The notes below the pieces were generated by a model, which was given only the letters and a program-made list of their open reading frames with translations, did not search any database and was not told the origin of the DNA. Below are positions 1 through 42,660 of a DNA stretch of 42,660 nucleotides, one piece after another (within the stretch, counting starts at the first letter, position 1; each line of letters begins with the position of its first letter). The DNA is taken from assembly GCA_017303995.1 (NCBI GenBank), contig JAFLBE010000037.1:1-42660 (forward strand), in the 5' to 3' direction. The position numbers and the translations under genes were made by a program. Source of the DNA: Bacteroidota bacterium (GTDB lineage: Bacteria; Bacteroidota; JABWAT01).

Positions 1-1
1 G

Positions 2-637
2 AAAGGATTGACAGCTTTTGGCCGGAAGGTCATCTGGAAAATGAATGATCTGGGTATGATGCCCGACGTTAGCCATGTTGGTGAACAAACCTTCTGGGAT
101 ATGATAACTGCCAGCCAGAAACCGGTCATTGCTTCCCATTCATCCGTTTATCATTTGTGTCCGCACCCGAGAAATTTAAAAGATGAGCAGCTGAGAGCCA
201 TTGCAAAATCTGGCGGACTCGTTTGCATCAACTTTTTTTCGGGATTTATTGACCCGGGTTACTTTCCGGCAAGGAATAAAATCCTGCTTGAAAGGAAGTC
301 AGAAAAAGAGTTGTTCACTGAAGATCATTTCCCAAATTACGAAGCCTGGTTCACAGCAGAAGACCGGTTGGTTGGAAGTTGGGTAAATGAAGTTAGGCCA
401 GAGTTTGGGTTGCTGATTGACCACATTGTTTATGCAGTGAATCTGATTGGTGAAGATCATGTGGGACTAGGTTCTGACTTCGACGGAATTGAATCAGCGC
501 CAAAAGAACTCGATTCGGTTTTGGATTTAAAAAAAATCCCTGAAGCTTTGCAGCAACGGGGATTTTCAGAAAAGACGATTGAGAAAATTTGTTATAAGAA
601 TTTTCTCAGAGTTTTGAAGGAAAGTGAAAGGCGTTAA
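2..637 (+). CDS. Membrane dipeptidase family protein (peptidase M19), 3'-terminal part
   Basis: C-terminal portion of a zinc-dependent dipeptidase of the renal dipeptidase/M19 family, which hydrolyses dipeptides. The reading frame is open to the left edge, so the true start lies outside the window; the TTG at position 8 is internal. The visible part keeps family motifs in order: GLTAFG, then LGMMPDVSHV, then PVIASHSS (metal-site histidine), then GGLVCINF, and near the end HVGLGSDFDG, with the usual NFLRVL close to the C-terminus. The full family protein is about 350-420 aa, so roughly half is missing. The gene ends 2 bp before the stop of the convergent methyltransferase gene, leaving no room for a separate terminator. 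Family assignment is firm; substrate is not shown. Confidence 0.9.
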   Translation, partial: KGLTAFGRKVIWKMNDLGMMPDVSHVGEQTFWDMITASQKPVIASHSSVYHLCPHPRNLKDEQLRAIAKSGGLVCINFFSGFIDPGYFPARNKILLERKSEKELFTEDHFPNYEAWFTAEDRLVGSWVNEVRPEFGLLIDHIVYAVNLIGEDHVGLGSDFDGIESAPKELDSVLDLKKIPEALQQRGFSEKTIEKICYKNFLRVLKESERR

Positions 638-639
638 AT

Positions 640-1380
640 TTATTTCTGGTATGGTGTTTCTTCCACAATAAAGGCAACCTGATAGTAATTATTGACTGCG
701 CCAATCATTTTCAGTTTGATGTAATAAGATCCCGTAAAATCAAGAAATGCTCTGAATTCATGCATGGGAACATTGAATTCATCAAAAATGATGATGTCGT
801 TTTTTCTGAGCCGTGTTGCAAGCTGAGTTAACGTAAATAAAGTTGCTGAATAAATATCAGCATCCATGTGAATGACTTTGAGTTTGTCGTCCTTGAAGGT
901 TGTTAAAAACCCGGGCAATGTATCCTGGAAAATCCCCTTGTAAAAAAAACCTCTAGGGTCATTACCAATATCAGGAAACGCCCCAGAAGCAGACATATCA
1001 CCTGCCTTAAAAACATTCCAGTCTTCTGGTAACCCGGTAAAAGTATCAAATCCGTAAAACCGGGTTTCAGAATCCTTGACCTTATTCATCCACCATTTAA
1101 AGGATACACCTGCTGCAACGCCAAACTCAAGATAATTGAACGAACTTGATATATGGTTTTGAATCACATGTTCATAAAGTGAATATCGACGTTCATAATT
1201 TCGGTCAGGAACATAAAAATCGTCAAGTGATGGTTTCTCTGTTTTTTCAAGCCAATTTGAAAGTTTGGTGAGATACCCAATTGCCGGCAGAATTCCTGAA
1301 AATGGATTAAAAAGCTTATGCAGCCTGAATTTGAGAAATAAACCTTTGGTTTTTCTCGCACTTTTAATGATAAATTGCAT
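640..1380 (-). CDS. TylF/MycF-like class I SAM-dependent methyltransferase
   Basis: A 246-aa Rossmann-fold methyltransferase of the TylF (macrocin O-methyltransferase-like) group, which transfers a methyl group from S-adenosylmethionine to small molecules, often sugars. Visible motifs: YLEFGVAAG around residues 83-91 (SAM-binding motif I), GFDTFTGLPEDW, and HMDADIYSAT followed by IIIFDEFN, the Asp-rich metal and substrate region typical of TylF. It stands alone: convergent with the M19 gene and divergent from the BrkB gene, separated from the latter by 194 bp that must hold both promoters. A GGA sits 6 bp upstream of the ATG. The substrate cannot be told from sequence; macrolide modification should not be assumed. 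Confidence 0.8.
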   Translation of the reverse strand: MQFIIKSARKTKGLFLKFRLHKLFNPFSGILPAIGYLTKLSNWLEKTEKPSLDDFYVPDRNYERRYSLYEHVIQNHISSSFNYLEFGVAAGVSFKWWMNKVKDSETRFYGFDTFTGLPEDWNVFKAGDMSASGAFPDIGNDPRGFFYKGIFQDTLPGFLTTFKDDKLKVIHMDADIYSATLFTLTQLATRLRKNDIIIFDEFNVPMHEFRAFLDFTGSYYIKLKMIGAVNNYYQVAFIVEETPYQK

Positions 1381-1574
1381 GTTTGTCCAAAATGGAAAAG
1401 AATGTAAAATGGGGCGATCACAAACTCCAGAACAGTTGTTCTGGTAATGAATTCAAAATTACTTCATTTTGGGACTGAATTGAAATTTGAATCCACCTAA
1501 AGTGCATTCTTCAAAATCCGCTTTGATTTTAAGTTAACTTTCCGGAATTTTAATCATTTTCTCAGGTCAGACCC

Positions 1575-2990
1575 ATGGCAATCAACAAATACAGGCTAAC
1601 GCTTTCCAGAATCCTCAAATTTCTTCAGTATGACATCTGGCGAATTCCAGTCAATAATATCTCTGGTGCCCCCCATTTTTTTATCAGGCAAGTTCGTATC
1701 ATCATGATTGCAATCAGAGGGTATGAAGAAGACAAGCTTCAACTCAGGGCTGCATCGCTGACTTTTTATACTTTGCTTTCAGTGGTGCCGATTGCTGCCA
1801 TGATTTTTGGTATCGCAAAGGGATTTGGTTTCGATAAAATTCTGGAAAATGAGATCAGAAACAACCTGACCGGACAGGAAGATGTGGTTGAAAAAGTAAT
1901 TGCCTTTTCAAACACTCTGCTTGAATCAACCAAGGGTGAACTGATGGCAGGAATCGGAATTGCAATGCTGCTCTGGACAGTTATCAGTATTTTCAGCAGT
2001 ATTGAAGATTCTTTCAATGCCATTTTCGATGTAAAAAAAGGACGCACTTACCTGAGAAAGTTCAGTGATTATTTTTCACTGATGCTGATTGCCCCAATTT
2101 TTCTTGTTCTGGCAAGCAGTGTAAGTGTGTATGTTGCAACCGTATTAACATCTGTTCAGGCTCAGTATGTTGCACTTGGAACTCTGGCGCCGCTTTTCAA
2201 TTTCATCATTAACCTGCTTCCGTTTGTGCTGATCTGGAGTTTGTTTACCCTGATTTATTTGATTATGCCCAATACCCGTGTGCAATTCAGATCGGCTTTG
2301 ATTGCTGGTGTGATTGCCGGGACAGTTTTTACCGGAATTCAGTGGGGATATATTTACTTTCAGGTTGGTGTTTCGAAGTATAATGCCATTTACGGTTCGT
2401 TTGCTGCGCTTCCTTTGTTTATGATTTGGCTTCAGCTTTCCTGGCTGGTGGTTTTAATCGGGGCTGAAATGGCTTACGCCAATCAAAATGTTGAAAACTT
2501 TGAATACGAAAAAGATATTTCTACGATCAGTCATGAACATAAAAGATTTGTTTCACTGCTGATCATGCATTCTCTGGTGAAAAACTTCGAAAATGGCCGG
2601 AGACCGCTCACAACGAAAATGTTGTCAGCCCGGCTGGGTCTGCCGTTCCGTCTGATCAGAAAAGTAGTAAGCGAATTAATTTCCTGCGGGTTGGTGGTTG
2701 AAATCAAACCTGATGAAAAATCTGAGCGGTCGTTTCACCCGGCAATGGATATCAATAAAATGACGGTCATTTTTGTGCTGAACCGGTTGGATAATATAGG
2801 TTCTGATCACATCAAACCGAAATTCTCAGTGGCAGTTGACCAGCTGAATATGACACTTTTGGGTTTCAAATCTCTCATGGAAGCAACTGACGGCAATTTT
2901 CTGCTGAAAGATTTGGTTGATGGTCCGCCAGTTCCCGAAGAAATTGAAGAGGAAGAATTGGCTCCGACTGAAGCTTTTGAAGAAAACTAA
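1575..2990 (+). CDS. YihY/BrkB family inner-membrane protein with C-terminal winged-helix-like domain
   Basis: A 471-aa polytopic protein of the YihY/virulence factor BrkB family (often mislabelled ribonuclease BN). The N-terminal part carries the family hallmarks: LRAASLTFYTLLSVVP near residues 57-72, MLLWTVISIFSSIEDSFNAIF, and later KYNAIYGSFAALPLFMIWLQLSW followed by VLIGAEMAYA. About six membrane segments lie between residues 60 and 310. The remaining 150 residues are soluble and include a segment (RPLTTKMLSARLGLPFRLIRK and what follows) that reads like a winged helix-turn-helix, ending in a very acidic tail. Molecular function of the family is unsettled. The stop overlaps the convergent tag gene by 4 bp. 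Confidence 0.88.
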   Translation: MAINKYRLTLSRILKFLQYDIWRIPVNNISGAPHFFIRQVRIIMIAIRGYEEDKLQLRAASLTFYTLLSVVPIAAMIFGIAKGFGFDKILENEIRNNLTGQEDVVEKVIAFSNTLLESTKGELMAGIGIAMLLWTVISIFSSIEDSFNAIFDVKKGRTYLRKFSDYFSLMLIAPIFLVLASSVSVYVATVLTSVQAQYVALGTLAPLFNFIINLLPFVLIWSLFTLIYLIMPNTRVQFRSALIAGVIAGTVFTGIQWGYIYFQVGVSKYNAIYGSFAALPLFMIWLQLSWLVVLIGAEMAYANQNVENFEYEKDISTISHEHKRFVSLLIMHSLVKNFENGRRPLTTKMLSARLGLPFRLIRKVVSELISCGLVVEIKPDEKSERSFHPAMDINKMTVIFVLNRLDNIGSDHIKPKFSVAVDQLNMTLLGFKSLMEATDGNFLLKDLVDGPPVPEEIEEEELAPTEAFEEN

Positions 2991-3556
2991 ATTTGGGTTT
3001 CAGTTCTCCTGAAGCAGGTAATCAGGTGATCATCAATCACTCCACCGGCCTGCAAAAAGGCATAAACAATAGTTGATCCAACAAAGTTGAATCCTCGTTT
3101 TTTAAGTTCCTTGCTGATCTGGTCAGATAGTTCAGTTCTTGCCGGAAGTTCCTTCAGTTCTGTAAACTGATTTACGATGGGTTTACCATCAACAAATTTC
3201 CAGATCCAGGCATCGAACGAACCGAATTCTTTTTGGATCTCAAGAAATGCTTTTGCGTTTTTAACAGCAGAAGCAACCTTTAATCGGTTTCTCACGATTC
3301 CCGGATCCAATAGCAAATCTGCAATTCTTCCTTCATCGAATTGTGCCACTTTAACGGGATCAAAATTCTCAAACGCCCGCCGATAACCTTCACGTTTGTA
3401 TAAAATCGTCTTCCAGCTGAGTCCGGCCTGAGCACCATCGAGCACAATTTTTTCAAACCAATGCCGGTCATCATGAATCGGCACACCCCACTCTTCATCG
3501 TGATACTGAATCATTAAAGGGTCATCCCCATTCCATCCGCACCGGTTCAGAGTCAT
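2987..3556 (-). CDS. tag: DNA-3-methyladenine glycosylase I
   Basis: A 189-aa base-excision repair glycosylase that removes 3-methyladenine from alkylated DNA. The family zinc-site residues are all present: Cys6 in RCGW, His19 in QYHDEEWG, and the C-terminal DDHLITC pair. The EEWG, LSWKTIL and FVGSTIVYAFLQAGG motifs are typical, and the length is as expected. The ATG overlaps the stop of the upstream DinB-like gene (ATGA, 4 bp), so the two are almost certainly translationally coupled. The 3' end overlaps the convergent BrkB-family gene by 4 bp. Confidence 0.95.
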   Translation of the reverse strand: MTLNRCGWNGDDPLMIQYHDEEWGVPIHDDRHWFEKIVLDGAQAGLSWKTILYKREGYRRAFENFDPVKVAQFDEGRIADLLLDPGIVRNRLKVASAVKNAKAFLEIQKEFGSFDAWIWKFVDGKPIVNQFTELKELPARTELSDQISKELKKRGFNFVGSTIVYAFLQAGGVIDDHLITCFRRTETQI

Positions 3557-4083
3557 TTTTTCCCCAGAAATTTATTCAATCTTTTTCGCTGAGCTTCATG
3601 ATGGGCAAAATGCATGACAATCAGCAGATACCATTCTTTTGCATTTAAATATCCCAATGCCGGATGCTGGGTTTTTATTGTTTCATCTGAATGAATTACA
3701 ATTTCGGCAAGTTTTTCCATGGACGCTGAAAGCCGGTCCAATGCAGCAAACATCTGAGCCTTGTCGGGTTGTTTGGGTGTGTAAGTGTCAGAGGGCGGAA
3801 CTGAAATGCGTTTGGGTGGAAATCCGCCGAAGAAAAAGGATATTTTCCCCGGGAATGTTTTTTCGCCACCTTTTTCTGCCTTAATTCCGTTCAGACAACG
3901 CTGGATGTGATTGATGTGGAAGTTTTCAGTTCCCAACGTAAGGTGAGCATAAAGCTGACCAACCGACCATTTTCCCGGTTCAGGCTGACGTGCGAATTCT
4001 TCGTCAGAATAACCAGGAAGTGCGTCCTTCCAGCTTCTGATTCGTTTTTCGAGCTTTTTAAAAGAGTTTTGAATGGATGCCAT
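3553..4083 (-). CDS. DinB family protein
   Basis: A 176-aa four-helix-bundle protein of the DinB/YfiT-like superfamily. Members are putative metal-binding proteins, some acting as thiol (for example bacillithiol) S-transferases. Evidence: the GKWSVGQLYAHLTLGTENFH segment with its first metal-type histidine, and the C-terminal MHFAHHEAQRKR motif with further histidines. It starts at an ATG preceded by a weak AGG and overlaps tag by 4 bp, forming a two-gene unit. The pairing with a DNA alkylation repair enzyme fits a damage or electrophile response, but that is inference from context only. Confidence 0.85.
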   Translation of the reverse strand: MASIQNSFKKLEKRIRSWKDALPGYSDEEFARQPEPGKWSVGQLYAHLTLGTENFHINHIQRCLNGIKAEKGGEKTFPGKISFFFGGFPPKRISVPPSDTYTPKQPDKAQMFAALDRLSASMEKLAEIVIHSDETIKTQHPALGYLNAKEWYLLIVMHFAHHEAQRKRLNKFLGKK

Positions 4084-4150
4084 GCTGATGACCTGACCTT
4101 GATAGTTTAGTTAAAGTTATGAGAAAAGTTTCGAGGAAAAAACCAGAATG

Positions 4151-4510
4151 TCATGATGTTAAATCCTGAGCGGGCCTAAGGAGTTTAATTAAAAACCCGA
4201 TAACCAAGCCCATCACCAAACTTGCAATCACAATGGGAATAAAATGGTCAGGCTGGTTTTTGGAAAAAGATTCGGCGATGTACCAGGGTGAGCACAGCAC
4301 GACTGTGAAAAATATACTCCACAAAAGGATTTTGGACCCGAAATTCAAAAGAAAAACAATAAAGCCGCAGGTGAACCAGAACAGAACCGACTGAAATAAA
4401 ATCCAGTCATTGAGATCCGGTTCAACAGAAACAAGCAGAATGGCTTCAAGAATTGCAGGTACAAGACCCGTTAATGAAGCAAGGATGTATTTATTTTGAA
4501 CACGTTTCAT
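4151..4510 (-). CDS. Small hypothetical membrane protein
   Basis: A 119-aa protein not recognised as a named family. It is almost entirely hydrophobic, with about four predicted membrane segments: LASLTGLVPAILEAILLVSV, a stretch around residues 38-56, IFFTVVLCSPWYIA, and IVIASLVMGLVIGFLIKLL. A good GGAGGG lies 6 bp upstream of the ATG, so it is translated rather than a chance frame. It lies between the DinB-like gene and the WYL regulator on the same strand with gaps of 67 and 76 bp. No catalytic motif is visible. Confidence 0.7.
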   Translation of the reverse strand: MKRVQNKYILASLTGLVPAILEAILLVSVEPDLNDWILFQSVLFWFTCGFIVFLLNFGSKILLWSIFFTVVLCSPWYIAESFSKNQPDHFIPIVIASLVMGLVIGFLIKLLRPAQDLTS

Positions 4511-4586
4511 TTTCCCTCCATTTTATTTGATCAAACAAAGTTCAATGGAAGTTGTGACACCGTACTGTCAGCAGGAAAATTAAATT

Positions 4587-5534
4587 TCAGGAAATTCCGT
4601 AGTGATTTTGCAATAACCGGATGTGGTCTTTGAGAAGGGATTTCAGTTCTTCGGGGTAATCAATATAAATCCTGTTCCCGAAACCCAGAAGCCAGCCGGG
4701 AAGATAGGCCTGATCGGAAACAATGTACCTGAAAGTTACAATTCCATCTTCAGTTTCAGAATCTGAAATCATGCCGAATGTATATTTTTCACGGAAGATT
4801 CTTGCTGTTTTTCTGTCGGTTTTCAGACTGAATTCAAACGCCGAATCAATTTTCATTCTCGATTTCAGGAAATCCCTAAGGCTGAATCCGTCGTTTCTTT
4901 CGAAAACATCATCTTGAAAAGTTACGGTCTTGATCCTGTCAATCCTGAAATCCCGGTATTCCGCTCTGAGCCGGCACCAGGCAATCAGATGCCAGTGATT
5001 CAGATAATAGACCAAACCTTTCGGCTCTGTAATTCTTGTTACAGGATGATCTGCTTTTACAGAGAGATATCTGATTTCAACAGTTTTATGGTGGAGGATT
5101 GCAAACTGAAACCTGGAAAGCAAATCTGAGTTTTCCGCATTTCCAGCCGGACTTAATACCGCCAGTGAATCTGACAACTTTTCGAGAGTTGATTTTTGTT
5201 CGGACGGAAGGACAGAAATAATTTTCATTCTGGCGGAAATAACGGCCAATTTCAGGGATTCATCAGTCAGATTTTCGGCAAGACGACTTCCAAGAAAAAG
5301 TGCGGAAGCTTCATCAGGAGTTAGCATGACAGGTGGCAAATGGTAACCATCGACAAGTCTGTACCCGTCCCCGGCTTCTGCAGCCAGCGGAACACCAGCT
5401 CCTTCAAGGGCTTTTAAATCGCGGTAAACAGTTCGGATACTAATGTTAAAATGGCTGGCGATTTCGCGGGCACGAACAAGTTTTTTACTTTGGAGGAAGA
5501 GAAGGATGGCAATTAATCGATCAGTTTTAGTCAT
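4587..5534 (-). CDS. YafY-type transcriptional regulator (HTH_11 + WYL domain)
   Basis: DNA-binding regulator of about 315 aa. The N-terminus is a DeoR-like winged helix: DRLIAILLFLQ, REIASHFNISIRTVYRDLKAL, then GVPLAAEAGDGYRL. The middle region carries the WYL ligand or nucleic-acid sensing fold (VEIRYLS, GLVYYLNHWHLIAWCR, DFRIDRI), followed by a WCX-like C-terminal part. The frame continues upstream to an ATG at 5615, but family members normally start at the equivalent of MTKTDRL, so 5534 is chosen; neither start has a strong ribosome binding site. Such regulators often control an adjacent gene or themselves; here the target is unknown. The divergent antiporter gene starts about 245 bp away. 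Confidence 0.85.
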   Translation of the reverse strand: MTKTDRLIAILLFLQSKKLVRAREIASHFNISIRTVYRDLKALEGAGVPLAAEAGDGYRLVDGYHLPPVMLTPDEASALFLGSRLAENLTDESLKLAVISARMKIISVLPSEQKSTLEKLSDSLAVLSPAGNAENSDLLSRFQFAILHHKTVEIRYLSVKADHPVTRITEPKGLVYYLNHWHLIAWCRLRAEYRDFRIDRIKTVTFQDDVFERNDGFSLRDFLKSRMKIDSAFEFSLKTDRKTARIFREKYTFGMISDSETEDGIVTFRYIVSDQAYLPGWLLGFGNRIYIDYPEELKSLLKDHIRLLQNHYGIS

Positions 5535-5779
5535 GAAGGTTAAGAGAAGCCGATACCTTATACTTGCGATCTGAAACAAAGATACCGCAAGTTTTTTTCT
5601 GATCTGTTGATCCATCTCATAAATTCAGGTGTGACCCGAATGACTAAAATTAAAATTTAGGCATGATTTCAATCCATCACTGACTAGCTTTGGGTTGAAT
5701 TCCTGCATTGAAATTGTTATTATCCTGTTGTAATCCCGGATTTGTATCTTCTCTTTTCATTTAAACCGAAAGTAAAAGT

Positions 5780-7039
5780 ATGGCAGTTATTATTCTCTCT
5801 ATCGGGTTGATGGTTTTTTTCTCGCACTTTTTATCACTTCAGTTTAAGAAGACCAATATTCCTGATGTTCTCGTACTCATGGCAATCGGGTTGATTCTCG
5901 GTCCGGTAATGGGTTGGATATCGCCCGATGATTTTGGGAAAGCAGGTTCAGTGATCGCCACGATTGCACTGGTTGTCATTCTTTTTGAAAGCGGAACATC
6001 AATCAATCTGGAGGTGATGGGAAGAGCATTAAATATCACCAGCAAAATTGCAATCGGGAGTTTTATTTTAACGGCGGTCATTGTCACCTGGCTTGCCATT
6101 ATTTTTCTTGAATTGACATTACTTCCGGCTTTATTGCTTGGTGTTATCCTTGCCGGAACGTCATCAGCGGTCGTCATCCCGATGGTAGGTTCATTAAAAA
6201 TGGCCGAAAAGCCGGGAACAGTACTTGTACTTGAATCAGCTCTTACCGATGTGCTTTGTATTGTGGGTGTATTTGCCTTGCTTCAGGTAATTACCCAAGG
6301 TGATGTTGATGCCGGGAAATTGATTGGTGGAGTTTTTGCAGCCCTGATTTTTGCAGCTGCAATCGGGTTTCTTGGTGGAATTGGCTGGTTGTTTGTACTA
6401 GGGAAAGTAAGAGATTTTCCCAACACAATTTCATCAACGCTTGCCTATGCTTTTATTATTTACGGTGTTTGTGAGTTCTTAGGTTTCTCAGGCGCAATTG
6501 CTTCACTTTCACTGGGAATAACCATTTCAAATTTTAAAGAAATGGGATTGGGCAGGTTTCATTTCCTCAATAAAAATATTGTCTCACTTACCACTTTTGA
6601 CCTGGCGTTTTACGGTGAGGCAGTATTTTTATTGAAAACGTATTTTTTCGTCTATCTGGGTATTTCGATTCACTTTTCTTCACCGGTATTGTTTGTGGTT
6701 GCAAGCGGAATGATGGTTCTTGTTTTTCTGATGCGGATTATCCTGACCCGGTTTATTTACAAAAGTCCTGAATTTACACTTCGGGATACTGCCATCACGA
6801 CCATGTTGGCGCCGAAGGGACTTGCAGCTGCTGTACTTGCAACTTTACCCATGCAATATGGTGTGGTTGGGGGAGAATTGATCAGAGATACGACGTATAT
6901 GGTAGTTCTCATCAGTATTTCTTTAACAGCTATTCTGATTATCATTTATCCGAACAAACTGATTCAAAAGTTTTACTCTGCGATGCTAAATAAACCAGTT
7001 CATGTTGTTGAAAAAGAAAAGCCTCAGTCTTCAGTTTAA
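5780..7039 (+). CDS. Cation:proton antiporter (Na+/H+ exchanger family)
   Basis: A 419-aa integral membrane antiporter of the CPA superfamily (PF00999-type fold), exchanging Na+ or K+ for protons. About 12 hydrophobic segments are visible. Recognisable features include the opening TNIPDVLVLMAIGLILGP, the VVILFESGTSINL segment, LLGVILAGTSSAVVIPM, and VLESALTDVLCIVG, where the acidic residue of the ion site is expected in the ALTD stretch. A late APKGLAAAVLATLP matches the family. It ends at a strong bidirectional terminator shared with the convergent protease gene. Ion specificity cannot be read from the sequence. Confidence 0.9.
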   Translation: MAVIILSIGLMVFFSHFLSLQFKKTNIPDVLVLMAIGLILGPVMGWISPDDFGKAGSVIATIALVVILFESGTSINLEVMGRALNITSKIAIGSFILTAVIVTWLAIIFLELTLLPALLLGVILAGTSSAVVIPMVGSLKMAEKPGTVLVLESALTDVLCIVGVFALLQVITQGDVDAGKLIGGVFAALIFAAAIGFLGGIGWLFVLGKVRDFPNTISSTLAYAFIIYGVCEFLGFSGAIASLSLGITISNFKEMGLGRFHFLNKNIVSLTTFDLAFYGEAVFLLKTYFFVYLGISIHFSSPVLFVVASGMMVLVFLMRIILTRFIYKSPEFTLRDTAITTMLAPKGLAAAVLATLPMQYGVVGGELIRDTTYMVVLISISLTAILIIIYPNKLIQKFYSAMLNKPVHVVEKEKPQSSV

Positions 7040-7057
7040 ATCAGGTTTTTCCCTGAC

Positions 7058-7088
7058 AAAAAAAACGGGGCAATTGCCCCGTTTTTTT
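7058..7088. terminator. Bidirectional intrinsic terminator
   Basis: A perfect inverted repeat ACGGGG-CAATTG-CCCCGT flanked by an A-run on the left and a T-run on the right. It sits between the ends of the plus-strand antiporter gene and the minus-strand protease gene, so it can terminate both. Confidence 0.93.
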
Positions 7089-7115
7089 ATCAACCAAACT
7101 CACCAAACAAAACAA

Positions 7116-8657
7116 TCAAAGAATGGTAACACCAATATATTGAGCTTGTCCGTCTGGGGTTTTAATTTTCAGAAGAACTGCATCCCCTTTTTCTTTTTGA
7201 GCTAAAACTTTATTCAGATCACCGACAGTTTTAACTTCCTTCCGGTCAATTTCAACAATGACAAGTCCGACAGCAAGATCATTAAATCCGGTTTCTCTGA
7301 TTTTATTTACCATCAACCCAACATCAGTTTTATACTTTGTCATTTCTGATTTGGTAAGCGGACGAAGATCAACACCCAGTTTACTTACCGATGCTTTCTG
7401 GGCTTCAGCTTCATCCTGAGAGTCAAGACCCATACTTTCATCTGATGAGGCCAAGCTGCCAAGAGAATTTTTTTCTACAAGAGTCAGCTGGAAGTTTAAT
7501 TCTTTTCCATCCCGCCAGATAATCATTTTTACTTTGTCACCAGGCCTTCTTGAAGCAACAATGGCCTGAACCTGACTGGCTGAAGAAACTTCAGACGTTT
7601 CCACTTTCAGGATGGCGTCACCTTGTTTAATTCCAGCCTTTTCTGCAGGTCCGCCGGCAACAATATCCTGAACCAGAACCCCTTTACCTGAAGGAAGACC
7701 CAGTGCTTTACTGATTGTGCCATCCATTTCTTTCATACTGATACCAACAAACCCACGTAAAACCTTACCGTCACGAATCAGATCTGTGGCGACTTTTGTT
7801 GCCAGGTTAATCGGTATAGCAAAACCGTAGCCCTGATACCCACCCGTGCTGGATGCAATTGCTGAATTGATACCAACAACTGCCCCATTCATGGCAATAA
7901 GCGGACCACCGGAATTTCCGGGATTAATGGCAGCATCCGTCTGGATGAAGTTTTCAATTCCGTACACATCACCAATTATACCAATATTTCGGCCAAGTGC
8001 TGAAACAATTCCTGCCGTTACCGTTGAACTCAAATTTTGTGAAAGCGGAGTTCCGATGGCAATAACCCAGTCACCTACTTCAAGTTTGTCTGAATCACCC
8101 AAAGGTGCCACTGGCAGGTCTTTTCCTTCGATTTGAATAACAGCAAGATCAGTTTGAGGGTCACGACCGACCAATTTAGCCGGGAATTCTCGCTTGTCGA
8201 AAAGAATGACTTTTATTCCATCGTCATCAGCAGCTTCAACCACGTGATTATTGGTTAAAATATAGCCTTCCTCAGAAACAATTACACCACTACCGGAACC
8301 TTGCATTTTTGGACGACCGCCATTAGGTTGCGCATCCTGTGGAAAATCCGGAAAGAATTTTCTGAAAAAATCGTCGTTTCTGAACCGGTTATCAGATCCC
8401 TTTGAAGATCCGGTAACCTGAATATAAACGACGGTTGGCAGCATTTCTTTGGAAACAGCCCGGAATCTCGGACTTGGATCGGGAATTTTATCAAACTGAT
8501 TCAGATCGAAGTTTTTGTTGCCGAGGGTAACTTTTTTCCGGTCTTCACCCAATGCTGCGATGCCGTTAGGAATCCAATCCATACGCATCATAAACACAGA
8601 CCCGATCAGAATACCAACGCCAACGAGCATGATGTTGCGAAAAAAGGAAGATTTCAT
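7116..8657 (-). CDS. HtrA/DegP-like serine protease with PDZ domains
   Basis: A 513-aa envelope protease/chaperone of family S1C. An N-terminal hydrophobic segment (residues about 7-24) serves as a signal peptide or anchor. The trypsin-like domain has the complete triad: His138 in LTNNHVVEA, Asp170 in PQTDLAVIQ, and Ser249 in NPGNSGGPL. Two PDZ domains follow, the first with GVLVQDIVAGGPAEKAGIK and the second, more divergent, near residues 430-510. GGAG precedes the ATG at suitable spacing. It begins 14 bp after the end of recO on the same strand, so the two are probably co-transcribed. Role: degradation or refolding of misfolded periplasmic proteins. Confidence 0.95.
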   Translation of the reverse strand: MKSSFFRNIMLVGVGILIGSVFMMRMDWIPNGIAALGEDRKKVTLGNKNFDLNQFDKIPDPSPRFRAVSKEMLPTVVYIQVTGSSKGSDNRFRNDDFFRKFFPDFPQDAQPNGGRPKMQGSGSGVIVSEEGYILTNNHVVEAADDDGIKVILFDKREFPAKLVGRDPQTDLAVIQIEGKDLPVAPLGDSDKLEVGDWVIAIGTPLSQNLSSTVTAGIVSALGRNIGIIGDVYGIENFIQTDAAINPGNSGGPLIAMNGAVVGINSAIASSTGGYQGYGFAIPINLATKVATDLIRDGKVLRGFVGISMKEMDGTISKALGLPSGKGVLVQDIVAGGPAEKAGIKQGDAILKVETSEVSSASQVQAIVASRRPGDKVKMIIWRDGKELNFQLTLVEKNSLGSLASSDESMGLDSQDEAEAQKASVSKLGVDLRPLTKSEMTKYKTDVGLMVNKIRETGFNDLAVGLVIVEIDRKEVKTVGDLNKVLAQKEKGDAVLLKIKTPDGQAQYIGVTIL

Positions 8658-8671
8658 TTTCTAGACTCCAT

Positions 8672-9403
8672 TTATAAATCGAGATGGTACCTGAGGTGGT
8701 TTTCCATCATTTGTTCAAGAGTTAAGTACTGAGATTGACTCAACTGGCTCGCAGGTTGAGCCTGCTGATTGGGGTAAAGCCAGTGGCTGATCATGTCGAT
8801 CACCGGCGTTTCGACGGCATAATCCGATTTTTGGTTCCGCTGACAGGATTCACAAAAAATCTGTCCGACTGAAGCACTATATCCAACAGGTAAAGAACGG
8901 TCAAAATCACGAAAAGGTTTCCCGCAATTGCCACATTCGAAGGTGTTCGGTTCATATCCATTTAACTGGGATAGCCTGACGAAGAACTTCCCGAATAAAC
9001 CGGGGTGAAAAGTTGGGGCAGAATCAAGAGTTGTTAAAACCCGTGAAATGAGATTATAATGGGCAGAAGAATCATTATGGGGAACCTGAATTTTAAGCAT
9101 CCAGTCGAGAATCCGGAATCCGCCCATCATCCGGTCGTAGTCGGTCAGCAGTTGCTCCCGTTTAGCAAGCAAACTGGCCTGGGTCAGATTCTGAAGGTCC
9201 CTGCCTGATTTCAGATAAACCACAACTTCAAGTTCATTTAAAGGTTGAATAAGAAGTCCGTATCTGGAATTCTGTGATTTGGCACCTTTGGCAAGAATAG
9301 AAATCTTTCCGGCATCACGGGTTAGCAGAGTTGCAATTTTTGATGTGTCAGAATAGGGAATTGACCGGAGAACAATTGCCGGTGTGGTTAGGATTTCACT
9401 CAT
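8672..9403 (-). CDS. recO: DNA repair protein RecO
   Basis: A 243-aa recombination mediator that helps RecR load RecA on SSB-coated single-stranded DNA. The N-terminal OB fold shows the typical TPAIVLRSIPYSDTSKIATLL opening and AKGAKS. The C-terminal half has a four-cysteine zinc site, CGNC near residues 157-160 and CESC near 184-187. The length is standard. No clear ribosome binding site precedes the ATG, and only 17 bp upstream begins a 36-bp tandem repeat that must lie in the transcript leader or promoter. The protease gene follows 14 bp downstream. Confidence 0.93.
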   Translation of the reverse strand: MSEILTTPAIVLRSIPYSDTSKIATLLTRDAGKISILAKGAKSQNSRYGLLIQPLNELEVVVYLKSGRDLQNLTQASLLAKREQLLTDYDRMMGGFRILDWMLKIQVPHNDSSAHYNLISRVLTTLDSAPTFHPGLFGKFFVRLSQLNGYEPNTFECGNCGKPFRDFDRSLPVGYSASVGQIFCESCQRNQKSDYAVETPVIDMISHWLYPNQQAQPASQLSQSQYLTLEQMMENHLRYHLDL

Positions 9404-9420
9404 GGGAATTGCCAGGGACA

Positions 9421-9692
9421 GGTGACGAGGGACAAGGGACTAAAATACCAGTGGCAGGTGACGGGGGACGAGGGACTAAAATACCAGTGGCAGGTGACGG
9501 GGGACGAGGGACTAAAATACCAGTGACAGGTGACGAGGGACAAGGGACTAAAATACCAGTGACAGGTGACGAGGGACAAGGGACTAAAATACCAGTGACA
9601 GGTGACGAGGGACGAGGGACGAAAATACCAGTGACAGGTGACGGGGGACGAGGGACGAAAATACCAGTGACAGGTGACGGGGGACGAGGGAT
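9421..9692. repeat. 36-bp tandem repeat, about 7.5 copies, upstream of recO
   Basis: Seven full 36-bp units begin at 9421, 9457, 9493, 9529, 9565, 9601 and 9637, plus a partial unit from 9673. Each starts GGTGACGRGGGACRAGGGAC and ends near AAAATACCAGTGRCA; units differ only at a few purine positions. Internally the unit looks built from 7-bp steps (AGGGACA/AGGGACT), 36 being five heptamers plus one base. Because 36 is a multiple of 3, long frames run through it on both strands; these are not considered genes. Confidence 0.97.
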
Positions 9693-9721
9693 CTGAAAGC
9701 TGTTAGGAATAATGCAATACG

Positions 9722-9777
9722 AAACCACCCCGTCCCGAAAGCTTTCGGGACCACCCCTCCTTTGAAAAAGGAGGGGA
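9722..9777. repeat. Bi-hairpin dispersed element (copy 1)
   Basis: Contains two adjacent palindromes, GTCCCGAAAGCTTTCGGGAC (9732-9751) and CCCCTCC...GGAGGGG (9754-9776), bordered by ACCACCCC. It is an inverted relative of the element at 40941-41005. It lies in the 513-bp gene-free stretch between recO and the lipase gene. Confidence 0.8.
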
Positions 9778-9808
9778 ATCTGGCAGGTAAAGTTAGTAAG
9801 AAATTTTC

Positions 9809-9838
9809 CGTACAGCGTAAAACGTACACCGTAAAACG
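9809..9838. repeat. Heptamer tandem repeat CGTACAN/CGTAAAA
   Basis: Four consecutive 7-bp units alternate CGTACAG, CGTAAAA, CGTACAC, CGTAAAA. A further small palindrome, CCCGATATGAATCGGG (9863-9878), follows in the same gap before the lipase gene. Confidence 0.75.
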
Positions 9839-9916
9839 GTATTTTAAACTTATAACTTACCACCCCGATATGAATCGGGATCTTCGCTTCGCCCGACTTG
9901 TTGCCTGTCACTGTTT

Positions 9917-10876
9917 TCATTCCCAACGGAGAATTTCAGTTTCATCTTCGTGAATCCAGGAATGGGTTTCCGGCTTCCAGAATGATTTCAGGTGATTTAA
10001 AAAAGATCGTTTTTTCTTGATGGCTTTAAAAATTGCAGCTTTTTGGCGCATTGTTTCGTTGTAGCCAACCCGTATAAGATTGTCAAACTCAGTATAATCT
10101 GTCCAGTCAACATCCTGAACAGCGGGCCTGATAACCAAATCAGAATCTTCAAGCAACTTTGCCCGGTAATTGGATTGAAGAATGTCATCTTTTCTGATGA
10201 GGATTTCGAGGCCGGTTTCTGGGTGTTTTGGAAGGGGGGCCGGAACTTTTGAAACATCAACACCGATAATCACATTCATGCCATGGTGACAAAAGGGTCT
10301 TACCGGAATCAGATCTGTCACCTCTCCATCAACTAATAAATAGTTTTTATGCAAAACAGGTGGCATCATTCCGGTAATGGAAGCACTGGCGACTATTGCA
10401 GGAACAACTTTTCCGGAAGTAATTGCAACTGATTTACCGGTGATCAGATCGGTAGTCATTGCTGCAAACGGAATGCTGAGATCTTCAAAATTTGAGTTTT
10501 CAGGGAAGAAAAACCGGATAAGTTCTTCAAACCCTTTTCCATCGTAATAAAAAGGTTTGGTGAGAAAGTTTCCCTTCATCATCAGAACTTTAACAGATGA
10601 TTTCAGATTCGCCCAAAGGGATTCATCGTGCTTGCCGAAGGTGGAAATAAATTCGTTTTCTCTGAAACCATCCCAACGGAAAAGTTCACGGAAGGCAGCT
10701 TCCGTTTTTTCAGCGGATCCGGATTTTGCATAAACCCCGCCAACAAAAGCACCCATGCTGGTCCCGGAAATATGGGTGGGTCGAATTCCCATTTCTTCAA
10801 GAGCTTTTAGTACGCCAATGTGGGCAAAACCACGTGCGCCGCCGCCGCCAAGAGCTAAAATCAGTCGTTGTTTCAT
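9917..10876 (-). CDS. Patatin-like phospholipase (RssA-type)
   Basis: A 319-aa lipolytic acyl hydrolase of the patatin family. Numbered from the ATG at 10876: the oxyanion-hole loop GGGGARGFAH (residues 10-19), the nucleophile elbow GTSMG with Ser40, and the partner Asp183 in LLVDGEVTDLIPV. Domain order and length match bacterial RssA/YlbK-like members. The frame extends to 10909, but the family starts just before LILALGGGG, so the internal ATG is preferred. A basic C-terminal tail follows the catalytic domain. Substrate and location (cytosolic or peripheral membrane) are unknown. Confidence 0.92.
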   Translation of the reverse strand: MKQRLILALGGGGARGFAHIGVLKALEEMGIRPTHISGTSMGAFVGGVYAKSGSAEKTEAAFRELFRWDGFRENEFISTFGKHDESLWANLKSSVKVLMMKGNFLTKPFYYDGKGFEELIRFFFPENSNFEDLSIPFAAMTTDLITGKSVAITSGKVVPAIVASASITGMMPPVLHKNYLLVDGEVTDLIPVRPFCHHGMNVIIGVDVSKVPAPLPKHPETGLEILIRKDDILQSNYRAKLLEDSDLVIRPAVQDVDWTDYTEFDNLIRVGYNETMRQKAAIFKAIKKKRSFLNHLKSFWKPETHSWIHEDETEILRWE

Positions 10877-10997
10877 AAGAATGAAGATACGGAATAATTC
10901 GGTTACCACCGAGGTTCAGGGTGTCGCAGAGAGGAATTTCTGCGCACCAAAGGAACCAGATTGTGTCGGTTCTCCCGAAAATCTTTTTGCGGGATAA

Positions 10998-11040
10998 GGA
11001 TCTCCCCTTTTTTAAAGGGGAGATGCCGAAGGCAGAGGCG
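10998..11040. repeat. Short palindromic element TCTCCCC/GGGGAGA
   Basis: The hairpin TCTCCCC-TTTTTTAAA-GGGGAGA at 11001-11023 is followed by GCCGAAGGCAGAGGCG. It has the look of a dispersed intergenic repeat and lies between the lipase promoter side and the 3' end of trpB2, where it could also act as a terminator. Confidence 0.65.
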
Positions 11041-11075
11041 TTTGATTTCGACGTGCAAATCTGACTAAACCCAAA

Positions 11076-12443
11076 TCAGATTTTCGGATAATCGGCCAGT
11101 TCTTTAATTCCCGATTTCAAATCTTCCTGAGTTAACACATGATCATGAAGTTTGCCATCGAAATAATCCTGATAAGCCTGCATATCGAGAAAACCGTGTC
11201 CGCACAGATTAAAGAGAATGGTCGGTGAAGTACCAGCTTCTTTTGCTTTTTGTACCTCACGGAAAACCTGAGCAATTCCGTGGGTTGCTTCAGGAGCAGG
11301 AATAATTCCTTCTGCCTTGGCGAAAGTTACACCGGCTTCAAAACATTCCAATTGCTGAATTGCAACAGCTTCGATCAGATTATCACGCAAGAGCTGGCTG
11401 CAGAGAACACTGGCACCGTGGTAACGAAGTCCGCCGGCATGAATGGCAGCAGGACGGAAGTTATGTCCGAGTGTGTACATTGGGAGAAGTGGCGTGTAAC
11501 CTGCAGAATCGCCAAAGTCATAACGAAATTCACCTTGTGTCAGTTTTGGGCAGGAAGCCGGTTCAACGGCAACGGCTCTGACCTTTTTCCCGTGAAGTAA
11601 ATTCTGACGGAGAAACGGAAAGGAGATCCCAGCAAAATTGGATCCGCCACCCAGCGGTGCAATCACAACATCAGGGAAATCACCTGCTTTTTCCATCTGA
11701 AGCAAACATTCTTCACCGATAATGGTTTGATGAAGCAGAACGTGATTCAGAACTGAACCAAGGGCATATTTGGTGTGATCATTTTGGACAGCCATTTCAA
11801 TGGCTTCAGAAATTGCAATTCCAAGACTTCCTGATGTAGTTGGATCTGAAGCCAGAATATTCCGTCCGGCTTGCGTACGGTCAGAAGGTGACGCATAAAC
11901 ATTGGCGCCATACGAATTCATGATGGCTTTACGGTAAGGTTTTTGGTCGTAACTGATTCTGACCATGTACACATCACATTCCATCCCGAACATGTTGCAG
12001 GCAAAAGAAAGTGCTGTTCCCCACTGGCCTGCGCCGGTTTCTGTCGTAATTTTTTTCACACCCTCCATTTTGTTGTAGTAAGCCTGGGCAACGGCGGTAT
12101 TGGTTTTGTGCGATCCGCTCGGACTTACCCCTTCGTACTTGTAGTAAATTTTGGCGGTTGTGTCGAGCAATTTTTCCAGACGGTGAGCACGGAACATGGG
12201 TGTCGGGCGCCAGAGTTTATAAATTTCTCTCACTTCATCAGGGATTTCAATAAACCGTTCCTTTGAGACTTCCTGTTTGATCAGTTCCATCGGGAAAAGC
12301 GGCGCCAAATCCTGCGGACCAACCGGTTGTTTGGTTCCGGGATGCAGTGGCGGAAGAGTTGGATTTGGCATATCTGCCTGAATATTATACCAGTTACGGG
12401 GAATTTCATTTTCTGTCAGGAGGATTTTATAAGGTACAGACAT
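11076..12443 (-). CDS. Tryptophan synthase beta chain, TrpB2 type
   Basis: A 455-aa pyridoxal-phosphate enzyme of the TrpB2 (TrpB-like) subgroup, which makes tryptophan from indole and serine, usually without a tightly associated alpha subunit. The PLP lysine lies in SPSGSHKTNTA (about residue 113), and GAGQWGTAL, the glycine-rich phosphate loop GGGSNFAG and LCGHGFLDM are all present. The long N-terminal extension (PRNWYNIQADMPNP) is diagnostic of TrpB2. Two ATGs lie 6 bp apart; GGAAG is 7 bp from the inner one and only 1 bp from the outer (12449), so the inner start is chosen. No other trp gene is nearby. Confidence 0.94.
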   Translation of the reverse strand: MSVPYKILLTENEIPRNWYNIQADMPNPTLPPLHPGTKQPVGPQDLAPLFPMELIKQEVSKERFIEIPDEVREIYKLWRPTPMFRAHRLEKLLDTTAKIYYKYEGVSPSGSHKTNTAVAQAYYNKMEGVKKITTETGAGQWGTALSFACNMFGMECDVYMVRISYDQKPYRKAIMNSYGANVYASPSDRTQAGRNILASDPTTSGSLGIAISEAIEMAVQNDHTKYALGSVLNHVLLHQTIIGEECLLQMEKAGDFPDVVIAPLGGGSNFAGISFPFLRQNLLHGKKVRAVAVEPASCPKLTQGEFRYDFGDSAGYTPLLPMYTLGHNFRPAAIHAGGLRYHGASVLCSQLLRDNLIEAVAIQQLECFEAGVTFAKAEGIIPAPEATHGIAQVFREVQKAKEAGTSPTILFNLCGHGFLDMQAYQDYFDGKLHDHVLTQEDLKSGIKELADYPKI

Positions 12444-12575
12444 GGACATGCTTCCGATTTTTGGTTAGGGATTAAGGTGATTCTGCTGTTATTTAAGTTA
12501 AACTTGCAGAATATTCGGGTTTGATCGGGAAAAAATCAAATCGGAAAAAAGGATTTAGGAAAAAACAGGGTTTTG

Positions 12576-12637
12576 GTATAAGGAATAAGGTGGGAAGAAA
12601 AGGTGTAAGGCTTAAGGCATAAGGAATAAGGTAAATG
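12576..12637. repeat. Degenerate 7-bp tandem repeat (GNNTAAG type)
   Basis: Successive heptamers GTATAAG, GAATAAG, an imperfect middle, then GTGTAAG, GCTTAAG, GCATAAG, GAATAAG. It lies 130 bp upstream of the trpB2 start on the minus strand. Confidence 0.75.
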
Positions 12638-12650
12638 CAAAACAAGAGAA

Positions 12651-12684
12651 GCTGTCATCCCGGCCCTTAAGGCGGGATGACAGC
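12651..12684. repeat. Hairpin GCTGTCATCCC/GGGATGACAGC
   Basis: An 11-bp perfect stem with a short loop, 32 bp beyond the stop of the VWA gene. There is no T-run in the direction of that gene, so it looks like a dispersed palindrome of the TCATCCC family rather than a classic terminator. Confidence 0.75.
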
Positions 12685-12716
12685 AATTTGATTTTTCCGA
12701 TCAGCCAAAACCCAAT

Positions 12717-14633
12717 TTACCTTCTTCCTTCAAGCCGGGAATTTTTCATCAGTTTATATTTTTCGACCAAAGTCAGAAATTCTTTCCTGTACCCATTCTT
12801 GTCTGAACCGGAAGCCAGTGTACCCCGGGAATAAACAGAACTCAAATTGGCTTTTCCTTTATTTGCAGAATCCCGTAAAATCAAACCAAATTCAGCAACC
12901 GAGGAAACAAAACGAAAGGTTTCAGAAGCTTTTTCCATATCAGCACGGTCATCCATTAAAATTGAAGCAATTTCCTGACTGACTGAATCATCCGGATTTT
13001 TATACCTGATTTTTACGGTTAAAAGTTCATTGGTAGTAAAAGCTGATTTTTTAATTTCTGTTTGAACATACTTACTGTCTGATGGTTGATTCTGCTTTCC
13101 CTTCACAGGAAATATTTCATAAATGGCGGTGACTTCATGACCAGAACCCACTTCACCGGCATCTTTTTTATCATCCTTGAAATCTTCCTTGTTCAGCATC
13201 CGGTTTTCGTACCCAACCAGACGGAATGAATCCACTTTGGCCGGATTGAATTCAACCTGAAATTTGACGTCTTTGGCAATTGTCACCAGCGTAGACTGCA
13301 TTTCATCAATCAAAATCTTTTTTGCTTCCAGAATATTGTCGATGTACCCGTGATTTCCGTTTCCCTTATCCGCCAGTTCCTGAAGCAGTTCATCACGATA
13401 ATTGCCATCACCGAAACCGAGCGCTGTCAGGAAAATCCCTGACTTCCGTTTGGATTCTATATATTTTGTCAATTCAGAGGTGCTTGATATTCCCACATTA
13501 AAATCACCGTCGGTGGCCAGAATGATCCGGTTATTTCCATTTTTGAGGAAGTTTTTTTCAGCAACTTCATAGGCCAGCTTCACCCCTTCACCACCGGCAG
13601 TTGATCCGCCGGCTCGCAGACTTTTTATCGCCTCACGAATCGTTTCCTTTTCACTGACTGGGGTTGAGGGGAGTACAAGACCTGCAGCACCGGCATATAC
13701 CACAATGGCGATCCTGTCTTTGGGTGCCAGGTTTTCAAGCAGCATATTCATCGACATCTGTACAAGCGGCAATTTATCATGTGCATTCATTGAGCCTGAA
13801 ACATCCAACAGAAAAACCAGATTGTTGGGTTTCACTTCGGTTATTTTTCTGCCCTGAATGCCTATCAGAACCAGATTGTGTTCAGTATTCCACGGACAGG
13901 AAGCATACTCGGTTGTGATTGAAAATGGCTTTTCATCTTTTGGGGCGGGATACGCATAGGGAAAGTAATTGATCATTTCTTCAATCCGGATTGCACCTGC
14001 ATCGGGAATTTGATTCTGGTTGATAAACCGGCGGATGGTTGAATAGGCAGCCCGGTCAACATCAGCGCTAAACGTCGAGAAATTATTTTCCTGAGCTGAA
14101 AGCATCCGGTTTTCATTGATGGCAGCATATTTTTCGGTGTTGCTGTTTGGAATAAACTCGTTTTCAGGAGAACCACTCCGACCCAAAAATGCGCCGGAAA
14201 TGCCTGTTCTGCTTCTACCAGCCAAAGTTGCGAGCATGGCTGAGGCTTGGTTGGATACGCCTTCCAAAATTTCCATTTTCCTTTTTTCGGCAAGAAAGGC
14301 CTGGTCCTGCTCTTTATTGGATGAGATCCTTTCAAGCGAAATGTCCAAATTTTTAATTTTACCGGGGATGATGTTGACCCCCGTTACTGTCGTCGTTTCA
14401 TATCCCGGAGAAGAAACGGACAGGGTGTAAATTCCTTCAGGAATGCCGTTGAAGCTATATACGCCGTTTCTGGCCGAAACCAAACTCAACTTGCTGCCGT
14501 TCAGGGTAAGTTTAACAGAATCAAGAACGGTTCCGGTGGAAACATCTGAAATTTTCCCTTTCAGGATTCCTGTACCTGAAAAACAGGAAATAGTTAAAAA
14601 GGAAAAGATGAAAAGGGAAAGTATTTTTTTCAT
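12717..14633 (-). CDS. VWA domain protein with carboxypeptidase-regulatory-like domain (YfbK-like)
   Basis: A 638-aa exported protein. Residues 1-19 form a signal peptide ending near a Cys (LTISC), a poor lipobox. Residues about 22-93 are a carboxypeptidase-regulatory-like beta-sandwich (GILKGKISDVSTGTVLDSVK, SPGYETTTV). Next comes the short conserved region preceding such VWA domains (FSTFSADVDRAAYSTIRRF), then a von Willebrand A domain with an intact MIDAS start DVSGSMN and TDGDFNVG, and a C-terminal DUF3520-like region (SVAEFGLILRDS). AGGTGG precedes the ATG. Such proteins are thought to act in metal-dependent adhesion or complex assembly in the envelope; the partner is unknown. Confidence 0.9.
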   Translation of the reverse strand: MKKILSLFIFSFLTISCFSGTGILKGKISDVSTGTVLDSVKLTLNGSKLSLVSARNGVYSFNGIPEGIYTLSVSSPGYETTTVTGVNIIPGKIKNLDISLERISSNKEQDQAFLAEKRKMEILEGVSNQASAMLATLAGRSRTGISGAFLGRSGSPENEFIPNSNTEKYAAINENRMLSAQENNFSTFSADVDRAAYSTIRRFINQNQIPDAGAIRIEEMINYFPYAYPAPKDEKPFSITTEYASCPWNTEHNLVLIGIQGRKITEVKPNNLVFLLDVSGSMNAHDKLPLVQMSMNMLLENLAPKDRIAIVVYAGAAGLVLPSTPVSEKETIREAIKSLRAGGSTAGGEGVKLAYEVAEKNFLKNGNNRIILATDGDFNVGISSTSELTKYIESKRKSGIFLTALGFGDGNYRDELLQELADKGNGNHGYIDNILEAKKILIDEMQSTLVTIAKDVKFQVEFNPAKVDSFRLVGYENRMLNKEDFKDDKKDAGEVGSGHEVTAIYEIFPVKGKQNQPSDSKYVQTEIKKSAFTTNELLTVKIRYKNPDDSVSQEIASILMDDRADMEKASETFRFVSSVAEFGLILRDSANKGKANLSSVYSRGTLASGSDKNGYRKEFLTLVEKYKLMKNSRLEGRR

Positions 14634-14760
14634 AAAACCACCTGCTTGAATTGGGATTGCAGATGATTCTACACCGGAACCTGGTCAGGGTTCCTGAAAA
14701 TGATACTGAGGGGGAAGTAAAATACCCTTAAGGGGAATTAAGTCGGGAGAAATTTCGGAG

Positions 14761-14792
14761 TGTTCATCCCGGTCGGCTGACCGGGATGAACA
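14761..14792. terminator. Perfect 14-bp hairpin after the dienelactone hydrolase gene
   Basis: TGTTCATCCCGGTC, loop GGCT, then the exact complement, 10 bp past the stop of the minus-strand hydrolase gene. Position suggests transcript-end function; sequence links it to the TCATCCCG palindrome family elsewhere in the window. No T-run follows. Confidence 0.6.
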
Positions 14793-14802
14793 TAAACAAC
14801 AA

Positions 14803-15663
14803 TTACTTTATACGTTTTACCAGAAAGTCCAAAGCTTTCTTATGAGCATCTTCAGCAAATTCCTTGTTGTGCTTTGGGTTACTCGGATTTGCAAAAGCAT
14901 GATCAGCTTCGTACCAGAATGAAGTCACGTTTTTTCCAGCTGTTTTCATAGCCGCCTCAAAACCGGCAATCATTTCCTTATTGATCCATTTGTCGTTGGA
15001 CGCATAAATTCCGAGTACATCTGCGTTGAGGTTTTTTAGTTTTTCCGGATCTGATTCCGGCTGACCGTAATACAACACACAACCACCGGCCTGTTTGCCA
15101 GCCAGAAGAGAAGATTGTAATGACCATCCGCCGCCGAAACACCAGCCAATTGTTAGAATTGTTGATTTTTCACCGGAAAAAGCAATTGCTCCTTTGATGA
15201 TTGATTGAGCACGTTCTGTTTTTACAGCACCCATATAAGCACCGGCAGAATCACGGGTTGTGGCAACTTTTCCGTCATATAAATCGAGTGCCATGACATT
15301 TACATTTTTCAGTTCAGTGGCAAATCGTTCTGCTTCCTGTTTGATGTAATCGTTCAGTCCCCACCATTCATGAATCACAAAAAGAGTGGTTGCGGATGGC
15401 TTTTCTGATTTGATAAAATAGGCAGAGGCTGTTTTTCCGTCTGGGGTCGGGTAAGTAATGACAGACCCGGCAGCAGGTTTTTCACCTTCAAAAGGTTGAG
15501 GCTCGTCGTGACTCATTTTAAAAGTCTCCTGGGTTGAAAAGGAAGCAAATTGAACGGTTGGATCGGAAGGTCCTGTTGCCGAAGCAGTGCAGCAGGAATG
15601 AGATTGGGAAAAACCGGTTGAAGAAAATCCGGCAAGGAGGAAAAAAGTAAAAATCGATTTCAT
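14803..15663 (-). CDS. Dienelactone hydrolase family protein, exported
   Basis: A 286-aa alpha/beta hydrolase of the dienelactone hydrolase family, hydrolysing esters or lactones. The N-terminal 20 residues form a signal peptide, so it acts in the envelope. The triad is visible: Cys175 in GWCFGGGW (the DLH-type cysteine nucleophile), Asp224 in ASNDKWI and His255 in EADHAFAN. HEWWGLNDY (Glu99) matches the glutamate that polarises the cysteine in this family. Two adjacent cysteines follow the signal peptide. GGAG precedes the ATG. The native substrate is unknown. Confidence 0.92.
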   Translation of the reverse strand: MKSIFTFFLLAGFSSTGFSQSHSCCTASATGPSDPTVQFASFSTQETFKMSHDEPQPFEGEKPAAGSVITYPTPDGKTASAYFIKSEKPSATTLFVIHEWWGLNDYIKQEAERFATELKNVNVMALDLYDGKVATTRDSAGAYMGAVKTERAQSIIKGAIAFSGEKSTILTIGWCFGGGWSLQSSLLAGKQAGGCVLYYGQPESDPEKLKNLNADVLGIYASNDKWINKEMIAGFEAAMKTAGKNVTSFWYEADHAFANPSNPKHNKEFAEDAHKKALDFLVKRIK

Positions 15664-15802
15664 GAAAGGCTCCGTTGTTATTGATAGTGCAACAACAACG
15701 GAAACCTTTAAAATGTCTCCCGAAGGAATTTAATTTGAAGAATTTTAACCAGTAGAGAACGTGTTGTAAGTTTAGAATTCAATCCGTAATCCGAAACCAA
15801 CC

Positions 15803-17305
15803 TTACTCTGTTGCTGCTTTCAGTTTCTTCAGCAGAACAAGAACCATTCCTGCGCTGAGAAGTGAACAGATCACAAGAAGCAGGAAGAATTCCCACAATT
15901 CCCAGTTCTGGTAAAAACGGCCTACAAATCCTGAGAGATAATTACCGATTGCAGTGGCCATAAACCATCCGCCCATCATGAGACCTTTCATTCTTGGCGG
16001 TGCAACTTTTGAAACGAAGGATAGTCCCATCGGTGAGAGGAAGAGTTCAGCAATCGTCAGAACGAAGTAAGTTGAAATCAGGAAGTACGGTGTAACGGTG
16101 ACCGGAGAGGGATTACCGTTGAGGGAATAAACCGGCGGAAGACTAAAGGACGCAAACATCATGAGCAGGAAAGCAAGACCTGTTACCAGCATCCCGATCC
16201 CGATTTTTGCAGGTGAGGAAGGTTCAAGTCCGCGGCCGTTCATCCATCTGAAAATAAAAACAATCAGCGGTGTCATCAGCACGATAAACATGGCGTTGAA
16301 CGAAATAAACTGCTCAGGTGAAATTTCAGTGAGTGGTTCATTATTCATGGCCTGATAGGCAATGACACTTGCCCCGGCCAGAAGGAGTGCACCACCAGAC
16401 AGCTTGCTGTTTGTCGATGAATCGGTGCTGAAAAGAAGTCCTAATCCAATGAAAAAGGCGATAACGGCATGCAACCCAATAATGTTAAACAGAACTGCTG
16501 TAACCGGACCCACAAATTGATCGGTATAATTCTGTGCATAAAGTGAAAGGGCTGCACCATTTTGGTGAAACGCCATCCAGAAGAAAATCACGATCGTGAA
16601 AATGGTAATCAGAGCAACAATCCGGTCTTTTTCCTGTTTAGGCGTCAGAACCACATCTTTTTCTGAGTTGATTTTGTTTTTGGACTGGTAATCGGCGTCT
16701 GCATAATATTTCCGGAAAACCACAAAAATCAGAAGTGAAATCACCATTCCGATGGCTGCAATTCCGAACCCGGCATTGTATGCGGTGGCGAGACTGGTTC
16801 CGAGATCATTCTGGAAATAATTCCGGATTCCGGCAGCAGCCTGAGGCGCATAGAAAGCACCGATGTTAATCCCCATGTAGAAGATGTTAAATCCGGCATC
16901 TTTCAGAGAGCCGTCTTTATGGGCGTAAAGGTTACCCACCATTACTGATATATTGGCTTTAAAAAGCCCGTTACCGATAGCAACAACACCAAGTGCGATG
17001 TAAAGCTGAGTCACATCAGAGGTTGGGATCGCCATTAACGTATATCCGATTGCCAGGGTAATGGCACCCAGAATAATCGTCCGGCCGTAGCCCAGATAAT
17101 TATCGGCAATGTAACCACCAATAATCGGGGTGAAGTAAACAGCGGCCATGAAAATGCCCCAGACGTTGGTCACTTCCTGATTATCCCAGCCGAAAGCAGC
17201 ACCGAGATAAAAAACGAAAATGGCAACCATGGTGTAAAAACCGAACCGTTCCCACATTTCTGTGAAGAACAGAACGTAGAGTCCTTTTGGGTGTCCTTTG
17301 AACAT
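15803..17305 (-). CDS. POT/PTR2 family proton-coupled peptide transporter (copy 1)
   Basis: A 500-aa major-facilitator protein of the proton-dependent oligopeptide transporter family, importing di- and tripeptides. Family marks: FFTEMWERFGFYTM (the ExxER proton-coupling motif, residues 14-27), GGYIADNYLGYGR, FYMGINIGAF, and the late LSPMGLSFVSKVAP. About 14 hydrophobic segments are present. GGAG is well spaced before the ATG. A paralogue lies directly upstream on the same strand, about 270 bp away, separated by repeats. Confidence 0.94.
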   Translation of the reverse strand: MFKGHPKGLYVLFFTEMWERFGFYTMVAIFVFYLGAAFGWDNQEVTNVWGIFMAAVYFTPIIGGYIADNYLGYGRTIILGAITLAIGYTLMAIPTSDVTQLYIALGVVAIGNGLFKANISVMVGNLYAHKDGSLKDAGFNIFYMGINIGAFYAPQAAAGIRNYFQNDLGTSLATAYNAGFGIAAIGMVISLLIFVVFRKYYADADYQSKNKINSEKDVVLTPKQEKDRIVALITIFTIVIFFWMAFHQNGAALSLYAQNYTDQFVGPVTAVLFNIIGLHAVIAFFIGLGLLFSTDSSTNSKLSGGALLLAGASVIAYQAMNNEPLTEISPEQFISFNAMFIVLMTPLIVFIFRWMNGRGLEPSSPAKIGIGMLVTGLAFLLMMFASFSLPPVYSLNGNPSPVTVTPYFLISTYFVLTIAELFLSPMGLSFVSKVAPPRMKGLMMGGWFMATAIGNYLSGFVGRFYQNWELWEFFLLLVICSLLSAGMVLVLLKKLKAATE

Positions 17306-17336
17306 TCGAGCTCCGTATTTGTTGATTGAAAATTAA

Positions 17337-17385
17337 GAAGTTAGAAGATAGAAGACAGAAGTCAGGAGACAGAAGACAGGAGGAA
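17337..17385. repeat. Degenerate 7-bp tandem repeat (GAAGNNA type)
   Basis: Seven consecutive heptamers: GAAGTTA, GAAGATA, GAAGACA, GAAGTCA, GGAGACA, GAAGACA, GGAGGAA. It sits just upstream of the copy 1 POT gene start on the minus strand, in its leader or promoter. Confidence 0.8.
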
Positions 17386-17391
17386 AAAGAA

Positions 17392-17469
17392 CATCCCCCG
17401 CCCAAATACCGCTTACGGAATTTGGGCACCCCTCCGTCGAAAGCCGGATTTCCAACTTCAAAGGGGGAC
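17392..17469. repeat. Bi-hairpin dispersed element (copy 2, divergent)
   Basis: Contains GCCCAAATACCG...CGGAATTTGGGC (17400-17427) followed by ACCCCTCCG and closing AAAGGGGGA. Read on the minus strand it has the same order of hairpins as the element at 40941-41005, including a CCGTAAGCGG core. Confidence 0.6.
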
Positions 17470-17484
17470 TTATAAAAAGAATAT

Positions 17485-17551
17485 GAAAACGGGTCACTGA
17501 GCGGAGTCGAAGTGCCCCGTTTTCGTCCCTTGTCCCTCGTCCCTCGTCACC
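17485..17551. repeat. GAAAACGGG/CCCGTTTTC hairpin plus heptamer repeat
   Basis: The 9-bp stem GAAAACGGG (17485-17493) pairs with CCCGTTTTC (17516-17524) around a TCACTGAGCGGAGTCGAAGTG loop. It runs into heptamers CGTCCCT, TGTCCCT, CGTCCCT, CGTCACC (17524-17551), the reverse complement of the heptamers in the 36-bp repeat upstream of recO. Confidence 0.75.
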
Positions 17552-17580
17552 GAATTAAAAAGCCAAAGGCTTTTTAATTC
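17552..17580 (-). terminator. Intrinsic terminator of POT gene copy 2
   Basis: A perfect 13-bp palindrome GAATTAAAAAGCC, loop of three, then its complement. It overlaps the stop codon of the copy 2 transporter and ends in a T-run on the minus strand. Confidence 0.85.
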
Positions 17581-18947
17581 ACTCCATGCATCATTTTTTG
17601 CAGGCGTTTTGAAAGCAGGAAGAGAATTCCGGCAGCGACGGCAGCAAAAATTACGAAAATGGTAAAGAAGTCAGATAAATTGTTGATTACAAATCCGAAA
17701 ATCTGAGGTTTAACCGCAAGTGCCGGATCAGGATACAACGCACTGAGCTGGCCGGCGGTAAAATTGGCAACCACGTTGGCCAGATACCAAACACCCATCA
17801 TCAGCGAGGCAAATTTGATCGGAGCCAGCTTGTTCACCATTGAAAGTCCGATCGGAGACAAACAGAGTTCGCCCATGGTATGAATCGTGTACAACCCGAG
17901 CAGCCACATCGGACTCACTTTTGCACCGGCATCTGCACCCTGAACACCACCCAGAATAAACACATAACCCAATGATACAAGCAAAATACCCATTGCCATT
18001 TTGGTTGGTGATGATGGTTCCCAGCCACGGTCGCCGAGTTTCAGCCAGAGCCAGGCAAAGAACGGAGCCAGAATCATAATCATAACCGGATTGATGGACT
18101 GGAAATAACTGGCAGGAATCGTCCAGCCGAGCAGAGACCGGTCGGTTTGTTCTTCAGCAAAAAACGTGAGTGAAATACCGGCCTGTTCAAACGCCGTCCA
18201 AAAAGCGATAACGAAAACTGCAAGAATAAAAATAACGGCAATTCTTTCATAGTCCTGTTTGGTGAGCTTCCGGTTGATTTCATCCAGATGAGCCTGTGAT
18301 CTTCCGGATGGCGCCATTCCGATTTGCTGACCGTCAGGTGTCACCAGATATTTATTCCGCAGAGACACAAACGTGATAATGCCGAGAACCATTCCCACAC
18401 CTGCAGAGAAAAATCCCCATTTAAAATCAGCAGGATTTCCGGTATCGCCCAGATAACCGCAAACAAGCGGAGAAAGCAAGGCGCCAAGATTCACGCCCAT
18501 GTAGAAAATCGTGTAAGCAGAATCTTTACGGCGGTCACCTGCAGGATAAAGAGAACCGACCATGGTTGAGATATTCGGTTTGAAAAATCCGTTCCCGAAA
18601 ATCAGAAAAACCAGCGCCATGAAAAACAATGGCCGCCCCAATTCAGGAACGTCATAAAACGAACCGGAGGCAAAAAGTGCAAACTGACCGATTGCCATTA
18701 AACTTCCGCCAACCACGATCGAACGGCGGTTTCCCCAGTACCGGTCGGCTATATAGCCGCCCAGAAGCGGAGTCAGATAAACCAGAGCCGTGTAGTAGCC
18801 ATAAATTTCAGAAGCAGCAGCCTTATCATAAAGAAGTGCGTTGATCATGAAGAGAGACAGAAGGGCTCTCATTCCATAATAACTGAACCGTTCCCACATT
18901 TCAGTGAAGAACAGTAGCCGTAAGCCAACCGGATGCTGCTTAAACAT
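17574..18947 (-). CDS. POT/PTR2 family proton-coupled peptide transporter (copy 2)
   Basis: A 457-aa paralogue of the neighbouring transporter. It has the canonical FFTEMWERFSYYGMRALL start (ExxERFxYY), GGYIADRYWGNRRS, FFKPNISTMVGSLY, FYMGVNLGALLSP and LSPIGLSMVNKLAP. AAAGGA precedes the ATG. It is shorter than copy 1 and closer to the canonical motif. Its terminator lies at its stop, so copy 1 is probably transcribed on its own. Confidence 0.94.
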   Translation of the reverse strand: MFKQHPVGLRLLFFTEMWERFSYYGMRALLSLFMINALLYDKAAASEIYGYYTALVYLTPLLGGYIADRYWGNRRSIVVGGSLMAIGQFALFASGSFYDVPELGRPLFFMALVFLIFGNGFFKPNISTMVGSLYPAGDRRKDSAYTIFYMGVNLGALLSPLVCGYLGDTGNPADFKWGFFSAGVGMVLGIITFVSLRNKYLVTPDGQQIGMAPSGRSQAHLDEINRKLTKQDYERIAVIFILAVFVIAFWTAFEQAGISLTFFAEEQTDRSLLGWTIPASYFQSINPVMIMILAPFFAWLWLKLGDRGWEPSSPTKMAMGILLVSLGYVFILGGVQGADAGAKVSPMWLLGLYTIHTMGELCLSPIGLSMVNKLAPIKFASLMMGVWYLANVVANFTAGQLSALYPDPALAVKPQIFGFVINNLSDFFTIFVIFAAVAAGILFLLSKRLQKMMHGVN

Positions 18948-19087
18948 GATGAATCCTTTTCATTTTCAGAGTATGAAAAAACATATTTTGGAAAAAAGAC
19001 TGATAAAAATAAGGAGTTGAAACGAGAATGGAAAGGTTTTCAGGAAATTACCGGAAATCCACAGGTGGATATCCGGTTAAATTTCAA

Positions 19088-20056
19088 TTAAACCGAAGGA
19101 TATTGCTGGTCAAACCACGTCATGAAAGAACGGATTCCGTCTTCGAGCTTTGTTTTTGGCTGATAGCCAAGCAGGTTTTGTGCCCGTGAAATGTCGGCAA
19201 AGGTAATATTGACATCACCCGGCTGCATGGGTTTACGGTCAATAACGGGCGTGATTCCCGAAACTTTTGCTATGGTTCCAATCAGATCGTTCAGAGAAAT
19301 GGGCGTGTTGTTTCCCAGATTGATGATATCATAAACACCGGAATTTGTTTCCACATAGCCGATTGCACGAACAATGCCGTCAACCGTATCTGCAACAAAG
19401 GTATAGTCCCGTGAAGTTGAACCGTCGCCAAAAACGGGAATAGGCCGGCCGGATTTCATCAGGTGGATGAATTTGTGGATGGCAAGATCGGGTCGCTGCC
19501 GTGGCCCGTAAACCGTGAAAAACCGGAGATTGAGAATATCCATTCCGTACAAATGATGAAAAGTATAGTTAATCAGTTCACAGGCTTTTTTCGTGAAAGC
19601 GTAGGGTGAAATCGGGTTTGAAACATCCATATCTTCCCGATATGGGGTTTCAGGCATATTTCCATAAACTGAAGAAGAAGAAGCGAAAACCAGTTTTTTC
19701 TTTCCGGCATCCCGCATCCGGTTCAGAATATTCTGGGTCGCCACAATGTTGGCATCAATATATCCGTTCGGATCCTGAATGGATGGACGTACACCGGCTT
19801 TTCCTGCAAGATGAATCACGACATCGACTTCATCAAGCGGAACCCGGCGAACCATTTGGTAATCGGATAAACTGATTTCAAAAAACTGGAATTGCGGATG
19901 GTTTCTGATGGCAGAGATATTGCGTTCTTTGATATTTCTCGGGTAGAACGGATCAAAGTTATCAACACCATAAACGGTGTGACCCGAAGCCAGAAGTTTT
20001 TCTGTGAGATGTGACCCGATGAATCCGGCACAACCGGTGACCAGATAAGTTGACAT
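19088..20056 (-). CDS. NAD-dependent nucleotide-sugar epimerase (UDP-glucuronate 4-epimerase-like)
   Basis: A 322-aa extended short-chain dehydrogenase. NAD-binding GCAGFIGSH (Gly8, Gly11, Gly14), catalytic YAFTK (Tyr152, Lys156), SSSSVYGN, the nucleotide-sugar loop FTVYGPRQRPD and GDGSTSRDYTFV are all present. The GKAGVRPSIQDP segment resembles UDP-glucuronate 4-epimerases more than GalE proper. AAGGA precedes the ATG. It likely supplies a cell-surface polysaccharide precursor; no other polysaccharide gene is adjacent. Confidence 0.9.
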   Translation of the reverse strand: MSTYLVTGCAGFIGSHLTEKLLASGHTVYGVDNFDPFYPRNIKERNISAIRNHPQFQFFEISLSDYQMVRRVPLDEVDVVIHLAGKAGVRPSIQDPNGYIDANIVATQNILNRMRDAGKKKLVFASSSSVYGNMPETPYREDMDVSNPISPYAFTKKACELINYTFHHLYGMDILNLRFFTVYGPRQRPDLAIHKFIHLMKSGRPIPVFGDGSTSRDYTFVADTVDGIVRAIGYVETNSGVYDIINLGNNTPISLNDLIGTIAKVSGITPVIDRKPMQPGDVNITFADISRAQNLLGYQPKTKLEDGIRSFMTWFDQQYPSV

Positions 20057-20120
20057 GCTTTAAGATTCCTTGCAAAAACTGAAAGTTCAGAAAATGTAAG
20101 GTTGGAAGCAAGTGAATACT

Positions 20121-20915
20121 TCAGCCCAGCAGTTCCTTAATCAGCATGATGAGCCCGATCACCAGAACAAACCATCCGAAAAAGAGTTTAAGTTTTGCTG
20201 AGTCTATTTTTCTGGAGAGCAAAGTACCCGGGAAAATTGCTGCCACAGGAATCAGACTGAAAGGAATCAAAAATGCCCAGTCAGGAGAAGAATGGAACAG
20301 ATCACCTGAAAAACCCATGAGAGAATTCAGGGTGATGATAACAAGTGACGTTCCGATGGCAGAACGGATGGGAAGTCCTGCAAGGAGAACCAAAACAGGG
20401 ATGATGATAAATCCGCCACCGGCACCAGCAAATCCGGTAACTATTCCAGTTCCAAATCCGATCAGCAAAATAAGCCCGCCATGAAACGGAGTTTCCTTTG
20501 ATGGATTTTCACCATCTTTTTGTCCGGATAAAATCATTGATAATGACGAAAAAATCATCAGAAGAGCGAAGAAAATCAGAATCAACCCACCTTTGGTGAG
20601 AATAAAAAAATCAGAGGTAAAAATGATATCAGGTAAAGCTGGAATTAAAAAAGAACGGGTGAGGTAAACTGAAAGCAAAGAAGGAAGGACAAAAAGCAAA
20701 GTGGTCTGAAATTTTATCGCCCCTTGCCTGAAATAGGAAATTGAGCCGGTAAAAGCAGTAATGCCAACAATGAATAAAGAATAGGAAGTGGCCGTAACCG
20801 GGTCAAAACCAAACAGGTAAACCAATACAGGCACAGTTAAAATCGAACCGCCGGCACCCATCAGGCCGAGGGTGAGTCCGATCAGAACAGCAGCAAAATA
20901 ACCTGCAATTTCCAT
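20121..20915 (-). CDS. TauE/SafE (TSUP) family permease (copy 1)
   Basis: A 264-aa membrane protein of the TauE/SafE anion-transporter family, linked to export of sulfite, sulfonates or related anions. Two similar halves are seen, each with a glycine-rich opening: GLTLGLMGAGGSILTVPVLVYLFG and GFGTGIVTGFAGAGGGFIIIPVLVLL, the internal repeat typical of the family. About eight membrane segments. The frame extends to a TTG at 20921; the ATG at 20915 is preferred. The gene lies 64 bp beyond the start of the epimerase gene on the same strand. A sulfur role fits the thiol-redox cluster downstream, but this is inference. Confidence 0.9.
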   Translation of the reverse strand: MEIAGYFAAVLIGLTLGLMGAGGSILTVPVLVYLFGFDPVTATSYSLFIVGITAFTGSISYFRQGAIKFQTTLLFVLPSLLSVYLTRSFLIPALPDIIFTSDFFILTKGGLILIFFALLMIFSSLSMILSGQKDGENPSKETPFHGGLILLIGFGTGIVTGFAGAGGGFIIIPVLVLLAGLPIRSAIGTSLVIITLNSLMGFSGDLFHSSPDWAFLIPFSLIPVAAIFPGTLLSRKIDSAKLKLFFGWFVLVIGLIMLIKELLG

Positions 20916-21036
20916 TTTCAACTTTCGGAAAGTTTTAAAAGTCGGTTAAAATTTACAAACCTGACTTTGAAACGAGTGGATAAATCGTGAACTTGATTTT
21001 CAGATTAGTTAGACCATTTTCCCGGAGATAAATGTC

Positions 21037-22017
21037 ATGCGAGCAATTCTTCAAACGACCTCTGGTTCTGCTGAAACTTTAAATATCGGCGAAACACCAG
21101 ATCCGGTCCCTGCACCAGGTGAACTTCTCGTTTCTGTAAAAGCTTTCGGACTCAACCGTGCCGACATTCAGCAACGGGAAGGCAAATATCCGGCTCCTTC
21201 TGGCGTAACTCCGATTCTGGGTTTGGAACTTTCTGGGGTTGTGATAAAAGTGGGAGAGCAAGTTAAACGCTTCAAGGCAGGTGATGAAGTTTTTGGATTG
21301 GTTAGCGGTGGTGCTTACGCAGAACTGGTTTGTCTGGATGAACGGATGGCCATCAAAAAGCCAAAAGAAATGTCGCATGAAACAGCTGCAGCTATTCCTG
21401 AAATGATGATGACGGCGTGGCTGAATCTGATGGATTTAGGTAACATCCGTGATCATGGTTCCGTGCTGATTCATGCCGGGGCAAGCGGAGTCGGCTCTGC
21501 TGCTATTCAGCTTGCCAAACATTACGGCTGTAAAGTTTTTACAACCGTCGGCTCTGCGGAAAAGGCAGATTTTTGCCGGAGTTTGGGTGCTGATGTGGTT
21601 ATAAACTACAAAACAGAACCTGACTTCAAGGCTGTTGTCAAGCAATATACTTCCGGAAAAGGTGTTGATGTGATTCTGGATTGCATCGGAGCTTCTTATC
21701 TGGAAGGAAATATTTCCTCCTGCCGTCAGGACGGAAAAATTATCATGATCGGCTTATTGGGCGGATCGGAAGGGAAACTGAACCTGGGGCATCTTCTCGT
21801 AAAACGGATTCAGTTGATCGGATCCACCCTTCGTTCACAACCGATTGAAGTCAGATCCCGGCTGACCGATTCTCTGAAGACACACGTTCTCCCCGAAATC
21901 ACCTCAGGGCGGATTAAAGTTCACATTGACAAGGTTTTTTCCTTCGATCAGGTTAAAGAAGCTCATCTGTACCTCGAAGAAAACAAAAACAAAGGCAAAA
22001 TTGTGGTTAAAATGTAG
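21037..22017 (+). CDS. NAD(P)H-quinone oxidoreductase, zinc-free MDR family (PIG3-like)
   Basis: A 326-aa medium-chain reductase. The N-terminal catalytic domain shows FGLNRADIQQREGKYP and PILGLELSGVV, typical of the PIG3/TP53I3 quinone reductases, and lacks the zinc-binding cysteine set of alcohol dehydrogenases. The Rossmann segment is IHAGASGVGSAAIQLAK, with VGSAEKADFCRSLGAD next. GGAG is 11 bp upstream of the ATG. It reduces quinones or quinone-like electrophiles with NADPH. A palindrome overlaps the stop codon and separates it from the thioredoxin cluster. Confidence 0.93.
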   Translation: MRAILQTTSGSAETLNIGETPDPVPAPGELLVSVKAFGLNRADIQQREGKYPAPSGVTPILGLELSGVVIKVGEQVKRFKAGDEVFGLVSGGAYAELVCLDERMAIKKPKEMSHETAAAIPEMMMTAWLNLMDLGNIRDHGSVLIHAGASGVGSAAIQLAKHYGCKVFTTVGSAEKADFCRSLGADVVINYKTEPDFKAVVKQYTSGKGVDVILDCIGASYLEGNISSCRQDGKIIMIGLLGGSEGKLNLGHLLVKRIQLIGSTLRSQPIEVRSRLTDSLKTHVLPEITSGRIKVHIDKVFSFDQVKEAHLYLEENKNKGKIVVKM

Positions 22018-22042
22018 AGACAGGGCATTGCCCTGTCTCTAC
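22014..22042 (+). terminator. Palindrome overlapping the quinone reductase stop codon
   Basis: GTAGAGACAGGGC and its exact complement form a hairpin with almost no loop, followed by ATTATTTT. A partial second copy (GGCATTGCCTTGTCTCTACA) lies at 22051-22070, so this is also a repeated element. Terminator activity is likely. Confidence 0.7.
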
Positions 22043-22152
22043 ATTATTTTGGCATTGCCTTGTCTCTACAGATCATCATTTCTTCCCTCCTCTGACACTT
22101 TCTGCCAGCCCCATCATCCAATCTCCGAAAAAAATAAATAACGGAGACCTCA

Positions 22153-22500
22153 ATGACCGACTCAAAAGTTCTGATTTTTACTGACGAAAACGTAGCTGAT
22201 ATTATCAATGCAAATCCTGAAAAACCCATTCTGGTTGATTTCTGGGCACCCTGGTGTGGCCCTTGCCGGATGCAGGGTCCGATTATTGAAGATCTTGCAG
22301 CAAAAGCGGGTGACGATGTGATTGTTGCAAAGTGTAATGTGGATGAAAATCCGGCAATCTCAGGTCACCTTCAGATCAGAAGCATTCCGACCCTGATGAT
22401 TATCAAGAAAAGCACAGTTGTGGAGTACATGGTTGGCGTTCAGGATGCAAAATCCCTCGCTGAAAAACTCGAAAAACACAAAACCTCGGCAGTTGCCTGA
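22153..22500 (+). CDS. Thioredoxin
   Basis: A 115-aa thioredoxin with the canonical WAPWCGPC active site (Cys35, Cys38), the cis-proline context SIPTLM and a normal thioredoxin length. It reduces protein disulfides in the cytoplasm. GGAG lies 9 bp before the ATG. The stop codon overlaps the ATG of the next gene by one base (TGATG), so it heads a translationally coupled group with the membrane thioredoxin and DUF302 genes. It is probably one of several thioredoxins in the genome. Confidence 0.95.
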   Translation: MTDSKVLIFTDENVADIINANPEKPILVDFWAPWCGPCRMQGPIIEDLAAKAGDDVIVAKCNVDENPAISGHLQIRSIPTLMIIKKSTVVEYMVGVQDAKSLAEKLEKHKTSAVA

Positions 22501-22922
22501 TGACCTGGTGGGGATTTCTGCTGATTGCTGGCTTTGTTGGCTTTTTTGTTTACCCCTGGGTTCAGGCAAAACGACAAAAGGGGAAACAAATCCCCGCTGA
22601 TCTTGCAACAGAACTGGATTCCAAGTCTTTAAATCCTGGGATTTTGTATTTTTATGGAAAGAACTGTGCACCCTGCCGGACGATGGCGCCCAGAATAAAA
22701 AATCTGGAGTCGAAGGGTTTTTCAGTCAAGTCAGTTGCCATAGAAGATATCGGACCCAAAATCATGAAAATGGGGATCATGAGTACGCCCACAACTCTGA
22801 TTGTGAAAAACAATCAGATTCTGGAAATCATGATCGGACTCAAAGACGAATCTGATCTGGAAACCCGGCTGAAAGCTGCCAGTTTACAACCATTAACCAG
22901 TATAAAACCAGGAAAATCATGA
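22500..22922 (+). CDS. Membrane-anchored thioredoxin-like protein
   Basis: A 140-aa protein. Residues 3-20 form a single membrane segment. The thioredoxin-like domain carries CAPC (Cys56, Cys59) in YFYGKNCAPCRTMAP and a cis-proline context MSTPTTLIV. Its start overlaps the stop of the upstream thioredoxin and its stop overlaps the DUF302 start (ATGA). The basic residues after the segment (QAKRQKGK) suggest, by the positive-inside rule, that the domain faces the cytoplasm. It may act as a membrane redox relay. Confidence 0.85.
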   Translation: MTWWGFLLIAGFVGFFVYPWVQAKRQKGKQIPADLATELDSKSLNPGILYFYGKNCAPCRTMAPRIKNLESKGFSVKSVAIEDIGPKIMKMGIMSTPTTLIVKNNQILEIMIGLKDESDLETRLKAASLQPLTSIKPGKS

Positions 22923-23311
22923 CCCAGTCAATCAAATTTGAAAAAACCCTGAACATTCCCTTTTCAGAAGTTATTGAGAAAACCACAGAAGCTTTAAAGT
23001 TGAATGGTTTCGGTGTTTTAACCAGCATCGATTTTCAAAAAACAATGAAAGAGAAACTTGGAAAATCCTATCTGAACTATCAGATTTTAGGAGCTTGTAA
23101 TCCCGCTTTTGCTGATCAAGCCATGCAAAGAACAACTGATGTTGGGTTATTTATTCCCTGCAATGTGACCGTAAGAGAAAATGCAGATTTGTCAGTTACC
23201 GTTTCAGCAGTTAATCCGGTAGCTATGTTGGCGGCAATTGGTGATTCCGGTTTAACCGATCTTGCTTCTGAAGTGGGAAAAAAATTACAGGCAGCGATAG
23301 AAAGCGTTTAA
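22919..23311 (+). CDS. DUF302 domain protein
   Basis: A 130-aa DUF302 protein. Evidence: the opening KTLNIPFSEVIEKTTEALKL, FGVLTSIDFQKTMKEKLG, the YQILGACNPAFADQAM motif with its conserved Cys-Asn-Pro, then the IPCNVTV segment. Family function is unknown; members are often found next to thiol-redox or sulfur genes, as here. Four-base overlap with the upstream thioredoxin-like gene indicates coupling. No signal peptide. Confidence 0.9.
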   Translation: MTQSIKFEKTLNIPFSEVIEKTTEALKLNGFGVLTSIDFQKTMKEKLGKSYLNYQILGACNPAFADQAMQRTTDVGLFIPCNVTVRENADLSVTVSAVNPVAMLAAIGDSGLTDLASEVGKKLQAAIESV

Positions 23312-23428
23312 GAATTTTGATTGTATTGGAAGGTAGAAATCTCTTTGGAAATCAAAATCACCAAATTTCAAAAACTTTGCGACTTAGCGTCTTTGGGGTT
23401 TCTTTAGTATTTAAAAAAGGACTTAAAA

Positions 23429-23689
23429 ATGCCAATTTATGAATTCAAATGTGAAGAGTGCGGAACAGAATCCGAAGTCTTTTTCAAATCAATCAGTGCC
23501 GGTCAGGAATCACAAACCTGTGATCATTGCGGAAGTAAACACGTAGTTAGAAAGTTCTCACTTGCCGGTGTTTCAATGGGCGGATCTTCACAAGGCTCAA
23601 CGTCGTCACCTTCGCCAATTTCATCGTTTTCTGACAAAAGCAGTGGTGGCCATGGTTGTGCCGGCGGAATGTGTGGTTGTGCATCATGA
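23429..23689 (+). CDS. FmdB-type zinc ribbon protein
   Basis: An 86-aa protein with the FmdB/CxxC regulatory signature: MPIYEFKCEECG, then CDHCG, giving a four-cysteine zinc ribbon (Cys8, Cys11, Cys31, Cys34), followed by a Ser/Gly-rich linker and a Cys/Gly-rich end (CAGGMCGCAS). AAGGA precedes the ATG. The stop overlaps the next start by 4 bp. Function of the family is poorly defined; the extra C-terminal cysteines could bind metal. Confidence 0.88.
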   Translation: MPIYEFKCEECGTESEVFFKSISAGQESQTCDHCGSKHVVRKFSLAGVSMGGSSQGSTSSPSPISSFSDKSSGGHGCAGGMCGCAS

Positions 23690-23856
23690 CCATTCTGATC
23701 GTCCTGCTTTACGGAATTGTGGGTGCCGGGCTTGGTCTTCTGGTTTCCCGTCTGGTAACCAAAGCCATGCCGGGCGGCTCATGCCCCATTCTCTGCAATC
23801 CAAAAATCAGTGCAGGCTATTTTGCCCTCATGGGTATGCTCATGGCCGGAAACTGA
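23686..23856 (+). CDS. Small membrane protein, DUF6132-like
   Basis: A 56-aa protein starting at the ATG that overlaps the FmdB stop (ATGA). It has a membrane segment LIVLLYGIVGAGLGLLVSRLV, then GGSCPILCNPKISAGYFALMGMLMAG. The CPI-x-x-NP motif between two hydrophobic segments matches what I recall of the small DUF6132 proteins; that name is from memory and unchecked. A longer frame from 23656 exists but would overlap FmdB more and adds nothing family-like. Confidence 0.7.
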   Translation: MTILIVLLYGIVGAGLGLLVSRLVTKAMPGGSCPILCNPKISAGYFALMGMLMAGN

Positions 23857-23921
23857 CCTTATTGACCATCATCTTTTTCTTTTTAACCAAATCTGTTTAT
23901 CAAATATAAAATGGAGTTTCT

Positions 23922-24278
23922 ATGTCTTTTGCTTATATCGTAATCGCACTCATTCTTGTTTTTATCGTTTACAAATACTTTCAGGGCCGGAACCTTCCTT
24001 CCATTTCAGTTAAAGAAGCCAAAGAAATTCTAAAGGCAAAGTCAGCTCTTTTTCTGGATGTAAGAACACCCGGTGAATGGAATGAAGGACATGTCAGCGG
24101 TGCCCTCCATATTCCGCTTCAGGAACTCTCCGGCCGGATTTCCGAACTTGAAAAACATAAAAACCGTGACATCATTGTTTATTGCCGCTCAGGAAACCGC
24201 AGTTCGTCCGCTTCCCAAATCCTTCTGAAAAAAGGATTTAAAGTTAAAAACATGACCGGCGGATTTATGAGCTGGTGA
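23922..24278 (+). CDS. Membrane-anchored rhodanese-like protein
   Basis: A 118-aa sulfurtransferase-type protein. Residues 4-18 form a membrane segment. The single rhodanese domain has LFLDVRTPGEWNEGHVSGALHIP and the catalytic loop CRSGNRS with Cys88, which accepts the persulfide sulfur. GGAG precedes the ATG. It closes the cluster of thioredoxins, DUF302 and zinc ribbon on this strand, supporting a role in persulfide or sulfur handling at the membrane. Confidence 0.93.
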   Translation: MSFAYIVIALILVFIVYKYFQGRNLPSISVKEAKEILKAKSALFLDVRTPGEWNEGHVSGALHIPLQELSGRISELEKHKNRDIIVYCRSGNRSSSASQILLKKGFKVKNMTGGFMSW

Positions 24279-24281
24279 AAA

Positions 24282-24316
24282 CCAGTGAATGGTGGTCAGT
24301 GGTAGGTGGTACGTGT
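24282..24316. repeat. Degenerate 7-bp tandem repeat (TNNGTGG type)
   Basis: Five heptamers: CCAGTGA, ATGGTGG, TCAGTGG, TAGGTGG, TACGTGT, directly after the rhodanese stop. Confidence 0.65.
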
Positions 24317-24360
24317 TAAATGGGGGAGCAGGAATTCAAATGGAGAATTCCCCCCATACA

Positions 24361-24685
24361 GCACCGGGGGTGCGATCAATTGGTAGAAACCAAATCCACA
24401 AGAATATCATCCAGCACCGGGGGTGCGACCAATTTCAGGAAAACCAAAACCCACAGAATTCCACGTAGCACCAGCGGTGCGACCTCTTGGTAGAAAAAAC
24501 ACCCGTGAAAATTCCAAGCTCCGTAGGAGTGACCTTCCCCCAATATTTATTCGACTCAGGTCACCCCTAACGGGGCTCAATTTCGCTTTTTATTCCGATT
24601 TCTACCATGAGGCCGCTCCCACGGGAGCTACTGTCAGATACAGATTTCCTGAAATTTCAAACAACTTGGGTGTACAACCTTCCTG
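24361..24685. repeat. Hairpin repeat array, copy A
   Basis: Roughly 50-bp units, each opening with a GC-rich palindrome and a conserved tail (GYGACC..TTGGTAGAAA). Units begin at about 24360 (GCACCGGGGGTGC), 24413 (same), 24467 (GCACCAGCGGTGC) and 24517 (GCTCCGTAGGAGT). They are followed by two inverted units whose palindromes are CACCCCTAACGGGGCT (about 24562-24577) and CCGCTCCCACGGGAGCT (24613-24629). The reading frames across it look spurious. With copy B it fills the 927-bp gap between the rhodanese and kinase genes. Confidence 0.93.
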
Positions 24686-24768
24686 TTAATTTTTAAACCG
24701 AGATTTTCCACTTAGCACCAACACTCCAACTTTTTGGTGAAAATTAAAAGCCCGGATTCCCCCAAACA

Positions 24769-25117
24769 GCACCGGGGGTGCGATCAATTGGTAGAAACCA
24801 AATCCACAGGAATATCATCCAGCACCGGGGGTGCGACCAATTTCAGGAAAACCAAAACCCACAGAATTCCACGTAGCACCAGCGGTGCGACCTCTTGGTA
24901 GAAAAATCACATCCCCGACGATTCCTAGCTCCGTAGGAGTGCCCTTCCCATCAGGTTATTTCAACACTACCCCAATAGTTATTCGATTCAGGTCACCCCT
25001 AACGGGGCTCAATTTCGCTTTTTATTCCGATTTCTACCATGAGGCCGCTCCCACGGGAGCTACGTTCAAATCCAGAATTCCGGAAATTTCAAACAACTTG
25101 GGTGTACAACCTTCCTT
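24769..25117. repeat. Hairpin repeat array, copy B
   Basis: Near-identical second copy of the array, offset 408 bp for the first three units and 432 bp for the inverted units because of a small insertion near 24940-24965. The unit order and the terminal GAAATTTCAAACAACTTGGG segment are the same, so it arose by duplication of the whole array. Confidence 0.93.
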
Positions 25118-25205
25118 TTGATTTTAAATCCTAGATTTTCCCGTGAATTAAAATAAAAAAATAAAAACGGAACTAAACTTGCGTTTACTCTGTATTTTAG
25201 CATCT

Positions 25206-27023
25206 ATGAATTTCTTCTTCGGCTTAAAACGAATTCTGCCGGTGCTCGTTTTTTGTTTTTCTCTTCCAGCTTGGGGATGGACACAAAACCTTTTTCTTGA
25301 CAGTCTGATCACGCTCGGTCACTCTGCCAACCGAAGTGCTAATTATGAACTGGCATTGAAATATTTTCTCCTTGGAAAAACCAAATCAGACTCACTCAAT
25401 GAAACTCAATATTCTCTGACCAATGCCTATTGGGTGGCAGACGTTTACCGGGCAATCGGGAAAAGACCAGAAGCACTCCTTTTTATCAGAGAAAACCTTC
25501 CCAAATCCATCCAATCCGGTGAAAACGTACTTGCTTCCAAACTTTTAAACCTGATTTGCAGTATTCATTTTGAGGAGTATTTTTCAAATAAGGAGTATGG
25601 TCTTGACAGTGCGCTTTTTTACGGACTCAAAGCCAATTCTTTAATTGAGGATATGAAAGACAGAAGTGCATTGGGGCAGAATCTGATGCTTTTAGGTGCA
25701 ATCTATAACAATTTGCTTAAGTATGATATTGCCCTTGATTATTTGCATCAGGCAGAGATTCTTTACCGGGAAACCGGCCGGACTGATGATATTCCCAATA
25801 TCCTGAACAACATCACTGCAACTTACATGAATCAGGGAAAACTGAAAGAAGCGATTGTAACAGCAAAAGAAAGCTATGAATTGTCAGTAACTTCAGGAAT
25901 AAAAGTATACCAGTTAATTGCAGTAAAAAATCTTGTTGAGCTCAATGAAAAGGCCGGGAATTTTCGTGAAGCCTACTCGTATCTGCAACTTCGGAATAAA
26001 ATCCATGAAACGATGCTTGACGAAAATACCATGACCAAAGTCACGGAGATGAGAGAAAAGTTTGAGTCAGAAAAAAAGGAAGCAGAAAATAAAATTCTAA
26101 AATCTGAAGTTGAAGGTCAGCGGGTTTTTCAGATTTCACTTACGATTGTTCTGATTCTGGGTGGCATTTTGTTTGGGGTTCTGATTGTTGCTTACCGGGC
26201 AAAATCAAGGGCCGGCCAGATTCTTAAAAAGCAAAAGGAAGAAATTGAGCATTACAATGAGTTGATGTTTTCGCTGAATGTTGAAATTGCTGAAACCAAC
26301 GAAGAAAGTAAGAAAAAGGCCCGTTTACTTGATGAATCCAACCGGATAAAAGACAAATTATTCTCCATAATTTCACACGATCTCAGAGGTCCGGTTTCTA
26401 CCTTGCAAAGTTCACTTTCACTGATGATTGACAAGTCGTTTAACCCTGAAGAACAGGCGTCTGTCATCACTGATCTGAGTGTTCAGGTTCAGTCAACTTC
26501 TGATTTACTCAATAACCTGCTCTATTGGTCGGCCGGTCAGATGAAAGGATTAACGGTTCAGCCTGCTGAATTTAACATTAACGAATTGCTTGAAGAAAAC
26601 TTTGTGTTATTCAGTCTGGCTGCAAAACGAAAAGGAATTCACTTTAAATTTGTTCTTTACGAAAAACCACTTCATGTCATAGCTGACAGGAATATGATCA
26701 ATCTGGTCATTAGAAATCTGGTTTCAAATGCGGTGAAGTTTACCCGGTCTGGTGAAATGATATCTCTTGATTCGTCAATGGAACCGGGTTTTGCAAAAAT
26801 CACTATTTCGGATTCTGGGATTGGAATGTCTGATAGCCAGTTAAACAAACTTTTTCAGATGAATGAACAAACCTCAATGCCCGGCACCGAAAACGAACGC
26901 GGATTGGGCCTTGGTTTAGTTATGGTGAAAGAATTTGTCGAAAAAAACAACGGCACCCTTTCTGTAAAATCAGAAATTGGAAAAGGGTCTGAGTTTACTT
27001 TTCTCCTTCCTCAACGGGTGTAA
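25206..27023 (+). CDS. TPR-containing sensor histidine kinase
   Basis: About 605 aa. A signal peptide (residues 1-27) is followed by periplasmic tetratricopeptide-type helices (about 35-275), a short coiled coil, a membrane segment VFQISLTIVLILGGILFGVL (about 307-330), a second coiled coil and the kinase core. The phosphoacceptor is His391 in FSIISHDLRGP; the ATP domain has NLVSNAVKF, DSGIGMS and GLGLGLVMVKEFV. No receiver domain is attached and no response regulator is adjacent. The frame extends to a TTG at 25179; the ATG at 25206 gives a proper signal peptide. It ends 1 bp before the convergent acylase stop. Confidence 0.93.
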   Translation: MNFFFGLKRILPVLVFCFSLPAWGWTQNLFLDSLITLGHSANRSANYELALKYFLLGKTKSDSLNETQYSLTNAYWVADVYRAIGKRPEALLFIRENLPKSIQSGENVLASKLLNLICSIHFEEYFSNKEYGLDSALFYGLKANSLIEDMKDRSALGQNLMLLGAIYNNLLKYDIALDYLHQAEILYRETGRTDDIPNILNNITATYMNQGKLKEAIVTAKESYELSVTSGIKVYQLIAVKNLVELNEKAGNFREAYSYLQLRNKIHETMLDENTMTKVTEMREKFESEKKEAENKILKSEVEGQRVFQISLTIVLILGGILFGVLIVAYRAKSRAGQILKKQKEEIEHYNELMFSLNVEIAETNEESKKKARLLDESNRIKDKLFSIISHDLRGPVSTLQSSLSLMIDKSFNPEEQASVITDLSVQVQSTSDLLNNLLYWSAGQMKGLTVQPAEFNINELLEENFVLFSLAAKRKGIHFKFVLYEKPLHVIADRNMINLVIRNLVSNAVKFTRSGEMISLDSSMEPGFAKITISDSGIGMSDSQLNKLFQMNEQTSMPGTENERGLGLGLVMVKEFVEKNNGTLSVKSEIGKGSEFTFLLPQRV

Positions 27024-27024
27024 A

Positions 27025-29325
27025 TCACGGTTTTAACACCATCACCGAAACTGCTTTTTCCTCCACCTTTTTTCTGGCGAACGGTACATTCCAGCGGCTT
27101 CCGGTCTGCCAGTTTTCAAGAAAATCATCATAATGTTTGCTGAACGGATTTCCTGATTGGCCTAAATTTCCGTTGATGGTAAATCCGTCAACATCAGTCC
27201 AATCAAGAACAAAGCGCATACTGGGTCCCGCCTCGGTTTCAAATTCTTTTGTCTCTTTATTCCACCGGTTGAAATTGGCATTTAAGGATGCCCAGTCACC
27301 CGAAGCAGGAACCGGACCCCGGTTTAAGTTGAGCCAAACATCCAGAATTTTGACCATTGAAAGCGGATGTGAAAACGTGAGATGACTGGTTTCTCCCCAG
27401 GATTTCAGTTTTCCATCCGATAAAATTCCTGTGCAAATAATTGCCGAAATATCAGTTAAATCTTCTTTTTTATCGGATGTTTTGATGTTATCGGTGATCG
27501 ACGGCATCGGATTCAACAGAAAAGCTTCAACAATTTTCCGTCCATCCGGCCAGTTTTCACCCAATTCATCTTCAAATAAAGCTTTGGGAAGTTCACGCCA
27601 CCACCGGTTAAACAGGGTTGCTTCGGTGGATGAAAATCCCATTGATCCGTCCCAGGCTCTGACATTTCCGGCAAGTTCAGTTTTTCCTGCACGTTCAAGT
27701 CCGTCTGCTAAAAGAGATTTCCAGCGTCTTGCCCGGATTGAAACTGAATCCATCTGAAAAGTCTGCATATCGGTTACCGAAAATGTGGGTTTTGATTGAA
27801 GCAATTCAGAAATTCTCACAATCCGGTACGGATCATAAAATCCCGGCAACGGAAATTTAAAGGAAGAGTCTGTAATCTGATTGTTGCAGGTGGCAATCCA
27901 GCCTTTTTGTGGATTGAAGGAGAAGGGTTTTTCGTCATCTGCAAGGTAACCCTTCCATCGGAGTGTTGAATCAGCCCCGTCGAGTTCAGTAAATGTATTT
28001 GAAAACGATCTCACCGGAACCGGAACGCCAAGCTGATAACCAATATTTCCCTTCCGGTCAGAATAGGTCCAGTTGACATCAAGAGCACCAAGGCCGTTAA
28101 CTGCTTTTCTGAAGGATGGAAAATTGGTTGCCGTATTCATCAGAAAACCGGATTTTAGCATTTTTGCCGCATCAAAATCATAACCTGCCCATTTGATCGC
28201 CAGAACCGAAACTGAGTCAGCATCCACAACCGGACCAACCGGAGTTTCTCTGATGGTAAAATAAACCGGCTGATCTTTACCTTTCACCAGAACGGAATCC
28301 TTTATCAGGGAAAAATTTTCAGTTCCGTAAATTCCTTTGACCTGAAGGGAATCATCAAGATTTGTCGTAAACCGATAATAATCAATCACATCCACACTTG
28401 CGACGGTGAAGGCCCAGGCAATGGAATCGTTGTGACCCATGGCGATAAACGGAATTCCGGGAGTCGTCACCCCAACCGCATTGAGTCCGTCTGCAGACCG
28501 CATTCCCATGAGGTACCAGAAACCCGGAATCTGGTTGAGCTGAAGGTGCGGATCGGAGGCATGAAGTGCTGAACCGGATGTTGATTTTTCTGGCGAAACC
28601 ACCCAGGAATTGGAGGCATTCGACATTCTGCCTGGCCATGAATTGCCGTCAAAAACTGAAGATAGAAGTCCGGAGGAAACTGTAGCAGGCGACCAGGATT
28701 TGAATTCAGTCATGTACTTCAAAACAGAATCACCCAAAGCCTTCTGCATGCGGAAGTAAGGCTGGTCGTCATCCATCAGACTATGAGAAAACCAGGTTTG
28801 ATAAATGAGGATGGAGAGACAATCTTCCGGTTTCCAGTCGGCAGGGGTGAATCCGAGAAGGACGAACTCCGGAGGAAGTGGTGACCGGGAATTTTTCCAC
28901 GAATTGATTCCCTCGCAGTAAGCAGAAATCAGATTCAGACTTTCGGCATCCAGATTTTCGGAATCGAGAATGCCTTTCCGGTAAAACCCGATTGTGCGGT
29001 TTTGTTTATCCATGTCGATGGCGATGTCACCAAAAACTTCTGAGAGCTTTCCTTCCACCAAACGGCGGATGAGTTCCATCTGAAACAACCGTTCGGATGC
29101 GTGAAGATAACCGGCTGTGCGAAAAACGTCACGGGTGGATTTTCCCCAGATTTGGGGGATTCCTTTTTCGTCAAAAGTTACGGTTACTGAAGAATCCAGG
29201 CCGCTGAGTTTAAATTCATCTGAATAGTCGGCAACTGAACCGGAAAGATACCACCGGGCACCAAACCAGATGATGAGAAAAAGAGTGATGAGTGTTCCGG
29301 CGGAGATGAGAATCCACTTTTTCAT
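27025..29325 (-). CDS. Penicillin acylase family protein (Ntn hydrolase)
   Basis: A 766-aa precursor that would self-cleave into alpha and beta chains. An N-terminal hydrophobic segment (5-24) exports or anchors it. The alpha region has the typical DEKGIPQIWGKSTRDVFRTAGY and the helix ERLFQMELIRR. The cleavage/nucleophile site is Ser238 in SNSWVVSP, with the downstream ASDPHLQLNQIPGFWY. The family hydrolyses amide bonds in penicillins, acyl-homoserine lactones and related amides; the substrate cannot be inferred here. AAGGA precedes the ATG. Confidence 0.93.
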   Translation of the reverse strand: MKKWILISAGTLITLFLIIWFGARWYLSGSVADYSDEFKLSGLDSSVTVTFDEKGIPQIWGKSTRDVFRTAGYLHASERLFQMELIRRLVEGKLSEVFGDIAIDMDKQNRTIGFYRKGILDSENLDAESLNLISAYCEGINSWKNSRSPLPPEFVLLGFTPADWKPEDCLSILIYQTWFSHSLMDDDQPYFRMQKALGDSVLKYMTEFKSWSPATVSSGLLSSVFDGNSWPGRMSNASNSWVVSPEKSTSGSALHASDPHLQLNQIPGFWYLMGMRSADGLNAVGVTTPGIPFIAMGHNDSIAWAFTVASVDVIDYYRFTTNLDDSLQVKGIYGTENFSLIKDSVLVKGKDQPVYFTIRETPVGPVVDADSVSVLAIKWAGYDFDAAKMLKSGFLMNTATNFPSFRKAVNGLGALDVNWTYSDRKGNIGYQLGVPVPVRSFSNTFTELDGADSTLRWKGYLADDEKPFSFNPQKGWIATCNNQITDSSFKFPLPGFYDPYRIVRISELLQSKPTFSVTDMQTFQMDSVSIRARRWKSLLADGLERAGKTELAGNVRAWDGSMGFSSTEATLFNRWWRELPKALFEDELGENWPDGRKIVEAFLLNPMPSITDNIKTSDKKEDLTDISAIICTGILSDGKLKSWGETSHLTFSHPLSMVKILDVWLNLNRGPVPASGDWASLNANFNRWNKETKEFETEAGPSMRFVLDWTDVDGFTINGNLGQSGNPFSKHYDDFLENWQTGSRWNVPFARKKVEEKAVSVMVLKP

Positions 29326-29355
29326 AAAATTCCTTTTTCAATGCTAAATACTTTT

Positions 29356-29433
29356 AACCACAGAGTAATCTGAGTTAATTCAGAGTTTCACGGAGTTTAA
29401 TATTTAAAAAAAAACTCTGTGTTTCCCGGTGGT
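29356..29433. repeat. CACAGAG-type element, left of the DUF1905 gene
   Basis: Begins AACCACAGAG and ends CTCTGTGTTTCCCGGTGGT, giving weak terminal complementarity around an A/T-rich centre with CACGGAG. It resembles the element at 29948-30040 in the same orientation. Confidence 0.7.
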
Positions 29434-29447
29434 AAATGTTATTGAAT

Positions 29448-29924
29448 TTATTTTTTTCTTTTTCTTTTTGCCCAATCGTTCAACAGGAAATCAACGAGTT
29501 TTTCAGTCCGTTTTGCCCGGGTTTCTTCAGATTTGCCCTGATTGATGTGTTCAACCCAGTATTTTTTATAAAACAAACTCAGGGTTTCGTACTGAACTTT
29601 TGCTTCGGGGATGAAATAAAACGTTTCTTCAAGTTCTGCAGGAATAGGTGGCGTACGGTCAGAAAGATCTTCCTCCAATAAAAGCTCAAGAACATCACCG
29701 GCGTTGAATCCGAGTGGTTTGATATAGTCTTTTCTGAGGATGATGCCGTATTGTTTGTTTCCAACGGGGGACAAAGTACCTGAAAAGGAAAATCCGTTCA
29801 CAGTACCGGTAACAGGAATGTGGCCTTTTTTCCCGATAAGTTTAAACTGGTCATCCGGACAAACCACATAATGGAAAGTCATGCTGGAAATGAAAAGTTC
29901 AGAGGTAAATTCAAGTTTTGGCAT
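29448..29924 (-). CDS. DUF1905/YdeI (OmdA-like) domain protein
   Basis: A 158-aa protein. The N-terminal half is a DUF1905-like beta barrel (KGHIPVTGTVNGFSFSGTL, YGIILRKDYIKPLGFNAGD). The C-terminal part has the YdeI/OmpD-associated pattern, with KRTEKLVDFLLNDW as the closing helix. Family function is unclear. No ribosome binding site precedes the ATG. Similar CACAGAG-type repeats flank it on both sides. Confidence 0.82.
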   Translation of the reverse strand: MPKLEFTSELFISSMTFHYVVCPDDQFKLIGKKGHIPVTGTVNGFSFSGTLSPVGNKQYGIILRKDYIKPLGFNAGDVLELLLEEDLSDRTPPIPAELEETFYFIPEAKVQYETLSLFYKKYWVEHINQGKSEETRAKRTEKLVDFLLNDWAKRKRKK

Positions 29925-29947
29925 AAAAATTAGTAAAGAAAATCAGT

Positions 29948-30040
29948 AACCACAGAGGTACACAAAGTTAAAACTGAGTTCCACGGAGATTAATAATTAA
30001 AAAACACGCTGTGAAACTCAAAAAAACTCTGTGTTTCTCT
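29948..30040. repeat. CACAGAG-type element, right of the DUF1905 gene
   Basis: Begins AACCACAGAGGTACAC and ends ACTCTGTGTTTCTC, with TCCACGGAGATTAATAATTA in between. Same orientation as the left-hand element, so the two form direct repeats around a single gene. Confidence 0.7.
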
Positions 30041-30087
30041 CCTTAGACCCGTGCGTAAGCTTGGGTGTGGAAAAAGAAATTTGCCTT

Positions 30088-30726
30088 TCACTGGATTTTC
30101 AGGATTTCCCTTAAAATCGGTCTGATTCCGGACACAAAAAATTCAACTGCAATGACCATGATAATCAAACCCATGATCCGCATCAGGATGGTATTACCGG
30201 TTTCCCCAAGTAGTTTAATAAATTTCGAGGCTCCCAGAAGCGATACATACATAATTCCCAAAACCAGAGCCATAACGCCAACCAGAATCAGTTTCATCTC
30301 AAAATTTTTGGCATCTTCCATCAGTACAATCGAATTGGTTATCGCACCCGGACCACAAATCATGGGAATGCCAAGCGGTGTAATCGAAATATCAGTGAGA
30401 TGTTTTTTCCTGAATTGCGGATCAATCTGGGTTCTCACCAGCCGTGCCTGAAGCATATCATTCCCCACAAGAAAGAAAATGATTCCGCCAACGACCCGGA
30501 ATGCATCAACCGAAATCCCGAAGAATTTAAATAAAAGCTGTCCCGAAAAGGCAAAGAGAAGCATGGTGATAAAGGCTACGGTTGTGGCTTTTCTGGCCGT
30601 GTAAGCCCGTTCCTTTTCAGTGAAATCGGCGGTCATGGTCATATAAACCGGCATCACACCAATGGGGCTCACAAGTGTGAAGAAGGAAGTGAATCCGAGC
30701 AAGGCAAAAGAAAGATAGTCGTTCAT
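30088..30726 (-). CDS. MarC family membrane protein
   Basis: A 212-aa MarC/NAAT-family protein with six hydrophobic segments. Marks: FFTLVSPIGVMPVYM, the FKFFGISVDAFRVVGGIIFFLVG segment and ITPLGIPMICGPGAIT, the conserved half-repeat motifs of the family. Despite its name, MarC is not a proven drug-resistance factor, and some members act as amino-acid transporters. No good ribosome binding site. A GGGCGACC palindrome lies directly upstream of the start. Confidence 0.9.
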   Translation of the reverse strand: MNDYLSFALLGFTSFFTLVSPIGVMPVYMTMTADFTEKERAYTARKATTVAFITMLLFAFSGQLLFKFFGISVDAFRVVGGIIFFLVGNDMLQARLVRTQIDPQFRKKHLTDISITPLGIPMICGPGAITNSIVLMEDAKNFEMKLILVGVMALVLGIMYVSLLGASKFIKLLGETGNTILMRIMGLIIMVIAVEFFVSGIRPILREILKIQ

Positions 30727-30736
30727 GGTTTTGTAG

Positions 30737-30756
30737 GGGCGACCGGCTGGTCGCCC
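30737..30756. repeat. GGGCGACC palindrome upstream of marC-like gene
   Basis: GGGCGACC-GGCT-GGTCGCCC, a perfect 8-bp stem, 10 bp from the MarC start codon on the minus strand. Its place in the leader could affect translation; it may equally be a dispersed palindrome. Confidence 0.6.
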
Positions 30757-30927
30757 GGTTTAGAAGGTGGATTTAAGCTAAAGTACCATAAAAAGTGTTT
30801 CGAAAATACAAAAAATCCCCGTGAAAATGAGCAGAGAATCCCGGTCACATCCAATTGCTTGAATCCATCAGAAACAAACCGTATTTTTGCAGGTTAAATA
30901 GTAAAAATAAACCTGAAGGATGCCTCG

Positions 30928-31992
30928 ATGGGAACTACCAGAAAAAAAGAACTGCTGAAAGAAAAAGTACAGCATATTGATATCACACAAACTGACATGT
31001 CGGCCATGGTTGACCAAATGGCGCACATGGCTTTTCAGGCCAGAAATATGGCCAATGCTGCACACATCACCAAGAAAATGGTTGATGAAAAAGACTGTGC
31101 GATTATTTTGACACTTGCCGGTTCCCTCGTTTCTGCCGGACTGAAAAAAGTCATCGTCGATCTGATGGAAAGAAACATGATCGATGCTATCGTTTCCACC
31201 GGTGCAAATATTGTTGATCAGGATTTCTTCGAAGCCCTCGGATTCTATCACTACAAGGGAACTCAGTTTCTCAACAATGACAATGAACTTCGTGAACTCA
31301 TGATTGACCGGATTTATGACACCTTCATTGATGAAGAAGATCTCCGGTTCTGTGATGACACCATGGAAAAAATTTCAAATGCACTTGAGCCACGCCCTTA
31401 CTCATCCCGTCAGGTTATTATGGAAATGGGCAAGTATCTGGTTGACAACAACCTGGGTAAAGGTTCCATCGTTCGTCTCGCTTATGAAAAGGGAATCCCC
31501 ATTTTCGTACCCGCTTTTTCTGACTGTTCTGCCGGTTTCGGATTGGTTTCCCATCAATGGAAAAATCCGGATAAACATGCCACAATCGATTCCGTTCGTG
31601 ACTTCCGTGAACTCACCGTTATCAAACTGATCAATCCTTCCACCGGAATTTTCATGATGGGTGGCGGCGTTCCGAAGAATTTTGTTCAGGATATCGTGGT
31701 TTGTGCTGAAGTTTTGGGTTATGATGCTGAAATGCACAAATATGCCGTTCAGCTTACTGTTGCAGACGAACGTGATGGTGCACTTTCTGGTTCAACCCTG
31801 AAGGAAGCTTGCTCATGGGGAAAAGTTGACATTGCTGATGAGCAAATGGTCTTCGGTGAACTCACCACAACCCTGCCGCTGATTGCCAATTATATGGTCT
31901 TCCGTGGCGACTGGAAAAACCGCAAGGAAAACCGGTTTAATGACAAGATTGACAGTTTTGTTATCCCGGTTGCAGAAAACCAGGAAGCCTGA
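30928..31992 (+). CDS. Deoxyhypusine synthase-like protein
   Basis: A 354-aa homologue of deoxyhypusine synthase, the NAD-dependent enzyme that transfers the aminobutyl group of spermidine. Family segments: LTLAGSLVSAGLKKVI, VSTGANIVDQD, MGGGVPKNF and the catalytic loop EACSWGKV with Lys299 in the position of the lysine that carries the aminobutyl group. Bacteria lack the eIF5A substrate, so bacterial members are thought to work in polyamine metabolism (for example homospermidine-type transfer). GAAGGA sits 9 bp before the ATG. It is alone on this strand between MarC and the lipoproteins. Confidence 0.92.
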   Translation: MGTTRKKELLKEKVQHIDITQTDMSAMVDQMAHMAFQARNMANAAHITKKMVDEKDCAIILTLAGSLVSAGLKKVIVDLMERNMIDAIVSTGANIVDQDFFEALGFYHYKGTQFLNNDNELRELMIDRIYDTFIDEEDLRFCDDTMEKISNALEPRPYSSRQVIMEMGKYLVDNNLGKGSIVRLAYEKGIPIFVPAFSDCSAGFGLVSHQWKNPDKHATIDSVRDFRELTVIKLINPSTGIFMMGGGVPKNFVQDIVVCAEVLGYDAEMHKYAVQLTVADERDGALSGSTLKEACSWGKVDIADEQMVFGELTTTLPLIANYMVFRGDWKNRKENRFNDKIDSFVIPVAENQEA

Positions 31993-32015
31993 TTTCATTT
32001 GGTATTATTTGAAAA

Positions 32016-32036
32016 GCACCCTTACTTTCAGGGTGC
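32016..32036 (+). terminator. Hairpin after the deoxyhypusine synthase-like gene
   Basis: GCACCCT, 7-base loop, AGGGTGC, 23 bp past the stop. There is no T-run, so a termination role is likely but not certain. Confidence 0.55.
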
Positions 32037-32041
32037 CTTGC

Positions 32042-32108
32042 TGTCATGCTGAACTTGATTCAGCATCCAGTATAGAAAGACTGGATCCCGGATCAAGTCC
32101 GGGATGAC
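32042..32108. repeat. TGTCAT...ATGACA palindromic element
   Basis: Starts TGTCATGCTGAACTTG and ends CGGGATGACA. It contains ATGCTGAA..TTCAGCAT and CCCGGATCAAGTCCGGG palindromes. The outer ends are complementary, in the style of dispersed intergenic palindromes. Confidence 0.75.
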
Positions 32109-32157
32109 AACTCTGAATTTCCGTTTGTTTTCTCATTTCAATCGCAGTTAAATTTTA

Positions 32158-33069
32158 GTGCAAAAAAACTCGCCTTTTTATTCTTCTGGATTTCAGAGCG
32201 GAATCCTATTCACATTTTTTGTCGTCCTGGCTGCTTGTGATTCAAACTCTGACCCCGAACCAACCGGAGTTAAGCTGAGTCCGTATGGACAGGTGACTTC
32301 TGGTCTGATACCTGAACCTTCCGGCATTGTAAAAAGCCGAAAATTTACCGATGTCTTTTGGATTCACAACGACAAAGGCAACAATGCACGCATTTTTGCA
32401 ATAACCGGCAATGGTGAACTGATCAAACCTGCCGGAGTTTCCGGTTATGACGGCATACAGATCAAAAACTCAGATAATGTTGACTGGGAAGATATTACAA
32501 GTGATGATCAGGGCTTTCTTTACATTGCTGACCTTGGTAATAAGGACAGTGACCGTAAAGATCTTGCCATTTACAAGGTGGCTGAACCTGATCCGCTTAG
32601 TGCAGTTTCGGTGAAGTTTGAAGCAAAATATCCGGTTTACTATCCTGATCAGAAAGCCTTTCCGCCGGCTGCAGGGAATTATAACTGCGAAAGTATTTTT
32701 TGGTCGGATGGAAAGTTATTCGTCCTGACAAAGCACGAATCTGACGGAAATACCCGGCTTTACCGGCTGGATTCACTGAAAACTGACAAGCCTAACGGAC
32801 TTACCTTCATCGGAACCTATCCTGCCGGCGGAAAAGTAACCGGTGCTGATTGCAGTCTTGATGGAACCAGTCTGGCTCTTATTACCTATGGTGAAATCAG
32901 GGTTTATAAATCAGTTCCAGGAAGGAACTGGCTGGAAGGCAGTTTGGCGAAATTGTCACTTTCACCAATGAAATATGAGGGAGTTTGTTTTGCCGGGCAG
33001 GATACACTTGTCATAACCAACGAAGAGCGTTTTATTTATCGGGTTGCAGTTTCATCATTAAAACCATAG
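32158..33069 (+). CDS. Lipoprotein of unknown function, tandem paralogue 1
   Basis: A 303-aa lipoprotein starting at GTG. A signal peptide with a good lipobox (LAAC, Cys27) is followed by a beta-rich domain with WIHNDKGNNARIFAI, VDWEDI, LYIADLGNKDSDRKDLAIY, YPVYYPDQ and TRLYRLDSLKTDKPNGLT. The repeated strand-turn pattern reads like a beta-propeller. I do not recognise a named family. A close paralogue follows 27 bp downstream; together they form a two-gene unit. Role is probably extracytoplasmic binding or sensing; no enzyme motif is evident. Confidence 0.85.
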   Translation: MQKNSPFYSSGFQSGILFTFFVVLAACDSNSDPEPTGVKLSPYGQVTSGLIPEPSGIVKSRKFTDVFWIHNDKGNNARIFAITGNGELIKPAGVSGYDGIQIKNSDNVDWEDITSDDQGFLYIADLGNKDSDRKDLAIYKVAEPDPLSAVSVKFEAKYPVYYPDQKAFPPAAGNYNCESIFWSDGKLFVLTKHESDGNTRLYRLDSLKTDKPNGLTFIGTYPAGGKVTGADCSLDGTSLALITYGEIRVYKSVPGRNWLEGSLAKLSLSPMKYEGVCFAGQDTLVITNEERFIYRVAVSSLKP

Positions 33070-33096
33070 AAGAAAACACCATAAGAAAGGCCTTTC

Positions 33097-33993
33097 ATGT
33101 TTTCAGAATTGTTCATTTTTTCGCTTTCACTTTTCATTTTCTCCTGCAACGGTGGGAAAGAATCCCCAAATGATAAGAACAGAATTCCGCTCGTTGAGTA
33201 TTCCCGTGTTACAGCAAAAATGCTGGATGAGTCATCCGGAATCATAAAAAGCCGGCAACATGACAACACCTATTGGATTCATAACGATTCGGGAGATGAA
33301 GCCCGGATTTTTGCAATTAATAAAAACGGTGAACTCCTTTTTCCTGAAGGAAGTGATAACTACCGGGGGCTTTATATAACCGGTGCAACCAATGTTGATT
33401 GGGAAGATATTGCAAATGACGATCAGGGAAATTTATATATTTCTGACATGGGCAATAATGCGAATAAAAGAAAGGACATGGCAATTTACATTGTTAAAGA
33501 ACCTGATCCGCTGACCGTGACTTCTGTTCCTGCCGTTTCCCGTATTCCGGTTTATTATCCTGATCAGACAGAGTTTCCGCCAAAAAAAGATAATTTTGAT
33601 ACTGAAGCCATGTTCTGGACCGGCGGGAAAATCTACGTTATGACCAAACACAGGGCTGATACCTACACCCGCCTTTACCGCCTTGATTCTCTTAAAACTG
33701 ACAAACCGAACGGATTAACTTATTTGGGTACTTTTGATACCGGTGAAAAAGTTACCGCTGCTGACGTTTCACCGGATGGGAAGTCGATTGCAGTTTTAAC
33801 CTACAAGAATGTGTGGTTGTTTACCCAAACTAAAACTTCCAAATATTGGCTTGATGGTGAGGCCAAAATGTTACCAATTGCCGCCATTCAGGATGAAGGA
33901 ATTTGTTTTGACGGCGCAGATGTCCTGGTCATTACCAATGAACAGCGGAGTATTTACAGGGTTCCGGTGAAAGATCTGAGACCTGTAGATTAA
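33097..33993 (+). CDS. Lipoprotein of unknown function, tandem paralogue 2
   Basis: A 298-aa paralogue of the preceding gene. The signal peptide ends in a lipobox-like FSC (Cys17). The same blocks recur nearly unchanged: WIHNDSGDEARIFAI, VDWEDIANDDQGNLYISD, IPVYYPDQTEFPP, TRLYRLDSLKTDKPNGLTYLG and a closing VITNEQRSIYRVPV. AAAGG precedes the ATG. The two copies are similar end to end, so they arose by local duplication. Function unknown. Confidence 0.85.
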   Translation: MFSELFIFSLSLFIFSCNGGKESPNDKNRIPLVEYSRVTAKMLDESSGIIKSRQHDNTYWIHNDSGDEARIFAINKNGELLFPEGSDNYRGLYITGATNVDWEDIANDDQGNLYISDMGNNANKRKDMAIYIVKEPDPLTVTSVPAVSRIPVYYPDQTEFPPKKDNFDTEAMFWTGGKIYVMTKHRADTYTRLYRLDSLKTDKPNGLTYLGTFDTGEKVTAADVSPDGKSIAVLTYKNVWLFTQTKTSKYWLDGEAKMLPIAAIQDEGICFDGADVLVITNEQRSIYRVPVKDLRPVD

Positions 33994-34023
33994 ATTCATT
34001 CCAGCAAAGATTTATCATCACAG

Positions 34024-34047
34024 AACCATCGGGTTTTTACCCGTTGG
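34024..34047 (+). terminator. Possible terminator after the lipoprotein pair
   Basis: AACCATCGGGT-TTTT-ACCCGTTGGTT, one mismatch in the stem, then TGTTTC. It lies 30 bp past the second lipoprotein stop and just before the TSUP permease start. Confidence 0.5.
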
Positions 34048-34068
34048 TTTGTTTCCCGGACTAATTTT

Positions 34069-34830
34069 TTGGATTTATTTTTTCTTCCGCCTGTTCATAT
34101 TCTCCTCCTTCTTTGTCTGGTTGCATTTGTTGCCGGGTATTTTGATGCCATGGCTGGCGGATCTGGCCTGATCACGCTTCCTGCTCTTCTTCTTGCCGGC
34201 TTACCTGCCCAGTTTGCTCTCGGAACCAATAAACTTCAGTCTAATTTTGGAAGTATGACCTCGTCAATTGTTTATTGGCGCCACGGACTCATATACCGGC
34301 AAACCCGGCTTTGGATGTTCCCGATTGCTTTTGCAGCTTCCTTTACCGGTTGCTATACCGTACTTCATATTGATCCGGTTGATATGAGCAAAATTATTGC
34401 CGTTGCCCTTGTCATCATTGCAGGTTACTTCCTGCTTCATAAAGATAAAGTTGAAACGGCTGTTGAACCTGAGTTTCCTGTGGCTGCCATGATTTTAGCA
34501 CCTCTGATCATTGGCTTTTACGATGGTTTTCTCGGACCCGGAACCGGCTCTTTTCTGATTTTTATCATGCTGCACTTTTTCAAAATGGATTATATTCACT
34601 CGGCAGCCAACGGAAAGTTTATCAATTGGGGATCCAATCTGGGTGCTGTAACCGGATTTCTGATTTTCAATAAAGTGTATATCCTGCTGGGATTGTGTAT
34701 GGGCGTTTTCATGTTTGCAGGTGCCCGTCTCGGTTCCTGGACGGCAATCCGTCACGGAAGCCGTGTGATCAAACCCCTTGTTGTGACCGTCTCTTTGCTG
34801 ATGGTTGCCAAATTACTATTCCAAAATTGA
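34069..34830 (+). CDS. TSUP (TauE/SafE) family permease, YfcA-like (copy 2)
   Basis: A 253-aa membrane protein with the duplicated TSUP fold: GYFDAMAGGSGLITLPALLLAGLPAQFALGTNKLQS at the start and GFYDGFLGPGTGSFLIFIMLHF in the middle, closer to YfcA than to the other permease in this window. It starts at a TTG with GGA 8 bp upstream, the only start that keeps the first membrane segment. It probably transports a small sulfur-containing or organic anion. The PCC-domain gene follows 60 bp downstream. Confidence 0.9.
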   Translation: MDLFFLPPVHILLLLCLVAFVAGYFDAMAGGSGLITLPALLLAGLPAQFALGTNKLQSNFGSMTSSIVYWRHGLIYRQTRLWMFPIAFAASFTGCYTVLHIDPVDMSKIIAVALVIIAGYFLLHKDKVETAVEPEFPVAAMILAPLIIGFYDGFLGPGTGSFLIFIMLHFFKMDYIHSAANGKFINWGSNLGAVTGFLIFNKVYILLGLCMGVFMFAGARLGSWTAIRHGSRVIKPLVVTVSLLMVAKLLFQN

Positions 34831-34890
34831 TTGAAGTCTGGAAATTAAATATATTTCTGTTTGGTTTATACCTAAAAGAAGGGTTCTGAT

Positions 34891-35316
34891 TTGCAAAAAC
34901 TGACTCCCCGGGAAATTTATCCCTTAGTTGTTCGTCTTGATGAAGATTTACTCGAATCTATTCAGGCATTTGCAACTGCCAACCAAATTTTCGCCGGCCG
35001 GTTTTCTGGAACCGGATTACTGAAAAATGTGACACTTGGGTACTTTCATCAGGTTGAAAAAGAAACTACGGTTTTAAAAATGAACCGAACGATGGAACTT
35101 GTTAGTATAAAAGGTGACATTTCTGAAAAAAATGGAGTTCCGGTCATTTCAGGGAAAGTCATAGTTGCTGATTCTGAACACAAACTCAGTGGTGGCGCCC
35201 TTTCTCCCGGAACCAAAGTTTTTAATGCAGAACTATTTATCGAAGTGTTTGATGGGGGTCCGCTGAAACGTGGATTTGACCCCAATACCGGACTTAGTCT
35301 CTGGTCTGAAGTGTAA
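34891..35316 (+). CDS. PCC/DUF296 domain protein
   Basis: A 141-aa PCC (plant and prokaryote conserved, DUF296) domain protein. Evidence: VVRLDEDLLESIQAFA, GRFSGTGLLKNVTLGYF, MELVSIKGDIS, and LSGGALSPGTKVFNAELFIE near the end. The fold forms trimers; some members carry an AT-hook and bind DNA, but none is seen here. It starts at TTG after GAAGGG. The aldehyde dehydrogenase gene starts only 12 bp after its stop, so the two are co-transcribed. Function unknown. Confidence 0.88.
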   Translation: MQKLTPREIYPLVVRLDEDLLESIQAFATANQIFAGRFSGTGLLKNVTLGYFHQVEKETTVLKMNRTMELVSIKGDISEKNGVPVISGKVIVADSEHKLSGGALSPGTKVFNAELFIEVFDGGPLKRGFDPNTGLSLWSEV

Positions 35317-35328
35317 AAAGGAGCTTTC

Positions 35329-37056
35329 ATGGAACTCAGCGCCGATTTAAGGTCGATTCAGCAGGCCAGAGATTTTCTGGAAATGGCTTCAAAAGCCCAG
35401 CAGATTTACAAAGAATTCACTCAGGAACAGGTGGATAAAATTGTAAAAGCAATGGCTGAAGCCGGTGAAGCTGCCAGTGAAAAACTGGCGAAGCTTGCCG
35501 TTGAAAATACCAAAATGGGTCGCTTCGAAGATAAAATCCTGAAAAATAAGTTTGCTACCCGGAATGTTTACGAATCAGTCAAAGATTTAAAAACGGTCGG
35601 GATTGTTCACAAATCTGCTGACGGAAAAGTGTGGGAAGTTGCCGAACCGATGGGTGTTATTGCAGCACTTATCCCAACTACTAATCCGACTTCAACGGCG
35701 CTTTACAAGGCAATTATTGCCCTGAAATCAAGAAATGCAATTGTCATGGCTCCCCACCCGAAGGCAATTTTGTGTACGCTTGAATCTGTAAATGTTGTGC
35801 GTGATGCTGCAGAACGGGCCGGTGCTCCCAAAGGACTTATTCATTGCATGACCGAAGTTTCCATTGTGGGAACTGAAGAACTCATGCGGCACAAATTGAC
35901 CAATGTGATTCTTGCAACCGGTTCAAGTGCCATGGTAAAAGCTGCACAATCAACCGGGAAACCTGCGTATGGCGTTGGTTCAGGCAATGTTCCCAGTTAT
36001 GTAGACCGTACTGCAAAATTAGACAAAGCCATCAGGGATATTATTTCTAGTTGTTCATTTGATAATGGAACCCTTTGCTCGACTGAACGATCCATTATTG
36101 TTGATGCACCGGTTAAAGCTCAGGTTTTAGACTTGCTGAAAAAATACAAAGCAGCCTTTCTTTCCGCTGAAGACACGAAAAAACTTGAGAAATACGCCGT
36201 TCCCGGCGGAAAACTAAACCCAGATGTTGTGGGTCAGCTTGCAGTAAAAATTGCTCAGGGCGCTGGAATTTCAGTTCCTGCAGATACACGGGTTCTGGTT
36301 GCCGAAATCCAGAAGGTTGGAAAAGAAGACCCGCTTTCGATGGAAACACTGTCGCCGATCTTGTCCTTTTTTACGGTGAATGGCTGGCAGGAAGGATGTG
36401 AACGGTCCATGCAGATTCTCAATTTTGGCGGAATCGGGCATACAATGTCACTTCACTCATCCGACGAAAAAGTAATCACTGAATTTGCACTTAAAAAACC
36501 CGCGATGCGTATTGTGGTGAATTCGATGTCATCACTTGGTGCAGTTGGTTTTACAACAAACCTTCCACCAGCCCTGACTTTGGGTTGCGGAACCTGGGGC
36601 GGAAGTATCACCGCTGACAATATCACACCGGTTCATTTGTTAAACATCAAACGAATCGCATTTGAAACACGGGAATATACGGCTAATTGGATGGGAACTT
36701 CTTCCACAAAATCCATTTCAGCAAAAGAGGAGACAACGGTGAGCAAAGTTAAACGGCCAGAGCCTTATCTGACTCCCTACAAACCTAAAGCAAACAGAGA
36801 AGTTGTTGAAGGTAAATCAACTCAAGTTCAACCGATTTTAACACCGGTTAGAACATCTGAACCCGTTCATTCCTGGATTGAAGAGATTGAAGACCGCATC
36901 CGTTCAAAAGCGGGAAATGTACATCCACCTAAAGAAGAAAAACCGGTTGCAAAACCTGAAATCCGGACCGAAGCAAAACCAGTAAAAGTGACCGAATCAC
37001 TTCCGATTTCTGATGACTCAATTTCAAATCTGATCAAAAAATTTTCTAAGTCCTGA
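35329..37056 (+). CDS. CoA-acylating aldehyde dehydrogenase (EutE/PduP-like) with C-terminal tail
   Basis: A 575-aa enzyme converting an aldehyde, CoA and NAD+ to acyl-CoA. Residues about 1-455 form the aldehyde dehydrogenase core: PTTNPTSTALYKAIIALKSR, ATGSSAMVKAA, the catalytic Cys250 in FDNGTLCSTERS, and LTLGCGTWGGSITADNI, closest to EutE/AdhE-type enzymes. Residues 460-575 are an added Lys/Pro/Glu-rich tail with two short amphipathic helices, near 513-527 (VHSWIEEIEDRIRSK) and 562-574 (DDSISNLIKKF), the layout expected of a microcompartment encapsulation peptide. No shell gene is in the window. AAGGAG precedes the ATG. Confidence 0.92.
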   Translation: MELSADLRSIQQARDFLEMASKAQQIYKEFTQEQVDKIVKAMAEAGEAASEKLAKLAVENTKMGRFEDKILKNKFATRNVYESVKDLKTVGIVHKSADGKVWEVAEPMGVIAALIPTTNPTSTALYKAIIALKSRNAIVMAPHPKAILCTLESVNVVRDAAERAGAPKGLIHCMTEVSIVGTEELMRHKLTNVILATGSSAMVKAAQSTGKPAYGVGSGNVPSYVDRTAKLDKAIRDIISSCSFDNGTLCSTERSIIVDAPVKAQVLDLLKKYKAAFLSAEDTKKLEKYAVPGGKLNPDVVGQLAVKIAQGAGISVPADTRVLVAEIQKVGKEDPLSMETLSPILSFFTVNGWQEGCERSMQILNFGGIGHTMSLHSSDEKVITEFALKKPAMRIVVNSMSSLGAVGFTTNLPPALTLGCGTWGGSITADNITPVHLLNIKRIAFETREYTANWMGTSSTKSISAKEETTVSKVKRPEPYLTPYKPKANREVVEGKSTQVQPILTPVRTSEPVHSWIEEIEDRIRSKAGNVHPPKEEKPVAKPEIRTEAKPVKVTESLPISDDSISNLIKKFSKS

Positions 37057-37239
37057 CCAGACGTTATGGGCAAGTTTGAAAAACGACACGGAGGACAAAA
37101 ACAAGTAACGACAAATATTTTACCAAGACTTCTTAACTTACGACAGACAATATAAATTAAAATGGAGACAATATATCACAATAAAATTGAAGCGGTACAA
37201 AGCTAATTGAATTGGGAATAAACAAAAAAAGCAGATTAT

Positions 37240-37557
37240 ATGAACTGGATTTATTTGATTTTAGCAGGATTTTTTGAAATCGGTTGGCCATTGGGACTAA
37301 AACTATCCCAGACTATGCCTTCTAAAATCATGGGAATATTAATTGCAATAATTTCAATGAGTCTAAGCGGATTACTTTTATGGCTTGCTCAGAAAACAAT
37401 TCCGATTGGGACTGCTTATGCTGTATGGACTGGAATTGGGGCAGTCGGCACTTTGATAGTTGGAATAGTTTATTTTGGTGACTCAGCAAGTATCTGGAGA
37501 ATGTTAGCTGCTCTATTGATTGTAATAGGTATTGTCGGACTAAAGTTAGCCCATTAG
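37240..37557 (+). CDS. Small multidrug resistance (SMR) transporter, SugE/Gdx-type
   Basis: A 105-aa four-helix membrane transporter, the sole gene of cassette 1. Glu13 in the first helix (FFEIGWPLGLK) is the proton and substrate site of the family; Trp16 and GTAYAVWTGIGAVGT match the SugE/Gdx branch, which exports guanidinium, rather than the QacE/EmrE drug-export branch. It works as a dual-topology homodimer. No strong ribosome binding site; the 176 bp between the cassette boundary and the ATG are gene-free and may hold a promoter. A guanidine riboswitch was looked for there and not found. Confidence 0.92.
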   Translation: MNWIYLILAGFFEIGWPLGLKLSQTMPSKIMGILIAIISMSLSGLLLWLAQKTIPIGTAYAVWTGIGAVGTLIVGIVYFGDSASIWRMLAALLIVIGIVGLKLAH

Positions 37558-37593
37558 AAATAGAGAATGTATTGTTCTATGATAAAAAAACCA

Positions 37594-37723
37594 GCCCATA
37601 ACAGCAGCTACCCGCAAGCAGGGGTTTCGTGCATCGTAGGACAGTAAAGTAGTAAATTTGAAGAGCAGTTCTTCGTAGGAAATTCAGTGGTAAAAATCCC
37701 TGCCTGCGGGTAGCTGCAAACCG
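37594..37723 (+). other. attC site of cassette 1
   Basis: About 130 bp. The left arm runs GCCCATAAC then AGCAGCTACCCGCAAGCAGGG; the right arm ends CCCTGCCTGCGGGTAGCTGC, AAACC and G^TTATGTG. Nineteen of 20 bases in the inner arms pair, with an unpaired offset next to the core sites, as in attC hairpins. Core sites are CCATAAC (37596-37602) and GTTATGT (from 37723). Confidence 0.88.
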
Positions 37724-37750
37724 TTATGTGCCACTTAAAAACAGCTCCGA

Positions 37751-38569
37751 ATGAAACAGATAGTATTATATTTCCTGATTTTATTGACTTTTGATTTGTT
37801 TGGTCAAAAGATTGATTCGATTAACCTTAAATCCTACTATGGTGATTTTGTAGGCGGATTTAGTATTTACGATTTAAAGACTGATAATTATATTCAATAC
37901 AATCCGGAACATTGTAAAAAAAGGTTGTCACCTTGCTCAACATTTAAGATTCCAAACTCATTGATTGGGTTGGAAACGGGTGTGATTGCTGATACTGGAT
38001 TTATAATCAAATACGATAGTATTCTTCATCCAAAAGATTCGTTTCAATTGGCAAATGAGCCATTTAAACATTGGTATGAAGATTTATCTTTGAAAAGGGC
38101 ATTTAAATATTCTTGTGTTTGGTATTATCAGGAGTTGGCAAGGAGAGTTGGAAAAGAACAAATGCAAAAGAAAGTTAATGATTTGGATTATGGAAATAAA
38201 GATATATCAAGCGGATTAGATACTTATTGGCTTTGCGGTTCAATCCAGATTTCAATAAATGAACAAATTGAGTTTTTAAAAAAATTATATTTAAATAAAT
38301 TACAAGGATTTTCAGATAAAAATATTAATGCTGTAAAGAGCATAATGCTTTATGAGACTAATCCTGATTACAAATTGTATGGTAAAACGGGGACTGGCGA
38401 TTGTTGGGATAATAAAGTATTAGGTTGGTATGTAGGGTTTGTGGAGACTGAAACAGGAACGAAAATATTTGCAATGAATATAATTGTAAATGATTTCGGG
38501 GATTTAAAGAATAATTTTCGGATTGAGTTAACAAAGAAAATATTGAAAGATTTTAAAATAATAAAATAA
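37751..38569 (+). CDS. Class D (OXA-like) beta-lactamase family protein
   Basis: A 272-aa serine hydrolase with a signal peptide (residues 1 to about 19). Class D motifs are complete and in order: Ser63-Thr-Phe-Lys66, Ser121-Cys-Val123, Tyr147-Gly-Asn149, Trp160 (the residue that protects the carbamylated lysine) and Lys212-Thr-Gly. Length is normal for OXA enzymes. It should hydrolyse beta-lactams, though activity is inferred. It is the only gene of cassette 2, is markedly AT-rich compared with the flanking genes, and lacks a clear ribosome binding site. It begins 27 bp after the cassette boundary. Confidence 0.93.
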   Translation: MKQIVLYFLILLTFDLFGQKIDSINLKSYYGDFVGGFSIYDLKTDNYIQYNPEHCKKRLSPCSTFKIPNSLIGLETGVIADTGFIIKYDSILHPKDSFQLANEPFKHWYEDLSLKRAFKYSCVWYYQELARRVGKEQMQKKVNDLDYGNKDISSGLDTYWLCGSIQISINEQIEFLKKLYLNKLQGFSDKNINAVKSIMLYETNPDYKLYGKTGTGDCWDNKVLGWYVGFVETETGTKIFAMNIIVNDFGDLKNNFRIELTKKILKDFKIIK

Positions 38570-38571
38570 GC

Positions 38572-38697
38572 GGCACATAACACGTGGTATAAAAAATTGC
38601 CGGGACATTAGGTTATTTAAGGGTTTTAGCCCGCATCAAGTTCTTAACAGCTTGATAGGGAATCGCCCGCAAACGGCAACTTTTCATACCACCAACG
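38572..38697 (+). other. attC site of cassette 2
   Basis: About 126 bp. It opens GGCACATAAC; inner arm blocks GTGGTAT (38584-38590) and TTGCCG (38597-38602) pair with CGGCAA (38674-38679) and ATACCAC (38686-38692). It ends CCAACG^ATAACC; the sequence after G is flanking chromosome, not a TTRRRY core, because this is the last cassette. Confidence 0.82.
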
Positions 38698-38719
38698 ATA
38701 ACCAAACCATGAGGAAATT

Positions 38720-39697
38720 ATGAAAGCAATTATTCCGGTAGCCGGAATGGGAAGCCGGTTACGGCCCCATACGTACACCCTTCCAAAAGTGATGCTCTCT
38801 GTTGCCGGAAAACCCATCATCGGACACATTTTCGACAAACTGATTGAAGATGGCATTACCGAAGCCACTGTCATCATTGGCTACATGGGCGAAGTCATCG
38901 AAAAATATCTTCGGTCCCATTATTCAATCCCGATCGATTTTGTTGAACAAACAGAATTATTGGGTCTGGGTCACTCGATCTGGGTTGCACAACGGACGTT
39001 CAGTGATACCGAGCCGGTTTTCATTATTCTTGGCGATACGATTTTTGATGTTGATCTGAAAAAAGTGTTCAACTCAAAAGATTCATCACTGGGAGTGAAA
39101 TATGTTGAAGATCCCCGTCGTTTTGGTGTTGCCGAGGTTGAAAATGGCGTCATCAAAAAGTTGATTGAAAAACCGGAAAAACCAACTTCTCATCTGGCAA
39201 TGGTTGGGTTGTATTACATCACTAAACCGGCATTACTTAAAGAATCATTGAATTATCTTGTTGAAAATAACGTCAGAACGAAAAATGAATATCAGTTGAC
39301 TGATGCGCTTCAGCGGATGATCGAAGGTGGACATACTTTTACCACCTTCAATGTTGAAGGCTGGTATGATTGCGGAAAACCCGAAACTTTGCTTTCAACC
39401 AACCAGGTGTTACTGAGTATGAAGGCAGAAAAAGCTGAGCTTACCGGGTCGGTTGTCATTCCGCCGGTTTTCATACATCCTTCCGCACAAATTACACATT
39501 CTGTTATTGGTCCGAATGCATCTATTGGTGAAAATGCAGTTATAAAAAATTCCGTCATCAGAAATTCGATCATTGGTTCTGAAGCACGTGTAGACGCAAC
39601 GTTACTTGAAGAATCTATTGTTGGGAACGGTGCCTTGATTGCCGGCCGTTTCAGAAGAGTAAATGTTGGTGATATGACTGAACTTGATTTTAAATAA
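38720..39697 (+). CDS. Sugar-1-phosphate nucleotidyltransferase with left-handed beta-helix tail
   Basis: A 325-aa enzyme activating a sugar-1-phosphate with a nucleoside triphosphate. The nucleotide-binding start is GMGSRLRPHTYTLPKVMLSVAGKP; Asp in ILGDTIFDVD binds metal, and GLGHSIWVA and KLIEKPEKP are typical. The last 80 residues are hexapeptide repeats (IGPNASIGENAVI, IRNSIIGSEARV). The closest pattern is glucose-1-phosphate thymidylyltransferase or UDP-sugar pyrophosphorylase, not resolved further. GAGGAAATT precedes the ATG. The cassette insertion ends 22 bp before the start codon. Confidence 0.9.
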   Translation: MKAIIPVAGMGSRLRPHTYTLPKVMLSVAGKPIIGHIFDKLIEDGITEATVIIGYMGEVIEKYLRSHYSIPIDFVEQTELLGLGHSIWVAQRTFSDTEPVFIILGDTIFDVDLKKVFNSKDSSLGVKYVEDPRRFGVAEVENGVIKKLIEKPEKPTSHLAMVGLYYITKPALLKESLNYLVENNVRTKNEYQLTDALQRMIEGGHTFTTFNVEGWYDCGKPETLLSTNQVLLSMKAEKAELTGSVVIPPVFIHPSAQITHSVIGPNASIGENAVIKNSVIRNSIIGSEARVDATLLEESIVGNGALIAGRFRRVNVGDMTELDFK

Positions 39698-39728
39698 CAA
39701 TTAAAAATACAACAAACGGAGAAATACT

Positions 39729-40871
39729 ATGTCTTTTTTGTTTACATCGGAATCGGTCTCTGAAGGCCATCCGGACAAGGTGGCTGATCAGATTTCTGAT
39801 GCCATCCTCGATGAAATGCTGAAAGGTGACCCAAGTTCACGTGTTGCAGTTGAAACCCTCGTTACCACCGGGTTGGTGGTCATTGCAGGTGAAGTGACGA
39901 CCAAAACTTATGTCGATTTTCAGGACGTGGTCAGAAAAACGATTAAAAGAATTGGCTACACCAAATCTGAATATAAGTTTGAAGCTGATTCCTGCGGAAT
40001 CCTGAATGCCATCCATCAGCAGTCACCTGATATTTCTCAGGGAGTTGATACCGGTGGAGCAGGTGATCAGGGAATGATGTTCGGGTATGCCTGCGATGAG
40101 ACTGATAGTTACATGCCTGCACCGATTTACTGGGCACATAAACTGGTTGAAAGACTGGCCTACATCCGTAAAAATGAATCCATCATGAATTATCTGCGTC
40201 CTGACTCAAAAAGCCAGGTTACCGTTGAATATTCTGAGCGTGGAAAAATCAAACGCGTTCACACCGTCGTGATTTCTACTCAGCATGATGGTGACGTGAA
40301 TCAGGCAACGATTAAAGAAGATTGTATCAAAAATGTAATTGCTGAAGTTATTCCTGCAAAATATCTTGATGATAAAACGATTTATCACGTGAATCCGACC
40401 GGCCGTTTTGAAATTGGTGGTCCACACGGTGATTCTGGTCTGACAGGACGTAAAATTATCGTGGATACCTACGGTGGCCGTGCTGCACACGGTGGCGGTG
40501 CTTTTTCAGGAAAAGATCCATCGAAAGTTGACCGTTCTGCAGCCTATGCTGCCCGTCATATTGCGAAAAACGTGGTTGCTGCCGGTCTTGCAAAAGAATG
40601 TCAGGTTCAGGTTGCCTACGCTATCGGAGTTGCCCAACCCGTTTCTATTCTGGTTGAAACTTTCGGAACCAACACCGTTCCAGAGGATAAAATCTCAAAG
40701 GCAATCATCGAACTTTTCGATATGACACCGAAGGGAATTATTGATCGTTTGGATCTGAAAAAGCCAAAATATCTAAAAACCGCTGCCTACGGACACTTTG
40801 GCCGCAACGGCGAAGAATTTACCTGGGAAAAACTCGACTTCGTTGAAAAATTGAAGGCTGCGGTGAAGTAA
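39729..40871 (+). CDS. metK: S-adenosylmethionine synthetase
   Basis: A 380-aa enzyme making SAM from methionine and ATP. All signature regions are present: [21 protein letters not shown] (residues 4-24), [12 protein letters not shown] and the phosphate-binding [21 protein letters not shown] precedes the ATG. It lies 31 bp after the nucleotidyltransferase and 276 bp before ahcY on the same strand. No SAM riboswitch is evident in its short leader. It closes the methyl cycle with ahcY. Confidence 0.97.
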
Positions 40872-40940
40872 TTCCGGAACCCGACAGGAAGAAAATCCTG
40901 TTTGTTCTGGTGAAAACGTATTATGTAACAGGAAATAAGT

Positions 40941-41005
40941 TCCCCTCCTTTTTTAAAGGAGGGGTGTCCCATCCCGTAAGCGGGATCGGGACGGGGTGGT
41001 TTTTG
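40941..41005. repeat. Bi-hairpin dispersed element (copy 3)
   Basis: CCCCTCC..GGAGGGG (40942-40964) followed by CCCATCCCGTAAGCGGGATCGGG and GACGGGGTGGTT. It is the opposite orientation of the element near 9722 and lies between metK and ahcY. Confidence 0.8.
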
Positions 41006-41020
41006 ATCGTTTAAAATTCT

Positions 41021-41066
41021 TCATCCTTCGATACAATCCGGCAAAAGCCGGATCACTCAGGATGAC
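41021..41066. repeat. TCATCC...GGATGA palindromic element
   Basis: Starts TTCATCCTTCG, contains ATCCGGC-AAAA-GCCGGAT and closes CAGGATGAC. Same style as the TCATCCC hairpins at 12651 and 14761. Confidence 0.65.
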
Positions 41067-41147
41067 AATTCACTGATCACCCCTTTTCCAAATCTGCAGA
41101 AAAACAATTCTGCAAAGACATTTAAAAAAATAAATAAGGAAAAAAAC

Positions 41148-42464
41148 ATGTTAGATGCTGAAGTAAAAAAACTGCCGTTCAAGGTGAAAGACATCACGCT
41201 GGCAGAGTGGGGCCGGAAGGAAATTCAACTGGCAGAAGCAGAAATGCCCGGATTAATGGCTCTCCGTGCTGAATATGGCGCAACCAAACCTCTCAAAGGT
41301 GCCCGTATTGCCGGATGTCTGCACATGACCATCCAAACAGCCGTTTTAATTGAAACACTTGCTGAACTGGGTGCTGATGTTACCTGGTCTTCCTGCAATA
41401 TTTTCTCTACCCAGGATCATGCTGCTGCTGCAATTGCGGCTGCCGGAATTCCGGTTTATGCCTGGAAGGGTATGAACGCTGAAGAGTTCGACTGGTGTAT
41501 TGAGCAAACCCTGTTTTTCCCTGACGGACAGCCACTGAATATGATTCTTGACGATGGCGGTGATCTTACCAATCTCGTACTTGATAAATATCCTGAGCTT
41601 TCTGCAGGAATTCGTGGTCTTTCAGAAGAAACCACTACCGGTGTTCACCGTTTATATGAGCGGATGAAAAACGGAACACTCACCATGCCTGCGATCAACG
41701 TGAATGATTCGGTAACCAAGTCAAAGTTTGACAATAAATACGGTTGCCGTGAATCTTTGGTTGATGCTATCCGCCGTGCAACTGATTTGATGCTTGCTGG
41801 AAAAGTTGCTGTTGTTGCCGGATTTGGTGATGTGGGTAAAGGTTCCGCTGAATCTCTCCGTCATGCCGGTGTTCGGGTTATCGTAACTGAAATTGACCCG
41901 ATCTGTGCACTTCAGGCTGCGATGGAAGGCTTTGAAGTTAAGACGATGGACACTGCCGTTCTCGAGGCTGATATTATTGTAACCGCTACCGGAAACAAAG
42001 ACATCGTAAAACCCCGTCACTTCGAGAAAATGAAGGATAAGGCTGTGGTTTGTAACATCGGTCACTTCGATATTGAAATCGATATGGACTGGCTGAACAA
42101 CAAATCAGGTGCAAAGAAACTTGAGATTAAACCTCAGGTTGATAAATACACCCTGCCTAACGGCCGTGATGTCATCGTTCTTGCAGAAGGTCGTTTGGTA
42201 AACCTTGGTTGTGCTACCGGACACCCATCTTTTGTGATGTCGAATTCTTTTACCAATCAGACGATTGCCCAGATCGAACTTTGGCTGCATTCTGATAAGT
42301 ACGAGAATAAGGTTTATACCCTTCCGAAACATCTGGATGAAAAAGTTGCCCGTCTTCACCTGGCCAAACTGGGTGTTGAACTCGAAACCCTCTCAACCGA
42401 TCAGGCTGAATACATCGGTGTGACTGTTGCTGGTCCGTACAAACCGGAATATTACCGGTATTAA
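41148..42464 (+). CDS. ahcY: Adenosylhomocysteinase
   Basis: A 438-aa NAD-dependent SAH hydrolase that removes S-adenosylhomocysteine, the product inhibitor of methyltransferases. Motifs: [31 protein letters not shown], the NAD-binding [32 protein letters not shown] and the terminal KPEYYRY. AAGGAAA precedes the ATG. Its leader contains two palindromic repeats but no recognisable SAH riboswitch. An intrinsic terminator follows the stop. Confidence 0.97.
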
Positions 42465-42494
42465 TCGGTTCGGTTTGTGGTGTTTATTTGCAGG

Positions 42495-42526
42495 AAAGTC
42501 CGCCATTCGGTGGACTTTTTTGTTTT
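42495..42526 (+). terminator. Intrinsic terminator of ahcY
   Basis: AAGTCCGCC-ATTC-GGTGGACTT with one G-T pair, followed by a T-run. Confidence 0.88.
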
Positions 42527-42543
42527 AGGGGAGTTTGCTAAAC

Positions 42544-42660
42544 CTATTTAATTAACATCATTTTTTTTGTTTCAATTATCTGATTGTTTACAACTAATTG
42601 GTAAAAATAAATTCCTGAAGTAAGACCATTCGATGAAAAAATTACAGATTGTTGTCCCTG
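42544..42660 (-). CDS. C-terminal fragment of a type IX secretion (Por) sorting-domain protein
   Basis: The minus strand at the right edge encodes 38 residues to a TAG stop, with no start in view. The end reads SSNGLTSGIYFYQLVVNNQ then TKKMMLIK, the typical last strand of a type A T9SS sorting domain (SGIYFYQL...KKM.L.K). The cargo identity is outside the window. It is too short to be called alone, but the motif is specific to the FCB group and identifies the host lineage. Confidence 0.85.
   Translation of the reverse strand, partial: QGQQSVIFSSNGLTSGIYFYQLVVNNQIIETKKMMLIK

Follow-up and report, generated by a model that had tools for sequence, protein, structure and literature searches.

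The class D (OXA-type) beta-lactamase gene described here lies in the second of two integron gene cassettes which stand between genes of a host operon, on a contig in which no integron integrase gene was found. Very probably the two cassettes were placed there by an integron integrase at an attG-like site and are now read through from the host operon, with the OXA protein giving resistance. This reading builds on the observed cassette anatomy, the exact insertion, the empty site in a related genome, the foreign base composition, the clade of the protein and the resident integrase of the host. The analysis covered a stretch of 42,660 nucleotides, referred to as the window, together with the remaining contigs of the same draft genome (127 contigs in total). 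The first-pass annotation had already recognized a class D gene on a cassette; it did not include the SMR partner, the precise point of insertion within a housekeeping gene run, the empty counterpart of that point or the resident integron, which is separate. Class D enzymes, attC cassettes and CALIN/attG insertions are all of kinds already known; the present case is set apart by its clean empty site, its placement in an operon and its two resistance-type passengers.

Two gene cassettes and their insertion site

The insertion comprises 1634 bp between an ALDH gene and a run of NTP-transferase, metK and ahcY genes, all on the same strand. The features concerned are as follows.

35329..37056, forward strand: acetaldehyde-dehydrogenase-type ALDH, host gene upstream (TIGR02518, 3.3e-181, slightly under the cutoff)
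37063..37064: left insertion junction, CCAGACG / TTATGGGC, compared with the empty site CCAGACTGTAACCAAACC in the same-genus genome G016
37064..37723, forward strand: gene cassette C1, 660 bp; its start TTATGGGC is complementary to R'' GCCCATAAC at 37594-37602
37240..37557, forward strand: SMR exporter, SugE/Gdx-like, 105 aa (PF00893, 9.2e-23)
37594..37729, forward strand: attC1, with R'' at 37594-37602 and the crossover between G37723 and T37724
37724..38697, forward strand: gene cassette C2 (OXA), 974 bp; its start TTATGTGCC is complementary to R'' GGCACATAAC at 38572-38581
37751..38569, forward strand: class D (OXA-type) beta-lactamase gene, 272 aa, with ATG start and signal-like N-terminus
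38572..38703, forward strand: attC2, with R'' at 38572-38581 and the crossover between G38697 and A38698
38697..38698: right insertion junction, CCAACG / ATAACCAAACCATGAGG, target triplet G/AT
38720..39697, forward strand: host NTP-transferase (RmlA-long-like), first gene downstream
39729..40871, forward strand: host metK, methionine adenosyltransferase (TIGR01034, 6.4e-173), downstream in the same direction
41148..42464, forward strand: ahcY-like adenosylhomocysteinase, named from its translation by eye, downstream in the same direction

In both cassettes the start bases, preceded by a G, match the reverse complement of the cassette's own R'' without exception (exact R''/R' complementarity of 9 bp in C1 and 10 bp in C2), which is what the circularization of an attC cassette requires; the OXA cassette begins with TTATRTGYCACTTAAAA. 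The bottom strand of attC1 folds at -32.0 kcal/mol (z -6.2 against shuffled sequences), and that of attC2 folds modestly better than its shuffles (z -2.4). The strict attC signature, which has an inner stem of 8 bp, is present at cassette 1 and is expected 0.09 times in a random sequence of the window length; a match on the minus strand is the same element read backwards. The second site escapes the strict filter because its inner stem is 7 bp. Each unit has an ORF followed by an attC with R''/R' complement and hairpin, as integron gene cassettes do, and the sequence predicts that both would be mobile. Exactly two cassettes are present. The cassette context proposed for the OXA gene in the first-pass annotation is thus borne out by true attC ends, by the hairpins and by an empty site in a genome of the same genus.

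Across the insertion, the window reads CTGACCAGACG, then the 1634 bp and then ATAACCAAACCATGAGG. In G016, whose NTP-transferase is 99% identical to that of the host, the empty site reads ...CTGACCAGACTGTAACCAAACCATGAGG..., with 29 bp from the ALDH stop to the ATG of the NTP-transferase. The insert is exactly the two cassettes and no host sequence was lost: when rejoined, the window site is also 29 bp long and differs from G016 by two bases, at the join. The ALDH is the same neighbor in G016, G011 and G006, and in the latter two genomes both genes are adjacent and in the same order, with the gap uninterrupted. The G/AT target is allowed by the relaxed GNT rule for integron integrases and agrees with the GAT cleavage reported at secondary sites (PMC10127599).

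Off-target insertion is one of the three origins that have been proposed for CALINs (PMC8618304), and attG insertions have been described by Loot et al. (2024, Nat Microbiol), as cited in PMC12901181 and PMC11023631. The window is like both in having attC cassettes at a non-integron chromosomal site, a G/AT target that fits GNT and no adjacent intI, and an uninterrupted homologous site exists elsewhere; these features served here as the criteria for such an insertion, in place of the formal definition of IntegronFinder. It departs from them in belonging to a little-sampled class of Bacteroidota, in having an empty site within the genus and in lying inside a housekeeping gene run.

The passenger of cassette C1 resembles the SMR family (SugE/Gdx, Smr, integron qac) in its length and its PF00893 domain. 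Among the NCBIfam models, Smr (8.5e-40) and SugE (9.2e-29) both matched under their curated cutoffs, and the protein stays below the cutoff of every curated subfamily, which distinguishes it from the named ones. Since the host already has a separate SMR on contig C24, which is 50% identical to the cassette protein and has counterparts in the sister genomes, the cassette SMR is an addition. Genes of the SMR family (qac) are familiar passengers of integrons.

Two further features were seen elsewhere in the window. An ORF at 9396-9926 on the minus strand consists mostly of a repeated RPPSPVTGI-like unit and is probably a DNA tandem repeat, not a gene. At 32158-33993, two adjacent paralogous genes, with blocks about 72% identical and 915-918 bp apart, represent a tandem duplication.

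Class D gene and its relatives

The ORF at 37751-38569 encodes, judged by its motifs, a secreted protein of the class D serine beta-lactamase type, which would be expected to hydrolyze beta-lactams. The class D motifs PCSTFK (with Ser63 and Lys66 in the ORF numbering), YSCV, YGN, YWLCGS (containing the Trp-Leu pair) and YGKTG can be read directly and in this order, and the N-terminus carries a hydrophobic, signal-like stretch, MKQIVLYFLILLTFDLFGQ, as judged by eye. The first-pass annotation, in which all the active-site motifs, the Trp that stabilizes the carbamylated lysine and a signal peptide were named, agrees with this. A transpeptidase domain (PF00905) was found by Pfam at 2.7e-30, and the top PDB matches are class D enzymes (E about 1e-43), the nearest solved proteins by sequence being B. 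subtilis YbxI/BSU-2, OXA-48-based chains and Cpin_0907. With the NCBIfam model bla_class_D_main the protein scored 1.4e-69 and 234 bits, under the cutoff of 250 bits, which is a naming threshold and not a mechanistic criterion; the claim is therefore limited to class D-type by motifs and tree. An AlphaFold model made from six sequences had a pLDDT of 56, too poor for geometry.

In a tree of 46 proteins, the OXA-type protein was placed inside a Bacteroidota clade of nine rows with support of 100/95, apart from OXA-10, OXA-48, OXA-23, OXA-72 (OXA-24 type), OXA-58, OXA-1, OXA-9 and OXA-209 and from BlaR1. Its placement with class D proteins, away from the sensors, answers the check that the first-pass annotation had proposed, i.e., a tree with OXA families and BlaR/MecR sensor domains. 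The nearest genes in GTDB contigs are all from Bacteroidota (Bacteroidetes GWE2_42_24 78%, Bacteroides ihuae 76%, the rest 57-72%), and the best matches in a draw of 394 genomes from the host phylum were 77, 71, 64 and 57% identical. Identity to clinical OXAs and to enzymes of the plasmid collection is about 27-41%. The gene had been called divergent, which holds in comparison with the clinical OXAs but not within Bacteroidota, where relatives of 57-78% exist; by tree and identity the protein appears as an ordinary member of a phylum-level Bacteroidota clade. The host, which had been taken for an FCB bacterium, does belong to Bacteroidota, since in G242, a genome assigned to the host's phylum, the flanks of the OXA gene are those of Bacteroides ihuae.

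No close copy was found by tblastn in 72,556 plasmids (best match 40%), and the gene had no match by blastn in E. coli genomes; the phage collection gave no match either, and a scan of IMG/VR with the family alignment found no relative. The first-pass annotation supposed the gene to be already packaged for capture by clinical-type integrons; in the plasmids and E. coli genomes searched, it was not seen as a passenger of mobile or clinical (class 1-type) integrons. The host class is represented in the collection by four genomes (the host, two of the same genus and one of another genus in the same family), and a class D match is absent from the three others. OXA-209 (Riemerella pRA0726) and the class D gene of Myroides (p63039) are likewise mobile in Bacteroidota and have resistance genes nearby, but they are only 37-40% identical to the window protein and sit on a separate branch of the tree.

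With the OXA families the protein shares all catalytic motifs, the size and the signal-like N-terminus, whereas its own Bacteroidota clade and the invariant extra Cys beside the motifs (PCSTFK, WLC) set it apart. Three cysteines, C62, C162 and C218, are invariant across the clade and lie beside active-site motifs (PCSTFK, WLC and KTGxGxC). The position of C62 is Ala in most other class D proteins viewed, and a Sporomusa plasmid protein likewise has PCSTFK. A disulfide or redox link near the active site is possible, as far as the alignment indicates.

Foreign origin of the cassettes

The AT-rich, foreign codon use that had been ascribed to the OXA gene was confirmed when its composition was compared with that of the host. 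Its GC content is 29.2%, compared with a mean of 43.5% for 31 window genes (z -6.4), and that of the SMR gene is 2.6 standard deviations below the window-gene mean. The Karlin codon bias relative to the host is 0.56 for OXA and 0.64 for SMR, whereas the host's genes average 0.26 and reach 0.42 at most; short genes score higher on this measure. The OXA genes of the relatives are also AT-rich (29-36% GC).

The copy of the OXA gene in Bacteroidetes GWE2_42_24 (L016, 3337-4203) has 82% nucleotide identity within the gene. It has 22 of the 27 bases of the leader between crossover and ATG in common with the window, as well as the 14 bases that directly follow the coding sequence (TAAGCGGCACATAA); past this 14-nt tail, its attC looks decayed, and no integron integrase was found in the GWE2_42_24 genome. 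Because this gene shares leader and tail to this extent, the comparison suggests that the OXA cassette belongs to a travelling cassette lineage. The leader of the Bacteroides ihuae copy resembles it less closely (2 in 1000 random placements), a similarity that is no more than suggestive.

Resident integron

The host has an integron of its own. Its intI, on contig C55, scored 435.9 bits against a cutoff of 265; none was found on the window contig, and all three sister genomes have an intI above the cutoff. The resident integron occupies C55:1-4180 (L022) and C41:1-9000 (L093), with an intI of 322 aa and a divergent array on the opposite strand, and many of the proteins encoded by its cassettes look secreted or lipoprotein-like. 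The attCs are near-uniform on C55 and more diverged on C41, and further related attCs occur on C41, C13 and C66.

The attCs of the window were considered as members of the resident type and rejected, as the model built on resident attCs (R1) does not find them. Since they are of another type than the resident array, the two cassettes are likely to stem from another source and to have been placed off-target, either by the resident integrase or by a visiting one. Elsewhere in the genome, the search for attC2-like sites gave only one weak, apparently decayed stretch, in which part of such a site was found after an ORF at C56:15698-15761 (L096) with 72% identity; these are probably the remains of a cassette that lies outside the array.

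Alternative explanations

The two cassettes could once have stood last in a longer integron array and have been left behind by a chromosomal rearrangement or by loss of intI. Rearrangement is another of the three origins proposed for CALINs (PMC8618304), and pieces of the resident array do lie on several contigs of this genome. However, both flanks of the insert are the host's own and lie next to each other in G016, where only two bases differ at the join; G011 and G006 show the same order of genes across an unbroken gap, and the attCs are unlike those of the resident array. The exact empty site largely refutes such a history already, and we regard it as highly unlikely. An error of assembly or binning, by which a fragment of another organism was joined into the contig, might be suspected in a draft genome in which the insert has a foreign composition. 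It is scarcely credible, because a random misjoin would not hit the integron crossover points at both joins and leave two flanks that match a sister genome.

As to the protein, it might be a penicillin-binding or sensor-like one, becoming acylated but not turning over usefully, and have been retained for another role. The class D score below the NCBI cutoff, the 207 bits obtained with the BlaR1 model and the unusual invariant cysteines could be read in this way; the BlaR1 score is, however, far below the cutoff of 400 bits and behind that of bla_class_D_main. In addition, the ORF is stand-alone and lacks the N-terminal membrane metalloprotease part of BlaR1/MecR1 sensors, no BlaI/MecI partner gene lies beside it (the neighbors being SMR and NTP-transferase), and BlaR1 is placed elsewhere in the tree. 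Throughout the clade (alignment of six members, relatives 56-78% identical) the catalytic residues, the Trp among them, do not vary, and the closest solved proteins are beta-lactamases. A BlaR sensor was rejected because of the domain composition and the position in the tree, and the broader possibility of a protein without useful turnover appears unlikely, though less so than the two explanations above.

Expression and biological meaning

Insertion by an integron integrase at the non-integron, attG-like G/AT site in the 29-bp gap remains the preferred explanation. Against it stand the class D score below the curated cutoff, the modest fold of attC2 and the draft state of the genome, in which the contig of the window stops about 4 kb beyond the element. 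The SMR and OXA cassettes may have come together or in succession, and the resident intI of the host family could have made the insertion. Within the insert, neither promoter patterns (Bacteroides-type and sigma-70) nor a terminator pattern were found above chance, and in the empty state the flanking genes of the same strand are 29 bp apart. For these reasons read-through is the simplest reading, and both genes are most likely expressed from the host operon, with the ALDH gene as the probable source of the transcription entering the cassettes. The SMR protein would, from what is known of its family, export a small cation of the guanidinium type or a quaternary ammonium compound. The OXA protein would be exported to the periplasm, where beta-lactams would acylate Ser63 and the carbamylated Lys66, held by Trp160, would drive deacylation, leading to resistance.

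The window offers a clean natural case, from a little-sampled lineage of Bacteroidota, of cassettes that sit in a host operon and not in an integron, and a genome of the same genus has the empty site. It also presents a class D family of this phylum that is already in cassette form, with no sign, in the plasmids and E. coli genomes searched, that it has entered plasmids or clinical integrons. It is conceivable, although we hold this only tentatively, that promoterless resistance-type cassettes gain constitutive expression in a housekeeping operon and are thereby stably fixed outside the integron, and that the OXA lineage moves between distant Bacteroidota. If this is true, off-target insertion would serve as a stable means of fixing cassettes, and of having them expressed, away from the integron.
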